A DNA stretch of 64,000 bases from an uncultured Cohaesibacter sp. (lineage in GTDB: Bacteria; Pseudomonadota; Alphaproteobacteria; Rhizobiales; Cohaesibacteraceae): NCBI RefSeq assembly GCF_963676275.1, contig NZ_OY781091.1:1528775-1592774 (forward strand). Reading direction: 5' to 3'. The translations under genes and the position numbers were made by a program. Each line of letters begins with the position of its first letter. The first letter of the stretch is position 1. This document shows positions 1 to 64,000 of this stretch, in pieces. The notes beneath the pieces were generated by a model that ran no database searches, had not been told where the DNA came from, and saw only the letters and a list, made by a program, of their open reading frames with translations.

Positions 1-1
1 G

Positions 2-856
2 ACGGCAGGCACCCTTGGCGTTATTGTCCCGCCAAGTATTCCGATGATCATCTATGGTATGGCGGCCAACGTATCTGTCAGCCGCCTGTTCATCGCCGGT
101 ATCGGGCCTGCGCTGGTCATCGGTGCGCTACTGTGCGGTTATGCCTTCTGGTATGGCACCAAGCACAAGGACAAGATCAAGACCTCGGCTGGCAAGGTGC
201 CTGTTCACAAGGCGCTGCGCGAGAGCTTCTGGGCTCTGCTGGCTCCGGTGGTCGTTCTGGGTGGCATTTATTCCGGTGCCTTCACCCCGACGGAAGCGGC
301 CGCGATTGCCGTTGCCTACAGCTCCTTTGTTGCCCTGTTCATCTTCCGTGAACTGAACCTTTCCGGTCTGATCAAGACCATCGGCCAAACCGCACTGATC
401 ATCGCCCCCATTCTGGTGATCACCGGCACCGGTGCTGCTCTTGGGCGCGTTTTCAACCTGTTGCGCGTGCCGGCGATGCTCGGTGACCTGATCAACGGTG
501 CCATCAGCGACCAGATCATGCTGCTGCTGCTGATCAACGGCATTCTGCTCATTCTTGGCATGTTCATGGAAACCCTGTCGGCAATCATCGTGCTGACCCC
601 GATCCTGCTGCCGATCATCACGCCATTCGGCATTGATCCGCTGCATTTCGGTCTGGTCATGACGACAAACCTTGCCATCGGCTTTGTGACCCCTCCGGTG
701 GGAGCGAACATCTTCATCGCCACCGGCTTGACCAAGATGAGCGTTGTCGATCTCTGCAAGGGATTACCCGTTCCGCTTGGCCTGCTTCTCATCGGGCTGG
801 CCATCATCACCTATGTCCCCGATCTGTCTCTCTGGCTGGCAGCAGCCGTTGGATAG
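2..856 (+). CDS. TRAP transporter large permease (DctM family), 5' end missing
   Basis: This is the C-terminal part of the large membrane subunit of a tripartite ATP-independent periplasmic (TRAP) transporter, which moves the solute across the inner membrane with a sodium or proton gradient. The open frame runs in from the left edge; the first visible residues AGTLGVIVPPSIPMIIYG are the conserved DctM signature after the first third of the protein. Many hydrophobic helices follow, with the typical FMETLSAIIVLTPILLP and FGLVMTTNLAIGFVTPPVG stretches near the end. About 285 of the usual 425 residues are present. The binding-protein gene follows after about 60 bp, so the order here is permease then binding protein. 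The substrate cannot be read from this subunit; the downstream isomerase and kinase suggest a sugar. Confidence 0.93.
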   Translation, partial: TAGTLGVIVPPSIPMIIYGMAANVSVSRLFIAGIGPALVIGALLCGYAFWYGTKHKDKIKTSAGKVPVHKALRESFWALLAPVVVLGGIYSGAFTPTEAAAIAVAYSSFVALFIFRELNLSGLIKTIGQTALIIAPILVITGTGAALGRVFNLLRVPAMLGDLINGAISDQIMLLLLINGILLILGMFMETLSAIIVLTPILLPIITPFGIDPLHFGLVMTTNLAIGFVTPPVGANIFIATGLTKMSVVDLCKGLPVPLGLLLIGLAIITYVPDLSLWLAAAVG

Positions 857-916
857 TCCAATCTGAACCTCAAACCAAGTAATCGAAACTGAAATAGTAT
901 AAAGGGAGTGAAACCA

Positions 917-1921
917 ATGAAGGTGATCAAATCACTGCTCGCAGGTGCAGTCTTCGCCGCTGTATCCGTAACCAGCCCGGCATGGTCCGCCGATTATACC
1001 ATGATCATGGCCCACACCTTGTCGGACACCCAGCATCCGATCTATCAGGCCTTCCTCAAGCTGAAGACCCTGATTGAGGAGCGCTCTGGCGGTCGCATCG
1101 AAGTGCTTGATCAGGGCGGCGGCGCTTTGGGAGGAGACCGCGAAATCATGGAAGGCACCATGTTTGGAGACATCCAGTTCGGCCCGATGTCCACGTCCGC
1201 AGCGACCCAGTTCATCCCAGAACTGTCGGTGTTCGACATTCCTTACGTCATGCCGGTCAATGATGAAGAACGCCGCAAGCTGGTCAATGAAAGCGCATTG
1301 GCCAAAGGCATTGCCGACGCTCTTGATGCCAAGGGCCTGCGTTATGAAGGCATCATGAATGGCGGCTTCCGCAACCTGACAACGGCCAAGACCGAAGTGC
1401 ATTCGCCAGAGGATCTTGCCAAGGCAGGCCTGCGCATTCGGGTTCAGGAAAACCCGGTTCACATCAAGATCTGGAAAGATCTCGGTGCTGCTCCAACCCC
1501 GATTTCCTTCCCCGAACTTTATGGGGCTCTGCAGCAGGGCGTGGTTGACGGACAGGAAAACCCCTATGGTCACATTCTGTCCCAGCGCTTCTATGAAGTG
1601 CAGAAATATCTGACCAACACCCGTCACATCTTCCTTGCCAACATCTCCCTGATCAACAAGGACTGGTATGAGAGCCTGCCGGAAGATCTTCAGAAGGTCG
1701 TTGACGACAGCTTCAAGGAAGCAACCGATTTCCAGTGGGAGCTGCAGGCCAAGCTTGAAGATTCCCAGCGCGAAGAGCTTTCCAAGCATATGACCATCAT
1801 TGACCCGACCCCGGCTGAAATGAAGGAATTCCAGGAAAAGACGGCTGATGTGGCCGAACTGGTTCGTGAGAAGGCTGGTGATCAGATCGTCGACACCCTG
1901 ATGTCGGAAATCTCCAGATAA
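917..1921 (+). CDS. TRAP transporter solute-binding protein (DctP family)
   Basis: Periplasmic binding protein of the TRAP system whose permease ends just upstream. It starts with a signal peptide ([17 protein letters not shown]... with a likely cut near PAWSA). Family features are visible: [26 protein letters not shown]-like text around residue 170, which holds the conserved arginine that binds a substrate carboxylate or equivalent, and [12 protein letters not shown] shortly after. A GTG at 908 is also in frame, but AAGGGAG at 901-907 is spaced correctly for the ATG at 917, so I use 917 (334 aa). A hairpin follows the stop codon. Substrate is unknown; the neighbouring isomerase and kinase make a sugar or sugar derivative plausible. 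Confidence 0.93.
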
Positions 1922-1951
1922 TCTGATTTCAAACAAGAAAAGACAAACAAG

Positions 1952-1978
1952 GTTGTCGCCGTTTTCTTCGGCGGCAAC
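1952..1978 (+). terminator. Intercistronic hairpin after TRAP binding-protein gene
   Basis: GTTGTCGCCG at 1952-1961 pairs with CGGCGGCAAC at 1969-1978 (one G-U pair) around a TTTTCTT loop. It lies 30 bp after the binding-protein stop and before the isomerase gene. No long T tract follows, so it is more likely a partial terminator or an mRNA 3'-end stabiliser than a full stop. Confidence 0.55.
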
Positions 1979-2057
1979 GCAAATTGGCGGACGACTATCC
2001 TCCTCCCTTCCGGTCCATGGAAGCCCGTCCGGATCCTCCGCAATGGAAAGTGAATTC

Positions 2058-3680
2058 ATGTCTAAGATCAAATCTGCCTATCTTGTCGCAAGCGGTGACT
2101 TGCGCCCAAGTGCCAATGAAACCTGTTGGTCTGCGCAAAAGAATATGGAAGACCAGCTGGGCGCTGTCTTCGCCCGCCTCGGCTGCAACATTATCCGGGC
2201 CCATCCCTACAAGGAAGACCTGAAACACGGCTTCATTGCCAGCCAGAAGGAAGGGCTGGAAGTCTTCGCCACGATTGACAAGAAAGCGCCGCTGATCGTC
2301 GCCGAAGCCGTCTGGCAATATTCCCAGCATCTGCTGGCAGGACTGCTGGCCCATGAAGGGCCGATCCTGACTGTTGGCAACTGGTCTCCGACCTATCCGG
2401 GACTGGTTGGTCTGCTCAACATGAACGGATCGCTGACCAAGGCAGGTGTTGCCTATTCTTCGCTCTGGAGCGTCGACTTCACCGACGAATGGTTCATCGA
2501 GCATCTGACCCAGTGGCTCGAAACCGGTTCCATTGATCATGATACCAGCCATGTTCAGCCCTATCCGGGCACGAGCAATGCAAAGGCCAAAAAACTGGCC
2601 GAAGCAATCTGCCGCGACCTGCGCGAAAAACGCTCGATCATGGGCATCTTCGATGAAGGTTGCATGGGCATGTATAACGCCCTCATTCCTGATGAATTGC
2701 TCTTCCCGCTTGGTGTCTTCAAGGAGCGTTTGTCCCAGTCCGCGCTCTATTACGCCACCACGCAGATTTCCGATGAAGACGCCCGCGAAGTCTTCGACTG
2801 GCTGATCAACAGTGGCATCAAGTTCCATTTCGGCAAGGATGGCGCAACCGAACTGATCGAAGAGCAGGTGCTCATCCAGTGCAAGATGTATATCGCGGCC
2901 GTGCGCACTGCGGATGCCTTCGGCTGCGAGACCATCGGAATCCAGTATCAGCAGGGCCTCAAGGATCTGCTGCCCGCCTCCGATCTTGTCGAGGGGCTTT
3001 TGAACAATGACGAGCGTCCCCCGGTTCGCGATGAAAACGGCAACATCATCAGGGAAGGCAAGGCAATCGTTCATTTCAATGAAGTGGACGAATGCGCGGG
3101 CCTTGATGCCCTGATGACCAACCGTGTTCATCGCGCGCTGGGACAGCCCGTGGAAACCACCCTGCATGACATTCGCTGGGGAGATTTTGACCAGTCCGGA
3201 ACCACGGACGACTATGTCTGGGTCTTTGAAATCTCCGGCGCAGCACCGGCAGCCCATCACGGTGGCTATGACAAATGTTCCTCCATGCGTCAGCCTGCCA
3301 TGTTCTTCCCCGCAGGTGGTGGCACCCTGCGAGGCATCGCCAAGGCCGGAGAAATCGTCTGGTCACGCATCTTTGTTGAAGATGGCAAGCTGAAGATGGA
3401 TCTGGGCCGCGGCAAGGCGATCGATCTGCCCGAGGCGGAAACAGAGCGTCGCTGGACCCAGACAGATTATGCCTGGCCGATGATGCATGGCGTGCTTTAT
3501 GGCGTCAGTCGCGATCAGATGATGGCGCGCCACAAGGCCAATCATATTCAGGTCGTCTATGCCAATGATGCCGAGGCCGCCGATCTGGCCATGGCAACAA
3601 AGGCTGCTCTTGCAAAAGAGATGGGCATGGAAGTCTGCCTGTGCGGCACCGCCGCCGACGGTACGCCTCTGAAAGCCTGA
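2058..3680 (+). CDS. L-fucose/D-arabinose isomerase family protein
   Basis: Predicted aldose-ketose isomerase of the L-fucose isomerase superfamily (540 aa; E. coli FucI has 591). The three metal-ligand regions of FucI appear to be kept: [10 protein letters not shown] (Glu about residue 344), HDIRWG (Asp about 371) and KANH (His496, matching GANH in FucI). FucI also converts D-arabinose to D-ribulose, which fits the D-ribulokinase-like gene next door. I start at ATG 2058, which has GGAAAG at 2045-2050; ATG 2043 (five residues longer) is also possible. The overall similarity to FucI is distant, so the exact sugar is not certain. Confidence 0.75.
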
Positions 3681-3878
3681 CGTTACAATAACAATGGCTC
3701 CCGGTCCGGCAATGTCAGATTGGAGGATCGGGGGCCTGATCGCAGATGCGCTGTGCTTTGATGCGGCTTGTCGGCAAGCGCCAGCATTGGCATCTGCCGA
3801 AGTAGGAAGACAGAGCCTGAAATCCAAAGACAAGGCAGAAGAGCCGGTTCATCCTTCTGCGAAAGTGGAGAAATTTGC

Positions 3879-5531
3879 ATGAGCAGTTATTTCATCGGTA
3901 TCGACGTGGGAACAGGCAGCGCCAGAGCGGGCCTGTTTGATGAGCAGGGCACGATGCTGGCCGTTGCCAAGAAGGCCATCCGGATGTGGCGCGAAGAAGG
4001 AAATATCGTCGAGCAGTCTTCCGATGATATCTGGCAGGCCATTTGCGAATGCACCAACTCTGTCTTGAAGGAAAGCGCCATCGAACCGGCTGCCGTCAAG
4101 GGCATCGGCTTTGATGCAACATGCTCGCTGGTGGTTCTCGACCCCAAGGGAACGCCGCTGCCGGTCGGACCGTCAGAAGATCCCGAGCGCAATGTCATTG
4201 TCTGGATGGATCACCGCGCCGTAGGGCAGGCGAACCGCATCAATGCGGGGCATTATGACGTGCTGAAATATGTTGGCGGCACGATTTCTCCCGAGATGGA
4301 AACGCCAAAGCTGCTCTGGCTCAAGGAGAAGCGGCCCGATGTCTTCTCCGCTGCCGGGCATTTCTTCGATTTGGCCGATTTCCTGTCATGGCGTGCCACC
4401 GGTTCCGAGGCCCGTTCCGTCTGCACGGTCACCTGCAAATGGACCTATCTGGCCCATGAGAAGAAATGGGATGGAGACTATTTCCGCTCCATTGGCCTTG
4501 GCGAACTGGCCTTGAATGATTTTTCCCGTATCGGCCGTGAAGTGGTCGATATTGCCACGCCGCTCGGCGATGGCCTGACCGAGCAGGCCGCCGCTGAATT
4601 GGGGCTTGTGACCGGAACCCCGGTCGGGGCTTCGCTGATTGACGCTCATTGCGGTGGTGTAGGTACCTTTGCCGGACGTCTCCCTGATGGCTCCACGCTG
4701 GAGCCGGACAGGCAGATGGCCCTCATTATGGGCACCTCAGCCTGCGCCATGACGCTGACAAGCGAGCCTTCCTTCGTGGATGGTGTCTGGGGCCCCTATC
4801 ATGGGGCCATGGTGCCCGGTTACTGGCTGCTTGAAGGCGGTCAGTCTGCCTATGGCGCAGCGCTTGACTATCTCATCGCGCTTCACCCGGCCTATGACGA
4901 GATGAAAACCATGGCAGACGAGGCGCACGAGCCCATTCTCAGCCTGCTTGAGAAAAGGGCCATAGCGCTGGCCGGATCAATCGACAAGGTCGCCTATCTT
5001 GCCAGAGACATCCATGTGGTCCCTGAATTTCTCGGCAACCGCGCCCCTTATGCCGATCCGGAAGCCAGCGCTGTGATCAGCGGCCTGACACTTGATAATA
5101 GCCAAGCCAATCTGCTGCGCCTCTACGTTGCGGGGCTTTGTGGGCTGTGCTACGGTAGCCTGCAGATTGTGGAGGCAATCAAGGCTGAGGGAGTTGAGTT
5201 GGAAACATTGGTGCTGAGCGGAGGAGCTGCCCAAAGCGCATTGTTTCGGCATATTCTAGCAGACATCACGGGTCTCAGGGTGGCCCTGCCGTCAGCGGCA
5301 GAGCCCGTTTTGCTGGGCGGAGCGATCATCGGTGCGGTCGCTTCGGGGCAATATGGAGATCTGGTGTCCGGAGCCCGGTCAATGTCGCGCATCAAGGAGA
5401 TGATCGAGCCGAATTTCGACGTAAGGTCAGATCTGCATATCGCCAAATTCGAAGCATTTCGCACGTTGCAATCTTGCAACCGGAGCATTCGTGAATCCAT
5501 GAAGACATGCAGATATGATCTTGATGACTGA
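3879..5531 (+). CDS. FGGY-family carbohydrate kinase, D-ribulokinase-like
   Basis: Cytoplasmic sugar kinase with the FGGY two-domain fold, 550 aa. The N terminus YFIGIDVGTGSARAGLFD is the phosphate-binding motif; WMDHRA (about residue 110) is the pentulose-kinase motif that touches the sugar, and the C-terminal domain has LSGGAAQSALFRHILAD and LLGGAIIGA. Length and motifs match the pentulose kinase branch (D-ribulokinase/ribitol operon type) better than glycerol or xylulose kinase. With the adjacent isomerase it would give D-ribulose 5-phosphate from D-arabinose. Start chosen at ATG 3879 with GTGGAG upstream. The final 20 residues after IAKFEAF look family-atypical. Confidence 0.85.
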   Translation: MSSYFIGIDVGTGSARAGLFDEQGTMLAVAKKAIRMWREEGNIVEQSSDDIWQAICECTNSVLKESAIEPAAVKGIGFDATCSLVVLDPKGTPLPVGPSEDPERNVIVWMDHRAVGQANRINAGHYDVLKYVGGTISPEMETPKLLWLKEKRPDVFSAAGHFFDLADFLSWRATGSEARSVCTVTCKWTYLAHEKKWDGDYFRSIGLGELALNDFSRIGREVVDIATPLGDGLTEQAAAELGLVTGTPVGASLIDAHCGGVGTFAGRLPDGSTLEPDRQMALIMGTSACAMTLTSEPSFVDGVWGPYHGAMVPGYWLLEGGQSAYGAALDYLIALHPAYDEMKTMADEAHEPILSLLEKRAIALAGSIDKVAYLARDIHVVPEFLGNRAPYADPEASAVISGLTLDNSQANLLRLYVAGLCGLCYGSLQIVEAIKAEGVELETLVLSGGAAQSALFRHILADITGLRVALPSAAEPVLLGGAIIGAVASGQYGDLVSGARSMSRIKEMIEPNFDVRSDLHIAKFEAFRTLQSCNRSIRESMKTCRYDLDD

Positions 5532-5566
5532 ATTGGATGGTGAGCAACTCTCGAGTTGACCAATTG

Positions 5567-5601
5567 CGGTAGCCTCATGGCAAATGCCCTTGAGGCTACC
5601 G
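5567..5601 (+). terminator. Hairpin between kinase and LacI regulator genes
   Basis: CGGTAGCCTCA at 5567-5577 is a perfect 11-bp complement of TGAGGCTACCG at 5591-5601 with a 13-nt loop. It starts 35 bp after the kinase stop. A short T-rich stretch (TGTTTTCT) follows about 7 bp later. It probably ends or reduces readthrough from the transporter/kinase operon. Confidence 0.65.
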
Positions 5602-5654
5602 TAGGGATGTTTTCTCGGCCTGTTGCGATGCCACTTGCAATCTCAACCGTGTTA

Positions 5655-5682
5655 TTGAAGTTTCCATAATGGTTTCTACATT
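5655..5682 (+). promoter_or_regulatory. Possible sigma-70 promoter of the LacI regulator
   Basis: TTGAAG at 5655-5660 and TACATT at 5677-5682 with a 16-bp spacer lie 34 bp before the regulator start codon, after the hairpin. Only a motif match; weak. Confidence 0.3.
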
Positions 5683-5715
5683 TTTCCAAGACGCATAGCG
5701 GACTTCTCAAGAATT

Positions 5716-6726
5716 ATGCCAAAGACAATATCAGAAATTGCCCAAGCGACCGGATATTCACGAACGACCATTACGATGGTTCTGAAAGGACGGGCCGAAA
5801 AATACCGGATCAGCAATCAGGCCCAGCAGGCAATTCTTGACTATGTCGAGGAAAATGGCGGCTACACCATCAACCAGACAGCGCGTAGCCTGAAAACCAA
5901 CAAAAGCCATACCATCGGCTTTGTTGTGCCTGATCTGTCGAACGCCTTTTTCGCCCATCTGATCGCCTATCTGGAAGATCTTTGCCGCTCGGAGGATCTG
6001 GTGCTGATCTCGACATCAAGCACGGAAGATCCGCGCCTTGAGATCATTGCCATTCAGCGCATGCTGGCCCGCGGAGTAGACGGACTGATCATCGCCCCCT
6101 GTTCCTCGGAAAGCCTCAAGGAGGGCATCAAGTCCTTGCCGGATATTCCGCTGGTCGCCGTTGACCGACACTATCCGTCCCTGAATGTGCCCCTGATTTC
6201 CAGTGACCATCGACAAAGCGCTTCGATGTTGACCCGCAAGATTGTCGAAAAAGGCTGCTCGAGGATTGCCTTTCTTTGCGGTCATCCGGAAAATCCCAGT
6301 ATCGCCGACCGTATTCACAGCTTTGGTGCCATCACCAGAGAAGCGGGAATGAGCGAGGAAGATGCCTATATCCTGTCCGCTCCATCCGATAGCATCGCTG
6401 CGGGCAAGGAGCTGGCAACGGAACTGATGGAGAAGTCGGACAATCTGCCCTCGGCCATCCTCTGTTCCTCGCTGCTCATTCTTGAGGGGGCGTTACAGCA
6501 GATCAAGATCAGGAATGGCAAATTTCCTGCCGATCTGGTCATCGGTACCTTCGACTATGACGGCCTGCTGGAATTGCTGCCCAATTATGTCTTCGCCATT
6601 CAGCAGGACGAGGAAAGGCTGGCGCAATCGGTCTTCGCTATCCTTCAGGCGCAAATGAAGCAGAAGAAGAAAATCGAAGAAAAACAATTTATCGATACGA
6701 GACTGGTCTGCATCAATCAGGATTGA
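5716..6726 (+). CDS. LacI-family transcriptional regulator, Cra/FruR-like
   Basis: DNA-binding repressor of 336 aa. The N-terminal helix-turn-helix TISEIAQATGYSRTTITMVLKG is followed by AEKYRIS, the longer linker typical of Cra/ScrR members, where most LacI proteins have VS. Then come the hinge (ARSLKTNKSHTIGFVVPDLSNAFF) and a two-lobed sugar-binding domain with VDGLIIAPCSSE, VAVDRHYP and DLVIGTFDYDGLLELL. Text similarity to E. coli Cra runs along the whole length. Cra-type proteins sense phosphorylated sugars; here the ligand could be a product of the adjacent kinase, which is inference. No clear Shine-Dalgarno precedes the ATG. Confidence 0.9.
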   Translation: MPKTISEIAQATGYSRTTITMVLKGRAEKYRISNQAQQAILDYVEENGGYTINQTARSLKTNKSHTIGFVVPDLSNAFFAHLIAYLEDLCRSEDLVLISTSSTEDPRLEIIAIQRMLARGVDGLIIAPCSSESLKEGIKSLPDIPLVAVDRHYPSLNVPLISSDHRQSASMLTRKIVEKGCSRIAFLCGHPENPSIADRIHSFGAITREAGMSEEDAYILSAPSDSIAAGKELATELMEKSDNLPSAILCSSLLILEGALQQIKIRNGKFPADLVIGTFDYDGLLELLPNYVFAIQQDEERLAQSVFAILQAQMKQKKKIEEKQFIDTRLVCINQD

Positions 6727-6831
6727 GGCATTACGGGCGGGGAGTGCAGAAGCTCAGGAATAGAGGGGCAAGGTGACGCTGAATTTGGCGCCACCCGCAG
6801 CCCGTTGAGCCCCTGTTCCATTTGCCCAGCC

Positions 6832-7638
6832 TTATTTCCAGACAGAAAAGCCGCCATCCACCACCAGATTGTGGCCATGCACATAATCCGATGCCGAGGA
6901 GGCCAGAAAGAGAATGGCGCCTTCCAGATCGGTCGGTTCGTGTCCCATTCTGCCAAGCGGCGTCAGATCGCTATAGCCTGAGACAAAGGCCGGATGATGA
7001 TTGCGTTCGATGCCGCCGGGGGAGATGGCATTGACATTGATCCCCATCGGGCCGAGATAGCCCGCCAGATCTCGGGTCATGGCAACAATCCCCCCCTTGG
7101 CCGCCGCATAGTCTATGGGTTGGCCAAGCATGCCGGCGGGCTCATAAATGCGCCTGTCGCGGCCAACGATGGCGGCAATCGATCCGAAATTGATGATCTT
7201 GCCGTGGCCCTGATCCGCCATGCTCTTGCCGAAGCTGCGGCAGCAAAGCAGCGGCCCGACAAGATTGCTCTCGATCATCGCGCGAATGTCGTCCGGCTCC
7301 CGTTCAAACAGCTTGGCAACCGATGCCCCAGACCCTCCGCCCGCATTGTTGATCAGGATGTCACAGGCCGGACGCCAATCCAGAAAGGCTTCAAGCGCCG
7401 CATCGATGGAAGATTGACGGGTATGGTCGAGTTCCAGCGCCAGACAAGGGCTGCCATGTTGGTTTGCCAGCCTGTCGCAGGCCTCTTGCGCTTTCGCCAT
7501 GCTTCGCGAGGTGATGGCCAGAGATGCCCCTGCTGCTGCCAGAATGTCTGCCGCCGCAAACCCGATATTGGCTGCGCCCCCTGTGACGATGGCGCTTTTG
7601 CCCGCCAGCGAGAAGAGCTCTTCTATGCGGCTAGTCAT
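6832..7638 (-). CDS. SDR-family oxidoreductase, last gene of sialic acid operon
   Basis: Classical short-chain dehydrogenase/reductase, 268 aa, cytoplasmic and NAD(P)-dependent. Visible motifs: cofactor loop TGGAANIG (19-26, a variant of TGxxxGIG), NNAG (97-100), catalytic Ser153 and Y177-AAA-K181, and the C-terminal VVDGGFSVW. It overlaps the upstream nanA by 8 bp and is therefore translationally coupled to it. A gluconate 5-dehydrogenase-like enzyme is the nearest general class I recognise. Its substrate in a sialate operon is unclear; it may act on a sialic acid variant such as a lactone or 2,7-anhydro form, or on a released sugar. Confidence 0.88.
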   Translation of the reverse strand: MTSRIEELFSLAGKSAIVTGGAANIGFAAADILAAAGASLAITSRSMAKAQEACDRLANQHGSPCLALELDHTRQSSIDAALEAFLDWRPACDILINNAGGGSGASVAKLFEREPDDIRAMIESNLVGPLLCCRSFGKSMADQGHGKIINFGSIAAIVGRDRRIYEPAGMLGQPIDYAAAKGGIVAMTRDLAGYLGPMGINVNAISPGGIERNHHPAFVSGYSDLTPLGRMGHEPTDLEGAILFLASSASDYVHGHNLVVDGGFSVWK

Positions 7639-8533
7639 CCTCTTGCGCCTTTCTCCAGTCGAGCACCGGCGCCAGCGCCAGTTCCATCAGGGCGCGGTCC
7701 TCGCCCGTCGTTGCCCTGAAGGGCCGTCGGGAAATGCCCGCCTGAACCCCCATGATCTCAAGGGCAAGCTTCGAGCCGGGCATGACTCCGACCTCAATCA
7801 GCGCATCGATGACACCATTGGCGATGGATTGCAGCTTGCGGGCTTGCTCGATCTTGCCCTTCTGGGCCAGATCCCGGAGTGCAACAAACAGATCGCCCAT
7901 GAAATTATAGGTGGTGCCGATCGCCCCATCGGCACCGCTGGCCAATCCCGCAAGGCACATCTCGTCATAGCCGTTGAAGATCAGTGTTTTTGGTGCAAGG
8001 CTCTTGAGCCGTTCAAGCTGATACATGTCTGACGAGGTATGCTTGATCCCGATGATATTGGGGTGTGCCATCAGCTCGACCAGTTCCCGCGTGGAAAAGC
8101 TCGCCGTGCGCGCAGGAAAATTATAGATGATCAGCGGCAGGCTTGAGGCATTGGCCAGCGCCAGATAATGGTCAAGCACCTCCTTGCGCGAGAAGCCGTA
8201 ATAATAGGGCGTTATGGCTGATATCGCCTGATACCCCACCTTGTCGGCAGCCTCGGCCAGTGCAATCGCTTCTGCCGTGGCGATGGTGCCCACATGCGCG
8301 ATGAGGGAGAGACGGCCCTCGGCGGCATCGGCCGCTCTTTGCAGACATTCGACCCGCTCGGCAAAGGGCTGCAACATCGCTTCGCCCGAACTGCCTCCCA
8401 CATAGAGCCCTTGCAGCCCCTGCTTGCGGATGAAACCGACAAGCTGTTCTAGCGCTTCATAATTGACGCTTTCATCTTCATTGAAGGGCGTCAGGAGGGC
8501 GGCGAAAATTCCTTTGAATGTGTCCATGATCAT
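7631..8533 (-). CDS. nanA: N-acetylneuraminate lyase (sialic acid aldolase)
   Basis: Class I aldolase of the DHDPS/NAL family splitting N-acetylneuraminate into pyruvate and N-acetylmannosamine. Similarity to E. coli NanA is visible from end to end. The Schiff-base lysine is K164 (IIGIKHTSSD), the catalytic tyrosine Y137 (IIYNFPA), the carboxylate loop GGSSG at 46-50, and the sialate-specific G-Y-D-E at 188-191 matches Gly189/Asp191/Glu192 of E. coli. Differences are Thr in place of Ser at 207 and GGSS for GGST. The Asp-Glu pair argues for lyase rather than dihydrodipicolinate synthase. Context (siaPQM, nanR) agrees. Confidence 0.9.
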   Translation of the reverse strand: MIMDTFKGIFAALLTPFNEDESVNYEALEQLVGFIRKQGLQGLYVGGSSGEAMLQPFAERVECLQRAADAAEGRLSLIAHVGTIATAEAIALAEAADKVGYQAISAITPYYYGFSRKEVLDHYLALANASSLPLIIYNFPARTASFSTRELVELMAHPNIIGIKHTSSDMYQLERLKSLAPKTLIFNGYDEMCLAGLASGADGAIGTTYNFMGDLFVALRDLAQKGKIEQARKLQSIANGVIDALIEVGVMPGSKLALEIMGVQAGISRRPFRATTGEDRALMELALAPVLDWRKAQEDD

Positions 8534-8640
8534 ATCGATTCATTGTCTAGATTGTTGTCTTGGGAACCGGACAGGCAATGGCTGGGCTGCCCGGCTGGAT
8601 ATCTTTGAGAGGCTGGCCTCCGATCCCCTAAGCCAAACCG

Positions 8641-8676
8641 GATCAGCCACCCGATCAGCCCACCCGATCACCCACA
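8641..8676. repeat. Three short imperfect direct repeats between siaM and nanA
   Basis: GATCAGCCACCC (8641-8652), GATCAGCCCACCC (8653-8665) and GATCACCCACA (8666-8676) stand head to tail in the 146-bp gap between siaM and nanA. They may be slippage products or a binding element; nothing more can be said. Confidence 0.5.
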
Positions 8677-8679
8677 GAT

Positions 8680-9951
8680 TCACCCCATGAGCAGGTTGGG
8701 TATGAAGGTGACCAGCGAGGGAACGAGCGTGAGCAGGGCCAGCAGTCCGAACAGCGGAATGAGGAAGGGAAGAATGCCCACCGCCAGCTTGCCGAACGGA
8801 ATGTCGCCAACCTTGGAGACCACAAACAGCGCCACCCCCATGGGCGGAGTCAGAATGCCGATCATCAGATTGAGAATGACGAGCACGCCAAAATGGATCG
8901 GATCAATGCCATAGCTCATTGAGGCGGTGACCAGCACCGGAACAATCAGCAACAGAATGGCAAGCACCTCGATGAAGGTTCCAAGGAAGAGCAGCAACAG
9001 ATTGACGATCAGCAGGAAGGTCAGGGGATTGCTGGAAAAGTCGAGGAAAAACTGGGCGACATGCTGCGGGATCTGCTCCTTGGCCAGCACATAGCCGAAC
9101 AGATTGACCCCCATCATCAACAGCCCGACCGATGCGGTGTGATTGAGCGTGTCGCGCAAGACCGCGAACAGTTTGGCCCATGTGAGTTCGCGATAGACAA
9201 GGGTTCCCAGTATCAGCGCATAGCTGGCCGCCACAACGGCAGCTTCCGTTGGCGAGAAGATGCCTGCGAAAATGCCACCCACGATGATCAAGGGTGTCAG
9301 CAGCGGGATGACCGCACGGCTGAAGCTGATGGCCACTTCCCGGCAGGACGCCTTGCGGTCCTTGGGATAATGACGGATCTTGGCAATGACATAGACCATG
9401 ATCATCAACACCAGCGCACAGAGCACGCCGGGGATGATGCCGCCCAGAAACAGACCGCCGATCGAGGTGTTGGAAATCACGCCATACACGACCAGCGGTA
9501 CGGATGGCGGCACCAGCGGCCCGATGATGGCCGAGGCTGCTGTTACCGAGCCGGCAAACTGGGAATCATAACCGGCATCGCGCATGGCCTTGATTTCCAG
9601 CTGGCCAAGACCGGCCGCATCGGCCACAGCCGAGCCGGACATGCCCGAAAAGAGCAGGGAGGCCAGAATATTGACATGTCCGAGCCCGCCCGAGACATGG
9701 CCGACGAGGGCCTTGGCAAAGCGGAAAATCCGCTCCGTAACCCCTGCGGTGTTCATCAGTTGCGCCGTCAGGATGAAGAAGGGAATGGCCAGCAGCGGAA
9801 AACTGTTAAGCCCGGCCACCATCCGCTGGGCGGCGAAATTGAGACCGCGCCCTTCCATCAGCATATAGGCGAGAGAGGCGACGATCAGCGTAAAGCCGAC
9901 GGGCATCCCGGCAAAGAGCAGGCCGAACCAGCCACCAAAGACATAAAGCAT
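8680..9951 (-). CDS. siaM: Sialic acid TRAP transporter large permease
   Basis: Large TRAP membrane subunit, 423 aa, about 12 hydrophobic helices. Typical DctM text: GWFGLLFAGMPVGFTLIVASL at the start, FSGMSGSAVADAAGLG, ASAIIGPLVPPSVPLVVYGVIS and FGVLVILNLMIGILTPPMG. It starts at an ATG overlapping the stop of siaQ (TAATG), so the two are co-translated. In Haemophilus influenzae the Q and M subunits are fused; here they are separate. The sialate assignment rests on the binding protein and the lyase in the operon. Confidence 0.93.
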   Translation of the reverse strand: MLYVFGGWFGLLFAGMPVGFTLIVASLAYMLMEGRGLNFAAQRMVAGLNSFPLLAIPFFILTAQLMNTAGVTERIFRFAKALVGHVSGGLGHVNILASLLFSGMSGSAVADAAGLGQLEIKAMRDAGYDSQFAGSVTAASAIIGPLVPPSVPLVVYGVISNTSIGGLFLGGIIPGVLCALVLMIMVYVIAKIRHYPKDRKASCREVAISFSRAVIPLLTPLIIVGGIFAGIFSPTEAAVVAASYALILGTLVYRELTWAKLFAVLRDTLNHTASVGLLMMGVNLFGYVLAKEQIPQHVAQFFLDFSSNPLTFLLIVNLLLLFLGTFIEVLAILLLIVPVLVTASMSYGIDPIHFGVLVILNLMIGILTPPMGVALFVVSKVGDIPFGKLAVGILPFLIPLFGLLALLTLVPSLVTFIPNLLMG

Positions 9952-10490
9952 TATAGTGACCTTTCCCGCGAGTCCTGCACCTGGACGGTGTCCCTGTTTT
10001 CAAGGCTAATCTGGCCGGTGATCAGGAAACGGATATTCTCGATGATGACGATGATCATGCGCAAGGCCATCAGCGCCGCCCCAACGGGCAGGGCGCCATA
10101 AAGGAAGGCCTCGGAAACGCCGAGTGTGACGGATACCACCCGATTGGCGCGCAGCATGCCGAAATAGCCATACCAGACCAGCATCAAGAGCGCGACGACC
10201 ACAATCATGTTCAGGGCGGTGCGCAGCATGATGCGCAGGCGATCCGGCAGCATCAGAACAAACACATCCATGGAGATGTGCGAACGGCTGCGCACGCATT
10301 CGGCAGACCCCATGGCGACCATCCAGACAAACAGATAGCGGGCCGCTTCCTCGGTCCAGAAAAGCGGAGCGCGAAAGACAAAGCGGGTGATCACCTGAAG
10401 GGCAATCGCCCCGAAGACGAGAACGGACAACAGGATGCCGACAGTCTCCTCAAATCTGAGCAGACGCTGATAGAGAAATGACGATTTCAT
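9951..10490 (-). CDS. siaQ: Sialic acid TRAP transporter small permease
   Basis: Small four-helix TRAP subunit (DctQ type), 179 aa when started at the ATG at 10490 (MKSSFLYQRL), which has AAGG about 9 nt upstream. A longer frame up to 10550 exists, but it would run through a hairpin and lacks family similarity. Typical features: RFVFRAPLFWTEEAARYLFVW near residue 50 and SRSHISMDVF after it. It sits between siaP and siaM. Confidence 0.9.
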   Translation of the reverse strand: MKSSFLYQRLLRFEETVGILLSVLVFGAIALQVITRFVFRAPLFWTEEAARYLFVWMVAMGSAECVRSRSHISMDVFVLMLPDRLRIMLRTALNMIVVVALLMLVWYGYFGMLRANRVVSVTLGVSEAFLYGALPVGAALMALRMIIVIIENIRFLITGQISLENRDTVQVQDSRERSL

Positions 10491-10509
10491 GGACAAAGCC
10501 TTCCAAAGA

Positions 10510-10537
10510 GCATCCCGCAAAGGCTCTCGCGGGATGC
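10510..10537 (-). terminator. Intercistronic hairpin after siaP
   Basis: GCATCCCGC at 10510-10518 pairs perfectly with GCGGGATGC at 10529-10537 (10-nt loop). It lies between the siaP stop and the siaQ start on the coding (minus) strand, with no T tract. Likely partial terminator or RNase barrier. Confidence 0.6.
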
Positions 10538-10553
10538 AGGGGTGAAGCATTGA

Positions 10554-11528
10554 TCAGTCAGCCAGACCGACGAGCTGTTCGACGATACCCTCGCCGAATT
10601 TCCCGTCCAGTTCCTTGTAGGATGGCTCCATCGCTGCTCTGAAGGGTGTCAGATCGGGGCGATTGACCTTGGCGCCATTCTTCTCGAATTTGCCCAGCAG
10701 GGCGGCTTCATTGTCCGTGACCACCTTGTTATTGACGAGCCCTCCGGCCTTGAAGGCGTCCATGACAATCTTCTGGTCGTCTTGGGAAAGGTCTTTCCAT
10801 GTCTCTTCAGACATCAGCACCAGCTGGTCCTGCACCAGATGGTTGGTCAGGGTGATGTTGCTCTGCACTTCCATGAATTTCATCGCGTCGATGATCGGCA
10901 GCGGATTTTCCTGACCATCGACCTGATTGGTCTGCAGGGCCAGATAGACTTCGGCAAAGGCGACCGGGGTCGGGCTGGCTCCCATGGCCTTGGCCCACTG
11001 GAGCTGTGGTGCGGAATTCGGCACGCGCAGCTTCATGCCCGCGAAATCTTCAAGCTTGGTGATCGGCTTGTTCGAGGTGGTTTCGCGGGTGCCGAAATAC
11101 CATGAATCGACAGTCCGCCAGCCGTTGCCGGTGCGCATTTCATCCAGCACGCCCTGACCCCATTCCGAATTGAGGATCTTTTGCAGATGGGCAAAATCCT
11201 TGACCACATAGGCGGTGCTGGCAATCACGGCGCGGGGCACCCATGGGTCCATGCCGCCGAAGGGATTGAGCGTGAAATCCAGGTCCCCCATCGTGACCTG
11301 TTCCATCATTTCGGTGAAGGTGCCGAGCTGCGAATTGGGAAATACTTCCAGTTTAAGGCGGCCATTCGATTCTTCCTCCAGAACTTTGGCCGCTTCCATG
11401 ACGCCTTGATATTGCGGATCACCCGGTGTGCCCTGCATACCGAATGAGAGTGTGCGCGTGTCCCCAGCCAGCGCCGGGCCAGCCACGAGCATTCCGGCAA
11501 CAGCCAGGCAAGTCAGTACATGTTTCAT
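10554..11528 (-). CDS. siaP: Sialic acid-binding TRAP protein
   Basis: Periplasmic binding protein, 324 aa, with signal peptide MKHVLTCLAVAGMLVAGPALA cut before GDTRT. It resembles H. influenzae SiaP closely: GTRETTSNKPI, KLRVPNSAPQLQWAKAMGAS, PTPVAFAEVYLALQTNQVDG, then QENPLPIIDAMKF. The arginine of LRVP corresponds to the one that clamps the sialate carboxylate. First structural gene of the transporter after nanR; both are on the minus strand with a 179-bp gap between them. Confidence 0.93.
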   Translation of the reverse strand: MKHVLTCLAVAGMLVAGPALAGDTRTLSFGMQGTPGDPQYQGVMEAAKVLEEESNGRLKLEVFPNSQLGTFTEMMEQVTMGDLDFTLNPFGGMDPWVPRAVIASTAYVVKDFAHLQKILNSEWGQGVLDEMRTGNGWRTVDSWYFGTRETTSNKPITKLEDFAGMKLRVPNSAPQLQWAKAMGASPTPVAFAEVYLALQTNQVDGQENPLPIIDAMKFMEVQSNITLTNHLVQDQLVLMSEETWKDLSQDDQKIVMDAFKAGGLVNNKVVTDNEAALLGKFEKNGAKVNRPDLTPFRAAMEPSYKELDGKFGEGIVEQLVGLAD

Positions 11529-11668
11529 AGGTTCCTCCCTTAATCATGTCTGAATTTTCCCTTGCGGGTCGCGTGACCGGAATGCCTATCCGGCCCGCAT
11601 TTGAATATCTCCTGCTTTCCTTGAGGTCGGACCGTTGGTTCGGCCTTTATCGGGTCTTGTTCGATATC

Positions 11669-11694
11669 GCCCGCCTTGGCTTGAGAAGGCGGGC
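11669..11694 (-). terminator. Hairpin between nanR and siaP
   Basis: GCCCGCCTT at 11669-11677 and AAGGCGGGC at 11686-11694 form a perfect 9-bp stem with an 8-nt loop, directly after the nanR stop. There is no T tract on the minus strand, so it may reduce nanR-to-siaP readthrough rather than stop it. Confidence 0.5.
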
Positions 11695-11707
11695 AGGGGG
11701 AGGCCTC

Positions 11708-12403
11708 CTAACCGATCCCCCGATATCGTTTTTGAACATCCTTGAGATGCTCTTCCATCGCCATCATTGCCTCGATCGGTTTGTGATCCCTGATCGCATT
11801 GAAAATGGCGACATGGCCTTCGAAACTCTTGGTGTTGGAAATGCCTTCATCCTTGGGCAGCGGGCGCTGATTGATCATCCAGTCGACCAGCGCATCATGC
11901 ATCGCCATGAAAATGGGATTGTCCGGAATGCTGGTCAGCAAGCGGTGGAAGGCCACGTCGGTGATCGCAAAGGCGCGGGGCTTCATGATCGTCTGCTCAT
12001 TCTGCCGCAAGGCTTCTTCCAGCGCCTCGATCTGGGTGGGCGTGGCATTTTCCGCCGCATAGCGCGCCACGGCTCCTTCAAGGAAAATGCGGGCCTGCTC
12101 GAAATTCTGCACCCCTTCGGAAGAATCTAGCAGAATGTTTGCCACCCCCGACAGCGACGCCAGAAGCGCCTGCGGAGTGGGGCGCGTCACACGCGCCTTC
12201 TCGCCCATCTTGATCTTGATGAGACCCATTTTCTCCAGCCCGAACAGCGCTTCGCGAATGGATGGGCGCCCGACATCGAACATTTCCATCAGTTCCCGTT
12301 CAGACGGCAGGGAGCTTCCCTCGGGATAGACATCATCCCGGATGAGCTCTTCAAGCTTGATACGGACCTCGTCCGACAATTTTCTGCGTAATGACATTTT
12401 CAT
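11708..12403 (-). CDS. nanR: GntR/FCD regulator of sialic acid catabolism (NanR-like)
   Basis: Repressor of 231 aa with an N-terminal winged helix (RKLSDEVRIKLEELI...PSERELMEMFDVGRPSIREAL) and a C-terminal FCD ligand domain with metal-site histidines (DVAFHRLL, FEGHVAIFNAI, EEHL). It matches E. coli NanR closely, including GEKARVTRP (GERARVSRP in E. coli) and PDNPIFMAMHDALVDW (PGNPIFMAIHVALLDW in E. coli). NanR is released from DNA by N-acetylneuraminate. Two start codons are possible (12403 and 12397). A perfect inverted repeat touches the first one, implying autoregulation. Confidence 0.92.
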   Translation of the reverse strand: MKMSLRRKLSDEVRIKLEELIRDDVYPEGSSLPSERELMEMFDVGRPSIREALFGLEKMGLIKIKMGEKARVTRPTPQALLASLSGVANILLDSSEGVQNFEQARIFLEGAVARYAAENATPTQIEALEEALRQNEQTIMKPRAFAITDVAFHRLLTSIPDNPIFMAMHDALVDWMINQRPLPKDEGISNTKSFEGHVAIFNAIRDHKPIEAMMAMEEHLKDVQKRYRGIG

Positions 12404-12429
12404 GGTATAACTGTTACCCTGTTATACCA
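12403..12429. promoter_or_regulatory. Putative NanR operator: inverted repeat at the nanR start
   Basis: TGGTATAAC (12403-12411) and GTTATACCA (12421-12429) are perfect 9-bp inverted arms separated by TGTTACCCT. E. coli NanR binds GGTATA repeats, and both arms contain GGTATA. The left arm overlaps the first base of the nanR start codon. TATAAC could double as a -10 box. Confidence 0.75.
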
Positions 12430-12878
12430 GTGGGGCCAATCGATTTTGCCTACCAGAGACAAAATGGCGCACCTGCATGGTGGGGATGGGTCAAACGACC
12501 GGATCAACGCACTGAAATATCGTAGAGATTGCCAGCGCACAGGGATGGGGCTTGGGTGTTGCCGGGTGTGATTGCCACTAGAGATAAGCCACTTGCAGCC
12601 CGTCAGATGCCTTCTCACTCCTTGCCTCAAGCGCAAAGCGGCTGTGCCGATCCGGATTATTCCTCCTTCAATCCGCCTTCAAAATGTGATCAGGGATGTC
12701 ATTTCCAAGCCAATTCGAACGATCGGTAAATATGCTTATTTCCCCAGAGACCCGAGCCCAGAATTTGAAAATATGAACAAATTTTAACCAAATGGGCCCG
12801 ATTTGCTTAAACGTTTAATTTTTTGCTTGGATTGAAGGCAAAAGCCGGATATGGAGGCAAAAGAACGGAAAGTGAGAC
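12404..12878. promoter_or_regulatory. 475-bp divergent intergenic region nanR / LacI regulator
   Basis: No credible gene. The left end holds the NanR-like inverted repeat and the right end a LacI-type palindrome. The last 150 bp (12700-12850) are clearly AT-richer than the flanks, as expected for promoters firing to the right. No conserved RNA element was recognised in between. Confidence 0.6.
12807..12818. promoter_or_regulatory. LacI-family operator TTAAACGTTTAA
   Basis: A perfect 12-bp palindrome centred on CG, the hallmark of LacI/PurR-type operators, 61 bp before the LacI-family gene it probably autoregulates together with the downstream ABC/purine genes. Confidence 0.6.
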
Positions 12879-13865
12879 ATGGTCAGCATCAAGGATATCG
12901 CATCGGATCTGGGCGTTACTGCCGCCACTGTTTCCAACGCGCTCAATGGCAAGGGGCGTGTGTCGGAAGCTTTGGCCCGGCGCATCAAGGCGCGCGCCGA
13001 TGCTCTTGGATACCGGCCCAGTTCTGCCGCCGTTGCGCTCAAGAGCGGGCGCAGCAAGGTGCTTGGTCTGGTGATGCCCGATCTGACCAACCCGCTCTTT
13101 CCCCATATCGCGCAGGCGCTCTCCATTGAAGCGGACAGGCTCGGCTATGCCACTCTGATTGCCGATTCCCGCGACAGCGCCAAAGAGCAGGAGCAGGCCA
13201 TCCTGCGGCTGGTCAGCCGTGGCGTGGACGGGTTGCTGATCCTGCCGCAAAGAGGCACCTCGGTGCCCCAGACAGCCGTTCCCAGAGCCATCATCAACAC
13301 CTCCTCCGACCCCGCCAACACCTCTTCGGCGGATCATTTCGGGGGCGGGGTACTCATCGCCGATCACATTCTCGCGCTAGGCCACACCCATATCCTGCTG
13401 GTGGGTGCCGATCCCGTCTCTGGGGTGCAGCAGCAGCGTATTGCCGGCATGAAGTCTGTCCTGCCACCAGAGGTCGAATATGATGTCCTGTGGGGGGATG
13501 AAGGGTTTGCCGCCACGCCGGATCGGGTTCGGGATGGTGTCAGCGCCATTCTCTGCACCTCCGATCTGGTTGCCATCAATGTGCATTCCCATCTGTCGCG
13601 AGCCGGTCTGACGGTTCCCGATGATGCCAGCCTCACTGGCTTTGATGACATGTCATTTTCCCGCGTGATGCATCCGCCGCTGACAACGGTCTCGCAGGAT
13701 ATGGGAACCCTCGCGCTCTATATTCTTGATGCCATCACCAAGCAGATCATGGGCGAAAAAAGCCCCCATGAAGGCCAAACCGTTCCGATGGATCTGGTCC
13801 TGCGCCAATCGACCAAAGCCCCAAAAAACTACATTTCACCTTCCAACAAGGAGCAAATCGCGTGA
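12879..13865 (+). CDS. LacI-family transcriptional regulator of purine-type operon
   Basis: Repressor of 328 aa: helix-turn-helix VSIKDIASDLGVTAATVSNALNG (residues 2-24), hinge PSSAAVALKSGRSKVLGLVMPDL, and a periplasmic-binding-like core (VDGLLILPQRG, ADHILALGHTHILLVGAD, DASLTGFDDMSFSRVMHPPLTTV). The core sequence RQ(S)...PMDLVLRQST is standard for the end of the domain. Its TGA overlaps the GTG start of the binding-protein gene (GTGA), so regulator and transporter are co-translated. Ligand is unknown; purine or nucleoside is inferred from the operon. Confidence 0.9.
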   Translation: MVSIKDIASDLGVTAATVSNALNGKGRVSEALARRIKARADALGYRPSSAAVALKSGRSKVLGLVMPDLTNPLFPHIAQALSIEADRLGYATLIADSRDSAKEQEQAILRLVSRGVDGLLILPQRGTSVPQTAVPRAIINTSSDPANTSSADHFGGGVLIADHILALGHTHILLVGADPVSGVQQQRIAGMKSVLPPEVEYDVLWGDEGFAATPDRVRDGVSAILCTSDLVAINVHSHLSRAGLTVPDDASLTGFDDMSFSRVMHPPLTTVSQDMGTLALYILDAITKQIMGEKSPHEGQTVPMDLVLRQSTKAPKNYISPSNKEQIA

Positions 13866-14893
13866 CAAAAGCTCTCTCGACTGCGGCCATGGCCGCCATC
13901 ATGGCCACCACTGCCCTGAGCGCGGCTCAGGCAGCGGACAAGAAGCTGACCATATCCGTCTATTCCTTCGCTCAGGATGAATATAAGAAGGCTCTGTATG
14001 ATCCTTTTGAAGAAATCTGCGGCTGCGAACTGGTTGTCGAAACCGGCAACAGCGTCGAGCGCATGGCCAAGATCGAGGCCAATGCCGCCAACCCGGTGAT
14101 CGATATGGCCGTGATTTCCTCCCATGATGCGCTGGCGCTTGCCCGCAAGGATCTGGTTGCTCCGCTCGATGCTGCCAAGCTGACCAATTTCGACAAGCTT
14201 TATGAGTCCGCCAAGGATCCGATCGGCGATCACATGGCAATCGGCTACACCTTCTATGCCAGCTCGATTGTCTATCGCAAGGATCTGGTCAATATCGAAA
14301 GCTGGGGTGATCTGCTGAATAATGAGAAGCTGGCTGGCAATGTTGCCCTGCCGAACATCACCGGCACTCAGGGCCCGCTCACGCTGATGATGCTGAACAA
14401 GGCCGACGGCGACAATGGCGATTATGCCAAGACAATCAGCAAGATCGGCAAGTCTGCCGAAAAGATCGTCACCTTCTATTCCCGTTCTTCCGAGCTGGCG
14501 CAGCTGATGAATCAGGAAGAAGTGATCGCCGCTCCGGTCGGGCGTTTCGCATGGAGCCGCTTCAAGAGCTCACCGCTGCCATTCGCATGGGCCGAGCCGA
14601 AGGAAGGTCAGGCCGGTGGCATGAATGTCATGGTCATGACCAAGGGTAACGGCAACGAGGAACTGGCCTACCAGTTCATGGATTACTGGCTGTCCACCGA
14701 AGTCCAGACCCGCATTGCCGAGGCGCTCATTGACAGCCCGGCCAACAAGGAAGTCAAGGTTTCCGACGAAGTGGCCGAGAATCTCACCTATGGTGCCGAT
14801 GTAATCAACTCGCTCTCCATCATGCCAGCCGCTGACATTATCGACCAGCGCGACAAGTGGGTTGAACAGTGGAATGCCGAGGTCATCAAGTAA
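13862..14893 (+). CDS. ABC transporter solute-binding protein, polyamine/PotD class
   Basis: Periplasmic binding protein, 343 aa, with GTG start (13862) preceded by AAGGAG and signal peptide ending ...TTALSAAQA. Start of the mature protein, DKKLTISVYSFAQDEYKKALYDPFEE, is typical of the family that binds spermidine/putrescine, iron or other small solutes (PotD/FbpA class). MNVMVMTKGNGNEELAYQFMDYWLSTEVQTRIAE near the end is the conserved hinge region. The following nucleoside hydrolase and adenine deaminase suggest that a purine nucleoside, not a polyamine, is carried; this is inference. Confidence 0.88.
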   Translation: MTKALSTAAMAAIMATTALSAAQAADKKLTISVYSFAQDEYKKALYDPFEEICGCELVVETGNSVERMAKIEANAANPVIDMAVISSHDALALARKDLVAPLDAAKLTNFDKLYESAKDPIGDHMAIGYTFYASSIVYRKDLVNIESWGDLLNNEKLAGNVALPNITGTQGPLTLMMLNKADGDNGDYAKTISKIGKSAEKIVTFYSRSSELAQLMNQEEVIAAPVGRFAWSRFKSSPLPFAWAEPKEGQAGGMNVMVMTKGNGNEELAYQFMDYWLSTEVQTRIAEALIDSPANKEVKVSDEVAENLTYGADVINSLSIMPAADIIDQRDKWVEQWNAEVIK

Positions 14894-14904
14894 CCTGCAT
14901 TTGG

Positions 14905-14930
14905 GGGAGGGGTGGACCGCTGCCCCTCCC
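14905..14930 (+). terminator. Intercistronic hairpin after ABC binding-protein gene
   Basis: GGGAGGGG (14905-14912) and CCCCTCCC (14923-14930) form a perfect 8-bp GC stem with a 10-nt loop, between the binding-protein stop and the permease start. Confidence 0.6.
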
Positions 14931-14951
14931 GTCTTCAATGGAGTTTGATCC

Positions 14952-15773
14952 ATGTTTCGAGATACCCGGCAAGGGTTGGCGCTGGCTCTGCCTGCGGCCC
15001 TGTTTGCTCTGGTGGTTTTTCTGGTTCCCGTCGGCATTCTGCTGTCCGAGGCCTTCCATCACAATGGAAGCTGGGGACTGGGTGCCTATGTCGAATTCTT
15101 TTCAAAGCCGCTCTACAGGACGGTATTCTTCCGCTCGCTGAAGCTGGGACTGATGGTCGCTGGCGCTGCTGCTGTGCTCGGCTATGCGGCTGCCTTCTGT
15201 ATCGTCAATCTGGGCAAGCGCGGGCGCGGGCAGGTGTTTGGCATGGTGGTTTTACCGCTGATGATTTCGCCGGTTGCCCGCACCTATGCATGGATCGTAA
15301 TTCTCGGGCGCACGGGCATCGTCAATGACGCCCTTGTGGGGCTTGGCATCGTCGACAGCCCCTTGCGCATTCTCTTTACCGAAACCGCGGTCTTCATCGG
15401 CCTGTTGCAGCTCTTCCTGCCGCTGATGATCATCTCGCTGGTCTCTGCCATGGAAAATATTCCCCAGGATGTTATTCCCGCCGCAAGGGTGCTCGGGGCC
15501 AACTGGTTCCAGATCTTCTGGAAAGTCATCCTTCCGTTGACCAAAGAAGGCATCGTGATCGGCGGGACGCTGGTTTTCACCGGCTCGCTGACGGCCTATA
15601 TCACCCCCGCCATTCTGGGCGGCTCCAAGGTGCTGATGCTGGAAACGCTGCTCTATCAGCGGGTGAATGTCTCCAATGATTTCGTCGCCGCCAGTGTCAT
15701 TGCCATGATCCTCATCGTGATGGCCTTTTCCACCAATCTGCTTTTGAAGCGCATTGCAACGGCGAGGGGCTGA
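14952..15773 (+). CDS. ABC transporter permease (PotB class)
   Basis: Inner-membrane permease, 273 aa, six predicted helices. The N-terminal helix LALALPAALFALVVFLVPVG and the cytoplasmic EAA loop (AARVLGANWFQIFWKVILPLTKEGI, near residue 185) that docks on the ATPase are both clear. First of a permease pair; the second starts 3 bp after its stop. Confidence 0.9.
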   Translation: MFRDTRQGLALALPAALFALVVFLVPVGILLSEAFHHNGSWGLGAYVEFFSKPLYRTVFFRSLKLGLMVAGAAAVLGYAAAFCIVNLGKRGRGQVFGMVVLPLMISPVARTYAWIVILGRTGIVNDALVGLGIVDSPLRILFTETAVFIGLLQLFLPLMIISLVSAMENIPQDVIPAARVLGANWFQIFWKVILPLTKEGIVIGGTLVFTGSLTAYITPAILGGSKVLMLETLLYQRVNVSNDFVAASVIAMILIVMAFSTNLLLKRIATARG

Positions 15774-15776
15774 GCC

Positions 15777-16553
15777 ATGAAAAACCTTACGATTTGGGCA
15801 ACGCTCGGCATCATCCTGCTGTTTCTGATCGGCCCCTTCTTCATCATCATCTTCGCCGGAGCATCGGCCGGGGAGAGCCTTGCTTTCCCGCCCGACGGGC
15901 TGTCGCTCAAATGGTATGCCAAGGTCTTTACCGTCGAGAGCTTCCGCGCCAGCTTCATGCTGTCGATCTTTCTGGCGGTGTTCGGAACGATCTTTGCCCT
16001 GATTCTGGGAATTCCGGCGGCCTATGCGCTCAATCGCTACAAGCTGCCCGGCTCGGAGACCATCCGCACCATCGTGGCCGCGCCGATCATCGTGCCGGCA
16101 ATCATTGTCGGCCTTGCCCTGCTGCGCTATCTGGTGGTGCCGCTCAATTTCGGCATCACGCTGGCTCTGTTCATGGCCCACACCGCTCTGGTGCTGCCCT
16201 ATGCCGTGCGCGTGGTGTCTTCAAGCCTCAACAATCTGCGCTCCGACATGGAAGAGGCTGCCGTGCTGCTCGGCTGCACCCGCCTTCAGGCTTTCTTCAA
16301 GGTGGTGCTGCCCAATATTCGCGGCGGTGTTCTGGCCGCTTTCATTCTCGGTTTCGTGACCAGCTTCAATCAGGTGCCGGTCTCGCTGTTTCTGTCCGGA
16401 CCCGGTGTGCGCACGCTGCCCATCGACATGCTGAGCTATATGGAGATCACCTATGATCCCTCCGTTGCCGCCCTCTCGGCGCTGCTCGCCTTCATGTCGC
16501 TTGCCATTGTCTTTGCTGCCGAAAAGCTTTTGGGATTTTCTCGCTATGTCTGA
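15777..16553 (+). CDS. ABC transporter permease (PotC class)
   Basis: Second permease of the importer, 258 aa. Has helix IILLFLIGPFFIIIFAGASA, then the family motif FPPDGLSLKWYAKVF, and the EAA loop EAAVLLGCTRLQAFFKVVLPNI around residue 160-182. Its stop overlaps the start of the ATPase gene. Confidence 0.9.
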   Translation: MKNLTIWATLGIILLFLIGPFFIIIFAGASAGESLAFPPDGLSLKWYAKVFTVESFRASFMLSIFLAVFGTIFALILGIPAAYALNRYKLPGSETIRTIVAAPIIVPAIIVGLALLRYLVVPLNFGITLALFMAHTALVLPYAVRVVSSSLNNLRSDMEEAAVLLGCTRLQAFFKVVLPNIRGGVLAAFILGFVTSFNQVPVSLFLSGPGVRTLPIDMLSYMEITYDPSVAALSALLAFMSLAIVFAAEKLLGFSRYV

Positions 16554-17559
16554 AAATTACGTCCAGCTCTCCAAGCTCACCCTGTCATACGGCAAGAGCG
16601 TTGCCGTGCCGGAACTCGATCTTGCCATCGCCAAGGGTGAGTTGATCGCTCTGCTCGGCCCTTCCGGCTGCGGCAAGTCCACCACCATGCGGGCCATCGC
16701 CGGACTGCTGCCCCCCACCTCGGGGCAGATCCTCATTGACGGCAAGGATGTGACCACTCTGGCGCCAAACAAGCGCGGCATCGGGCTGGTGTTCCAGTCC
16801 TATGCGCTGTTCCCCCATCTCAGTGCCTTCGAGAATGTGGCCTTCGGCCTGCGCCTTAAGAAGCTGCCTGCAAGAGAAATCGAGGCGCGGACGCAGGAAG
16901 GCATCGAGAAAGTCGGCCTCAAGGGTTTTGAAAAGCGCAAACCGGCCGAGATGTCCGGCGGTCAGCAGCAGCGCCTGTCGCTGGCCCGGTCGCTGGTGAT
17001 GGAACCCAAGGTTCTGCTGCTCGATGAGCCGCTTTCCAACCTCGATGCCCGCCTGCGCCTCGAAATGCGCACCGAATTGCAGCGTGTTCAGAAGGAAACC
17101 GGTGTGACGATGATCTTCGTCACCCATGATCAGGCCGAAGCTCTGGCCATGGCAGACCGCATCGTGCTGATGAAGGATGGCAAGATCGAACAGGTGGGTA
17201 CTCCCGAGGATCTCTATTATCGTCCACGCACCCAGTTCGCCGCTGAATTTGTCGGCTTCGAGAATATCTTTCCGCAGGCCGATGGAGCCTTGGTGGGCGA
17301 GGGCGCTTCGCTGCCGCTGACAAAAGCCACAGATGCCGCTCTGCTGGCTTGGCGCCCCAGTGGCGTAACCATCGGAAATGGTCCGCACAAGGGCACGGTT
17401 CTGGCTACCAGCTTTGCCGGAGAGCATCGCGAATATGTCATTAAAAGCCCGATCGGAACGATCAAGGCCAACGGCGCAATCGGGACAGATCCTGTCTTGA
17501 TCGGAGCAGAGGTCGCGTTTGATCTGCCGCTCGAAACCGCCCGCGCACTGGAAGCCTGA
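16546..17559 (+). CDS. ABC transporter ATP-binding protein (PotA class)
   Basis: Cytoplasmic ATPase, 337 aa when started at ATG 16546, which overlaps the end of the permease gene; a longer in-frame start at 16453 lies inside that gene and is rejected. Walker A GPSGCGKST (38-46), Q-loop [12 protein letters not shown], signature MSGGQQQRLSLARS, Walker B VLLLDEPLSNLD and H-loop FVTHD are intact. A C-terminal TOBE-type domain (from about residue 240, GFENIFPQ...) matches polyamine/iron importers. Confidence 0.92.
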   Translation: MSENYVQLSKLTLSYGKSVAVPELDLAIAKGELIALLGPSGCGKSTTMRAIAGLLPPTSGQILIDGKDVTTLAPNKRGIGLVFQSYALFPHLSAFENVAFGLRLKKLPAREIEARTQEGIEKVGLKGFEKRKPAEMSGGQQQRLSLARSLVMEPKVLLLDEPLSNLDARLRLEMRTELQRVQKETGVTMIFVTHDQAEALAMADRIVLMKDGKIEQVGTPEDLYYRPRTQFAAEFVGFENIFPQADGALVGEGASLPLTKATDAALLAWRPSGVTIGNGPHKGTVLATSFAGEHREYVIKSPIGTIKANGAIGTDPVLIGAEVAFDLPLETARALEA

Positions 17560-17561
17560 TC

Positions 17562-18461
17562 ATGATCTGGGTGGATACGGATTTCGGTTTTGATGACCTT
17601 TGGGCGCTGCTGTTGCTCCGTCACCATGATGTTGCCATGGCTGGCGTGTCTCTGGTCGCAGGCAATGCGCCGCTGCCACAGGTCAAGGCCAATGCTCTTG
17701 GTGCCAACAAGGCCTATGGCCTTGCCATGCCGCTTTACGAAGGCGCAGACCGTCCCCTGAAACGCCAGCCCGAGACGGCGCAATCCATCCTTGGTTCCTC
17801 CGGAATGCAGACCCGCGGCAGGACATTGCCTTTTGTCCCCGCAGACGCACCCATGCCTGCCGCGGTGTCTGCTCTTGCCTCCTGGCTAATGTCTGCCAAA
17901 GAGGGCGAGGCGCGCGACATTCTTGCGCTTGGCCCCCTGACCAACATCGCCCGGCTCGTGCAAGAGCATCCCCAAGCCATCACCCATATATCACGGCTCG
18001 TCTGGATGGGCGGTGGCAATTGTCAGGGCAACCACACGCCACATGCGGAATATAACGCCTTTGCCGATCCCGAAGCCGCCGCCATCGTGATGCAGGCAGA
18101 CCTGCCGCTCGAAATCGCAGACCTGACCCTCTGCCGCAGCGTATCTTTTTCGGAGGCGGATATGCCTGATAGCGATCCTCTGACTGCGGATTTGCTGGGC
18201 GGCTATTTCGACATTGCCCTGCGGCGCGGACGCCAGCAAATGTCGATTTATGATCCGGTCGCCGCGCTGGCCGTCGTCGATCCGGGGGGCTTTGCGGCTT
18301 CAGCGGTCGATATGGTGACGGTCACCGAGGCTGGCGAGCGCTATGGCGCAACGGAGTTCCGCCGCAATCCTTCCGCCCGGGGAAGATTGCTGGTCAAGGC
18401 TCCGGCTGATGCCGCCAGACGCTGCCTTGATGTGCTCAAGGGCGAACTCTGCGCTCTTTGA
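17562..18461 (+). CDS. Nucleoside hydrolase (IUNH family)
   Basis: Predicted N-ribohydrolase splitting a nucleoside into base and ribose, 299 aa, cytoplasmic. The calcium-binding N terminus reads DTDFGFDD (5-12): the Asp residues of the usual DTDPGIDD are all kept but Pro and Ile are both Phe. Other family blocks are LALGPLTNIARL, VWMGGGNCQGNHTPHAEYNAFADPEAA and YDPVAALAVVDP. It begins 2 bp after the ATPase stop. Because adenine deaminase follows, the likely substrate is adenosine or inosine. Substrate specificity cannot be read from the sequence. Confidence 0.88.
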   Translation: MIWVDTDFGFDDLWALLLLRHHDVAMAGVSLVAGNAPLPQVKANALGANKAYGLAMPLYEGADRPLKRQPETAQSILGSSGMQTRGRTLPFVPADAPMPAAVSALASWLMSAKEGEARDILALGPLTNIARLVQEHPQAITHISRLVWMGGGNCQGNHTPHAEYNAFADPEAAAIVMQADLPLEIADLTLCRSVSFSEADMPDSDPLTADLLGGYFDIALRRGRQQMSIYDPVAALAVVDPGGFAASAVDMVTVTEAGERYGATEFRRNPSARGRLLVKAPADAARRCLDVLKGELCAL

Positions 18462-18554
18462 AGCGCCGACAAAATGAATATTTGATCAAGCATCCGCGCA
18501 GGCGCGCTCTAACTGATGCCTCACGGAAGATGCACAAGAAGAATGAAATGTAAC

Positions 18555-20336
18555 ATGGCTCTGGACCCCAATCTCTCCGACCCGACCCTCAGACGCGCCG
18601 CCGTTGATGCCGCCTGTGGTCGTCGCCCCTTTGATCTGCTGATCGAGAATGCCCGGATCCTTGATATGGTCACGGGACGGCAACGCAAGGCCGATATCGG
18701 CATCGTCGGAGCGCTGATCGCTTCGGTGCATGCGCCTGATGGAAAGGCCGAAGCAAGCCACCGCATCGATGCCGCAGGGGCAATGGTGGTGCCCGGATTG
18801 ATCGACACCCATATGCATGTCGAAAGCTCGATGATCACCCCAGCGACCTATTCGGATCGGGTCTTGCCCAAAGGGGTGACAACCGCTCTCTGGGATCCGC
18901 ATGAACTGGCCAATGTGGCAGGGCTTGCCGGAGTAGACTATGCCCTTGAAGCGGCGCGGGCTGCGACCTTGCGCTTCCTCACGCTGGCGCCCACATGCGT
19001 ACCTTCTGCCCCCGGCTACGAGCTGAGCGGGGGAGATTTCGATGCCGATGTCATTGCCGATCTGATGGCGCGCGATGATATTCATGGTGCCGCCGAACTG
19101 ATGACGATGCAGCCGCTGCTGGCTGGCGAAGACCGCGTGACAGGCATCGTCAATGCCGGACTTGCCGCTGGCAAGCGGGTCTGCGGTCATGGTCGCGGGC
19201 TGGTGGGCCGCGAACTTTCCGCCTATGTAGCGGCCGGTGTCGAGACCGATCACGAATTGACATCCGCCGATGATCTCATCGCCCGGCTAGAAGCGGGCAT
19301 GACGGTCGAATTGCGCGGCTCCCATGAGCATTTGCTGCCAGAATTTGCCAAGGCCATTCTGGCGCTCGGGCTGATGCCGCAAACACTAACCCTTTGCACC
19401 GATGACGTCTTTGCCGATGATCTGCTCAACAAGGGCGCGCTTGATCAGCTGATGCGCACCCTTATCAGGGAAGGACTGCCCCCATTCTGGGTCTATCAGG
19501 CGGCCACGCTTAATGGCGCCAGCCGCATCGGTCGGCCAGATCTTGGCCTCATCGCGCCGGGCAAGCGCGCCGATATCGTCATTCTGTCTGACATCGAAGA
19601 TGTGCGCGCCAGTATGGTCGTCATGAATGGTGCCTTGGTTGCCAGCGAGGGGCAGATCTGCACGCCAAGCGCGGTGACAGAGCGGCCTGCTGCACTGTCG
19701 GCCAGCGTCAGGACCAGGGACTTCGTGCCTGATGATTTCGAGATCGCGTCCAATGGCAGCAAGGCCCGCATTGCCACCCTGTCCAAACCGCGATTCCCTG
19801 AATGGGGCGAGCGCGAGGTGACAATCGAGAATGGCCATTTGCAGCTACCCGATGACATGATCCGCATGGCGGTGGTCAATCGTCATGGCCAGAACACGCC
19901 GGTGCGCGTGGCCTTCATGGAAAATTGGGGCAACTGGCGCGGAAGCTTCGCCTCGACCGTCTCCCACGACAGCCACAATCTGACCCTGTTTGGTCGTGAT
20001 CCTCTGGACATGGCCGTTGCCGCCAATGCGCTCAAGGCAATGGATGGCGGGCTTGTCGCCGTGCGAGACGGTGCCGTGATCGCATCCGTTGCCCTGCCGG
20101 TGGCCGGACTGCTCAGTGATCAGGATCTTGATGCTGTTGCCGCCGATTTTGCCGCCGTACGCGCAGCGACCGACAGTCTGGTTGACTGGCAGCCTCCCTA
20201 TCTGGTTTTCAAGGCCCTTTTCGGCGCCTCTCTCGTCTGCAACAAGGGCCCACGGCTGACCGATGTCGGGCTGGTCGAGGTTTTCGACGGCATCAAGCTG
20301 GAAAGTTGCCTGCTGGAAGGCAAAGCGGCCCGATAG
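18555..20336 (+). CDS. ade: Adenine deaminase
   Basis: Amidohydrolase-superfamily enzyme converting adenine to hypoxanthine and ammonia (about 593 aa, as in bacterial Ade). The order is N-terminal beta domain (LIENARILDMVTG), metal site PGLIDTHMHVESSMITP, DPHELANVAG, HGRGLVGRELSAYVAAGVETDHE, CTDDVFADDLL, APGKRADIVIL, and a C-terminal domain with NRHGQNTPVRVAF. I place the start at ATG 18555 (MALDPN); ATG 18543 or 18516 are alternatives and none has a strong Shine-Dalgarno. Sits 93 bp after the nucleoside hydrolase; with it the pathway adenosine to adenine to hypoxanthine is complete. Confidence 0.93.
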   Translation: MALDPNLSDPTLRRAAVDAACGRRPFDLLIENARILDMVTGRQRKADIGIVGALIASVHAPDGKAEASHRIDAAGAMVVPGLIDTHMHVESSMITPATYSDRVLPKGVTTALWDPHELANVAGLAGVDYALEAARAATLRFLTLAPTCVPSAPGYELSGGDFDADVIADLMARDDIHGAAELMTMQPLLAGEDRVTGIVNAGLAAGKRVCGHGRGLVGRELSAYVAAGVETDHELTSADDLIARLEAGMTVELRGSHEHLLPEFAKAILALGLMPQTLTLCTDDVFADDLLNKGALDQLMRTLIREGLPPFWVYQAATLNGASRIGRPDLGLIAPGKRADIVILSDIEDVRASMVVMNGALVASEGQICTPSAVTERPAALSASVRTRDFVPDDFEIASNGSKARIATLSKPRFPEWGEREVTIENGHLQLPDDMIRMAVVNRHGQNTPVRVAFMENWGNWRGSFASTVSHDSHNLTLFGRDPLDMAVAANALKAMDGGLVAVRDGAVIASVALPVAGLLSDQDLDAVAADFAAVRAATDSLVDWQPPYLVFKALFGASLVCNKGPRLTDVGLVEVFDGIKLESCLLEGKAAR

Positions 20337-20406
20337 GGACCGCTTTGGCCCCCACTGGCCCCCCCTCTGGCCACCATTCAGCACCGTTTGCTACCGCTCG
20401 CCATCA

Positions 20407-21627
20407 TCAGCCTATATTGACGACCCCCTTGGCAATCAGGGCTTCAATCTCGCCCTGTTGCAGCCCCAGCTCGCGGGACAAGACAGACCCGCTGTCCTCG
20501 CCCAGAAGGGAAGGAGCCCTTGCGGCCTGAGGCCCCGAGCCATCAAACCGCATCGGGCTTTTGACCAGCTTCAGATCCCCGACCTTGTCATGATGCACGG
20601 TCTCGATCAGTCCGCGGCGGGTCACATGTTCCTGATCAAGCGCCTCGGCCACATCAAGAATGGGTGCATGGGGTACGTCATATTCCGTCAGTTGCGCCAG
20701 CCAGTAAGCGGTGCTGTCCTCTCGCATGCGCTCGAAAATCATGGCTTCCAGCTGGTCGCGGTTGGCCAGCCTGTTCTCATAGAGCGAGAAGCGGATATCG
20801 CTGAGCCATTCTGGCTTGCCGAGACATTTGGCAAAATTCTGCCAGAAGCGGTCCGTCAGGCAGGCAACGATGACATAGCCGTCCGAGGTGGGAAAAGATC
20901 CGTAGGGCACAATGCTTGGATGTCGCGTGCCAACCGGTTGCGGGCTTTGGCCGGTGATGAAATAGATCTGGGAAAGATATCCCAGCATGGCGATGAGGCT
21001 GTCCAGCATCGGAATTTCAACCCGACTTCCCCGTCCGGTAACGCTTCTCTCATGCAAGGCGGCCAGAATGCCGAACATCGAGAAGATGCTACCCGCCATA
21101 TCTCCGAGCGGCAGGCTGAGGCGGTTGGGTGGCTGGTCCGGTTCCCTGTTCAGATGCATCACGCCGGAAAGGGCCTGCACCACAATGTCGAATGCCGGTT
21201 TGTCACTATGGGGGCTGTCATTGCCAAAACCGGTAATCGAGCAATAGATCAGCTTTTCATTCTCGGCCTTGAGAGTCTCATGGCCCAGCCCCAGACGCTC
21301 CATCACGCCGGGGCGGAAATTCTCGATCAGAATGTCGCATTTCGCCGCCAGCCTTTTGGCAATATCGATGCCTTCAGGCGATTTTAGGTCGAGGCTGATG
21401 CTCTGTTTGTTGCGGTTAAGAGCGATGTAATAATGGCTTAGTCCATTCTGGAAGGGTGGGAAATTGCGGGTGTCATCACCACCGCTAATCGGCTCCACCT
21501 TGATCACTTCCGCGCCCAGATCTGCCAGCACCATGGAGGCGTAGGGACCGGAAAGAATGCGCGAGAAATCGAGCACCTTGATGCCATCGAGCGGACCGCG
21601 TCTGCTGCTGTTTTGCGTGTCAGCCAT
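20407..21627 (-). CDS. CoA transferase family III (CaiB/BaiF type)
   Basis: Cytoplasmic CoA transferase of 406 aa that moves CoA between carboxylic acids. N-terminal PLDGIKVLDFSRILSGPYASMVLADLGAEVIKVEP contains the CoA-binding fold, and the family-III catalytic Asp is expected in the following GDDTRNFPP/HYYIALNRNKQSISLDL stretch. Also FNIVVQALSGVMHLNREPDQPPNRLSLPLGDMAGS-type text. It overlaps the thioesterase gene by 8 bp and is the last gene of the minus-strand arm. In this island it may activate the imported acid with succinyl- or acetyl-CoA. Confidence 0.9.
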   Translation of the reverse strand: MADTQNSSRRGPLDGIKVLDFSRILSGPYASMVLADLGAEVIKVEPISGGDDTRNFPPFQNGLSHYYIALNRNKQSISLDLKSPEGIDIAKRLAAKCDILIENFRPGVMERLGLGHETLKAENEKLIYCSITGFGNDSPHSDKPAFDIVVQALSGVMHLNREPDQPPNRLSLPLGDMAGSIFSMFGILAALHERSVTGRGSRVEIPMLDSLIAMLGYLSQIYFITGQSPQPVGTRHPSIVPYGSFPTSDGYVIVACLTDRFWQNFAKCLGKPEWLSDIRFSLYENRLANRDQLEAMIFERMREDSTAYWLAQLTEYDVPHAPILDVAEALDQEHVTRRGLIETVHHDKVGDLKLVKSPMRFDGSGPQAARAPSLLGEDSGSVLSRELGLQQGEIEALIAKGVVNIG

Positions 21628-22051
21628 GTGGGGCCTCCCTTTGCATGATTTTCATGACGGCCGTGGCGCTGGCAAGCAGGTCATCCTCCTGTGAGGTGAC
21701 ATCGGCATCGACGAATATCATTGAGCGCGTTGCCTTGCGGATCTTCGCCCGCGCCGTTATCAGCTCTCCTTCCCGAGCCGCACCCAGAAAGCGGGTGTCC
21801 ATCTGGATTGTGACTGTGGGCTTGCGGCCTGCCGCATTCCAGGCTTCAAGCGCGATGGTCTGATCGAGCAGACTTGTAATCACGCCACCATGCAAACTGC
21901 CGATATGATTGAGATGCGCAGGCCCGACACGCAAGGCATAACGCTTGGAACCATCCTCTTCCCTGCGCCGCAGCAATGGCCCGATAAGACCGACAAAGCC
22001 ATCGATAGTCATGGCCTGCCAGTCCTCATTCCCCGTAAGTGACTTGGTCAA
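21620..22051 (-). CDS. PaaI-family hotdog thioesterase
   Basis: Single-domain hotdog protein, 143 aa. The motif AHLNHIGSLHGGVITSLLDQTIALEAW is the PaaI signature, with HGG and Asp as active-site elements. It likely hydrolyses an acyl-CoA to recycle CoA or clear a dead-end intermediate of the island. Encoded between the IclR regulator and the CoA transferase on the minus strand; only 20 bp follow the IclR stop. Confidence 0.85.
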   Translation of the reverse strand: MTKSLTGNEDWQAMTIDGFVGLIGPLLRRREEDGSKRYALRVGPAHLNHIGSLHGGVITSLLDQTIALEAWNAAGRKPTVTIQMDTRFLGAAREGELITARAKIRKATRSMIFVDADVTSQEDDLLASATAVMKIMQREAPHG

Positions 22052-22071
22052 TTTCCCCTCCCGATCCTTTT

Positions 22072-22845
22072 TCAGATTTGTAATTCTTGTATTTCGTTCC
22101 TTATTTCCATCATGGCCTTGGCCAGCTTCGGGATATCCTCGGACTGCAATCGTTCCGAAATGCCGATGCTGACGAGGGAGCGCACCATCTTTCCCTCTCT
22201 ATTGAAAACCGGGACAGCCACCACTGTCACCCCGGAAATATAGACCCCCTGATCGACCCCATAGCCCAGCTTGCGCGCCGCTTCGACCTGCTTCAGCCAA
22301 TCGTCGAATCGCGGGGGATGATCCCAGACCAGCTTGTCGAATTCCTTGCGCAATAACAGAGGCTCCAGCTTGTTATAGGCGGCAAACAGACGCCCCGTGG
22401 CGCTGATTAGCGGCGGAAAGCGGCTGCCGAAATCGACCTGCAGGCGAAAGGGCAGTGTGGATTGTGACAGGGCAATCACCACCATCTGCGCCGGTTCCGC
22501 CAGTTGCGTCGCAATCGCGGTGACGCCGAATCGATTCGACAATTCCGACAGGCGAGGCTGTACCAGAGTGGAGAAGGAATTCTTTTGCAGCGCGGATCGC
22601 GCCAGCGGCAGGATACCGATGCCGATGGAGTAGCGCTTGGTGTCCGGATCAAAGTCCACCAGCCCCTCATCCTGCAGAACCCGGAGGATGTGAAGGCAGG
22701 TACTGGGCACCAGTCCGAGATTTCTCGCCAGAGGATTGACCCCTACGGGGTCATCGGACCGGGCCAGCTGTCTCAGGATTGCCAGCGCACGCGTTACCGC
22801 CGGAACCTGCCTTTTGCTTTGTTGCTTCGCTTCTTTCTCGACCAT
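22072..22845 (-). CDS. IclR-family transcriptional regulator
   Basis: Regulator of about 257 aa: N-terminal winged helix (PAVTRALAILRQLARS...VNPLARNLGLVPSTCLHILRVLQDEGLV) and C-terminal GAF-like effector domain (STLPFRLQVDFGSRFPPLISATGRLFAAY, YGVDQGVYISGVTVVAVPVFN). I start at ATG 22845 because AGAGGTG lies about 8 nt upstream; an ATG at 22866 is in frame too. It faces the acyl-CoA ligase operon across a 120-160 bp region with a perfect palindrome, so it probably controls both arms. The effector is unknown, perhaps the imported acid or its CoA ester. Confidence 0.9.
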   Translation of the reverse strand: MVEKEAKQQSKRQVPAVTRALAILRQLARSDDPVGVNPLARNLGLVPSTCLHILRVLQDEGLVDFDPDTKRYSIGIGILPLARSALQKNSFSTLVQPRLSELSNRFGVTAIATQLAEPAQMVVIALSQSTLPFRLQVDFGSRFPPLISATGRLFAAYNKLEPLLLRKEFDKLVWDHPPRFDDWLKQVEAARKLGYGVDQGVYISGVTVVAVPVFNREGKMVRSLVSIGISERLQSEDIPKLAKAMMEIRNEIQELQI

Positions 22846-22883
22846 CTTCAGGGCACCTCTATCCATCTGATTTCTCTGATTTT

Positions 22884-22899
22884 ATTGTATATATACAAT
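22884..22899. promoter_or_regulatory. Putative IclR operator, perfect 16-bp palindrome
   Basis: ATTGTATATATACAAT is its own reverse complement. It lies in the divergent region between the IclR gene and the acyl-CoA ligase gene, 13 bp upstream of the -35 candidate of the rightward promoter. Confidence 0.65.
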
Positions 22900-22911
22900 G
22901 AAAAAATCATA

Positions 22912-22941
22912 TTGACAATAGCATAGCAATCTACCTATCGT
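22912..22941 (+). promoter_or_regulatory. Candidate sigma-70 promoter of the acyl-CoA ligase operon
   Basis: TTGACA at 22912-22917 is a perfect -35 box; TATCGT at 22936-22941 after 18 bp is a moderate -10 box. A second small dyad, CGTTG-T-CAACG at 22939-22949, overlaps the -10 region and could bind a repressor. Confidence 0.4.
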
Positions 22942-23005
22942 TGTCAACGGAACAAGCAGCACGGGAAGGCTGACTTGAGAAAAAGAGGTGGGGAGGCAGT
23001 CGGGC

Positions 23006-24565
23006 ATGAAGCGCCTAACGGAATATACGTCCTATTCGGATGCGCAGAGGCATTATTCAAAGGACGCGCTTTGGGATTTGTTTGAAGGCAGTCGCGAACG
23101 TTTCAACATTGCGCATGAATGCATCGACCGCTATCGCGATGTGGCGGAAACCGCGATCAGCATTGCCCATGCCGACGGGCGCGACGAGATCATTTCCTTT
23201 GCAGAGATTTCCAGACGGTCATCTCAGATTGCCCATTATCTGAAGGAGCGTGGCATTCGCAAGGGAGACCGCATCGCGGTGATGATCGAGCCGACCCTGC
23301 CATTCTACTGCTGCCTTTACGGAGCGATGAAGGCCGGTGCGGTCGCCGTTCCGATGTTCACACTATTCGGCCCCGACGGCATCCAGTTGCGTGTCGGCGA
23401 TTGTGAGCCGGAGGTTTTTTTCACCAATGACGACAAGTTTCAGGACGCGCTGGTGGGCGGTGCAAAAAACGTGATCGTTGCCGACAAGGAGTTTCTTGAC
23501 GGTCTCGATGGCTATCCTGAAACCTATCAGTGGGATACGACCGGGGATGATCTGGCGGTGTTGCAATATACCTCGGGCACGACGCGCCTGTTGCCTGCTG
23601 CGGTTCATCATAGCCATCGCTCGATCGTCACCCTGATGGTTGCCGCTCTTTATGGTACAGGCATCCGTCCCGGAGACCGCTTTTTCTGCCCGTCCTCTCC
23701 GGCATGGGGGCATGGCTTGTGGCACGGCACATTGGCTCCGCTTGCCATGGGCGTCTCGACGGGTACCTTCAGCGGTCGCTTTGATCCGGTGCGCCTGCTC
23801 AAGGCACTACAGGATTTCAAAATAACCAATCTGACGGCGGCGGCCACCCACTACCGCATGATGCGCAATTGCGGCGAGGCCGGGAAATACCGCTATTGCC
23901 TCGAAAAGCTCAGCTTCACCGGCGAGCCGATTGATTCCGAAACCGCAAAATATGTCGAGCAGGTTTTCGGCTCCAAGGTCCGCTCCATGTATGGCACCAC
24001 CGAGATCGGCGTCATCATTTCCAATTATCCCGGAGCGGGCGATCTGGAAGTGCGTGACGGTGCCATGGGCAAGGCGGTGCCGGGCGTCGAGGTCGAGGTG
24101 CAGAAAGCCGATGGCACGCCGGCAGCCCCCGGCGAAACCGGTGAATTGATGGTGCGCAAGAGAGGGGAATGGTTCCCCACCAAGGATCTCGGACGCGTCG
24201 ATGAAGACGGCTATTTCTATCATGCAGGCCGCGCCGATGACGTGATCATTTCGGCAGGCTGGACCATGAGTGCCGTCGAGATCGAAGACGCGATCCTGCG
24301 TCACCCCAAGGTGGCCGAATGCGCGGCGATTGGCGTGCCCGATGAATTGCGCGGGCAGGTGGTCAAGGCTTTCATTCTGCTCAAGGGCAAGGGCAGCGAT
24401 GGCCTTGATGAAGAGATACAGGAGCTGGTGCGCTCCAATCTCAGCCGCCATGAATATCCAAGACAGATTGAATTTGTCACCTCCTTGCCAAAGACCCCCG
24501 CAGGCAAGGTGAACCGGAAAATCCTGCGTGATCAGGAAGCGAAATCCGCGGCGACTGCTCAATAG
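23006..24565 (+). CDS. AMP-dependent acyl-CoA synthetase/ligase
   Basis: Adenylate-forming ligase, 519 aa from ATG 23006 (GGGGAGG at 22990-22996; a GTG at 22988 is less well placed). It would activate a carboxylic acid with ATP and CoA. Visible: P-loop region YTSGTTRLLPAAVHHSH, which deviates from the usual TSGTTGxPKGV but resembles a known medium/short-chain acyl subfamily; SMYGTTEIG; YFYHAGRADDVIISAGWTMSAVEIE; and the C-terminal catalytic lysine in KTPAGKVNRK. First gene of a plus-strand operon with a dehydratase, TRAP transporter and methylcrotonyl-CoA carboxylase, so a short branched acid is the probable substrate. Confidence 0.9.
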   Translation: MKRLTEYTSYSDAQRHYSKDALWDLFEGSRERFNIAHECIDRYRDVAETAISIAHADGRDEIISFAEISRRSSQIAHYLKERGIRKGDRIAVMIEPTLPFYCCLYGAMKAGAVAVPMFTLFGPDGIQLRVGDCEPEVFFTNDDKFQDALVGGAKNVIVADKEFLDGLDGYPETYQWDTTGDDLAVLQYTSGTTRLLPAAVHHSHRSIVTLMVAALYGTGIRPGDRFFCPSSPAWGHGLWHGTLAPLAMGVSTGTFSGRFDPVRLLKALQDFKITNLTAAATHYRMMRNCGEAGKYRYCLEKLSFTGEPIDSETAKYVEQVFGSKVRSMYGTTEIGVIISNYPGAGDLEVRDGAMGKAVPGVEVEVQKADGTPAAPGETGELMVRKRGEWFPTKDLGRVDEDGYFYHAGRADDVIISAGWTMSAVEIEDAILRHPKVAECAAIGVPDELRGQVVKAFILLKGKGSDGLDEEIQELVRSNLSRHEYPRQIEFVTSLPKTPAGKVNRKILRDQEAKSAATAQ

Positions 24566-24593
24566 TGCCGTTTGAATTCTGGAGGAGAAAGAC

Positions 24594-25733
24594 ATGAATG
24601 AGACCCTGCATCGGAAATTTCCGAAAATAACACCCGAGGGGCTTGATGAATTGCGCAAGCGCATCGGCGTCAAGATTGAAAAGACCGTCGAGCCATGGTG
24701 CTACGAGGCCACAAGAGACAATATTCGCCACTATGCCCACGGCATCGGTGATGACAATCCGCTCTGGTGTGATCCCGATTATGCCAAGGCGACCAGATAT
24801 GGCGATGTGATTGCTCTGCCGAGTTTCCTGTTTGCCACCAGCCGTATCATTTCCGGCTATGTCGGCGGGCTGCCGGGCGTGCATGCCATGTGGTCGGGGG
24901 CCAATTGGACATGGCACAAGCCAATCCTGCGCAATACCGAATTCCGCACCGAAGCCTTCCTCAAAGACCTGATCGAGCATGATACCCGCTTTGCCGGCAA
25001 GGCCATCCAGCAGATCTATCATGTCGATTTCTATGATGCCAAAAATGGCGATCTGCTCGCCGAGGCAGACAGCTGGTGCTTCCGCACGGATCGCGATCAG
25101 GCCCGCGAGAATGGCACCAAATATACCGCTGCCAAGGAGAAGGGCCGCCGGGTCTACACGCAGCAAGAACTCGACAGCTTCTATAAATATTACGAGCAGG
25201 AAACCATTCGCGGTGCCGAGACGCGCTATTGGGATGATGTCAATGAAGGCGATGCATTGCCAACCATGGTCAAGGGACCGATGACGGCGACCGGCTTCAT
25301 TGCCTATGCGCAGGGCTGGGGCGGTCTCTATATCCGGGCCAACAAGCTGGCATGGCAACTCCAGCAGAAGCATCCGTCTGCCGGTATCAAGAACCGCTTC
25401 GGTATTCCCGACTGCCCCGAACGGGTGCATTGGGAGGAGGAGTTCGCGCTCGAGGTGGGCGCTCCGGGAGCCTATGACTATGGACCGGAACGCACCTCCT
25501 GGCTCACCCATCAGGTCACCAACTGGATGGGCGATGACGGCTTTCTGTTTAAGGCCAATTGTCAGGTCCGGCGGCACAATCCCGAAGGCGACATCATTCT
25601 TATCCATGGTAGGGTGGCCCGCAAATTCGAGGAAAATGGCCGCTATCTGGTCGAGATCGAGCAACGCGCAGAACAGCAGGATGGCGAGCTTTCTGCGATC
25701 GGCTCGGCGATTGTGGAATTGCCCAAACGATAA
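24594..25733 (+). CDS. Double-hotdog acyl dehydratase (MaoC/FAS1-like)
   Basis: Predicted hydratase/dehydratase of 379 aa with two hotdog domains. The first (about 20-165) carries HYAHGIGDDNPLWCDPDYA, the FAS1-like dehydratase signature with the catalytic Asp; the second (about 220-375) carries MTATGFIAYAQGWGG and WMGDDGFLFKANCQVRRHNPEGDIIL-type strands. Such proteins add or remove water at an enoyl/3-hydroxyacyl-CoA. Here it sits directly after the acyl-CoA ligase (RBS GGAGGAG) and before the transporter. A dehydration of 3-hydroxy-3-methylbutyryl-CoA to 3-methylcrotonyl-CoA would link the ligase to the carboxylase; that role is inference. Confidence 0.8.
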   Translation: MNETLHRKFPKITPEGLDELRKRIGVKIEKTVEPWCYEATRDNIRHYAHGIGDDNPLWCDPDYAKATRYGDVIALPSFLFATSRIISGYVGGLPGVHAMWSGANWTWHKPILRNTEFRTEAFLKDLIEHDTRFAGKAIQQIYHVDFYDAKNGDLLAEADSWCFRTDRDQARENGTKYTAAKEKGRRVYTQQELDSFYKYYEQETIRGAETRYWDDVNEGDALPTMVKGPMTATGFIAYAQGWGGLYIRANKLAWQLQQKHPSAGIKNRFGIPDCPERVHWEEEFALEVGAPGAYDYGPERTSWLTHQVTNWMGDDGFLFKANCQVRRHNPEGDIILIHGRVARKFEENGRYLVEIEQRAEQQDGELSAIGSAIVELPKR

Positions 25734-25765
25734 GGGATTCCTGTTTCAGCCTTTGGGAGGTTTGG

Positions 25766-26251
25766 TTGAACGCTTTCGGAACAATCCTGAACAAACTGGA
25801 AGACGCCCTGCATCTGGGAGGGTGTTTGGGTCTTGTCGCCGTGGCGGCACTCATCAACGCGGACATTCTGCTGCGGTTCTTTTTCAATGAACCGGTTCAG
25901 ATCCAGTTCGAACTGACCGAGCTGTTTCTTATGCCTGCGTTGGCCACATTGTCCCTTTCTCGCGTCTATCGCGAGGGAGGGCATCTGTCGATTGATCTTG
26001 TCCCGAAATATTTCGCTGGAGATATGGGGCTGTTCATCAAGGTCGTGCAGCTGTTTCTGCCTGCGGTCTTCTTTGCCGCAGTCACCTTCATGTCCGGCAA
26101 GTTTGCCATTCGGGCCATTCTTGGCGGCGAGATTGAATATGGCGTCATCGATTGGCCGATGGGCTGGGCCTATGCCCTGATCCCGCTGGGATGCGGTGTG
26201 CTGTGCCTGCGGCTGGTCCACGACTTTCTGAAAAAGGTCGTCATGACATAA
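25766..26251 (+). CDS. TRAP transporter small permease (DctQ family)
   Basis: Four-helix TRAP subunit of 161 aa. Start is a TTG at 25766 with GGGAGG five bases before it. Family text: LRFFFNEPVQIQFELTELFLMPALATL, then YREGGHLSIDL near residue 70, and the last helix WAYALIPLGCGVLCLRLVHDFL. Forms the membrane complex with the large permease encoded after the binding protein. Confidence 0.88.
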   Translation: MNAFGTILNKLEDALHLGGCLGLVAVAALINADILLRFFFNEPVQIQFELTELFLMPALATLSLSRVYREGGHLSIDLVPKYFAGDMGLFIKVVQLFLPAVFFAAVTFMSGKFAIRAILGGEIEYGVIDWPMGWAYALIPLGCGVLCLRLVHDFLKKVVMT

Positions 26252-26292
26252 ATGTCTTGAAATAAATGCGAATTTTCTTTGGAGGAGAGAAA

Positions 26293-27297
26293 ATGAACAA
26301 TAGAAAAAGCTATGCAATCGCTTTCGTAACCCTTGTGACGCTTGGTCTTTCCGGCGCCGAAGCCGAGACCTTGCGCCTTGGTGATTTCCAGTCAACCAGC
26401 CATATCGTGTCTGTGGAGGGAACGGCAAAATGGATGGCGGCTGTCGAGAAGGAAACCAACGGATCAGTCAAGTTTCAGCATTTCCCCGCCCAGCAGGCCG
26501 CCAAATCCAAGGCGCAGCTTGATGCGGTCAATAGCGGCATTCTGGATGCGGCCCTGCTCGGGGCGATCTATCATGCCGACAGCCTGCCGATGAATTCGGT
26601 GGTCGGTCTGCCCGGCTTTTACGGCAGCGCGGTTCAAGGCACCAAAGCCCTGCAGACCATGTTGGCACAAGGCCCCTTGCGGGATGAATTGCTTGCCGCC
26701 GGTGTGACGCCGATCTTCGGCTTCGTGTTGCCACCCTATCAGGTTCTGGCCAAGAAAAGACTTGGCATGCCCGCCGACTGGGAGGCACTTGACGTGCGAA
26801 CATCCGGCTCCACCCAAGCCATGACGGCGCGCGCCGTCGGGGCCGTAGGCATTTCCATTCCCGGACCGGAAGTCTATACGGCGGTTGAGCGTGGCCGTCT
26901 TGATGCGGTGCTGTTCCCTCTGGCTTCCGTGCCGGGCTACAAGCTCAACGAGGTTGTCAGCCATATTTCCACCAATGGCTCCTTTGGTGGCTACAGTTTC
27001 ATCATGGTGCTCAAGACATCCGTGTTCGAGGGTCTGGCCAAGGAGATACAGCAAACCCTGCTGCGCCTTGGTGCCGAATCCGCCGCCCACGTTGCCAAGG
27101 CACAGGATGATTCCGTCACCGGTCTGATTGCGCAATGGCAGTCAGAGGGCATCGATACCTACAGTTTCTCCGATGAGGAACTGGCCGCGCTGCGCAAGGC
27201 GATGGAGGCGGTGAGCACAGATTGGGCCGAACGCATCAATAGCGACAAGGCTGAGGCGGTTCTGGAAAGCTACAAGCAACTGACGGGCAACCAATAG
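26293..27297 (+). CDS. TRAP transporter solute-binding protein (DctP family)
   Basis: Periplasmic binding protein, 334 aa, from ATG 26293 with GGAGGAG at 26281-26287. Signal peptide MNNRKSYAIAFVTLVTLGLS.. cut near AEA-E. The conserved mid-region is divergent: LDVRTSGSTQAMTARAVGAVGISIPGPEVYTAVERGRLDAVL replaces the usual RVP..GA.PTPM text, although the Arg of DVRTSG is at the expected position. This divergence suggests a ligand different from sialate or C4-dicarboxylates. Context points to a short branched hydroxy acid or enoate. Confidence 0.88.
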   Translation: MNNRKSYAIAFVTLVTLGLSGAEAETLRLGDFQSTSHIVSVEGTAKWMAAVEKETNGSVKFQHFPAQQAAKSKAQLDAVNSGILDAALLGAIYHADSLPMNSVVGLPGFYGSAVQGTKALQTMLAQGPLRDELLAAGVTPIFGFVLPPYQVLAKKRLGMPADWEALDVRTSGSTQAMTARAVGAVGISIPGPEVYTAVERGRLDAVLFPLASVPGYKLNEVVSHISTNGSFGGYSFIMVLKTSVFEGLAKEIQQTLLRLGAESAAHVAKAQDDSVTGLIAQWQSEGIDTYSFSDEELAALRKAMEAVSTDWAERINSDKAEAVLESYKQLTGNQ

Positions 27298-27322
27298 TCT
27301 GCATCGGACATGAGCATTGAAC

Positions 27323-27344
27323 GGGTGGCCGCCTTTGGCCACCC
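27323..27344 (+). terminator. Intercistronic hairpin after TRAP binding-protein gene
   Basis: GGGTGGCC (27323-27330) and GGCCACCC (27337-27344) make a perfect 8-bp stem with a 6-nt loop in the gap before the large permease. Confidence 0.6.
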
Positions 27345-27370
27345 ATATCCAGGGAGCGCGCGTTCACTCG

Positions 27371-28660
27371 ATGCTGACTTTTCTTTTCATACTAATCCTG
27401 CTCGCCTTGCTGATGGCTTTGCGCTTGCCGATCGCCTTCGCAATGGGCATTGCCGGCTTTGCAGGCTTGAGCATCCAACTGGGATATGGCCCGGCTCTTG
27501 CCGTGCTTGAACGGGTCTTCTATGACAGTTCGTCCTCCTTCATTCTGGTGGCCATTCCGCTGTTTATCCTGATGGCGGAAGTGCTGACAGCAGGGGATGT
27601 GACCCGCCGAGCCATCGTTGCCTGTCAGTCCTGGATCGGTCATGCCAAGGGCGGTCTTGCCATGGCAACCGTTGCCGCTTCGGTTATTCTGGCGGCTCTT
27701 GTCGGCAGCTCAACCGCTTCCACCGCCGCAATGGCCGCCTCGGCCTTTCCTGAAATGCGCGCCCATAAATATGCCGACCGTCTGTCCGCAGCCGTGGTCA
27801 GCGTTGGTGGCACTTTGGCTGTCGTCGTGCCCCCGTCGATTGTTCTTGTGGTCTATGGTGTCCTGACCGAAACCTCGATTGGCAAGCTTTTTATTGCGGG
27901 TATTGTGCCCGGGCTGATGACCGCAGCCGGTCTGGCGCTGGTTATCAAGATCATCGCCCACAGCACCGATCAGGCTCCCAAGGGCGATCCCTTTGATCTG
28001 GGCAAGGCCGTGCGTACCAGCCGTCATATCATTCCCATGACCCTGCTGCTGCTGACCGTGATCGGGGCGATCTATGGTGGCCTCACATCCCCGTCCGAAG
28101 CAGCCGCGCTCGGTGTCATGGGGGCGCTGATCATCGTTATCCTGCAACGCACCTTGAGCTTTCAGGCTTTCAATCGCTCAGTCAGCGGCGCCATTCGTGC
28201 CACCGTGATGATCGTGACCATCGTCGTTTGCTCGGCGATCTTCTCGAACTATCTCGCCTTCACGCGCATCACGCAGGAATTGCTGGAATTTGTGTCGAGC
28301 ACGGATCTCTCCCGCGAAGTCATCATGGGCATCATCATCCTGATCCTGCTGATTTTGGGCATGTTCATGGACCAGTTGGCGATCCTGTCGCTGGCCATGC
28401 CGCTCGCCTTTCCCATGGCCATGGCCCTTGATTACAATCCGGTCTGGTTTGGAATCGTGGTGACGAAGACGGTGGAGATCGGCCTTCTGACACCGCCTCT
28501 GGGATTGAATGCCTATGTTGCTGCAGCCCAGACCGGCGTGCCCCTGAAAGTGATTTTCCGCGGAATCTTGCCCTTCTTGGCAATGGAGATGCTGGTGTTG
28601 CTGATCCTGCTGGCCTTTCCGCAAATAACCCTTTGGCTTCCTGCTCTGATGCTCAAGTAA
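27371..28660 (+). CDS. TRAP transporter large permease (DctM family)
   Basis: Large membrane subunit, 429 aa when begun at ATG 27371 (MLTFLFILILLALLMALRLPIAFAMG). A TTG at 27317 is in frame but would place the hairpin inside the gene and adds non-family sequence. Signature blocks: SFILVAIPLFILMAEVLTAG, AALVGSSTASTAAMA, VVSVGGTLAVVVPPSIVLVVYGVLTE and NPVWFGIVVTKTVEIGLLTPPLG. Third gene of the transporter in the order Q-P-M. Confidence 0.92.
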   Translation: MLTFLFILILLALLMALRLPIAFAMGIAGFAGLSIQLGYGPALAVLERVFYDSSSSFILVAIPLFILMAEVLTAGDVTRRAIVACQSWIGHAKGGLAMATVAASVILAALVGSSTASTAAMAASAFPEMRAHKYADRLSAAVVSVGGTLAVVVPPSIVLVVYGVLTETSIGKLFIAGIVPGLMTAAGLALVIKIIAHSTDQAPKGDPFDLGKAVRTSRHIIPMTLLLLTVIGAIYGGLTSPSEAAALGVMGALIIVILQRTLSFQAFNRSVSGAIRATVMIVTIVVCSAIFSNYLAFTRITQELLEFVSSTDLSREVIMGIIILILLILGMFMDQLAILSLAMPLAFPMAMALDYNPVWFGIVVTKTVEIGLLTPPLGLNAYVAAAQTGVPLKVIFRGILPFLAMEMLVLLILLAFPQITLWLPALMLK

Positions 28661-28768
28661 CGCGCGGGCAGGAACTACAAGACCATTGAAATAGCCATGA
28701 AATCTCTTTTCGCGGAGTGCCTGAACGCCTCCGAACGGGGGAGCTGCATGGCAAGTGGAGAAAGACAG

Positions 28769-30376
28769 ATGACCATATTGCACAGCGCAATATCGCCCGG
28801 TTCCCCTCGATTTGAGGAGAATAGACTGGCAATGGAAGGCCAGTTGCTGCGGATTGAAAAGGAAGCGCAACGCATCATGACGGGTGGGTCGGATGCTGCC
28901 CGTGCCCGCCATGTCGCGCGGGGCAAATTGCTGCCACGCGACAGGATTGCCGGACTGCTTGACCCCGGTTCGCCCTTTCTGGAGGTTGGTCTGTTTGCCG
29001 CTTCCGGTCTTTATGGCGATGAAATCCCCGCAGCCGGAGCCATTGCCGGAATAGGCAGGGTTGAGGGACGCGACTGCATGATCCTTTGCAACGATGCCAC
29101 CGTGAAGGGGGGAACCTATTTCCCCATGACGGTCAAGAAGCATTTGCGGGCGCAGGAGATAGCCGAGCAAAATGGCCTGCCTTGCATCTATCTGGTGGAT
29201 TCAGGCGGGGCCAACCTCAACAATCAGGACGAGGTCTTCCCCGACAGAGACCATTTCGGTCGCATTTTCTACAATCAGGCCCGCATGAGCGCAAAGGGTA
29301 TTTGTCAGATCGCTGTGGTCATGGGCTCCTGCACCGCAGGCGGTGCCTATGTCCCAGCCATGAGCGATCAGACCATCATCGTGCGCGAGCAGGGCACCAT
29401 ATTTCTTGCCGGACCACCGCTGGTGAAAGTCGCAACAGGCGAGGAGATCGATGCCGAGACACTGGGAGGAGGGGACACCCATACACGCCTCTCGGGGGTG
29501 GCGGATTATCTGGCGGATGACGACCGGCACGCGCTTGCCCTTGCTCGGGAAATCGTCAGACATCTGGGACCGGCCCCCCGTCCCAATATCGACCTGATCG
29601 AGGCCAAAGCTCCCCTTCTTTGCATGGATGAGGTGATGGGCATCGTTCCGGCCAATGACAAGACGCCTTATGATGTGCGCGAAATCATTGCCCGGTTGGT
29701 GGATGCTTCGGACTTTGCCGAATTCAAACCGCGCTATGGCACGACGCTGGTGACCGGCTTTGCCCATATCGACGGGGTGCCGGTGGGTATCCTTGCCAAT
29801 AACGGCGTCCTGTTTTCGGAAAGCTCGCTGAAGGGGGCGCATTTCATTGAGCTTTGCTGTCAGCGCAAGATACCGATCCTCTTTCTGCAGAATATTACCG
29901 GCTTCATGGTCGGTTCCAAATATGAGGCCGCAGGCATAGCCAAGGATGGAGCCAAGCTGGTCACAGCCGTATCCACCGCGGCCGTGCCCAAGATCACCGT
30001 GATCATTGGCGGCTCCTATGGTGCTGGCAACTATGGCATGTGTGGCCGTGCATTCGGGCCGCGCTTTGTCTGGATGTGGCCCAATGCCCGCATCTCGGTG
30101 ATGGGTGGGGCACAGGCCGCCGGTGTTCTGGCCGATGTCCGCCGGGCAGGCATTGAAGCCGGAGGCGGTCGCTGGTCCAGCGAAGAAGAAGCGGAGTTCA
30201 AGCGCCCGACGCTGGAAATGTTCGAGCGCCAGTCTCAGCCGCTTTATGCCTCTGCCCGGCTCTGGGATGACGGCATCATTGATCCGCGCAAGACCCGCGA
30301 GGTTGTTGCCCTGTCCCTGCGTGCAACACTGAACATGCCCATCGCCGACACCCAATTCGGTCTCTTCAGGATGTGA
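28769..30376 (+). CDS. mccB: Methylcrotonyl-CoA carboxylase beta subunit
   Basis: Carboxyltransferase subunit (535 aa from ATG 28769) that moves carboxylate from biotin to 3-methylcrotonyl-CoA. Visible: [19 protein letters not shown] at the start, [78 protein letters not shown], and the second crotonase-like half with [25 protein letters not shown] and [20 protein letters not shown], all typical of MccB rather than propionyl-CoA carboxylase. Alternative starts at 28748 and 28697 are less family-like. Overlaps the alpha-subunit gene (TGATG). Confidence 0.9.
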
Positions 30377-32376
30377 TGATGAAACAGCTTTTTGACAAGA
30401 TACTTGTTGCCAATCGGGGCGAGATCGCCTGCCGCATCATGCAAACGGCCAAACGGCTGGGGCTGCGCACGGTCGCGGTTTATTCCGATGCCGATGCATC
30501 CGCCCGCCATGTGTCTCTTGCCGATGAAGCGGTATATATCGGCGGCTCCAGCCCGGCGGAAAGCTATTTGCGCCTCGAGGCGATCCTTGATGCAGCGCGC
30601 CGAACGGGGGCCGGAGCCATTCATCCCGGCTATGGGTTCCTCTCGGAAAATCCCGACTTTGTCGAGGTGGTCGAAGCCGCCGGGCTGGTCTTCATCGGAC
30701 CCTCGGCGCAATCGATCAGGGCGATGGGCCTCAAGGATGAAGCCAAGCTCTTGATGGAGAAGGCTGGCGTTCCCGTTGTGCCCGGATATCAGGGCGCTGA
30801 ACAGGGAGAAGATTTCCTCGCCGAATGTGCTGACAGGATCGGCTATCCGGTTCTGATCAAGGCCCGCGCCGGTGGCGGTGGCAAGGGCATGCGCAAGGTT
30901 GATGATCCCGCCAGTTTCAGGGCCGCACTTGCTTCTGCCAGACGCGAGGGGAAAGCCGCCTTTGGGGATGATCATGTATTGGTCGAGAAATATATCACCA
31001 CCCCGCGCCATATCGAGGTTCAGATCTTTGGCGACAGCCACGGCAATGTGGTTCACCTGTTCGAGCGGGATTGTTCCTTGCAGCGGCGGCACCAGAAGGT
31101 GATCGAGGAGGCTCCAGCTCCGGGCATGAGCGCAGAAGTCCGCAAGGCACTGACGGAAGCTGCTATCACAGCCGCAAGAGCGATCCGTTATCGCGGTGCG
31201 GGAACCATCGAGTTCATCGTTGATGGCTCCGGTCCGCTCAGGCCTGACGGCTTCTGGTTCATGGAGATGAACACCCGCCTGCAAGTGGAGCATCCGGTAA
31301 CAGAGGCCATCACCGGTCTGGATCTGGTGGAATGGCAATTGCGCATTGCCGCAGGAGAGCTCTTGCCTCGTCGGCAGGAAGAGATATCAATGAGCGGTCA
31401 TGCCTTCGAGGCCCGGCTCTATGCGGAGAATCCTGCCAATGATTTTCTGCCCGCCACAGGGCAGTTGCATGCACTCACCTTTGATGAGAATGCCCGCAAT
31501 GATACCGGCGTCAGAAGCGGAGATGTGATCTCGCCATGGTATGACCCGATGATTGCCAAGATCATCACCAGAGGTGAAACCCGCTCTCAGGCGTTGGCGC
31601 GATTGCGCAAGGCGCTTGCCGCCACCCATGTGGCAGGAACGGTGACCAATGCTGCCTTTCTGGCAAGGCTCGCCTCCCACGAAGGCTTTTGCAATGAACA
31701 GTTTGACACCGGCCTCATCGAGCGCGATCTGAAAGGATTGTGCCAGACGCCTGCGGTCAGCGAATTGCATCTCGCCTTCGCGGCCATTGCCGCATTGGAT
31801 ATTCGCCCCGATCCGCCGCTTGCGGCGCATCGCGGCTGGCGTCTTTGGGGAGAGGCAAAATCGGATGTCAAGCTTCTCGCCGGGGGTGAAACATACGAGC
31901 GCTCAGTCATCTATCATGCAGATAATTCGCTTTCCCTTGCGGGGGGAGACGAACCTGCCGACTTGCAGGAACTGGAACGGGATGGCGCTTGGCTGATAGC
32001 CCGCTACGGGCCGACGCGCCGCCTGATCAAAGCCCATGTCAGCCGGACCGTGCAGGGTGACAAGATGCATCTTTCGGTTCTCTGCGATGGTATCTGCCAC
32101 GCGTTCCATTGTCAGGATGCAAGGTCCGGCAGCCATGCCCACAGCGACAAGAGCGATGCGGTGATGGCCCCCATGACCGGCATCGTCATCGAGCTTTCCG
32201 TTTCTCCCGGCGATGTGGTGCGCAAGGGTGACAGTCTGGGCATCATGGAAGCGATGAAGATGGAAACCAGCTTCACCGCACCCCGTGACGGCGTCGTGGC
32301 CGATGTCTGCTGTGCTGTCGGTGCTGCGGTCGAGGGAGGCGCTGTGCTTGTATCATTCGTGGAGCTGGCCGGATGA
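30376..32376 (+). CDS. mccA: Methylcrotonyl-CoA carboxylase alpha subunit, biotin-dependent
   Basis: Biotin carboxylase plus biotin carrier in one chain, 666 aa. N-terminal FDKILVANRGEIACRIMQTAKRLG, ATP-grasp loop KARAGGGGKGMRKV, ERDCSLQRRHQKVIEEAPAP, and EMNTRLQVEHPVTE are the biotin carboxylase motifs. The C-terminal carrier has EAMKMETS with the biotinylated lysine at about residue 628. The stop of mccB overlaps the ATG, and the next gene overlaps its own stop (ATGA), so expression is coupled. Partner specificity (methylcrotonyl rather than propionyl or geranyl) is set by the beta subunit and context. Confidence 0.9.
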   Translation: MMKQLFDKILVANRGEIACRIMQTAKRLGLRTVAVYSDADASARHVSLADEAVYIGGSSPAESYLRLEAILDAARRTGAGAIHPGYGFLSENPDFVEVVEAAGLVFIGPSAQSIRAMGLKDEAKLLMEKAGVPVVPGYQGAEQGEDFLAECADRIGYPVLIKARAGGGGKGMRKVDDPASFRAALASARREGKAAFGDDHVLVEKYITTPRHIEVQIFGDSHGNVVHLFERDCSLQRRHQKVIEEAPAPGMSAEVRKALTEAAITAARAIRYRGAGTIEFIVDGSGPLRPDGFWFMEMNTRLQVEHPVTEAITGLDLVEWQLRIAAGELLPRRQEEISMSGHAFEARLYAENPANDFLPATGQLHALTFDENARNDTGVRSGDVISPWYDPMIAKIITRGETRSQALARLRKALAATHVAGTVTNAAFLARLASHEGFCNEQFDTGLIERDLKGLCQTPAVSELHLAFAAIAALDIRPDPPLAAHRGWRLWGEAKSDVKLLAGGETYERSVIYHADNSLSLAGGDEPADLQELERDGAWLIARYGPTRRLIKAHVSRTVQGDKMHLSVLCDGICHAFHCQDARSGSHAHSDKSDAVMAPMTGIVIELSVSPGDVVRKGDSLGIMEAMKMETSFTAPRDGVVADVCCAVGAAVEGGAVLVSFVELAG

Positions 32377-33233
32377 CCAAGCATGTCAGCATCTACGAGG
32401 TCGGGCCGCGCGATGGCTTGCAAAATGAGACCGCGATCATTCCAACCGCGCAGAAGATCGCCCTGATTGATCTGCTCACCGAGGCCGGTTTTGCCAGAAT
32501 AGAGGCCACCAGCTTTGTTTCCCCCAAATGGGTGCCGCAACTGGCCGACGCAAAAGAGGTTATGGCCGGCATCTCACGGGTGCAAGGGGTCACTTATGGT
32601 GTGCTTACGCCCAATCTGAAAGGAGCACAAATGGCTCTTGCTGCCGGGGCGAGTGAATTCGCGATCTTTACCTCGGCCTCGGAAGGCTTTTGCCAGAAGA
32701 ATATCAATTGCTCCATTGCCGAGAGCCTTGTTCGCTTCGAGCCCGTGTTGGCATTGGCCAGAGAGCATTCCATTCCCGTGCGTGGCTATGTCTCCTGCAT
32801 TGTGGCCTGCCCCTATGATGGCCCCGTCGAGCCGGAAGCTGTGGGCCATGTCGCAAAGGCTCTTTTCGGGATGGGTTGTCATGAAATCTCGCTGGGTGAC
32901 ACCATTGGTGCGGGAACGCCGGAGAGCATCTCCCGAGCGCTGGAAGCGGTTTTGGCTCATGTCAGCGCTGACAATCTGGCGGGGCATTTTCACGACACCA
33001 ATGACAAGGCGCTTGCCAATGTGAAGGCCGCATTGCGGCTTGGCCTGCTGAGCTTTGACAGCGCCGCAGGCGGACTGGGCGGCTGTCCCTATGCCCCCGG
33101 AGCCAAGGGCAATATTTCCTCGCGCGCTCTGGTCACCATGCTGGAAGAAGAAGGCTTCGCAACGGGCATCGATCTGGACCGGTTGGCGGCAGCGGAGAAG
33201 CTGATCACCAGCTTTCACACACCCTTGAGATGA
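32373..33233 (+). CDS. Hydroxymethylglutaryl-CoA lyase
   Basis: TIM-barrel lyase splitting HMG-CoA to acetyl-CoA and acetoacetate, 286 aa. Key text: YEVGPRDGLQNE (9-19, with the metal Asp and catalytic Arg), SFVSPKWVPQLADA, SLGDTIGAGTP, the metal histidines in GHFHDTNDKALAN, and the GGLGGCPYAPGAKGN loop with the catalytic cysteine. The start ATG overlaps the stop of mccA. It completes the final step of leucine-type degradation. Length matches bacterial MvaB/HmgL. Confidence 0.94.
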   Translation: MTKHVSIYEVGPRDGLQNETAIIPTAQKIALIDLLTEAGFARIEATSFVSPKWVPQLADAKEVMAGISRVQGVTYGVLTPNLKGAQMALAAGASEFAIFTSASEGFCQKNINCSIAESLVRFEPVLALAREHSIPVRGYVSCIVACPYDGPVEPEAVGHVAKALFGMGCHEISLGDTIGAGTPESISRALEAVLAHVSADNLAGHFHDTNDKALANVKAALRLGLLSFDSAAGGLGGCPYAPGAKGNISSRALVTMLEEEGFATGIDLDRLAAAEKLITSFHTPLR

Positions 33234-33254
33234 ATGACAAAAGGAAGCAACCAG

Positions 33255-34046
33255 ATGAGCTATCAGACCATTCGCATCGAGCAGGACGAACAGGGCATTG
33301 CCAGCGTAACGCTCAACCGGCCCGACAGGCATAATGCCATGAATGAAGAAATGATCATGGAACTCACGCAGGCGGCGGCATCGCTTGGCGGCGATGAGCG
33401 CGTGCGCGTCATTCTTCTTGCCGGAGAAGGCAAGAGCTTTTGCGCCGGGGGCGATCTGGGCTGGATGCAGCAGCAGGCGGGCAAGGACAGGGACGGCAAG
33501 ATCGAACAGGCAAGCAAGCTTGCCGCCATGCTGGCCAGATGGAACAGCCTGCCAAAGCCTGTCGTGGGCCGTATTCACGGCGCCGTTTATGGCGGTGGCA
33601 TGGGGCTGGTTGCCATCTGTGATGTGGTCGTTGCGGCTGATGATTGCCGTTTCGCCCTTACCGAAACCCGTCTCGGGCTCGTGCCCGCGACAATTGGCCC
33701 TTTCGTGGTGGCGAGGCTGGGCGGATCATTTGCTCGTCAGGTCTTTTTCAATGCGCGATCCTTTGACGCGGACTTCCTCATGAGGGCAGGGCTTGTTGCC
33801 CGTGTCTGCGCGGCCGCAGAGCTTGACGATGCCGCAAGGAAGGAAGCTGGCTATTTTCTTGAATGCGCTCCGGGGGCTGTGGCAGATGCCAAGGCTCTGT
33901 GCCGAAAGCTGGCCGGGGCGGATCCCGGGGAGATGAAAGAGATGACAGCCAATGCGCTCGCTGATCGCTGGGAAACATGTGAGGCGCAGGCGGGAATTGA
34001 AGCCTTTTTCGCCAAAACATCCCCGCCATGGCGAACAGGGCAGTAG
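33255..34046 (+). CDS. Enoyl-CoA hydratase family, likely methylglutaconyl-CoA hydratase
   Basis: Crotonase-fold enzyme, 263 aa from ATG 33255, which has AAGGAAG well placed; ATG 33234 is also in frame. Visible: SVTLNRPDRHNAMNEEMI, GEGKSFCAGGDLGWM (first oxyanion element), GAVYGGGMGLVAICDVVVAADDCRFALTETRLGLVPATIGPFV (second element and catalytic Glu). Position between HMG-CoA lyase and the end of the operon points to hydration of 3-methylglutaconyl-CoA to HMG-CoA (LiuC/AUH role). Distinguishing it from a general enoyl-CoA hydratase relies on context. Confidence 0.88.
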   Translation: MSYQTIRIEQDEQGIASVTLNRPDRHNAMNEEMIMELTQAAASLGGDERVRVILLAGEGKSFCAGGDLGWMQQQAGKDRDGKIEQASKLAAMLARWNSLPKPVVGRIHGAVYGGGMGLVAICDVVVAADDCRFALTETRLGLVPATIGPFVVARLGGSFARQVFFNARSFDADFLMRAGLVARVCAAAELDDAARKEAGYFLECAPGAVADAKALCRKLAGADPGEMKEMTANALADRWETCEAQAGIEAFFAKTSPPWRTGQ

Positions 34047-34275
34047 ATCCTGAGGCTTATGCCGCTTTTCGTCCTTCCAATGTCGGCGAAATGCATATTT
34101 CTCTTTTTCCATACTGGACATGGCGCCTCAAATTGTATCTTTTAATTTCGAGGACCGTTTCCACTTTTGCATGAGATTGCCATGACGGGCTGGAACTGTC
34201 CTTTCGCCATGAATTGCTGATTTCCAGCGCGTGAAATATCCGGATCTTCCCAACTGGAGAAAGAGGGACGCTCTC

Positions 34276-35103
34276 ATGAAACCGTCGTTGACATTCATCG
34301 CCTTAACCGCAGCTGTGACTTTTGGGGCTGGTATTGCGCAAGCGGCTGAGCAATGTGCTGCTGGCAAGACACTTGAAGCAGGCAAGTTGACCATCGCAAC
34401 GGGCAATCCGGCCTATTTCCCATGGGTCATTGATGATGCGCCTGAAAGCGGCAAGGGCTTTGAAGCTGCCGTCGCCTACGCTGTTGCCGACCGGATGGGA
34501 TTTGACGCTGATCACGTTAGTTGGGTGCGTGCTTCCTTTGATGAATCGATCCAGCCCGGCGCAAAGAGTTTCGATGTCAATATGCAGCAATTCTCCATCA
34601 CTCCAGATCGCGACAAGGTCGTCGATTTCTCCGCTCCATATTACACCTCTGCCATGGCGGTCCTGACCACCAAGCCTATCATCGAGGCTGGTGCCAAACC
34701 GACGCTGGATTCGCTCAAGAAGCTGAAATGGGGCGCACACGCGACCACCACCGCAGTGCCGATGCTGGTGGGGCTGGTCGATCCGGAGAGCGATCCGATG
34801 CTTTACAATGACAATGCCGACGTCTCCGCCGCCCTTCAGGCCGGCCAGATCGATGCTGCCCTGTTTGATCTGCCAACAGCGCTGTTTTTGGCGGCTGTGA
34901 CGGTCAATGACGGCGTGGTGCTGGGGCAGTTTCCGGCAGAGCGGTCAACCAACCCCGATCAGTTCGGCATGCTGATGGAAGAGGGAAGTCCGCTCAAACC
35001 CTGCATTGATGAGGCCATCAATGCGCTCAAGGAAGACGGCACGCTTGCCAAACTCGAAAATAGCTGGCTTGCAGAAAGCACTGGCGTGCCGGTTATCAAA
35101 TAA
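34276..35103 (+). CDS. Polar amino acid-type ABC transporter binding protein
   Basis: Periplasmic binding protein of family 3 (275 aa) with signal peptide MKPSLTFIALTAAVTFGAGI..QA. Mature part: LEAGKLTIATGNPAYFPWVIDD, GFEAAVAYAVADRMGF, FDESIQPGAKSFDVNMQQFSITPDRDKVVDFSAPYY, and NPDQFGMLMEEGSPLKPCIDEAINALKEDGTL. The bilobal amino acid fold is recognisable, though the usual Arg-Asp carboxylate/amine clamp is less evident. I use ATG 34276 with AGAGGG upstream; a GTG at 34231 precedes the signal peptide and is less likely. No hairpin follows: the permease start overlaps. Confidence 0.9.
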   Translation: MKPSLTFIALTAAVTFGAGIAQAAEQCAAGKTLEAGKLTIATGNPAYFPWVIDDAPESGKGFEAAVAYAVADRMGFDADHVSWVRASFDESIQPGAKSFDVNMQQFSITPDRDKVVDFSAPYYTSAMAVLTTKPIIEAGAKPTLDSLKKLKWGAHATTTAVPMLVGLVDPESDPMLYNDNADVSAALQAGQIDAALFDLPTALFLAAVTVNDGVVLGQFPAERSTNPDQFGMLMEEGSPLKPCIDEAINALKEDGTLAKLENSWLAESTGVPVIK

Positions 35104-35933
35104 TGTCTGAAAGCAAAATGGGACTAACCCGTCGGCAGGCGTATGAACGCAAGCTCAGACGCCGCTCGATGTTTCTTGCCGCCATCTCCACCAGCGTCGT
35201 CTTTGCGGCGCTGGTGATCCTCATTCCGCTGACCCCGGGCTGGGAGCGGGTCAAGCAGAGCTTTTTCAATTGGGAGATCGTGGTTCGGACCTTCCCCAAG
35301 CTGCTTGATGCCTTCCTTCTCGATGTGGCAATTTTCGCCTGGTCGGTGCCGCTGATCGCTGCCCTTGGCCTTGCCATTGCATTGGCGCGCGATGTGCGCG
35401 ATCCGGTCTTCTATCCGTTGCGCCTGTTTGGCATTGTCTATACCGACATCTTCCGCGGGGTGCCGGTGGTGCTGGTGGTCTATCTCATCGGCTTTGGCAT
35501 TCCGGGCCTCGGGCTTCAGCGCCCCTTCAATTCTCCCTATTTGTGGGGCACCGTGGCACTGGTGCTGACCTATGCCGCCTATGTGGCCGAGATTTTCCGC
35601 TCCGGTATCGAGAGCATTCATGCCTCCCAGCGCAATGCCGCCCTTTCCCTTGGCATATCGGGAGCGGATGCAATGCGCTTCGTCATCCTGCCGCAGGCCA
35701 TCCGGCGCGTGATCCCGGCGCAGATGAATATTCTCATCGCCCTGCAGAAGGATGTCGCTCTTCTGTCCTTCATCGGACCGGTGGAGATCTTCCGGCAGGC
35801 AGGCGTGTTCAAATCCCTGTTGGCCAGCTTCACCCCCTATGTGGTCGCCGCCGCCATCTTTCTGGTCGTCACCATTCCGGCGACACGTCTGGCTGACCAT
35901 CTGCTCGCCAAGCAAAATCGGGCCCGCTCATGA
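35103..35933 (+). CDS. Polar amino acid-type ABC transporter permease
   Basis: Permease of the HisMQ class, 276 aa, with a hydrophobic first helix ([21 protein letters not shown]) and the canonical [22 protein letters not shown] block plus EAA loop [32 protein letters not shown] single permease gene implies a homodimer. Starts one base after the binding-protein gene and overlaps the ATPase gene by 4 bp. Confidence 0.92.
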
Positions 35934-36664
35934 AACTTCAAGTCAAGAATGTGCATAAATCCTTTGGGCCGACCAAGGTGCTCAACGATATTTCGCTGGA
36001 TGTGGCCGAGGGTGAAATGACCTGCCTGATCGGTGCTTCCGGTTCTGGCAAATCGACGCTGCTGCGCTGCATAAACCTGCTTGAGCCGGTCGATGATGGT
36101 GAAATCTGGCTCGATGGAGCCGAGATCGCCGATCCGGCGCTTGATCCGCAACCCATTCGCCAGCGCATCGGCATTGTCTTCCAGTCCTTCAATCTCTTCC
36201 CGCACATGAATGCAGAGGAGAATGTCATGCTCGCCCCGCGCCGGATCTTCAAGAAGAGCCGCGATGCGCTGCGCCCCGAAGTGGAAGAATTGTTCGAGCG
36301 CTTTGGCCTCGGAGACCGGATGCATCACTATCCCGACCAGCTTTCCGGCGGTCAGCAGCAGCGCGTTGCCATCGTGCGGGCGCTGGCGATGAAGCCGGAG
36401 ATCATGCTGTTTGACGAGATCACATCGGCTCTTGATCCCGAACTGGTGGGCGAGGTGCTACAGGTTCTCAAGTCTCTCAAGCTCGATGGCATGACCATGG
36501 TGCTGGCAACTCATGAAATGGCCTTTGCCCGCGATGTCGCCGACAAGGTTTGTTTCCTCGACAAGGGGCGGATTCTGGAGCAGGGGGCACCAGCGGAGAT
36601 CTTTTCGCACCCGAAAGAAGAGCGCACGCGCGATTTTCTCTCCCGAGTGTTGGGCCCTCAGTAA
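35930..36664 (+). CDS. Polar amino acid-type ABC transporter ATP-binding protein
   Basis: ATPase of the GlnQ/HisP class, 244 aa. Walker [10 protein letters not shown] (35-43), Q-loop [12 protein letters not shown], signature [14 protein letters not shown], Walker [21 protein letters not shown] and the H-loop [16 protein letters not shown] are all intact. The ITSALDP text is the polar amino acid signature. Last gene of a three-gene operon without its own regulator nearby, so it may have been appended to, or be unrelated to, the branched-acid island. Confidence 0.94.
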
Positions 36665-36826
36665 CCGCGCTTTACGGGCGTTAAACACCAATGTGGGCCA
36701 AGGGGAGGAATCCCTTAAAAAGGCGCGCAATAGGTGGTTGCAATTGCTTTACTTGCTTTGGTGTTTCCAATAATGTCTGCGCCGACATCACATGGAAATG
36801 GCCAGAAATTGCAGGCATAGGCAATC

Positions 36827-38854
36827 ATGAAGCAACAAGACAGACAAATTGGCTATCGCCCCGATGTCGATGGTATCAGGGCGTTTGCCGTACTTGCCGT
36901 CTTTCTGTTTCATCTCGATTTTGCTTTCATTCCCGGTGGCTTTGTCGGCGTTGACGTCTTCTACGTGATCTCCGGCTATGTCATCCTGCGCAGCGTCGTG
37001 CCCGATCTCAAGGCAGGGCAATTCTCGCTGATGTCCTTTTATGACCGGCGAGTGCGCAGGATCTATCCCGCCCTGATCCTTGCGGTCTTGCTCTCCATTG
37101 TCGTGGGATATTTCATCGCCACACCCAAAGAATTTGAATCCCTTGGCGGTTCTGCCGCAGCCTCGCTCCTTTCCGGCTCGAACATCTATTTCAATGACCG
37201 GCTTGGCTATTTTGCTGCCGCCGCCAAGACCATTCCGTTGCTGCACACATGGTCGCTGGGTGTCGAGTTTCAGTTCTATCTCCTTGTCCCGTTGCTGCTG
37301 CTGGTCGTTGTTCGCCTGTTTGGCAACAATGGGCGGGCGATCCTGATTGCGCTGCTGGCTCTGGTCGGGCTTTCCTTTCTCGCCAATCTCGTCACGATCT
37401 ATCTGCTTCTGGACAGCAAGTTGGCCTTCTATATGCCGATGACACGCTTCTGGGAAATCGGGCTTGGCGGTTTGATTGCCTTTTGGGATGGCCGCTTTCG
37501 GGTCGGCCGTGGCCTGTCCCTTTTCCTGACATGGCTGGCGATTGCCGGACTGGTTGCCTCGGTTATCCTGATTGATCAGACCGTCGCCTTCCCTGGTGTG
37601 ATAGCGCTTCTGCCCGTGCTGGCGAGTGCAATTCTGGTGATGCTTCTGCCAGGTGAGGGGAGTTTTTATCACCGTCTCGTCACCTCCGGCCCGGCGCTTT
37701 TCTTTGGCCGCATTTCCTATTCCCTTTATCTCTTTCACTGGCCAATGATCGTCTTTCCGTCCCTGTATCTGGGGCGAGAGCTTGCCTTGCCGGAGAAAGC
37801 CCTGATCTTTGTTGCTGCAACAGTGCTTTCCTATGTGAGCTGGAAATTTGTCGAAACCCCGATCCGAAGGGCCCGTCAGGGGCGCAAGCGACAGATTGCC
37901 TTAAGCACTATGGGAGGCGGCGTGCTGCTGCTCTGTCTCATTTGCCTGCAGGTGATCATGTCCAGCGGGCTGCCCGCTCGTCTTAATCCCGAGGCGCGGC
38001 AGATCTATAACCAATTGATCAACCCGAAGCCATCTCGGTCTGAAGTGATCGACTGCGAACCCGTTTCCGGTTTGCATGGCATTCGCAAGGCCTCGATTTC
38101 CTCCTGCCTCTATTCCGGTAAGGGAACTAAGGCTCATGTTGAATTCGTTCTGTGGGGCGATTCCCATGCGGGCATGCTCTGGCATCAGATGCGCCTGCAT
38201 ATGGATGAGGTCGCCATGAGCGGCATTCTGGCTGTCATGCCCGATTGCGCGCCCCTGCTTGATGTTTACACATCCAAATTGAAAAACCGGGCGGAGTGCA
38301 GCCAATTGGGCCAGTATCTGCAGCAGATCGTGAAAGAGCGAGGCGTACCAGTTGTGGTGCTTGCCACCCGCTGGGGCAACTATTCCTCATCCCTGAGAGC
38401 GCCGGGAGACGGTGCCTTGCCCAAGACGCTTTATGACGACGACGATGGCGGTGCGCCAATCCCGTTCCTGAAGGCCCTGTCGCGCACGGTGGAGTATTTC
38501 ACCGGTTTGGGTGCGCGCGTGGTGCTGGTCGGGCCGGTGCCCGAGATCGACTTCAATGTGCCGGAGATGCTCATCCGCTCGGTCAATCTGGGCTTCCCGC
38601 TTCCCAAGGCATCGCGCGCTGAATTCGATGCCCGTCAGCGCCAGACGATGGCCGCTCTGCAACGCTTCTCGGCAAACAGGTCGGTAACGCTGGTCTATCC
38701 TCACAGGCATTTGTGCGATGAGGATCAATGCCGGACAGTGGCGGGCCAGACCCCTCTCTATATCGATGATGATCATCTCAGCGAGCAGGGGGTGAAGCTG
38801 ATCCTGCCCGAGATCCTCGCGGCGATCAGGGCTGCCGGAAATAGCGACAAGTGA
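36827..38854 (+). CDS. Acyltransferase 3 with C-terminal SGNH domain (OafA/YrhL type)
   Basis: Inner-membrane protein of 675 aa: about ten helices of acyltransferase family 3 (residues 1-340, with RPDVDGIRAFAVLAVFLFH, GGFVGVDVFYVISGYVI and HTWSLGVEFQFYLLVPLLLL) and a periplasmic SGNH hydrolase-like domain (400-675) with LWGDSHAG (Asp445/Ser446) and DDDHLSEQG (Asp647/His650). Such proteins O-acetylate lipopolysaccharide O-antigen, capsule or other surface glycans. It stands alone between two unrelated operons and ends at a strong bidirectional terminator. Target glycan unknown. Confidence 0.9.
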   Translation: MKQQDRQIGYRPDVDGIRAFAVLAVFLFHLDFAFIPGGFVGVDVFYVISGYVILRSVVPDLKAGQFSLMSFYDRRVRRIYPALILAVLLSIVVGYFIATPKEFESLGGSAAASLLSGSNIYFNDRLGYFAAAAKTIPLLHTWSLGVEFQFYLLVPLLLLVVVRLFGNNGRAILIALLALVGLSFLANLVTIYLLLDSKLAFYMPMTRFWEIGLGGLIAFWDGRFRVGRGLSLFLTWLAIAGLVASVILIDQTVAFPGVIALLPVLASAILVMLLPGEGSFYHRLVTSGPALFFGRISYSLYLFHWPMIVFPSLYLGRELALPEKALIFVAATVLSYVSWKFVETPIRRARQGRKRQIALSTMGGGVLLLCLICLQVIMSSGLPARLNPEARQIYNQLINPKPSRSEVIDCEPVSGLHGIRKASISSCLYSGKGTKAHVEFVLWGDSHAGMLWHQMRLHMDEVAMSGILAVMPDCAPLLDVYTSKLKNRAECSQLGQYLQQIVKERGVPVVVLATRWGNYSSSLRAPGDGALPKTLYDDDDGGAPIPFLKALSRTVEYFTGLGARVVLVGPVPEIDFNVPEMLIRSVNLGFPLPKASRAEFDARQRQTMAALQRFSANRSVTLVYPHRHLCDEDQCRTVAGQTPLYIDDDHLSEQGVKLILPEILAAIRAAGNSDK

Positions 38855-38870
38855 CGCACTTCAAAAGCAA

Positions 38871-38901
38871 AAGGCCAGTCCGTATCAACCGGACTGGCCT
38901 T
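38871..38901. terminator. Bidirectional rho-independent terminator
   Basis: Perfect 12-bp stem AAGGCCAGTCCG (38871-38882) / CGGACTGGCCTT (38890-38901) with TATCAAC loop, lying between the convergent acyltransferase and D-amino acid transaminase genes. The right side continues TGTTGT and the left side reads TTTTGCTTTT on the minus strand. Confidence 0.85.
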
Positions 38902-38938
38902 GTTGTCGATCGCGTTGTCGATGCCGTGAAGGCAGAGA

Positions 38939-39793
38939 TCAGATGGCGGTTGCCAGACGGCTTTCCACATAGATTTCGCGCAGTTTTCTGGTGATCGGCC
39001 CCGGTGTGCCGTCGCCAATCTGCTCGCCATCGATATTGACCACCGGCAGCACGAAATTGGTCGCCGATGTGTTGAAGGCCTCCGCAGCCTGTTTGGCTTC
39101 TTCAAGAGTGAAGGGGCGTTCTTCCACCTTGATGCCAGCCTCTCGGGCCAGATCAAGAGTGCTGGCTCGGGTGATGCCCGGCAAGATGACATGGGAGAGA
39201 TCGCGGGTGACCAGCGTGCCATCTTTCTTGACGATATGAGCCGTAGCAGAGCTGGCCTCGGTCACCAATCCCTCTTCAATGAGCCATGCGTCATCCGCAC
39301 CCTGCTGGTGTGCCTGCGTCTTGGCCCATGTCGGATAGAGCAATTGCACAGTCTTGATATCGCGCCGCTCCCAGCGCCAGTCTGGCAGGGAAATGACAGA
39401 AATTCCGGATTTCGCGTAAGGATTCTCCAGCACCTTCTTGGTCTGGGTAAACATCGAGAATGTCGGGGCCGGCTTGTCCGGCATGATAAAGTCACGATCG
39501 TCTACGCCGCGGGAAATCTGCAGATAGATCATGCCTTCCTCGACATTGTTGCGGGCAACAATCTCGCGATGAATGGCAAGAAGGTCTTCGCCTTCATAAG
39601 GGCATTTCATGCCCAACTCGCCCAGCGAGCGCTGCAGGCGGGCCGCATGGCCGTGATAATCGATTAGTTTGCCGCCGACAACAGCGGTCACTTCATAAAT
39701 CGCGTCGGCAAATGTGTAGCCACGGTCGAAAATGGAAATTTTGGCATCGGCTTCATCAAGCCACTCGCCATTGAGATAGACAGTGCGGGACAA
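38939..39793 (-). CDS. dat: D-amino acid aminotransferase (class IV PLP enzyme)
   Basis: Fold type IV transaminase, 284 aa, moving the amino group between D-amino acids and 2-oxoacids. FDRGYTFADAIYEV (22-35), Schiff-base lysine K147 in RRDIKTVQLLYP, Glu179 in VTEASSATAHIV that contacts the pyridine nitrogen, and ITRASTLDLAREAG, NTSATNFVLPVV. The DIKT context and length fit D-alanine transaminase better than branched-chain IlvE, though the two are close. Encoded after pxpA on the same strand with a 26-bp gap. Confidence 0.88.
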   Translation of the reverse strand: MSRTVYLNGEWLDEADAKISIFDRGYTFADAIYEVTAVVGGKLIDYHGHAARLQRSLGELGMKCPYEGEDLLAIHREIVARNNVEEGMIYLQISRGVDDRDFIMPDKPAPTFSMFTQTKKVLENPYAKSGISVISLPDWRWERRDIKTVQLLYPTWAKTQAHQQGADDAWLIEEGLVTEASSATAHIVKKDGTLVTRDLSHVILPGITRASTLDLAREAGIKVEERPFTLEEAKQAAEAFNTSATNFVLPVVNIDGEQIGDGTPGPITRKLREIYVESRLATAI

Positions 39794-39819
39794 GGCGTAT
39801 TTCCTTTGCAGAACTGGTT

Positions 39820-40593
39820 TTATAATTGTGGGGATTTGAACGGGGCGAAGGTGATGCCTTCCTTTGAAAGCGCTTCGCGCAAGGCACGGGCCACATCCAC
39901 TGCGCCGGGGGTGTCGCCATGAATACAGACGGTGGTTGCCTTGACAGGCAACTTCTTGCCGCCAACCGTTGGAATGAAGCCATCTTTGACCATGCTGAGC
40001 ACCTGATCCGTGCTTTTCTGCAAGTCATGAATGACAGAGCCTTCCTCCTGACGCGAGGTCAGCATGCCATTGTCATCATAGGTCCGGTCGGCAAAGACTT
40101 CGCAGGCCACTTCCAGACCCGCCGCTTCAGCCGCTTTCATGGTTTCCGAATAGGGCAGGGTGACGAAAGTCAGCGAAGAATCCACAGCCTTGATCGCTGA
40201 TGCGCAGACTTCTGCCAGTCTGGCATCTTCAGCCGCGATATTGCCCAGCGAGCCATGGGTTTTGACATGGGTGATCGGCCATCCCAAAGCCTTCGCCATG
40301 CCCTGTACGGCGGCAATCTGATAGATCAGCTGCGCTTCCACATCCTCAGGCTTTTCGCCATAAATCCGGCGGCGACCGAAGCCATAGAGATCCATGAAGG
40401 AGGGATGCGCACCGATGGAGACGCCCTTTGCCTTTGCCGCCAGAATGGTATCGCGAACCACGACCGGGTCACCGGCGTGGAAACCGCAAGCGATATTGGC
40501 CGTGTTGATCAATTCGAGCATCGAACTGTCGTCGCCCACTGTATAGGCACCGAAGCTCTCTCCCATATCGCAGTTGAGATCGATCATTGTCAT
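39820..40593 (-). CDS. pxpA: 5-oxoprolinase subunit A (LamB/YcsF family)
   Basis: 257 aa from ATG 40593, with AGGAC upstream. The sequence starts IDLNCDMGESFGAYTVGDDSSMLELINTANIACGFHAGDP, the invariant LamB/YcsF start; GAHPSFMDLYGFGRRRI, HVKTHGSL and CIHGDTPGAV follow. Much longer in-frame extensions to 40908 cross the opposite-strand pxpB region and have no family similarity. PxpA works with PxpB and PxpC to open 5-oxo-L-proline to glutamate with ATP. It is divergent from pxpBC across a 200-bp shared promoter region. Confidence 0.94.
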   Translation of the reverse strand: MTMIDLNCDMGESFGAYTVGDDSSMLELINTANIACGFHAGDPVVVRDTILAAKAKGVSIGAHPSFMDLYGFGRRRIYGEKPEDVEAQLIYQIAAVQGMAKALGWPITHVKTHGSLGNIAAEDARLAEVCASAIKAVDSSLTFVTLPYSETMKAAEAAGLEVACEVFADRTYDDNGMLTSRQEEGSVIHDLQKSTDQVLSMVKDGFIPTVGGKKLPVKATTVCIHGDTPGAVDVARALREALSKEGITFAPFKSPQL

Positions 40594-40762
40594 GAGATAG
40601 TCCTTTCGCCTTCTGCAAGGAAATCCGGGCCTTGTCCAGTAATGTCCCGTCCCCTTATCCTTGGCAGTTTTACCCATGTCTTTCGTCTTAGGCAACAGAG
40701 AGGCGTAATCAACATGGGGAGGGTCAATCCTTGAGGCCTGTTTTTTATTATTTACTCCTGAC

Positions 40763-40775
40763 ATACAATTGGTAT
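40763..40775. promoter_or_regulatory. Possible GntR/FCD box in the divergent pxpA-pxpB region
   Basis: ATACAATTGGTAT is an imperfect dyad (ATAC...GTAT, 5 of 6 pairs) of the type often bound by FCD-domain GntR proteins. Two such regulators are encoded at 46166-47496. Only suggestive. Confidence 0.35.
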
Positions 40776-40795
40776 ACTGAAATGGCAAGACCATA

Positions 40796-41587
40796 ATGAC
40801 ATGGAAAATGAATTTGAAACTGTTTGACATATTGCGCAAAGGCTCTTCGCGCTCGGGGCCACGGGAGCCGATACCGGCGCGGTTCCTGCATTGCGGCGAC
40901 AGCGCCATTGCTGTTGAATTGGCGAGCGAGATTGACGAGAAGGCAAATCAGCGCGTGATCATGCTGGCCGAGGATCTTGCAAAACGCCCCATCATGGGCA
41001 TCGAGGAAGTGGTGCCGACCTATCGCTCGCTGCTGCTGCTATATGATCCCGAAATCATTCGCGGGCAGGGGCTGATCGAGGCTGTAACGAAACGGCTTGA
41101 AGCGCTGGTCGATAGCGCAAAGGCGACACGCAGCTTCACCATCCCGGTGCTGTATGGCCATGAGGCCGGGCTTGACCTTGAAGAGATGGCGCAAATGAAG
41201 GGGCTGACGCCTCAGGACGTGATCTCCATCCATTCATCGGCGGAATATCGCGTCTATATGATCGGCTTTGCCCCCGGCTTTGCCTATCTGGGCGGCGTGC
41301 CTGAAATTTTGCATACTCCGCGCCTCAAGGTGCCCCGCCAGCATATCGAGGCAGGTTCTATCGGCATCGGAGGCAAACAGGGCAATATCAATTCGGTCTC
41401 CTCGCCGAGTGGCTGGCGCTTTCTGGGCCGTACCCCCTTGAAGCTGTTTGATGCGAACCGCTCGGAACCTTTCCTTTTGCAGGCCGGAGACAGGGTCTCC
41501 TTCCGACCAATCGAGCCGGATGAAGCGCAGGCACTGGATGCTGCCGTTGCGCGCGGGGAAACATGTCTGGAGGTCAATGCACAATGA
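40796..41587 (+). CDS. pxpB: 5-oxoprolinase subunit B (KipI/allophanate hydrolase subunit 1)
   Basis: 263 aa. N-terminal domain ARFLHCGDSAIAVELASEID, YRSLLLLYDP, and the cyclophilin-like C domain with IHSSAEYRVYMIGFAPGFAYLGGVPEILHTPRLKVPRQHIEAGSIGIGG, the canonical PxpB/KipI core. ATG 40796 is used; ATG 40808 is possible. The next gene overlaps by four bases (ATGA). Partner of PxpA and PxpC. Confidence 0.93.
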   Translation: MTWKMNLKLFDILRKGSSRSGPREPIPARFLHCGDSAIAVELASEIDEKANQRVIMLAEDLAKRPIMGIEEVVPTYRSLLLLYDPEIIRGQGLIEAVTKRLEALVDSAKATRSFTIPVLYGHEAGLDLEEMAQMKGLTPQDVISIHSSAEYRVYMIGFAPGFAYLGGVPEILHTPRLKVPRQHIEAGSIGIGGKQGNINSVSSPSGWRFLGRTPLKLFDANRSEPFLLQAGDRVSFRPIEPDEAQALDAAVARGETCLEVNAQ

Positions 41588-42531
41588 ATGTAATCCAGAT
41601 CAAGAATCCCGGTCCGATGATGACCATTCAGGATCTCGGACGCTCGGGCATGCTGCATGCTGGCGTTTCTCGCTCGGGGCCGATGGATGCGCCGTCATTC
41701 CGGCTGGCCAATGCGCTTGTCGGCAACCCGCAAGAAAGCGCCGCCATTGAATTTGCCATGCTTGGTGGCAGCTTCGCAGCTTCTGCACCGGTCCGCATTG
41801 CCGTAACGGGCGGCGCTGTTGAGGTGAAGATCGACAATGTGCCGGTTGCGCCATGGGAAAGCCACTGGCTGATGCCCGGCGCAATTTTGTCAATCGGCAT
41901 TGTCAAGGGAGCCGTCTGGGGCTATCTGGCCATCTCGGGTGGTCTGGAAGTGCCCGCAACACTCCGCTCGCGCTCCACCCATATCCGCACCGGCCTTGGT
42001 GGGCTGGAAGGGCGCTGCCTGCAGAAGGATGACATTATCGAAATCGGTGAGGCTTCTTCCTCTCCGCTTATGGTGCAGAGCCAACCGCGCATCTTCAATG
42101 GCGATGTTATCCGCATCGTACCCGGCCCGCAGGCCGACTATTTCGATGATGCCAACTGGCAGACATTTCTCGGTCAGTCTTACCGTGTTTCGGCCAAGCG
42201 TGACCGCATGGCGCAGGCTCTGGAAGGCCCGCAACTTTCAGCAGCCGGCGGCCATGATATCGTTTCCGATGGTACCGTTTTCGGCTCCATTCAGGTGCCC
42301 GGCTCGGGCTTGCCTCTGGTGCTGATGGCCGAGCGGCAGACCACTGGCGGCTATCCGAAAATCGCCACCATCGCTACGGTCGATCTGCCGAAATTCGCCC
42401 AGACCCCGACTGGAGCGCCCGTCCGCTTTGTCTCCATTTCGCCGCAAGAAGCCGAAGACCTGCTGATCACCGAACGGCAGGCCATCAAGGCCAGTCTGGC
42501 GTCTCTCTCCAGAAAACCGGATCCTGCATAG
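41584..42531 (+). CDS. pxpC: 5-oxoprolinase subunit C (KipA/allophanate hydrolase subunit 2)
   Basis: Biotin-independent carboxyltransferase-like subunit of 315 aa. Hallmarks are IKNPGPMMTIQDLGRSGMLHAGVSRSGPMDAPSFRLANALVGN and QVPGSGLPLVLMAERQTTGGYPKIATIATVDLPK. It begins at an ATG overlapping the pxpB stop, so B and C are coupled. Together with the divergent pxpA this gives a full 5-oxoprolinase. Confidence 0.93.
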   Translation: MNVIQIKNPGPMMTIQDLGRSGMLHAGVSRSGPMDAPSFRLANALVGNPQESAAIEFAMLGGSFAASAPVRIAVTGGAVEVKIDNVPVAPWESHWLMPGAILSIGIVKGAVWGYLAISGGLEVPATLRSRSTHIRTGLGGLEGRCLQKDDIIEIGEASSSPLMVQSQPRIFNGDVIRIVPGPQADYFDDANWQTFLGQSYRVSAKRDRMAQALEGPQLSAAGGHDIVSDGTVFGSIQVPGSGLPLVLMAERQTTGGYPKIATIATVDLPKFAQTPTGAPVRFVSISPQEAEDLLITERQAIKASLASLSRKPDPA

Positions 42532-42620
42532 ATCCGACAGCAATCACCCCTTACACACCACCGCCACGGTTGAGCAAACCAGCAAAAGACGCCAACCGCG
42601 CCAGATGGAAAGAAAAGAAA

Positions 42621-43556
42621 ATGAAATGCCTGATCATTCAGCCGATTCATGAAGTCGGCCATGCCATGCTGCGAGAGGCTGGCATCGAGCCCGTTATGTG
42701 CCCATCGCCCGACATGGCAACCGTCATCAAGATGATTCCGGGCTTTGATGCGGTTATCACACGCGATGCGGGCTTCTCTGCCCAAGCCTCTGCTGCCAGC
42801 GACAAGCTCAAGGTCATTGTTGTACATGGTGCCGGTCATGACGCCGTCGACAAGGAGGCCGCGAGCGCCAAGGGCATTCTTGTCTGCAATACGCCGGGGC
42901 AGAATTCCCGCTCCGTATCCGAATTGGCGGTGGGGCTGATCCTGTCCGCCTTGCGTCACATCCCCGAAGCCAACCGCGCCGAACGGGCTGGCGAGACGGG
43001 CATTCGGGAGCGCGAGGTCTATACCGAACTGACCGGCAAGACCGCCCTGATTGTCGGCTGGGGTGTCATCGGTCGCGGATTGGGCCACATGCTCAAGGCG
43101 GCTTTCGACATGAATATTCTGGTCTATTCGCCTCGTGCGCCCGAGGTCAATGGCTTTGAGCGCGTCTCCTCGCTGGAGGAGGGGCTGGCAAGGGCAGACA
43201 TCATTTCGCTGCATACACCGATGCGCCCTGAGACCGCCAACATGATCTGCCACGAAACGCTGGCCAAGGCAAAGCGGGGCGCGGTTCTGATCAACACCGC
43301 TCGCGCAGGGCTGGTCAATGAGGCTGATCTGGCTAAAGCCATCCAGTCCGGCCAGATTGCTGCCGCCGCGCTCGATGTCTATTCCCATGAGGCGCCAACC
43401 GGACCTCTGGCTGAGACCGGCCATGTGATCTTTACCCCCCATCTGGGTGGTTCGACCACTGAAGCGATGAAGCGAACGGCCACAGGAGCCGTTACCCATC
43501 TGCTCAAGGCCCTGTCCGGAGAACGGCCGGAAACCGCCCTCAACGATCCGCAATAG
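42621..43556 (+). CDS. D-2-hydroxyacid dehydrogenase (phosphoglycerate dehydrogenase-like)
   Basis: NAD-dependent D-isomer-specific dehydrogenase, 311 aa. Rossmann motif GWGVIGRGLGHMLKAAFDMNILVYSP (with GxGxxG variant), catalytic Arg in NTARAGLVNEADLAKAI, Glu and His in the HEAP and PHLGGST region. ATG 42621 follows a purine-rich GGAAAGAAAAG. Longer starts at 42570 are not family-like. The PGDH-type sequence GHDAVDKEAASAKGI / NTPGQNSRSVSELAVGLI is clear, but as serA would be elsewhere this is probably a catabolic 2-hydroxyacid dehydrogenase of the island. Confidence 0.86.
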   Translation: MKCLIIQPIHEVGHAMLREAGIEPVMCPSPDMATVIKMIPGFDAVITRDAGFSAQASAASDKLKVIVVHGAGHDAVDKEAASAKGILVCNTPGQNSRSVSELAVGLILSALRHIPEANRAERAGETGIREREVYTELTGKTALIVGWGVIGRGLGHMLKAAFDMNILVYSPRAPEVNGFERVSSLEEGLARADIISLHTPMRPETANMICHETLAKAKRGAVLINTARAGLVNEADLAKAIQSGQIAAAALDVYSHEAPTGPLAETGHVIFTPHLGGSTTEAMKRTATGAVTHLLKALSGERPETALNDPQ

Positions 43557-43640
43557 GTCGCGCCGAGCATTGATTTGCAGTCCAGACTGGAAGCAAAGCC
43601 CTAAAGAGAAGCCCAAAAGAAAGCTCAGAAGAGAAGCCCA

Positions 43641-44873
43641 ATGAGTGATGTCATTCGAGAAACCGTCAACCGTCTTCTGGCCCGGATCAACGCCATTTCC
43701 GATCCGGGTCCCGGTTTCACACGGCCGTCCTATAGCGCTCTGGAGAGCAAGGCCCATGATATCGTAGCCGAAGAGGCCGAGGCGCTCGGAATGACGGTGA
43801 CCCGCGATGCCGGTCTCAACCTGTTCGCCCGCTTGCCCGGAGAAGACAGGGACGCAACACCGCTCTTTATCGGCTCTCATCTGGATACGGTTCCCATGGG
43901 CGGCGCCTATGACGGGCAGGCCGGTGTTGCCGGAGCTGTTGCTCTTGTGGCGGCCTTTGTCAAATCGGGCAGAAAGCCCAAAACCGACATCATTCTCACC
44001 GTGACACGGGCTGAGGAAAGTGTCTGGTTTCCGGTTTCCTTCATCGGCTCGCGTGGTTTGCTCGGGCGTCTGGAGCCGCAGGATCTTGAAGCCCGTCGCG
44101 CGGATACGGGGCGCACACTGGCCGATCACATGCGCGAGCTGGGTGGCAATCCTGAAGCCGTGCCAGATGGGGCCGGTTTTGCGCCTGCCAATTTCATCGA
44201 GTTTCACATCGAGCAGGGACCGGTTCTTGATGATGCAGGCGAAGCCTTTGGCATTGTCTCGGCCATCCGGGGCGGCCTGCGCTATCGCAATGCGATCATC
44301 GAGGGAACATGGGCCCATTCGGGCGGGGCTCCAAGAGACGCGCGCTCCGACGTGGTCTTCGCGCTTTCCGAGCTTGTCGTTCGCCTCGATGAATTGTGGG
44401 GCCAGATGCTTGATGAGGGCAAGGACATCGCTGTGACGGTGGGCCGTATCGATGCGGCAACCCCTGAACATGCCTTTGCCAAGGTACCGGGGCGCCTCGA
44501 ATTCTGCATCGATCTGCGCAGCGTCGATGACACAGCGCTCGACCGCATGGATGCCTTGCTCAAGCAGGAAATTGCAAAGGTCGAGGCAAAGCGCGGCGTG
44601 CGCTTCAAACTGGGTCCCCAATCGCGCAGCACCCCCACAGCGCTCTCGAGCAATCTTGGCGACAAGGTGGAAAAGGCTGCCAAAGCGCTCGATATCGAGC
44701 CGAGGCGGATGCTCTCCGGTGGTGGACATGATGCGGCGGCCTTCGCGCTGGCTGGTTGGGAATCTCTGATGGTTTTCATCCGCAACTGGAACGGCAGCCA
44801 TAATCCCGACGAAGCCATGGATCCGGAAGATCTCATCACCGCGGTGCGCGTCATTCACAAGGCGTGGAGCTGA
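43641..44873 (+). CDS. M20-family amidohydrolase (N-carbamoyl-L-amino acid hydrolase type)
   Basis: Dizinc hydrolase of 410 aa. Metal ligands are complete: His80 and Asp91 (GSHLDTVPMGGAYDGQAGV), Glu125/126 (TRAEES), His189 (EFHIEQGPVLDD) and His363 (SGGGHDAAAF). The EFHIEQG block is characteristic of N-carbamoyl-L-amino acid/allantoate/beta-ureidopropionate hydrolases rather than carboxypeptidases. Next to 5-oxoprolinase and D-transaminase genes, it may free an amino acid from an N-acyl or carbamoyl conjugate. Substrate not certain. Confidence 0.88.
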   Translation: MSDVIRETVNRLLARINAISDPGPGFTRPSYSALESKAHDIVAEEAEALGMTVTRDAGLNLFARLPGEDRDATPLFIGSHLDTVPMGGAYDGQAGVAGAVALVAAFVKSGRKPKTDIILTVTRAEESVWFPVSFIGSRGLLGRLEPQDLEARRADTGRTLADHMRELGGNPEAVPDGAGFAPANFIEFHIEQGPVLDDAGEAFGIVSAIRGGLRYRNAIIEGTWAHSGGAPRDARSDVVFALSELVVRLDELWGQMLDEGKDIAVTVGRIDAATPEHAFAKVPGRLEFCIDLRSVDDTALDRMDALLKQEIAKVEAKRGVRFKLGPQSRSTPTALSSNLGDKVEKAAKALDIEPRRMLSGGGHDAAAFALAGWESLMVFIRNWNGSHNPDEAMDPEDLITAVRVIHKAWS

Positions 44874-44995
44874 GCAATCATAACCGGATCTGACTGCACC
44901 AGCATGGGCGAGCGGCAAGGGCCGGTCGCCTGTACAGCCAATGCATTCCAATCATAAAAGCCCCTTTCAACAAAGACCAACAGGCAAGAGACCAG

Positions 44996-46162
44996 ATGGA
45001 CCAGTTTACAGACATGCGCGGACGCGAAGCCGCATTTTCAAGTGAGGAATTTGCCGAGCGTCAGGCCCGCGCTCAGGCTGCCATTGCCGCGGCTGGTCAT
45101 GAGGTCCTGCTGGTTACCAGCCCGGAAAATATCTATTGGCTGACCGGTCGCCAAACTGCGGGCTATTTTGCTTTCCAGACGCTGATCCTGCCCGCCAACG
45201 GAGCCCCGATCCTGCTGGTTCGCCAACTGGAACTGGCTGGCTCGGTTGCCAATTGCTGGCTTGAGAGTATCGTTGCCTATCAGGATGGCGAAGACCCGGT
45301 AGCCCTGCTTGCCAGCCTGCTGGCCAAGGCCGGGTTCAAGGCAATCGCCATGGAGCTTGATGGCTGGTTCGTCTCGCCCAAAATGGCGCAGCAGATCGAG
45401 ACGGCCTTGCCTTCGGGCAGGCTTTGCGATGGCTCCGGCCTCATTGCGCCCCTACGCATGATCAAGTCTGAGGCTGAGCTGGAGGCGATCCGCCATGCTG
45501 CCCGTTATGCCGAGCTTGGCCTTGCCGCTGGTATCGAAGCGGCAGCCGAAGGCGTGGACGAGAATGCCATTGCGGCGGCGATGTTGTCAGGGGCAGTGCG
45601 TGCCGGATCAGAAACCATGGCCATGGAGCCGCTCGTCTCTTCCGGTCCGCGCAGTGGCCTGCCTCACATGACATGGCGCAGGCGAGCGCTGGAGCAGGGC
45701 GATCCGGTTTTCCTTGAACTGGCGGGTAGCCACTTGCGCTATCATTCGGCCCTGATGCGCACCGTCTGGATCGGCAAACCCTGCGATGAGGGGCAGGCGA
45801 TGATGGATTGTGCGCTCAAGGCGCTTGAGAAGGCGCTGGAAGCCATCAGGCCCGGAATATCCTGCGCCGAGCCCCATCTGGCGGCCCAGAAGGTGATTGA
45901 CGATCTTGGCTACACCGCCGCCTTTCGCAAAAGGATCGGCTATTCCATGGGGGTAGCCTTCGCACCCGATTGGGGCGAGGGGGGCATTCTGAGTCTGTTC
46001 AGTGGCATCGAGCAGGAAATCCGTCCCGGTATGGTGTTTCATTTGCCAGCAACCCTGCGCTCCTATGGCGTCTGGACCGTGGGCGCATCCGAGACGGTGA
46101 TCGTGACCGAGCATGGCATCGACATTCTCTCGGACCTGCCACGGCAAATCGCTGTCCGATGA
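44996..46162 (+). CDS. M24-family creatinase-like hydrolase, probably metal-free
   Basis: Pita-bread-fold protein of 388 aa: N-terminal creatinase domain (VLLVTSPENIYWLTGRQTAGYFAFQTLILP) and C-terminal M24 domain (IKSEAELEAIRHAARYAELGLAAGIEA...). In metallo-aminopeptidases the next block has two metal aspartates (D-FG---DGY-AD-TRT); here it reads FLELAGSHLRYHSALMRT, with Glu and Ser/Ala in their place. This matches non-metal members such as creatinase and ectoine hydrolase, which act on C-N amidine or ring amide bonds. Likely a small-molecule hydrolase, not a dipeptidase. Confidence 0.85.
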   Translation: MDQFTDMRGREAAFSSEEFAERQARAQAAIAAAGHEVLLVTSPENIYWLTGRQTAGYFAFQTLILPANGAPILLVRQLELAGSVANCWLESIVAYQDGEDPVALLASLLAKAGFKAIAMELDGWFVSPKMAQQIETALPSGRLCDGSGLIAPLRMIKSEAELEAIRHAARYAELGLAAGIEAAAEGVDENAIAAAMLSGAVRAGSETMAMEPLVSSGPRSGLPHMTWRRRALEQGDPVFLELAGSHLRYHSALMRTVWIGKPCDEGQAMMDCALKALEKALEAIRPGISCAEPHLAAQKVIDDLGYTAAFRKRIGYSMGVAFAPDWGEGGILSLFSGIEQEIRPGMVFHLPATLRSYGVWTVGASETVIVTEHGIDILSDLPRQIAVR

Positions 46163-46165
46163 TGA

Positions 46166-46807
46166 TCAGGCCTGTGCGAGCCAATCCAGAAAGCGCGTGC
46201 GGACATTGTCGAAATGATGTTCCATCGCGCCGCGGGCTGCTTCCCCATCGCCTGCTTCGATCGCGCTGATAACGGTCAGATGGTCCCGCGCCTGCGCGTC
46301 GAACTTGTCATGAACGCGGGTAATCGTGCAGCGCCTTGCCGTAACGCGGAATTTCTGGATCATGCCGCCAAGAATGGGCAAATGAGCTGCATCGATGACC
46401 GCATTGTGAAAGGCATCATCCAGCAGCCAGAAATCGTCAAAGGCCATGTTATTGTCAATGTCGAGACAGCTCTCCATGACCTTGCGTGAAGCCGCAAGGG
46501 CTTGGGTCATGCCATTCTCAGCGGCGCGGGAAGCTGCGGCGCCTTCCAGAATGCGGCGGATCTGGACGATCTCCAGAAGCTGCTCGATCGACACTCGCCG
46601 CACCAGCAAGGCGCCATTATCAAGCCGGTAGACAACGCCTTCCTTCTCTATGCGGGAAATGGCTGAGCGCAGCGGTGTGCGGGAAATGCCAAGCTCGGCG
46701 GCGAGCCCGCGCTCGGTCAATACAGTCTCCGGCTGATACTGCTGCGACAATATCTTCTGCTTGATCGCGTTATAGGCCTGTTGCGCCAGTGTTTCTTTTT
46801 CCACCAT
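46166..46807 (-). CDS. GntR/FCD-family transcriptional regulator
   Basis: Regulator of 213 aa: winged helix (LAQQAYNAIKQKILSQQYQPETVLTERGLAAELGISRTPLRSAISRIEKEG) and FCD domain with the metal-site pattern DDAFHNAVI, RDHLTVISAIEAGD and MEHH. It is the last of five minus-strand genes, after a TRAP transporter and a second FCD regulator, and its stop abuts the M24 gene stop (convergent, 3 bp apart). Could regulate the pxp/M20/M24 genes. Confidence 0.9.
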   Translation of the reverse strand: MVEKETLAQQAYNAIKQKILSQQYQPETVLTERGLAAELGISRTPLRSAISRIEKEGVVYRLDNGALLVRRVSIEQLLEIVQIRRILEGAAASRAAENGMTQALAASRKVMESCLDIDNNMAFDDFWLLDDAFHNAVIDAAHLPILGGMIQKFRVTARRCTITRVHDKFDAQARDHLTVISAIEAGDGEAARGAMEHHFDNVRTRFLDWLAQA

Positions 46808-46854
46808 TTCCTCGCCTGATGCTGTGGTCTTTTGTCCTGCCGGTCGGGGTAGGA

Positions 46855-47496
46855 TCAGGAGTTTGCCGCCTCAAAGCTGGCAAGTTTCTCCAGAATGGCC
46901 GCCTTGGCATTGTCGATATGCTGTGCCATGCGAAGAGCAACCTCTTCTTCGTTGCCCGCCGCAAGCGCCTCAAGAATGAGCAGATGCTCCTGATTGCCTT
47001 TGACAAAGCGTCCCTTGACCCGCGTATGGTCGAAAATGCAGGTACGCAGACGCAGGTCATTGACCGTGTTGATCAGGGTCTGGTTATGGGTAGCCCCGGT
47101 GAGCATGCCATGGAAATCTTCATCCACCAGCCAATGCTCTTCTCCCTGACCCGGCCCGGCCTGCAAAAGGGCCTCTATCCGTGTCTGCATTGCCTCGATC
47201 GTCTGCTGAGGCAGCTTTAACGCCATGCGGGCCGAATAGACTTCCAACTCTCGGCGCAGAAAGAAAATCTCTTCCACTTCTTCCGGAGCAAGCAGGCGCA
47301 CACGCAGAAAGCGGCCGCTCTTCTTGGCCAGTCCCTCGGCTTGAATACGGTTGATTGCCTCTCGCACCGGCGTGCGCGACATGTCCAGCAACGCACCCAG
47401 CTTGGCTTCCTGCAGGGCATCCCCGACCTTGAGCGTCCCGGCGAATATCATCTCGATAATTTGCGTATAGGCACGCTTTGCCAATGGTTCGCTCAT
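46855..47496 (-). CDS. GntR/FCD-family transcriptional regulator
   Basis: Regulator of 213 aa with winged helix (LAKRAYTQIIEMIFAGTLKVGDALQEAKLGALLDMSRTPVREAINRIQAEGLA) and FCD domain (DEDFHGMLTG, NQEHLLILEALAAGN, MAQHIDN). It is the nearest regulator downstream of the TRAP genes and lies 47 bp upstream of a paralogue of equal length but low identity. It may sense the TRAP substrate. Confidence 0.9.
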   Translation of the reverse strand: MSEPLAKRAYTQIIEMIFAGTLKVGDALQEAKLGALLDMSRTPVREAINRIQAEGLAKKSGRFLRVRLLAPEEVEEIFFLRRELEVYSARMALKLPQQTIEAMQTRIEALLQAGPGQGEEHWLVDEDFHGMLTGATHNQTLINTVNDLRLRTCIFDHTRVKGRFVKGNQEHLLILEALAAGNEEEVALRMAQHIDNAKAAILEKLASFEAANS

Positions 47497-47523
47497 GAAG
47501 GCCCGACTTTTCCTCTTCCCCTG

Positions 47524-47553
47524 TCCTTCAGGTCCCGGTCGGGATCTGAAGGA
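47524..47553. terminator. Hairpin between TRAP large permease and GntR genes
   Basis: TCCTTCAGGTCCC (47524-47536) pairs with GGGATCTGAAGGA (47541-47553), 13 bp with one G-U, GGTC loop. On the plus strand TTTTCTT follows, so it looks like an intrinsic terminator for plus-strand reading; on the minus strand it may attenuate transcription into the regulators. Confidence 0.55.
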
Positions 47554-47619
47554 TTTTCTTGAAACGTAAAACGGTCAGCGAAGAGATGAGATCTCCGCCA
47601 ACCGCTTGTGATCGAAATG

Positions 47620-48924
47620 TTAGTTCTTCGCCGACAGACTGTCCGGCAACCAGGTTACAATCTCCGGGAATACCGCAATTGCGCAAACAAATGCCGCCAT
47701 GATCATGAAAAATGGCAAGGCAGCCCGTGCGATGCTTCCGATTTTGTCGCCTGTCAGGCGCTGGATCACAATCAGGTTGAACCCTACCGGCGGAGTGATT
47801 TGCGCCATTTCCACAACTAAAACCAAAAAGACACCATACCACACCTTGTCATATCCGGCAGCCAGAACCAAAGGCAGGGTAATTGGCAGCGTCATGACGA
47901 TCGCTGACATGCCTTCCATGATGCAGCCGAGGATCGCATAGAATAGCAGCAGAACCAGAATGAGCACCAAAGGCGAGAGCTGCAGTGACTGGATATAGCC
48001 TGCGATGAAGGACGGCAGACCCAGATAGCCCAGCGTGACCGAGAGGAACATGGCACCTACGATGATGAACCCGATCATCGAGACGGTCTGGGCGGCGTGA
48101 TAGACCGCTTCGGCCAGATTCCGCAGATTGATGGAGCGTTGGAACAGCCCGATCAGAATGGATCCGGCAACCCCGACCCCGGCCGCTTCGGTCGGTGAAG
48201 CGATGCCGCCATACATCGAGCCGATAACGGCGATGATGAGCAACAGAACGGGCCCTAGCCCCATCAGCGCTTCAAACTTCTCCCCCCAGCTCGTTGAAGG
48301 GGTGGCTTCTCCAACCAGAGACGGATTGAGACTGGAGCGAATGGCCAGATAGCCCATATAGGTGCCCGCCAGACAGACGCCCGGAACGATACCGGCCATG
48401 AAAAGCTTGAGGATCGATTCCTCGGCCAGAACGCCATAAATGATCATGATCGTGGAGGGCGGGATGAGAAATCCCAGCGTTCCGGCACCGGCCAGACTTC
48501 CGATGACCATCTTGCGATCATAGCCGCGCCCCAGCAATTCTGTTGCCGTGATACGGCCGACTGTGGCTGTTGTGGCAGCCGATGAGCCCGAGACTGCAGC
48601 AAACAATGTGCAGGCCAGCACAGTGATGTGGCTCATTCTGCCGGGCAGGCGGCGCGTCCAGGGGGCAAGGCCCGAAAAGAGGGCTTCGGAAAGACGGGTG
48701 CGGAACAGGATTTCCGCCATCAGGATGAAGAGAGGCAGCGCCAGCAATTCCATGCTGACCGCAGAGTTCCAGATCTGCTGGGCCAACAGTTTGGAAATCG
48801 GGAAATTCGATTTGAAAATGGACATGGTCAACATGCCCGTTCCGATAAGACCGAGCCCGACCCAGACCCCGGCACCAAGAAGCAGGGCCAGAAGGCCAAC
48901 AAGTGAAAGCGTCAGTTTTCCCAT
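47620..48924 (-). CDS. TRAP transporter large permease (DctM family)
   Basis: Large subunit, 434 aa from ATG 48924, overlapping the stop of the small permease gene (TAATG). A longer frame to 49050 lies inside that gene and is rejected. Blocks: LALPLFILMAEILFRTRLSEALFSGLAPW, FAAVSGSSAATTATVGRI, GSLAGAGTLGFLIPPSTIMIIYGVLAEESILKLFMAGIVPG and VWYGVFLVLVVEMAQITPPVGFNLIVIQ. Transporter genes run P-Q-M on the minus strand and are followed by two GntR genes. Confidence 0.93.
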   Translation of the reverse strand: MGKLTLSLVGLLALLLGAGVWVGLGLIGTGMLTMSIFKSNFPISKLLAQQIWNSAVSMELLALPLFILMAEILFRTRLSEALFSGLAPWTRRLPGRMSHITVLACTLFAAVSGSSAATTATVGRITATELLGRGYDRKMVIGSLAGAGTLGFLIPPSTIMIIYGVLAEESILKLFMAGIVPGVCLAGTYMGYLAIRSSLNPSLVGEATPSTSWGEKFEALMGLGPVLLLIIAVIGSMYGGIASPTEAAGVGVAGSILIGLFQRSINLRNLAEAVYHAAQTVSMIGFIIVGAMFLSVTLGYLGLPSFIAGYIQSLQLSPLVLILVLLLFYAILGCIMEGMSAIVMTLPITLPLVLAAGYDKVWYGVFLVLVVEMAQITPPVGFNLIVIQRLTGDKIGSIARAALPFFMIMAAFVCAIAVFPEIVTWLPDSLSAKN

Positions 48925-49481
48925 TACAGCTGATCCTCTATCTGGGCTTCGTTGGTCAGAGCCTGTCCGGTTGCGGTCCGGATCAGTTGCGCCACCATCT
49001 GAAGCGCGAAGACGACAGCTCCCAGCACCATGAATGCCTGCGGGATCCACAAGGGGGTTCGGACCACGGAAGAAGAGGTCGAGCCTCTCTTGAAGGAGAG
49101 GAAGGCCATGTCGCTGACGGCATGAAGGATGGCAAGGGCGATGATAAAGCCGATCAGGCAGGCTGCGATGTCGAGTATCTGCTTGCCTCTGGGGGGCAAA
49201 TAGTCATTCAGCGCGGTGACACGGACATGGCCGCCGGCCTTGAGGGTTGCGCCTGCCGAAAGAAAGATGCAGGCCCCCATCATATAGGCTGCAAAATCCC
49301 AACTGAAGGGCAGGCTGGTATTGATGAAGTTGCGCGCAAGAATTTCTGCTGCGATGAGCAGGAAAATGGCAACCAGACAAACACCCCCGAGAATGCAGGA
49401 AAGGCTGCTGATTTGATCGATCGGGTTTGTGATTGCCGAAAATTTCCGATCTTCGGACTCTGACATGGGAGGGACCTGCAA
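48924..49481 (-). CDS. TRAP transporter small permease (DctQ family)
   Basis: Small membrane subunit, 185 aa, four helices. Family text: LSCILGGVCLVAIFLLIAAEILARNFINTSLPFSWDFAAYMMGACIFLSAGATLKAGGHVRVTAL. It starts after the hairpin that follows the binding-protein gene and overlaps the large permease gene by one base. Confidence 0.9.
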   Translation of the reverse strand: MQVPPMSESEDRKFSAITNPIDQISSLSCILGGVCLVAIFLLIAAEILARNFINTSLPFSWDFAAYMMGACIFLSAGATLKAGGHVRVTALNDYLPPRGKQILDIAACLIGFIIALAILHAVSDMAFLSFKRGSTSSSVVRTPLWIPQAFMVLGAVVFALQMVAQLIRTATGQALTNEAQIEDQL

Positions 49482-49556
49482 ATGGTGTTAAGCCAAGGAA
49501 ATGATCTTGAAAATGCGGATTATTCCGGCTTCATTTGGCCTTGAAAAGCCGATTGA

Positions 49557-49588
49557 AAGCCGCCCGGACAAACGGGGCCGGGCGGCTT
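49557..49588 (-). terminator. Intercistronic hairpin after TRAP binding-protein gene
   Basis: AAGCCGCCCGG (49557-49567) and CCGGGCGGCTT (49578-49588): perfect 11-bp GC-rich stem, 10-nt loop, starting 6 bp after the binding-protein stop on the minus strand. Only a short TTT follows. Confidence 0.7.
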
Positions 49589-49594
49589 GCTGCA

Positions 49595-50575
49595 TCAGTT
49601 GCGAACTGCCAGATAGGCGTCGATATAATCGGCAGCTTCCGGAACGCGGGTCTTGAACTCTTCCCAGAGCGGCTGGGCGCGTTTGATCAGTTCGGCCTTC
49701 AGCTCTGCAGATGGCGCGGTAACCGTCATGCCATTTTCTTCCAGAATGGCGATTTTCTTCTGGTCTTCAGCGCGGCTTGCTTTCCAGAAATCCCCTTCAA
49801 GCTTGATCGCTGCCGTTTCGATGGCATCCTGCTGCTCTTCGGTCAGATCATTCCATGCGTCGAGATTGACGGTCACGATGTTGCTTGATGCCTGCCAGTT
49901 GAAGGTGCTCATGTTGCCCATGAATTCCCAGAAGGAGCCGTCAACGCCGGAGGAGGAAGACGTCGTAACCCCCTCGATGGTACCAGCAGCAAGGGAGGGA
50001 ACCACCTCACCCCAAGGCATCTGAAGCGGGGCTGCGCCAAGTGCGTTGAAGAAATTCTGGCCGTTTGCGTCAACCACGCGCAGCTTTACGCCCGCCAGAT
50101 CGTCAATCGTCTTGACCGGATTCTTGGTGTAAACCGCCTGACCGGGCCATGGCACCATGTAAAGCAGTTTCTGGTTCATCGACTCGGCCACTTCTTCCAC
50201 TTTCGGGCGGAAATATTTGTGCAGCAGCGCAAGGTCGGACATGGTTGGTGCCAGGAATGGCAGGCTTTCAATGCCCAGAACAGGGGCTTCACCGACCTGC
50301 TGGCTCATCAGGATGTCGGCGATCGGAACGAGGCCGTCACGAACGGCCGCCATGCCTTCAGGCCCCTTGATGCCGAGCGATCCACCGGCATGTACGGTGA
50401 TCACGACTTCACCGTCGGTAACCTCTTTGACCGTTTGAGCAAACTGCATGGCGTCCTGAGTGTGGAAGTTGCCTTCTGGCCAGACAACGGACATGTCCCA
50501 GTTGGTTTCAGCATAGGCTTGTGCGGCAAAGGCAATCGTGCCTGCTGCGAGAACTGCGCGGAGTGCTGATTTCAT
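49595..50575 (-). CDS. TRAP transporter solute-binding protein (DctP family)
   Basis: Periplasmic binding protein of 326 aa with signal peptide MKSALRAVLAAGTIAFAAQAYA cut before ETNWD. Start has GAGGG upstream. Conserved centre: AGVKLRVVDANGQNFFNALGAAPLQMPWGEVVPSLAAGTIEGVTTSSSSG. The Arg in KLRV is the usual carboxylate contact; the PLQMPWGEV/EGVTTSSSSG variant of PTPM..EVY/VDGQENP places it in a different DctP subgroup from SiaP. Ligand could be a 5-oxoproline- or keto-acid-like compound given the neighbourhood; not proven. Confidence 0.9.
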   Translation of the reverse strand: MKSALRAVLAAGTIAFAAQAYAETNWDMSVVWPEGNFHTQDAMQFAQTVKEVTDGEVVITVHAGGSLGIKGPEGMAAVRDGLVPIADILMSQQVGEAPVLGIESLPFLAPTMSDLALLHKYFRPKVEEVAESMNQKLLYMVPWPGQAVYTKNPVKTIDDLAGVKLRVVDANGQNFFNALGAAPLQMPWGEVVPSLAAGTIEGVTTSSSSGVDGSFWEFMGNMSTFNWQASSNIVTVNLDAWNDLTEEQQDAIETAAIKLEGDFWKASRAEDQKKIAILEENGMTVTAPSAELKAELIKRAQPLWEEFKTRVPEAADYIDAYLAVRN

Positions 50576-51422
50576 CGGTAAATTACCCTCATCGTTCGAT
50601 ATGGTGGTTGCGTATTTTTATTGGCTGGAAGCGAATTTGATTTTCGGTATTCCAGCTGTATGTCAAACGAATGCGACCATACGATGGAAAATTAGGCAGC
50701 GCAAGAGGGTGCACAATATTTGAGCTAATTTTTTGGTATCCGTGTAGAAACCTTGGGTTGCTGTCTGTCCACTAGAGGCGTTTTTCCAAGCTTTTCCCTC
50801 ACTTTTTGTCAAAATCGGGTGAGTCAGTGAGCCCTGTGCTGAATAAAGCGCTTGTACCGGGCGGGGCGACAAGCCGTTCGTTTGCGGCTGCATGCAAGGC
50901 AAAGTGTCCAGCGCGATCATGGGAAGCATCTGTGAAGCGAATGAAGAGCGGTGCGCCCAGAGCGTGGGGCAGGGGGCACGGCAGGCAAGGCACCCGGCAG
51001 CGCCTTCATTTCATGCCTTCAGGTTCTGAACGGATCTGATCAATAATTAGTCAGGATTACGACGCTTTTTCATCATTCATCGCTCTGACTGAATGGAGAA
51101 AAATTTTATAAGCTATTGATAATAAGCGAAAAAAATGATTCAAAACAAATCCGCTGCGGCTTTCGAAAACCGGTGGTTATTTGATCTTGAAAAGCGGAAT
51201 GCATCAAATCATAGTTATGATGCATCATAATTCCAGTTGAATATATCGCAGCAAAATGAACATGGCCCCGAATGAGCCGGGAGAAAATTCAACCTTTCGG
51301 GCATGCAATTGGCGCGTTAGCGGACATCCGGATTGGATGATGTACCGAGCGGAACCATGAGACGGCTGCCTTGCGATTCCCTCGTACAATCTGTCGAACA
51401 AGAGCTTTTAGGAACCAGCACC
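50576..51422. promoter_or_regulatory. 847-bp divergent intergenic region with GntR operator
   Basis: No credible gene; short open frames here lack ribosome sites and family features. The left part serves the minus-strand TRAP genes and includes TTGGTATCC near 50733 and CGGTATTCC near 50645, possible FCD half-sites. The stretch 51040-51140 is strongly AT-rich. The right part holds a double palindrome at 51197-51227 shared with the region before the GntR gene at 57385. Confidence 0.6.
51197..51227. promoter_or_regulatory. Double GntR operator upstream of transaminase operon
   Basis: GAATGCATCA (51197-51206) and TGATGCATCA (51218-51227), centres 21 bp apart. The core ATGCATCAAAT-N5-TTATGATGCATCA recurs exactly at 57300-57328, in front of the GntR gene. 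Confidence 0.75.
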
Positions 51423-52772
51423 ATGAGCATTATGCCCAATTCTGTCGAGGGGCGCGATATCGCCTACCACATGCATCCAGCGGTCAATCTTCGCAAATTC
51501 GAAGAGAAGGGCGGACTGGTCATCGAACGCGGTGAAGGCGTTTATGTCTATGATAACAATGGCAAACGTTATCTTGAAGGGCTTGCCGGACTGTGGTCTG
51601 TCGCCGTTGGTTTTGGCGAGAAACGTCTGGTGGAGGCCGCGACAGCCCAGTTGCAGAAACTGCCCTATTACCATTCCTTCAATTACAAGACCAATGGCCC
51701 CTCAGTCGATCTGGCCGAATTGTTGATCAAGATTGCGCCGGTGCCCATGTCCAAGGTGCATTTCACCTCATCCGGTTCCGAGGCCAACGATCTCACGGCC
51801 AAAATGGTCTGGTATCGCTCCAACGCGCTGGGCAAGCCCGAGAAGAAAAAGATCATCGGTCGCATCAAGGGCTATCACGGTGTGACGATTGCCGCCGGGT
51901 CGATCACCGGCATTCCGGCCAATCACAAGAGCTTTGATTTGCCGCTGGAGCGCATGCTGCATACATCCTGTCCGTCCTACACCCATTTTGCGCAGGATGG
52001 CGAAAGCGAAGAGGCTTTCACCGCCCGCATGCTGAAGGATCTGGAAGATCTGATCATCAGGGAAGGGCCGGAAACCATCGCCGCTTTCTGGGGTGAACCC
52101 GTTATGGGAGCTGGCGGTGTTCTGGTTCCGCCAACCGGTTATTGGGCTGGCGTGCAGGCAATCCTGAAGAAATATGACATTCTGCTGGTGGCCGATGAAG
52201 TGATCTGCGGCTTTGGCCGTACCGGCAAGATGTTTGCCTGCGAGACCTTCGACATCAAACCCGATGTGCTGGTGATTTCCAAGCAGCTGTCATCGTCCTA
52301 CATGCCGCTGTCAGCCATTCTGATGAATGACGATTTCTACCAGCCGATCGCCGATGAATCCGACAAGATCGGCGTTTTCGCCCATGGCTTTACTGCCTCG
52401 GGCCATCCGGTTGCCACCGCTGTCGGCCTTGAGAATGTCAAGATCATCATCGAGCGCGATCTGGTCGGCAATGCTGCCCGCCTTGAGAAGCAGTTCCTTG
52501 ATGGATTGGCGGAACTGGCCACACATCCTCTGGTCGATTCCTCCCGCGGGGTTGGCCTGCTCGGCGCCATCGAAATCATCCCATGGGAGAATCTGCCAAG
52601 CGGTGCCGCAGCTCTCGCCATTGCCGAGGCGATGCAGGAAGAAGGCTGCATCATCCGCAATATCGGTGAGGCAATCTGCTTCTGCCCGCCGCTGATCATC
52701 ACGGCAGAGCAGATCTCGGAAATGTTCGCCATCACCAAACGCGCCCTCGATAAGGTTGCCGCAACCAGATAG
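51423..52772 (+). CDS. Class III aminotransferase, putrescine/omega-amino acid-pyruvate type
   Basis: Fold-type I PLP transaminase, 449 aa from ATG 51423 with AGGAA upstream. Blocks: YLEGLAGLWSVAVGFGEKRLVEAA, HFTSSGSEANDLTAKMVWY, GRIKGYHGVTIAAGSITG, FWGEPVMGAGGVLVPP, LLVADEVICGFGRTGKMF and the Schiff-base K287 in VISKQLSSSYMPLSA. The pattern fits SpuC-like polyamine:pyruvate or taurine/omega-amino acid:pyruvate transaminases. Placed before a polyamine-type ABC importer, it probably removes a terminal amino group from the imported amine. Confidence 0.9.
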   Translation: MSIMPNSVEGRDIAYHMHPAVNLRKFEEKGGLVIERGEGVYVYDNNGKRYLEGLAGLWSVAVGFGEKRLVEAATAQLQKLPYYHSFNYKTNGPSVDLAELLIKIAPVPMSKVHFTSSGSEANDLTAKMVWYRSNALGKPEKKKIIGRIKGYHGVTIAAGSITGIPANHKSFDLPLERMLHTSCPSYTHFAQDGESEEAFTARMLKDLEDLIIREGPETIAAFWGEPVMGAGGVLVPPTGYWAGVQAILKKYDILLVADEVICGFGRTGKMFACETFDIKPDVLVISKQLSSSYMPLSAILMNDDFYQPIADESDKIGVFAHGFTASGHPVATAVGLENVKIIIERDLVGNAARLEKQFLDGLAELATHPLVDSSRGVGLLGAIEIIPWENLPSGAAALAIAEAMQEEGCIIRNIGEAICFCPPLIITAEQISEMFAITKRALDKVAATR

Positions 52773-52868
52773 CGACCCTTTCTCAATTCCACAGACTTAA
52801 GCCTTTCAAATAGATCGGGAAAACCCGGCATTTCAAAAAAGCAATCAACCTACCGGAGTTATAACATC

Positions 52869-53906
52869 ATGAAAAAATGGGCACTTTTGGCCTCTGTTCT
52901 CGCACTTGGCGCCATGTCGAGCGCATCTCAGGCCCGCGACCTGACGATCACCAGCTGGGGTGGCAGCTACCAGACTGCGCAGCAGGAAATCTACTTCAAG
53001 CCATTTTCCGAGAAGGTCGGAAAACCGGTCCTTGATGAAAGCTGGGATGGTGGTTATGGCGTGCTTCAGGCCAAGGTGAAAGCCGGGTCTCCGAACTGGG
53101 ATGCCGTTCAGGTCGAAGCTGAAGAGCTGGCGCTTGGCTGCGATGATGGCATTTTCGAAACCATCGACTGGGACAAGATGGGCGGACAGGATGCCTTTAT
53201 GCCTGCCGCTGTCAGCGATTGTGGTGTTGGCACCATCGTCTGGTCTCTGGCCATTGCCTATGATGGCAGCAAACTCTCGGAAGGGCCGAAAGACTGGGCC
53301 GACTTCTGGGATGTAAAGAAATTCCCGGGCAAACGCGCCCTGCGCAAGGGGGCAAAATACACCCTTGAATTTGCTCTGCTGGCCGATGGTGTGCCTGCCG
53401 ATGAACTCTATGATACCCTTTCCACCGAAGAGGGTATCGAGCGCGCCTTTGCCAAGCTTGATGAGCTGAAGCCTGATCTGATCTGGTGGGAATCCGGAGC
53501 CCAGCCACTGCAGTTCCTTGCCTCCGGCGAAGTGACCATGGCCGCTTCCTATAATGGCCGTATCACCGGCATCAACAAATCCGAAGGCAAGAATTTCAAG
53601 CTGGTTTGGCCCGGTTCCATCTATGCCATCGACAGTTGGGTGATCCTCAAGGATGCCGAAAACAAGGATCTGGCCGAGGATTTCATCGCCTTCGCCAGCC
53701 AGCCGGAAAATATGTCCAAGCTGCCGTCCTATATCGCCTATGGCCTGACCAACAAGAAGGCCTCGGAAATGGTGCCTGCAGAATTGGCTGAGGATATTCC
53801 GACAACGCCGAAAAACCTTGAAGATGCCGTGTCTCTGGATGTCGATTTCTGGATCGACAATTCCGAAGCGTTGAACCAGCGTTTCAATGCCTGGCTAGCC
53901 CAGTAA
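52869..53906 (+). CDS. ABC transporter binding protein, polyamine class
   Basis: Periplasmic binding protein of 345 aa; signal peptide MKKWALLASVLALGAMSS..SQA. Mature start RDLTITSWGGSYQTAQQEIYFKPFSEKVG is the PotD/PotF-class opening; WDAVQVEAEELALGCDDGIFE, GKRALRKGAKYTLEFALLADGV, SYNGRITGINKSEGKNFKLVWPGSIYAIDSWVILKDAEN follow. The many acidic residues (Asp/Glu) near the likely pocket agree with a cationic ligand. Good Shine-Dalgarno (CCGGAG) upstream. Confidence 0.9.
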   Translation: MKKWALLASVLALGAMSSASQARDLTITSWGGSYQTAQQEIYFKPFSEKVGKPVLDESWDGGYGVLQAKVKAGSPNWDAVQVEAEELALGCDDGIFETIDWDKMGGQDAFMPAAVSDCGVGTIVWSLAIAYDGSKLSEGPKDWADFWDVKKFPGKRALRKGAKYTLEFALLADGVPADELYDTLSTEEGIERAFAKLDELKPDLIWWESGAQPLQFLASGEVTMAASYNGRITGINKSEGKNFKLVWPGSIYAIDSWVILKDAENKDLAEDFIAFASQPENMSKLPSYIAYGLTNKKASEMVPAELAEDIPTTPKNLEDAVSLDVDFWIDNSEALNQRFNAWLAQ

Positions 53907-53938
53907 AGGGTGAGTAAGGCCCAGTTTGGCCAAAGACT

Positions 53939-53972
53939 GGAGCGCATGAAATCCCTTTCATCCATGCGCTCC
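53939..53972 (+). terminator. Intercistronic hairpin after ABC binding-protein gene
   Basis: GGAGCGCATG (53939-53948) and CATGCGCTCC (53963-53972): perfect 10-bp stem, 14-nt loop, 33 bp after the binding-protein stop and 140 bp before the ATPase gene. Confidence 0.65.
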
Positions 53973-54005
53973 GCTCACCAATCATTCTCATCAGTTCTGA
54001 CTGAG

Positions 54006-54019
54006 CGATGCATGCATCG
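54006..54019. promoter_or_regulatory. 14-bp palindrome CGATGCATGCATCG upstream of ABC ATPase gene
   Basis: Perfect palindrome containing two overlapping GATGCATC-like half sites related to the GntR operators at 51197 and 57297. It may be a third, weaker site of the same regulator. Confidence 0.4.
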
Positions 54020-54111
54020 TCTCGGCTGGGTATCTTTGACTTGAGATCTGAGGCGCAGATTCATACGCCCCTGTTTTTCGGCTGTATCAATCATGCGCTG
54101 CGGGAAGAAAA

Positions 54112-55185
54112 ATGACCGAGCAGCCCTATATTGAATTTCGTAAAGTCAGCAAAGTCTTCGGTTCCCTGACCGTTGTTGACGAACTGGATCTGACCATCAG
54201 AAAAGGTGAGTTTGTGTCGCTTCTCGGTCCGTCCGGATCTGGCAAGACGACTTTGCTCATGATGCTTGCCGGCTTTGAAGAACCAACGGCCGGAGACATC
54301 CTGCTTGATGGGGCTGTGCTGAACCGCACACCGCCCTACAAACGCAATATGGGGGTCGTGTTTCAGAATTACGCGCTTTTCCCTCATTTGTCGGTCGCCG
54401 AAAATATTGCTTTTCCCTTGAGACGGCGCGGCGTGGGCAAGGCGGAAATAGCCGAGCGTGTCGGCAAGGCGCTGGATATGGTGCAATTGCCCGATCAGTC
54501 GCAAAAACTGCCCAGCCAGCTTTCCGGTGGCCAGCAGCAGCGCGTGGCACTGGCCCGCACGCTGGTCTTCGAGCCCAATGTGGTGTTGATGGATGAACCG
54601 CTCGGAGCGCTGGACAAGAATCTGCGCGAGCAAATGCAATATGATATTCGCCGCCTGCACAGGGATCTGGGGCTGACCATAGTCTTTGTCACGCATGATC
54701 AGTCCGAGGCCCTGACCATGAGCGATCGCATCGCCGTGTTTAATCATGGCAAGATCGAGCAGATCGGTTCGCCAGAGGATATTTACGACCGGCCCAAGAC
54801 CCGCTTCGTTGCCGAATTCATCGGCGAGACCAATCTCATTCCCGTGCAATATCGCGAAGGCGACCGCAACCGCTGTTCGGTTTCTACAAAAAATGGCAAG
54901 ACGCTGGAAGTGACCAGTCCTGTGACCCTGTTCCGGGGCACCGAAGTGTTGCTTTCTCTGAGGCCGGAACATATCGAGTTGGGCGACAGCGCCGAAGGGC
55001 TGGACAATGCCATGCCCGCCAAAATCAGGGATATCGTCTATCAGGGTGATCATTTGCGGGCGGATATCGATGTTGACGGCACGCCACTGGTGGCGCGGCT
55101 TGGGCGTCATCTGCCCCCGCGCAGCGCAGGCGAGAATGTCTTTGTCGGCTTTCGCCCGCAAAATGCAAGGGTGATCCTGCCATGA
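54112..55185 (+). CDS. ABC transporter ATP-binding protein, polyamine class (PotA/PotG)
   Basis: ATPase of 357 aa. Walker [10 protein letters not shown] (39-47), Q-loop [12 protein letters not shown], signature [14 protein letters not shown], Walker [22 protein letters not shown]-loop [16 protein letters not shown], and a C-terminal TOBE domain from about residue 240 ([18 protein letters not shown]). EQMQ after Walker B and length are those of polyamine importers. Overlaps the first permease gene by 4 bp. Confidence 0.93.
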
Positions 55186-56357
55186 CTTCCAGAATGCTCC
55201 ACCATCTGAGGGCGTCGGCTCTGGTTTTGCCGCTGGTGCTGTTTCTGGCGCTCTTCTTCGTCTGGCCGATTGTTGCCATGCTCAAGCAGTCCATCTCCGA
55301 TCCTGTCGTGCATGACACCCTGAGCCAGACCAGTGCGGCGGTTGCCAAATGGAATGGCAAGGCCCCTGTGCCGGTCGAATTGCAGCAGGCACTTGTCGCC
55401 GATATCCGGGCTACGACGGACCGGCAGGAAATGGGCGCGGTCGTGCGTCGCCTTAACAGCGCCAAATCCGGCTTCCGCACCCTGATGCGAAAGACCACCA
55501 GCGCTGCCAACAAGACGGACGGGCCGGTCGATCTGGGCAAGCTGGACAAGCGTTGGGACGACCCCGAATGGTGGCATGTGATTGCGCAGGCATCCTCGCC
55601 TTATACCGACCGCTATCTGCTGGCTGCTCTTGACTATGGCCGCGACAAGCACAGCAATATCATTGCGCTGCCCGAAAGCGCATCGGCAAACAAGACCATC
55701 CTGTCCCGCACCTTTGTCATCAGCCTGTCGGTCATGCTGTCCTGTCTGGCAATCGGTTTGCCTTTTGCCATGATCATAGCCTCAAGCACCGGCTGGTTGC
55801 GCAATATCCTGCTGGCTGCTGTCCTCCTGCCGCTCTGGACCTCGCTGCTGGTACGCACCACCGCATGGTTCATCATTTTACAGAATAACGGCCTGATCAA
55901 TTCCGCTCTTCAGGCACTGGGGATCACCGATCAGCCAATCCCGCTGATTTTCGAGCGCAGCGGCGTCATCATTGCCATGACCCATGTGCTGCTGCCTTTC
56001 ATGGTTCTGCCGATCTATAGCGTGCTCTTGTCGATGCCGAAAAATCTGATGCAGGCCGCTTCCTCGCTGGGGGCCCATCCCGTGATCGCCTTTCTCAAGG
56101 TCATGCTGCCACTCTCGGCGCGCGGCATTGCCTCCGGCTCGCTGCTGGTCTTCATGTCCTCAATTGGCTACTACATCACGCCCGCTCTTATTGGTGGACC
56201 ATCGGATCAGATGATCTCATCGGTCATCGCTTTCTATGCCACAGAGTCGGCAAACTGGGGCATGGCCGGTGCGCTTGGTCTGGTTCTTCTGTCCATCACC
56301 ATGCTCCTCTATGTTGTCTATGGCCGCCTTTCATCAGAAAAACCGGGAGCTGCATGA
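55182..56357 (+). CDS. ABC transporter permease, polyamine class, with periplasmic insertion
   Basis: Permease of 391 aa. After the first helix (SALVLPLVLFLALFFVWPIVAMLKQSI) there is an insertion of about 130 mostly charged residues (VVHDTLSQTSAAVAKWNGK.. to ..SANKTI) before the second helix, probably facing the periplasm where it could contact the binding protein. The rest is a standard PotB fold with EAA loop AASSLGAHPVIAFLKVMLPLSARGI. Such insertions are known in a subgroup of proteobacterial polyamine permeases, but length here is well above the usual 280-300. Confidence 0.9.
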   Translation: MTSRMLHHLRASALVLPLVLFLALFFVWPIVAMLKQSISDPVVHDTLSQTSAAVAKWNGKAPVPVELQQALVADIRATTDRQEMGAVVRRLNSAKSGFRTLMRKTTSAANKTDGPVDLGKLDKRWDDPEWWHVIAQASSPYTDRYLLAALDYGRDKHSNIIALPESASANKTILSRTFVISLSVMLSCLAIGLPFAMIIASSTGWLRNILLAAVLLPLWTSLLVRTTAWFIILQNNGLINSALQALGITDQPIPLIFERSGVIIAMTHVLLPFMVLPIYSVLLSMPKNLMQAASSLGAHPVIAFLKVMLPLSARGIASGSLLVFMSSIGYYITPALIGGPSDQMISSVIAFYATESANWGMAGALGLVLLSITMLLYVVYGRLSSEKPGAA

Positions 56358-57154
56358 TGTTTCCACTTGTCAAAAAGACCTTTGGCATTCTGGTAATGCT
56401 GTTCCTGATCGCACCACTGGCGGCCATTCTGCCGCTGGCCTTCACCTCCAGCGCGCTGCTGACTTATCCGGTTCCGGAATGGTCCATGCGCTGGCTGAGC
56501 GAACTGGTAACCGAGCCGGTCTGGCGACGCTCCATCGCCAACAGCCTGATCATTGGCGGTGGCACAACGCTGCTCGCCACCGCCCTTGGAACCATGGCTG
56601 CCCTCGGCCTGCGCCGCTATTCCTCGATTGTTGCCAGTGTGCTGAAAACCTTCTTTCTGTTGCCCATGGTCGTGCCCGCTGTGGTGCTTGGTGTTGGCAT
56701 GCAGGTCTTTTTTGTTCATGTCGGTATCGCCAACTCCTATCTGGGGGTGATCGTGGCGCACACGGTGCTGGCAATGCCTTTCGTTTATGTCAGCGTGTCG
56801 GGGTCTCTGGCCGGGATCGACCCGCGCGTCGAACTCGCCGCCGCCAGTCTGGGCGCGGCACCCTCCACGGTGCTGCTGACCACCACCTTGCCTCTGAGCC
56901 TTTCGGGCATCCTCTCCGGTGCCGTCATGGCATTTGCCACCTCGCTGGATGAAGTGATCCTGACCTTGTTTATCGCCGGGCCACATCAGCGCACGCTCGC
57001 CAGACAGATGTTCTCCACGATCCGCGAAAATGTGTCGCCAGCCATCGCTGCGGCCGCATTCGTCTTCATCGTCGGGACCATATTGATCGCGTCTCTTATC
57101 ATCCTTGTGCGCAAGAGAACCGGAGGGGGCATGGCTGTCGGTCTCAAGCCATGA
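56354..57154 (+). CDS. ABC transporter permease, polyamine class (PotC/PotI)
   Basis: Second permease, 266 aa, overlapping the first by 4 bp. Helix FGILVMLFLIAPLAAILPLAFTSS, family text PEWSMRWLSELV, and EAA loop ELAAASLGAAPSTVLLTTTLPLSLSGIL, then SLDEVILTLFIAGPHQRTLARQMFSTIREN, the PotC/PotI signature. Last gene before the GntR regulator. Confidence 0.92.
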   Translation: MMFPLVKKTFGILVMLFLIAPLAAILPLAFTSSALLTYPVPEWSMRWLSELVTEPVWRRSIANSLIIGGGTTLLATALGTMAALGLRRYSSIVASVLKTFFLLPMVVPAVVLGVGMQVFFVHVGIANSYLGVIVAHTVLAMPFVYVSVSGSLAGIDPRVELAAASLGAAPSTVLLTTTLPLSLSGILSGAVMAFATSLDEVILTLFIAGPHQRTLARQMFSTIRENVSPAIAAAAFVFIVGTILIASLIILVRKRTGGGMAVGLKP

Positions 57155-57245
57155 TCTGGTTGGACGCTTAAAAGGGGAGAGGCGTTGCGGGCAGCGAACC
57201 GCAGCCTGAATAGCGATCTCGTAAGCGTGGATACAAGTGAGAACA

Positions 57246-57267
57246 AGAGCTGGAGGATAACAGCTCT
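57246..57267 (+). terminator. Small hairpin between permease and GntR gene
   Basis: AGAGCTG (57246-57252) and CAGCTCT (57261-57267), 7-bp perfect stem with 8-nt loop. No T tract. Weak; may just end the importer message. Confidence 0.3.
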
Positions 57268-57296
57268 AAGGCATCAATAATTGTGTTTGAACAATA

Positions 57297-57327
57297 TGAT
57301 GCATCAAATTGTGATTATGATGCATCA
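57297..57327. promoter_or_regulatory. Double GntR operator upstream of the gntR gene
   Basis: TGATGCATCA occurs twice (57297-57306 and 57318-57327), centres 21 bp apart, identical in spacing to the pair at 51197-51227. Located 58 bp before the regulator start, so autoregulation is likely. Confidence 0.78.
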
Positions 57328-57384
57328 ATGATCGGGCAATGCCCGCTCTGACAGTCAAACACGAAATCTGGACCGGGTAACAAA

Positions 57385-58059
57385 ATGCAAGCGCAACAAG
57401 AAATCAAGAAGCTGTCGGACATGGTTTATGACAAGCTGTGCGATGCTTTGCTCAAGGGCCGCTATCTGCCGGGAAAGCGGCTCAAGATTCGCGAACTGGC
57501 CGAGGAAATGCAGACCAGTGTCACGCCGGTGCGCGATGCCATTCTGCGCCTGCATTATGACGAGGCCGTTATCTATAATTCGCCGCGCTCCATCCATGTG
57601 ACGTCCTTGACCAAGGCACGCTATGAGGAAATTCGCAAGATCCGTTTGCCGCTGGAAGTGATGAGCGCCAGAGCCGCCGCCCAATATGCCACCATGTCCG
57701 ACATCGGCGCACTGGAAGCGCTGATCGCCGAGAATGAAGACGTGATTATAAAGGGCGACGGGATCAGGGGGGCCGCGCTCAACCAGCAATTCCATTTCAA
57801 GCTGGTGGAAATGTCTGCCATGCCGGTGCTCTATGGCGTTTTGCGCCGCCTCTGGCTGCAAACCGGCCCGTTGATTGCCCATGGCTATCTCGAGGCCGGA
57901 CGCGCAATGATCGATCATCATTATGAAGTGCTCGATGCCATACGCAACAAGGATGTCGAGGCAGCAGCCATCGCCATTGAGCGCGATCTGACGCTGGGGG
58001 GCGCACCACTGGTGCGTATGCTGGACAAGCTTGCGGATGGCGCACATCCGCCAGCCTGA
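57385..58059 (+). CDS. GntR/FCD-family transcriptional regulator
   Basis: Regulator of 224 aa: winged helix MVYDKLCDALLKGRYLPGKRLKIRELAEEMQTSVTPVRDAILRLHYDEAV and FCD domain (NQQFHFKLVEMSAMPVL, DHHYEVLDAIRNKDVEAAAIAIERDL). It sits in the middle of the amine island, with a double operator in front of itself and in front of the first transaminase gene. Probably controls transporter and catabolic genes; effector unknown. The next gene starts 112 bp after its stop. Confidence 0.9.
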   Translation: MQAQQEIKKLSDMVYDKLCDALLKGRYLPGKRLKIRELAEEMQTSVTPVRDAILRLHYDEAVIYNSPRSIHVTSLTKARYEEIRKIRLPLEVMSARAAAQYATMSDIGALEALIAENEDVIIKGDGIRGAALNQQFHFKLVEMSAMPVLYGVLRRLWLQTGPLIAHGYLEAGRAMIDHHYEVLDAIRNKDVEAAAIAIERDLTLGGAPLVRMLDKLADGAHPPA

Positions 58060-58171
58060 TGAAAAGATGACAAAGAGCGCAACTCAAACCGCCGAAACTG
58101 GCGGGTTGTGCAGATGGGGCTCTTTAAAAGCAAGAATAACAAGAAAAGCAAGAAAAGAGGGGCACTGGCCC

Positions 58172-59209
58172 ATGACCATTTCGGAACCAGATATCGGATT
58201 GCTTCTGACGACGCCACCGCCGCAGATTTGCGACAAAGAAGCACGCGCCATTGCCCGTGATACATTCGGCCTCGATGGCGATCTGCGGCGGCTCAGTTCC
58301 GAGCGCGATGCCAATTTTCTTCTCCGCACGGAGAAGGGGGAGGGCTATGTCCTCAAATTCACCAATGAAATGGAACCCGAAGAGCAGACCGATTTCCAGA
58401 CCAAAGCCTTGTTGCATCTGGAAAAGACAGCATCCGGCCTCACCATCCCGCGTGTCATCCCGACGCTGTCCGGCGCTTACTGGTTGCCGCTTGCCAATGG
58501 ATCGCGGGTTCGCATGCTCTCTTATGTGGAAGGTGATCTGAGTTCCATGATGGCCAGATCGCCACAGCTGGTGCAAGCGGTGGCCATTGCCGGGGCGCAA
58601 CTGGTCAATGCTCTGGCGGGCTTTGAGCATCCCGGTGCCGATCACTATCTGATCTGGGATATCAAGAATGCAGCCAGCCTGCGCCCAATGCTGGAGCTGA
58701 TCGACGACGCCGGTCAAAGGGCGCAGGTTGAGCAGGTCATTGATCTCTTCGATGACAAAGTCGCCCCGCAGCTTGCCTCGCTGCCTTGGCAGGTCATCCA
58801 TGGCGACATGAATCCGCAAAATCTGGTGACGGGTTGCGGCCCGGATATAAAAATCGGCGTGCTCGATTTTGGCGACATGGTGCGCAGCCCGAGAATTTGC
58901 GAATTGGCGATTGCTGCCGGCTATCAGCTCGATTTTACCGATATCCATCAGTCGCTTGGTGATTTTCTGGCCACATGGCACCGGATTTCGCCCCTTACGC
59001 AGCAAGAGGTCGAGCTTGCTGCGAGCCTGATCGCCACGCGCTTTGCCACCATCATCACCGTCGCGAGCTGGCGCGCCAAACGGTATCCGGAAAATAAAAG
59101 CTACATCACCCGCAATCTGGCGCTGGCCTCGGATGGCATCCGTCATCTGGCGGACCTCGATACCCGAGGTCTGTTCCGGTCCTTGCCCGAATTGCAAAAG
59201 GAGATTTGA
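58172..59209 (+). CDS. APH-family kinase, hydroxylysine kinase/homoserine kinase-like
   Basis: Aminoglycoside-phosphotransferase-fold small-molecule kinase of 345 aa from ATG 58172 (GAGGGG upstream). N-lobe: LSSERDANFLLRTEKGEGYVLKFTNEMEP (the YVLKF lysine binds ATP); catalytic loop VIHGDMNPQNLV (His210, Asp212) and metal Asp232 in GVLDFGDM. The family includes 5-hydroxylysine kinase and ethanolamine/choline kinases. It is immediately followed by a class III PLP enzyme resembling phospho-lyases, the arrangement expected when an amino alcohol is phosphorylated and then eliminated. Confidence 0.87.
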   Translation: MTISEPDIGLLLTTPPPQICDKEARAIARDTFGLDGDLRRLSSERDANFLLRTEKGEGYVLKFTNEMEPEEQTDFQTKALLHLEKTASGLTIPRVIPTLSGAYWLPLANGSRVRMLSYVEGDLSSMMARSPQLVQAVAIAGAQLVNALAGFEHPGADHYLIWDIKNAASLRPMLELIDDAGQRAQVEQVIDLFDDKVAPQLASLPWQVIHGDMNPQNLVTGCGPDIKIGVLDFGDMVRSPRICELAIAAGYQLDFTDIHQSLGDFLATWHRISPLTQQEVELAASLIATRFATIITVASWRAKRYPENKSYITRNLALASDGIRHLADLDTRGLFRSLPELQKEI

Positions 59210-59211
59210 AC

Positions 59212-60516
59212 ATGTCTCAAGATCAGTCCATGGCGAATGCCTTCGTGCCGGGCAAGGCCGTCCTGTCGCCGACGGATGAGGCACTCCTCAAACGCCGCAC
59301 CCGCGCCCTCGGGCCTGCCTATCGGCTCTTTTATGAAGAGCCCTTCCATCCGATTCGCGGTGAGGGGGTATGGCTCTATGATCAAGAGGGCAATGCCTAT
59401 CTCGACGCCTATAACAATGTGGCCTGCGTTGGCCATTGCCACCCCCGCGTTGTCGAGGCGATGGCCGCGCAGGCCTCTCTACTCACCACCCATACCCGCT
59501 ATTTGCAGAACAATATCGTTGATTTCGCCGAGGATTTGCTATCCAGCTTTCCGGGCGAGCTGTCCCAGATCATGTTTACCTGTACCGGCTCGGAAGCCAA
59601 TGATCTGGCCTTGCGCATTGCGCAGGTCAAGACCGGAGGCACCGGCATCATCGTGACCGAGAATGCCTATCACGGCGTGACGCTGGCCGCCGCCGCCATG
59701 TCGCCATCACTCGGCGCCGGGGCACCGAATAATGAGAATATCTTCAAGATACCAGCCCCAACGGGGCGAAAAGAGGTCGATGAGGCCGAAATCTTCAGGG
59801 CCAATGTTGAGAAGGCACTCAATGAAATGGCTGCAAGGGGCATCCGTCCGGCGGCTTTGTTCATCGATACGATCTTCTCCTCAGATGGCATCTTCAGCCA
59901 TCCGAAAGGGTTTCTCAAACCGGCAGTCGAAGCAATCCACGTCGCAGGGGGGCTGTTTGTTGCCGACGAGGTGCAGCCCGGTTTCGCCCGTACTGGCGAG
60001 GAAATGTGGGGCTTTGCCCGCCATGGTGTCGTGCCGGACATGGTTTCCATGGGCAAACCCATGGGCAATGGCTATCCGGTGGCGGCGCTCGTCATCAGAC
60101 CAGATGTCATCGCCGATTTTGGCAATCAGACGCGCTATTTCAATACCTTCGGCGGCAACACAACCGCGATCGCCACGGCAACGGCCGTCTGGTCCATCAT
60201 CCGGGAAGATGGGCTCTTGCAGAAAACGCTTCAAATCGGCAAGGCATTCCGCGCCGAGCTGGAAGGGGTCGCCAAGGGAGGCGATGTCATTTGCGACATC
60301 CGAGGCAGCGGGCTTTTCATTGGCGTGCAGATCGCCGGAGAAGACCCAAGAGCACGCACCTCCCGTCTGGTCAATGGCCTGAAGAAAAAGCGCATTCTGA
60401 TCAGCGCGTCGGGGCCTGATGGAGATGTTCTGAAAATCCGGCCACCCCTTGTCTTCGATACCCGGGCGCTGGATTTCTTCATGACCGGTTTTGATGAGGT
60501 GCTGAAAGACATCTAG
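59212..60516 (+). CDS. Class III PLP enzyme, amino-alcohol phosphate phospho-lyase-like
   Basis: Fold-type I PLP enzyme of 434 aa from ATG 59212 (AAGGAG eight bases upstream; stop of the kinase overlaps the leader). N-terminal GEGVWLYDQEGNAYLDAYNNVACVGHCHPRVVEAMAAQ resembles ethanolamine-phosphate and 5-phosphohydroxylysine phospho-lyases (NNVAHVGHCHP), distinct from ordinary omega-transaminases. Also TCTGSEANDLALRIAQ, ADEVQPGFARTGEEMWGF and K282 in SMGKPMGNGYP. It would cleave a phosphorylated amino alcohol to an aldehyde or ketone, ammonia and phosphate. A true transaminase role cannot be excluded. Confidence 0.85.
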   Translation: MSQDQSMANAFVPGKAVLSPTDEALLKRRTRALGPAYRLFYEEPFHPIRGEGVWLYDQEGNAYLDAYNNVACVGHCHPRVVEAMAAQASLLTTHTRYLQNNIVDFAEDLLSSFPGELSQIMFTCTGSEANDLALRIAQVKTGGTGIIVTENAYHGVTLAAAAMSPSLGAGAPNNENIFKIPAPTGRKEVDEAEIFRANVEKALNEMAARGIRPAALFIDTIFSSDGIFSHPKGFLKPAVEAIHVAGGLFVADEVQPGFARTGEEMWGFARHGVVPDMVSMGKPMGNGYPVAALVIRPDVIADFGNQTRYFNTFGGNTTAIATATAVWSIIREDGLLQKTLQIGKAFRAELEGVAKGGDVICDIRGSGLFIGVQIAGEDPRARTSRLVNGLKKKRILISASGPDGDVLKIRPPLVFDTRALDFFMTGFDEVLKDI

Positions 60517-60596
60517 CCTTCTCCGAGGCCGAGCCCCGGTTTCATTGCAATAAAATGACGCATTTGATGCGCAGCCTCCATTGGAAAGTGTCAACC

Positions 60597-61343
60597 ATGA
60601 CTGCAGATGAGAGAAAGACATTATTGATCACGGGTGCTTCGCGCGGAATAGGCCACGCCACCGTCAAGCGCTTTTCAGATGCAGGCTGGCGGGTGCTGAG
60701 CTGTTCCCGCCAGCCATTTGACGAAAAATGCCCATGGCCGATGGGCAAGGAGAACCATATTCAGGTTGACCTCAGCGATCATGCCAGCATTGGCAAGGCG
60801 ATTGGCCTCGTCAAGCAACGGCTGAAATCAGAGGGTGGCAAGCTGCATGCGCTGGTCAACAATGCCGCCATCAGTCCCAAGGACGAGAAGGGCCAGAGGC
60901 TCGACAGCCTCTCCACTCCGACAATGATGTGGCACACGGTTTTCACCGTCAATTTCGTGGCCCCCATCATGCTTGCGCGTGGCCTCATTGAAGAACTCAA
61001 CACCGCTCAGGGCTCGATTGTCAATGTCACCTCCATCGCGGGCATGCGGGTTCACCCATTCGCCGGAACAGCCTATGCCACATCCAAGGCGGCTCTTTCT
61101 GCCTTGACGCGCGAAATGGCCGCCGATTTCGGACCGCATGGCATTCGCGTCAATGCCATTGCGCCGGGTGAAATCGACACCTCGATCCTGTCGCCGGGCA
61201 CCGAGAAGATCGTGGCCAACATTCCCCTGCGCCGGTTGGGGCTGCCTAAGGAAGTGGCCGAGACGATCTTCTATCTCTGCTCGGATGCCAGCTCCTATGT
61301 CTCGGGTGCGGAAATTCACGTCAATGGCGGCCAGCATGTCTGA
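60597..61343 (+). CDS. SDR-family oxidoreductase
   Basis: Short-chain dehydrogenase of 248 aa from ATG 60597 with GGAAAG upstream. Cofactor motif TGASRGIG (12-19), VNNAA (87-91), catalytic Ser146 and Y160-ATS-K164, and C-terminal SSYVSGAEIHVNGGQHV. Sits 80 bp after the phospho-lyase-like gene on the same strand; it may reduce or oxidise the aldehyde/alcohol product. Its close class among SDRs cannot be set from the sequence. Confidence 0.87.
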   Translation: MTADERKTLLITGASRGIGHATVKRFSDAGWRVLSCSRQPFDEKCPWPMGKENHIQVDLSDHASIGKAIGLVKQRLKSEGGKLHALVNNAAISPKDEKGQRLDSLSTPTMMWHTVFTVNFVAPIMLARGLIEELNTAQGSIVNVTSIAGMRVHPFAGTAYATSKAALSALTREMAADFGPHGIRVNAIAPGEIDTSILSPGTEKIVANIPLRRLGLPKEVAETIFYLCSDASSYVSGAEIHVNGGQHV

Positions 61344-61714
61344 GCTTGCCTGATGCGACGCGCGGGCATTTTCATCGAGCCGATGAGAGGCTCTAACCGG
61401 TGCAGGATGGTCGCAAAGGGCTGGAGACAATAGCCATTATCAGCTAAACTCTGATCGATCCCTCGTTGATCAGGTTCCATTTCCCTAGCGGGAGCCTCGT
61501 CTGCCTTTGGGGCAGGCCCTGCCTTTCTGGCTTCCTTTGCGGGATGCGCAGTGACCTTACGCCCTTTCCCTTTCAAGTCAGCAGCGTGAAGCCCTTGGCC
61601 AGAGCGCGGCCCGGAAAGTGGAACTGCAAGCAGGCTGACAAGCGTTATGTGCCGCCCCCCTTACCGGTTCCATAGCGGAACCATTGCAGCCATTGCGCCA
61701 AATAGAAGAGTTGA
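61344..61714. other. 371-bp intergenic stretch before the lactate dehydrogenase homologue
   Basis: No convincing gene, RNA or operator seen. It contains only weak dyads such as GAGCC-N7-GGCTC near 61380. The short open frames in it have no ribosome site and no recognisable family. Confidence 0.5.
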
Positions 61715-62707
61715 ATGATGAATAAGAATAAACTGGTTGTTGTCGGCGTGGGCCATGTTGGCTCCTATGTTCTGGCCGATGCGATGAAGACAGGTCTGTT
61801 TGCCGAAATCGGCCTTATCGACATTTTGGAGAATGTCGCCTATGGCGAAGCGCTGGATCAGGCACAGGCGACCGCACTGACCTACATGAATAATGTCGAT
61901 GTCAAATCCGGTGGCTACGAGCAATGCGCCGATGCGGATGTGATTGTCGTGGCCGCCGGGCCGAGCGTCATTCCCGATCCGGACAATCCCAAGGCCGAAC
62001 CGGACCGCACCCTGCTGACCAAAACCAACTGCGAGGTCATTCGCGAAGTCATGACCGGCATCATCCGATATACCAAAGAGGCGATTGTGATCCTTATCAC
62101 CAATCCGCTCGATACCATGGTGTATATTGCCGAAAATGAATTCGGATATCCCAAGGGGCGCGTGTTCGGCACCGGAACGATGCTGGATTCAGCCCGCCTG
62201 CGCAAGCTGATCGCCGATACCTATCAGGTCGATCCCAAATCCGTCTCCGGCTATATGATGGGCGAACATGGCAGCACCGCATTCCCGGTTCTCAGCCATG
62301 TTTCGATCGGTGGTATTGCCTTTGCCGAGATCGACAAATTCCTCGAGGCCAAGGCGGACATTCGGGATCCGGAAATTGTCAAGAGCCGCATTATTTCAGC
62401 CGCTTACGAAGTGTTTAACGGCAAGGGCTGGACCAACGCCGGCGTTGCCCAGTCGGCCATCACCATGGCACGGGCGGTTCTGTTGGATGAGCGCAGCATC
62501 TATCCTGCTTCAACCACCTTGCACGGGCAATATGGTCATGACGGCGATGTCGCCCTCAGCATGCCCTGCATCATTGGCCGGGAAGGGATCCTGAAGCAAT
62601 TGCCCGTTGCCCTCAATGAATGGGAAGAGAAAAAGCTCCATGAGTCGATTGCCTTCATAAAGGCCACCATGCAGGACGCCAAAACCGGCCCTGACAAGGT
62701 CAAGTGA
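61715..62707 (+). CDS. L-lactate/malate dehydrogenase superfamily protein
   Basis: NAD-dependent L-2-hydroxyacid dehydrogenase of 330 aa. GVGHVG (11-16) is the nucleotide motif; LITNPLDTMVYIAENEFGYP, GTGTMLDSARLRKLIADTYQ (the Asp/Arg pair), and MMGEHGSTAFPVLSHV with the catalytic His are clear. The GTGTMLDSARLR text is that of L-lactate or L-2-hydroxyisocaproate dehydrogenase rather than malate dehydrogenase. It is the last plus-strand gene of the amine island, 371 bp after the SDR gene; its link to that pathway is uncertain. ATG 61718 is an alternative start. Confidence 0.88.
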   Translation: MMNKNKLVVVGVGHVGSYVLADAMKTGLFAEIGLIDILENVAYGEALDQAQATALTYMNNVDVKSGGYEQCADADVIVVAAGPSVIPDPDNPKAEPDRTLLTKTNCEVIREVMTGIIRYTKEAIVILITNPLDTMVYIAENEFGYPKGRVFGTGTMLDSARLRKLIADTYQVDPKSVSGYMMGEHGSTAFPVLSHVSIGGIAFAEIDKFLEAKADIRDPEIVKSRIISAAYEVFNGKGWTNAGVAQSAITMARAVLLDERSIYPASTTLHGQYGHDGDVALSMPCIIGREGILKQLPVALNEWEEKKLHESIAFIKATMQDAKTGPDKVK

Positions 62708-62757
62708 AGCTACCGGCAACTCATGACAACCCATGGCGGCTCATGGCAGTAAACAAA

Positions 62758-62788
62758 ATCTGCGGCAATTGATAAGCTTGCCGCAGAT
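62758..62788. terminator. Terminator-like hairpin between convergent genes
   Basis: ATCTGCGGCAA (62758-62768) and TTGCCGCAGAT (62778-62788) make a perfect 11-bp stem, 9-nt loop. On the minus strand TTTTGTTT follows, the usual T tail, so it terminates the DUF2062 gene and perhaps both. Confidence 0.75.
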
Positions 62789-62867
62789 CAGGGCGCCTCA
62801 GAAAAGGCCCTTAGCCAACGGCACCCGCGCAACTTGCTTTGAAAACAGAATGTTGCTGAGGAGCGGT

Positions 62868-63476
62868 CTAGCCGCTCGTTGCCTTGGAGGCGATTTCGGC
62901 ATGCTCGGCCAGTTCCTTGCGCCAGCGTCCGGCCTCGAAGGCCTTCTGCGCCAGATAGGCCTTGCGGCGATGCTGATAGGAACGGGCAGCCTGACGGGTC
63001 AGATAATAGAAGATCAGCGCGACAGCAAAACCGACAGGAACCGCACCCACCGCCATGATCTTGATCGTCGGCAGGATGGCCGAGAGAGACTGCGACAGCA
63101 AACCATGTTGCAAGGCATGGATCTTGTGATGCAGAATCGGCTGGCCCAGGATCATGCATCCGGTGGAGTAGGTGGCGCTCCAGATGAAGGGGAAGGTCAG
63201 AGGATTGCCCACCGCCGTTCCAACGGCTGCGGCCAGCAAATTGCCGCCAATCGCGAAGGCTATGGTCCAGGCTATGATGAAATGGAAGCCGAGAAAGGGC
63301 GTGAAGGACGTGAATACCCCCGCCGCAACTCCTGCTGCAATCGCATAGGGCGAACCGGTCAGGCGTAAAACCCGCTTGATATAATAGATTCCAGAGCGCT
63401 TCCAGCTGCGGCGCGGCCACAGCAGAACCCTGACGCGTTCAGCGAAATTGGGTTTATTCTTCCGACCAAATATCAC
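62868..63476 (-). CDS. DUF2062 family membrane protein
   Basis: Small membrane protein, 202 aa. The sequence GSPYAIAAGVAAGVFTSFTPFLGFHFIIAWTIAFAIGGNLLAAAVGTAVGNPLTFPFIWSATYSTG is the DUF2062 core with two to three helices; a further helix (IMAVGAVPVGFAVALIFYYLT) lies near residue 150, followed by a basic tail. The N terminus RVRVLLWPRRSWKRSGIYYIKRVLRL is basic, as in the family. Biochemical role is unknown; in other genomes the family is often found near phospholipid or lipid A genes. Not linked to the island to its left. Confidence 0.88.
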   Translation of the reverse strand: MIFGRKNKPNFAERVRVLLWPRRSWKRSGIYYIKRVLRLTGSPYAIAAGVAAGVFTSFTPFLGFHFIIAWTIAFAIGGNLLAAAVGTAVGNPLTFPFIWSATYSTGCMILGQPILHHKIHALQHGLLSQSLSAILPTIKIMAVGAVPVGFAVALIFYYLTRQAARSYQHRRKAYLAQKAFEAGRWRKELAEHAEIASKATSG

Positions 63477-64000
63477 GGTTTCCAGTCTCTTTCTTCTTTT
63501 TTTAGCAAAACCGATGTGCCAAATGGCACCAATTGCCGGTCCACCTTAGCCAGCAGGACAGAACATAGCACACAAAGTCACTATTTTCCTTAACAGACAA
63601 ACACAATTTCTCTGTGTTTCTCGGTTTTAAGAAGGGACACCTTTTATCTGTCGATACAACAAGCCATATGTCTTTTGAACAGGGCCTTTTCAAGAGGTCA
63701 ACGTCACAGTGCTGCACCCTTGGATATGGGTTTATTCCGGTCTTAGAGCGCTTGCAATCTATTTTAGGTAAGAGACAGGCAAATGGTGAATAAATCGATG
63801 TCGAGGGTTATATTCCTCACCTTTTTGGCAGCGAAAAGCCTAATCGGTGTGGATCTAGTGGGCATTTGCTATAAAGAAGAAATGTAGAACAATACCGGGT
63901 GTAAACAATTTGGATTATTTCAATAAGGGGGAAGGTGAAAAACAGGCCGCTTTTGCTGCAAAAAGAGACCTGATTTTGCGCCCGCTCATTCGATATCTGG
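63477..64000. other. 524-bp stretch after DUF2062 gene, no gene recognised
   Basis: Clearly AT-richer than the rest of the window. It is the upstream region of the DUF2062 gene and of whatever begins beyond the right edge. No tRNA-like fold, long open frame or repeat was recognised. A 34-codon frame at 63783-63887 lacks a ribosome site. Confidence 0.5.

What the first reader, a model, noticed from the sequence alone, without database searches (positions are those of the whole stretch)
20407..34046. Self-contained uptake and catabolic island for 3-hydroxy-3-methylbutyrate or 3-methylcrotonate
The island joins a CoA-activating enzyme (acyl-CoA ligase, plus a family III CoA transferase), a double-hotdog dehydratase, a TRAP importer, methylcrotonyl-CoA carboxylase, methylglutaconyl-CoA hydratase and HMG-CoA lyase around one IclR regulator. 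Isovaleryl-CoA dehydrogenase, which normally feeds this route from leucine, is absent, while a dehydratase and a dedicated importer are present. The set therefore reads as: import of 3-hydroxyisovalerate, activation, dehydration to 3-methylcrotonyl-CoA, carboxylation, hydration, cleavage to acetyl-CoA and acetoacetate. I know of no described dedicated system of this kind; the substrate is inferred.
Basis: partly seen in the sequence, partly recalled or inferred. Interest (0 to 1): 0.78.

Follow-up and report, generated by a model that had tools for sequence, protein, structure and literature searches.

The report
Importer-fed entry to leucine breakdown
This bacterial gene island appears to import a small branched acid, most likely 3-hydroxyisovalerate, attach it to coenzyme A, turn it into 3-methylcrotonyl-CoA and burn it with the second half of the leucine pathway; related sets under the same switch sequence occur in other bacteria, but the exact acid is still a guess.

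Summary
The gene set is real at the stated coordinates. It has two parts: a conserved module (family III CoA transferase, PaaI-type thioesterase, IclR regulator, AMP-forming ligase, double-hotdog enzyme, TRAP importer) and a 3-methylcrotonyl-CoA carboxylase (MCC) block (mccB, mccA, HMG-CoA lyase, hydratase). The module often occurs without the block beside it (61 of 80 named loci), so their union could have been accidental. Three results argue against that. (1) They are joined in at least five arrangements. (2) The IclR-ligase gap carries a palindrome, ATTGTNTATATACAAT, within 2 mismatches in 57 of 64 loci; in two Thalassospira genomes another copy heads an unlinked mccB-ECH-mccA-HMGL operon, and in a third genome one heads an operon with mccB and mccA. 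(3) In the window's genus, isovaleryl-CoA dehydrogenase (IVD) and native MCC are both present (7 genomes) or both absent (7), while all 4 island genomes have MCC without IVD. The module very probably makes 3-methylcrotonyl-CoA outside leucine oxidation. 3-Hydroxyisovalerate is the best guess for the acid, because a conserved hydratase-type enzyme always accompanies the ligase; it is untested. The plan has a published parallel, the beta-valine (bva) cluster. New variant of a known kind.

The parts
20407..21627 (-). Family III CoA transferase (406 aa), module gene; proposed to move CoA onto the incoming acid
   Evidence: PF02515 408.6 bits; nearest solved relatives a formyl-CoA transferase (10uh) and succinate-hydroxymethylglutarate CoA-transferase (9br6); at least 34% match in 69 of 80 named loci
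21620..22051 (-). PaaI-type hotdog thioesterase, module gene
   Evidence: PF03061 56.2 bits, TIGR00369; match in 60 of 80 named loci
22072..22866 (-). IclR-family regulator
   Evidence: PF01614 + PF09339; at least 40% match in 75 of 80 named loci
22884..22899 (.). Operator: perfect palindrome ATTGTATATATACAAT
   Evidence: sequence; within 2 mismatches in 57 of 64 IclR-ligase gaps versus 0.2 of 64 in shuffles; TTGACA follows after 12 bp in 57 and 11 bp in 4; only exact RTTGYMYAKAKACAAY site in the own genome
22912..22941 (+). sigma-70-like promoter of the plus-strand operon (TTGACA-18-TATCGT); a minus-strand promoter-like site overlaps (22947-22920)
   Evidence: consensus match only
23006..24565 (+). 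AMP-forming acyl-CoA ligase (acetate/MbcS-like), 519 aa
   Evidence: PF00501, PF13193; best NCBIfam PRK04319 322.8 and MbcS 310.3 bits, both far below their cut-offs
24594..25733 (+). Double-hotdog (MaoC/FAS1-DH type) acyl-CoA enzyme, 379 aa; predicted 3-hydroxyisovaleryl-CoA dehydratase
   Evidence: PF13452; model pLDDT 71.3, best PDB folds 5i7n, 4v12, 4e3e, mesaconyl-CoA hydratase 8hgn; His279 invariant in 16 of 16 sequences down to about 33% identity
25766..26251 (+). TRAP small permease DctQ
   Evidence: PF04290
26293..27297 (+). TRAP solute-binding protein DctP
   Evidence: PF03480 109 bits; nearest folds TRAP binding proteins, many of aromatic acids
27365..28660 (+). TRAP large permease DctM
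   Evidence: PF06808 284.8 bits
28697..30376 (+). 3-methylcrotonyl-CoA carboxylase beta (mccB); real start perhaps 28748 or 28769
   Evidence: 3u9r 790.8 bits versus GCC 455.7
30373..32376 (+). biotin carboxylase/carrier alpha subunit (mccA)
   Evidence: biotin carboxylase models and C-terminal biotin carrier region
32373..33233 (+). HMG-CoA lyase
   Evidence: NF004283 425.8 bits, cut-off 246; 1ydn 374.7 bits
33234..34046 (+). crotonase, predicted 3-methylglutaconyl-CoA hydratase
   Evidence: NF005675 359 bits, cut-off 350; nearest solved 3i47, 4kpk and a putative isohexenylglutaconyl-CoA hydratase 4zu2

Best explanation
The island is an IclR-controlled catabolic regulon. A TRAP importer brings in a C5 branched acid, most likely 3-hydroxy-3-methylbutyrate (3-hydroxyisovalerate). 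The ligase activates it with ATP; the family III CoA transferase may later pass CoA from a downstream thioester to new substrate. The double-hotdog enzyme removes water to give 3-methylcrotonyl-CoA. MccAB carboxylates it, the crotonase hydrates 3-methylglutaconyl-CoA, and HMG-CoA lyase releases acetyl-CoA and acetoacetate. Shown by comparison: gene families, unity of module and MCC block, shared palindrome, absence of IVD. Inferred: the acid, the dehydration, the role of transferase and thioesterase, that IclR is what binds the palindrome, and the direction of control. Estimated probability about 0.8 that the module's product is 3-methylcrotonyl-CoA and about 0.5 that the imported acid is 3-hydroxyisovalerate.
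For: MCC block beside the module in several arrangements: after dctM as mccB-mccA-HMGL-ECH (window, G175, G302, G355, G012; 14 of 80 named loci have this type, of which L070 and L086 are cut by contig ends and L060 has mccB-mccA but no HMGL/ECH in the 3.4 kb behind); after dctM as mccB-ECH-mccA-HMGL (L079); on the opposite strand directly after the CoA transferase (L087; mccB and mccA also in L089); upstream with HMGL downstream (L102) and downstream of a native IVD-bearing cluster (L118). Same palindrome at mcc operons apart from the module: L134 (site 6929, mccB from 7062) and L135 (site 14150, mccB from 14033 on the minus strand), both heading mccB-ECH-mccA-HMGL, and L136 (site 14572, first gene from 14490, operon with mccB and mccA about 9 kb from that genome's ligase). 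Genus pattern: 7 of 7 native-MCC genomes have IVD, 7 of 7 without MCC lack it, 4 of 4 island genomes have MCC and no IVD. No other catabolic family recurs in more than 8 of 96 loci. In 79 of 79 named loci with both, the double-hotdog protein is closer to the window's than the ligase is (loci were chosen by the double-hotdog protein, which biases this).
Against: No substrate was tested. The nearest solved binding proteins take aromatic or other acids. The double-hotdog model is only moderate (pLDDT 71.3) and low around His279. Off-module sites of the palindrome are not more numerous than the reversed-pattern control (8 strand hits at 6 places versus 7 in 61 genomes): only their position before mcc is telling, in 3 genomes, and two of these are one genus; the other genomes searched, all ten Betaproteobacterial ones included, show no exact site at an unlinked mcc. 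Module/MCC co-occurrence alone is weak: 9 of 10 module genomes in the order sample versus 193 of 387 others, p=0.02, uncorrected for kinship. Two module genomes show no MccB at the cut-off used: G172 (= L082), whose IVD gene lies about 1 kb from a contig end, and L086, whose mccB is cut by a contig end. If the substrate were 3-methylcrotonate, the double-hotdog enzyme would have no role. Transferase and thioesterase have no demonstrated step.
Confidence: 0.55

Rival explanations
1. The imported acid is 3-methylcrotonate (senecioate): ligation alone gives 3-methylcrotonyl-CoA, and the double-hotdog enzyme is a side or reverse hydratase.
For: Shortest route to MCC; ligase nearest to short-chain acid ligases; every comparative result for MCC coupling fits equally.
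Against: The double-hotdog enzyme accompanies the ligase in 79 of 80 named loci and is the better conserved of the two, which a dispensable side enzyme would not predict.
Confidence: 0.2
2. The acid is another 3-substituted isovalerate whose CoA ester the double-hotdog enzyme eliminates to 3-methylcrotonyl-CoA, for example beta-valine (loss of ammonia) as in the bva cluster, or a thio or onium analogue.
For: The bva cluster joins a transporter, a CoA ligase and CoA-dependent lyases to MCC, a hydratase and HMG-CoA lyase (PMC4619459).
Against: The bva enzymes are a PaaK-type ligase and crotonase-type lyases, other families; the named-function folds nearest to the double-hotdog model are mostly hydratases/dehydratases.
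Confidence: 0.12
3. The module serves an unrelated acid and merely sits beside an MCC block used for leucine.
For: mccB is not in the stretch held for 61 of 80 named loci nor in those of the Pseudosulfitobacter and Comamonas plasmids.
Against: Several linkages, the palindrome at unlinked mcc operons, MCC without IVD in island genomes, and MCC in 48 of 49 module genomes (three of the 49 have it in the fetched stretch).
Confidence: 0.1

Closest known systems
bva (beta-valine) cluster of Pseudomonas sp. SBV1 (PMC4619459; outline, abstract and passages seen)
   Same: Transporter, CoA ligase, beta-eliminating lyase, both MCC subunits, enoyl-CoA hydratase and HMG-CoA lyase together; enters at 3-methylcrotonyl-CoA; no IVD in the gene table seen
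   Different: PaaK-type ligase, crotonase-type ammonia lyases, amino acid transporter, other regulator, also a thiolase. Here: acetate/MbcS-type ligase, double-hotdog enzyme, TRAP importer, CoA transferase, thioesterase, IclR
liu (leucine/isovalerate) pathway cluster (make-up recalled)
   Same: MCC, methylglutaconyl-CoA hydratase and HMG-CoA lyase
   Different: IVD missing from the island and from the genome; extra importer, ligase, double-hotdog enzyme and CoA transferase
atu (acyclic terpene) pathway with geranyl-CoA carboxylase (recalled; the GCC structure paper PMC4673880 seen in passages)
   Same: Homologous gamma-carboxylation of an alpha,beta-unsaturated CoA ester
   Different: Carboxylase MCC-like (790.8 versus 455.7 bits), with a Phe in the PDRDHFGR segment as in the P. 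aeruginosa and human-type MCC chains printed
MaoC-type double-hotdog hydratases (mesaconyl-CoA hydratase, itaconyl-CoA hydratase, mycobacterial dehydratase MSMEG_6754)
   Same: Fold and acyl-CoA hydratase/dehydratase class
   Different: No solved protein matches by sequence at better than E=0.025; own conserved family of about 380 aa

Membership tests
3-methylcrotonyl-CoA carboxylase (not GCC or PCC) | Beta subunit closest to MCC beta chains | tested here: met
   790.8 bits to 3u9r, 455.7 to GCC 5ikl, 276.4 to the best ordinary PCC; two chains with acetyl/propionyl labels (4q0g, 9tps) score 745.2 and 733.7 and may be MCC-type
3-methylcrotonyl-CoA carboxylase (not GCC or PCC) | Phe at the site of MCC Phe191 (Gly in GCC) with a 3-residue insertion (PMC4673880) | tested here: inconclusive
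   Window has Phe in PDRDHFGR aligned without a gap to Phe of MCC chains; that this is Phe191 is my inference and the GCC alignment was not printed
liu leucine/isovalerate cluster | MCC + methylglutaconyl-CoA hydratase + HMG-CoA lyase | tested here: met
   hydratase specificity inferred
liu leucine/isovalerate cluster | Isovaleryl-CoA dehydrogenase | tested here: not met
   Absent from island and genome; the same query, IVD, finds IVD in 7 of 7 native-MCC congeners
bva beta-valine cluster | CoA ligase plus CoA-dependent lyase feeding MCC with no IVD | tested here: inconclusive
   Ligase and a candidate lyase/dehydratase present, but the activity cannot be tested here
bva beta-valine cluster | PaaK-type ligase and crotonase-type ammonia lyases | tested here: not met
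   Ligase best matches acetate/MbcS models and the lyase candidate is a double hotdog
MaoC/double-hotdog acyl-CoA hydratase-dehydratase | Double-hotdog fold | tested here: met
   moderate model
MaoC/double-hotdog acyl-CoA hydratase-dehydratase | Catalytic Asp/His pair | tested here: inconclusive
   His279 invariant in 16 of 16 aligned sequences, but the usual D-x-N-P-x-H spacing (recalled) is not kept there and the N-terminal GDDNPLW lacks the His
Family III CoA transferase | CoA_transf_3 domain | tested here: met
   408.6 bits; acid pair unknown
TRAP transporter (DctPQM) | P, Q and M components adjacent | tested here: met
   ligand not testable with these tools

The most novel reading that the evidence does not exclude
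A widely transferred, IclR-controlled regulon dedicated to 3-hydroxyisovalerate (HMB), built around an uncharacterised, highly conserved double-hotdog family that dehydrates a tertiary 3-hydroxyacyl-CoA. Its spread would mean that 3-hydroxyisovalerate, known as a leucine metabolite of animals and (recalled) as a marker of biotin shortage, is a common nutrient in sea and soil.
Probability: 0.45. Interest if true: 0.72.

Novelty: new variant of a known kind. Interest (0 to 1): 0.6.

Why it matters
It separates MCC from leucine oxidation: in these genomes a carboxylase usually annotated as leucine catabolism must serve another substrate. It gives a function hypothesis for a large, poorly characterised enzyme family (532 candidate stretches encoding relatives) and a palindrome that can be used to predict the regulon in other genomes. 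Annotation that infers leucine degradation from MCC alone would be wrong for such genomes.

Tried and rejected
Plain coincidence of two neighbours: rejected on several linkages and the shared palindrome. Geranyl-CoA carboxylase/terpene pathway: rejected on MccB similarity; an AtuA-family neighbour was seen in the Pseudosulfitobacter plasmid and a family that I read as AtuA in 3 of 96 loci, so it is no constant partner. Leucine-only service: rejected for this genome (no IVD). Substrate from nearest solved binding proteins: uninformative (18-24% identity, many ligands). Co-occurrence of module and MCC across the order: only weakly informative (202 of 397 genomes have MCC). A scan with 2 mismatches (its listing was cut, so sites in the later genomes, two further ones of G408 among them, were not all seen) brought no further mcc operon; the three extra sites that I fetched (G450 C16, G407 C6, G398 C5) lie beside genes that I do not connect with the pathway. 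The off-module exact site in G302 lies about 290 bp before a 3-oxoacid CoA-transferase subunit A/B pair, a fitting partner for acetoacetate, but the orthologous stretches of G000 and G175 have no such site (best 6 mismatches), so I count it as chance. GC content of the island does not stand out from its flanks, so recent transfer into this genome is not shown by composition. Papers: no described 3-hydroxyisovalerate catabolic cluster turned up in ten searches of an open-licence library that lacks most subscription journals; passages were read in PMC4619459, PMC4673880 and PMC7176365 only, the rest were listings.
Full report
WHAT IS THERE. The window (1528775-1592774 of a 5,033,865-base single-contig genome) carries twelve genes at 20407-34046. 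Minus strand: family III CoA transferase, PaaI-type thioesterase, IclR. Plus strand: AMP-forming ligase, double-hotdog protein, TRAP DctQ-DctP-DctM, mccB, mccA, HMG-CoA lyase, crotonase. mccB/mccA and mccA/HMGL overlap, and the lyase and crotonase frames abut. The carboxylase is MCC-type (790.8 bits to P. aeruginosa MCC beta, 455.7 to GCC; two chains labelled acetyl-/propionyl-CoA carboxylase reach 745.2 and 733.7, other PCC chains at most 276.4), the lyase an HMG-CoA lyase, the crotonase near 3i47, 4kpk and a putative isohexenylglutaconyl-CoA hydratase.

IVD IS MISSING FROM THE WHOLE GENOME. PF00441 finds three acyl-CoA dehydrogenases of 561, 419 and 543 aa; none reaches a curated NCBIfam cut-off, and by eye they look FadE-like, glutaryl-CoA-dehydrogenase-like and long FadE/DmdC-like (recall). 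The IVD query from L118, itself IVD by 630 bits to 4o5m, gives nothing at E<=1e-60 here. The window's MccB is the only match at E<=1e-110, with 3 of 10 candidates scored. Five other carboxyltransferase matches exist; of the two strong ones I looked at L005, which scores 736.5 bits on the methylmalonyl-CoA decarboxylase/PCC-type model. A second HMG-CoA-lyase-like gene lies elsewhere (L011).

TWO MODULES. The double-hotdog protein at E<=1e-30 occurs in 18 of 397 genomes of the order; the close clade (69% identity or more) is in 10. A scan of genome contigs with alignment A1 gave 532 relatives, best 80 kept. Among these 80: ligase (50% or more) in 79, IclR (40% or more) in 75, CoA transferase (34% or more) in 69, thioesterase in 60, DctP (50% or more) in 40. 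In Betaproteobacterial loci the TRAP genes give way to a family that I read as tripartite-tricarboxylate binding proteins (30 of 96 loci; annotated so in the Comamonas plasmid). mccB of 66% or more lies in the stretch of 19 of 80: 14 directly after dctM in the window's order (L070 and L086 cut by contig ends; L060 has no HMGL/ECH in the 3.4 kb behind mccA), L079 after dctM in another order, L087 and L089 on the other strand after the CoA transferase, L102 and L118 beside native clusters that have IVD within a few kb. In 61 it is not in the stretch held. Linkage alone could thus have been accidental, so I looked for independent signs.

SIGN 1, RECURRENCE. Across the flanks of 96 loci the only families found in more than 8 loci are the module genes, the binding protein family, one cluster (20 loci) that looks like an antisense frame, and mccA, mccB, HMGL and crotonases (frames were chosen by a GC-position score, so rare partners may be missed).

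SIGN 2, ONE PALINDROME. The gap between divergent IclR and ligase genes carries ATTGTNTATATACAAT: 0-2 mismatches in 57 of 64 gaps, 3 in 3, 4-5 in 4; single-base shuffles give 0.2 of 64 at 2 or fewer. TTGACA follows 12 bp later in 57 and 11 bp later in 4 (one contig is counted twice, as L047 and L082). In the window it is a perfect palindrome at 22884-22899 with a promoter-like TTGACA-18-TATCGT behind it. An exact scan of RTTGYMYAKAKACAAY in 61 module genomes finds sites in 54. Six places lie outside the module: 8 strand hits, no more than the reversed-pattern control's 7. What tells is where they lie. Two head unlinked mccB-ECH-mccA-HMGL operons, 116-117 bp before mccB, in Thalassospira profundimaris (G408, L134) and T. 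lucentensis (G453, L135). A third, in G004 (L136), stands with TTGACAAT at the usual 12-bp spacing before an operon of ABC importer genes, a luciferase-type monooxygenase, a flavin reductase, mccB and mccA, about 9 kb from that genome's ligase. Of the other three, two lie inside unrelated reading frames (L138, L139), and one (G302, L137) lies about 290 bp before a 3-oxoacid CoA-transferase pair but is not kept in G000 or G175. In G408 that operon holds the only MccB found, while IVD is on another contig. So the module's regulator very probably also commands MCC apart from the module; that IclR binds this palindrome is inferred.

SIGN 3, MCC WITHOUT IVD. The order sample holds 18 genomes of the window's genus. 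Seven without the island have a native MccB (65-66% identity in the six listed; one, G379, is only 64% complete) and all seven have IVD; seven have neither. The four with the island (G000, G175, G302, G355) have only the island MccB and no IVD. Exact test of island against MCC-without-IVD: p=3.3e-4, not corrected for kinship. Among 17 genomes with the window-type block, 7 have no IVD (60% identity or more), 8 have IVD and a second MccB, 2 have IVD and only the island MccB. Of 49 module genomes searched (50 asked, L069 not held), 48 have an MccB match at E<=1e-110; three of the 49 have it in the fetched stretch. The exception, L082 (= G172), has an IVD gene about 1 kb from a contig end. Of eight module genomes checked, all have IVD; in six of the seven Rhodobacterales-type ones it lies within about 4 kb of mccB or beside it, that is, in an ordinary native cluster.

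HOW IT LIKELY WORKS. Ligase and double hotdog are the constant core and MCC the recurrent outlet, so the core should make 3-methylcrotonyl-CoA. If the acid were 3-methylcrotonate the ligase would suffice; a hydratase/dehydratase fold (mean pLDDT 71.3; 5i7n, 4v12, 4e3e, mesaconyl-CoA hydratase 8hgn, itaconyl-CoA hydratase) with 83% mean column identity in 50 sequences points to 3-hydroxyisovalerate. His279 is invariant in 16 of 16 sequences down to about 33% identity. The transferase may recycle CoA onto new substrate after the ligase has primed the cycle, as in carnitine metabolism (recalled); this is inference. The binding protein model (pLDDT 81.5) is a TRAP receptor whose nearest folds bind aromatic and other acids, so it does not settle the ligand.

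WHAT IS KNOWN. The bva cluster (PMC4619459; outline and passages) joins a transporter, beta-valinyl-CoA ligase, two ammonia lyases, MCC, hydratase and HMG-CoA lyase, entering at 3-methylcrotonyl-CoA. It is the same plan with different enzymes, so the claim that no dedicated system of this kind is described needs narrowing. The GCC/MCC structure paper (PMC4673880; passages) gives the Phe/Gly rule. Degradation of tert-amyl alcohol through prenol and 3-methylcrotonate in Aquincola is recalled, not seen. No paper on a 3-hydroxyisovalerate regulon appeared in the searches.

VERDICT. Observation confirmed. New variant of a known kind; interest 0.6.

Noticed in passing
L136:3589-14572 and L050:777-19413 (genome G004): A larger palindrome-marked cluster: ABC importer, luciferase-type monooxygenase, flavin reductase and mccBA in one operon; ligase, double hotdog, acetyl-CoA-hydrolase-type CoA transferase, a hydroxyisobutyrate-dehydrogenase-like protein and an SMP-30-type lactonase nearby. 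Suggests an upstream compound oxidised to the same C5 acid.
   Followed up: partly
L052:9488-10625 (G355) and L044:17080-17908 (G175): In two sister genomes the double-hotdog gene and the HMG-CoA lyase gene, respectively, are split over two frames: decay or sequencing error.
   Followed up: no
L037:19380-20678: On the Pseudosulfitobacter plasmid the module is followed by an AtuA-family gene and a TAXI-type TRAP system instead of the MCC block.
   Followed up: partly
L137:3938-5547 (G302): A degenerate copy of the palindrome about 290 bp before a 3-oxoacid CoA-transferase A/B pair, which could activate acetoacetate; not conserved in G000 or G175, so probably chance.
   Followed up: yes
L007 (own genome C1:4645081-4646511): A weak carboxyltransferase match with one TAA inside the matched stretch.
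   Followed up: no
L039 (plasmid pJE1): Double hotdog and CoA transferase sit in a large catabolic region that also has mccA (53%) and mccB (64%) homologues about 11-13 kb away.
   Followed up: no
L053:9794-10903 and loci L026-L036: A second group of double-hotdog proteins (about 33-39% identical) in other genomes of the order, function unknown.
   Followed up: no
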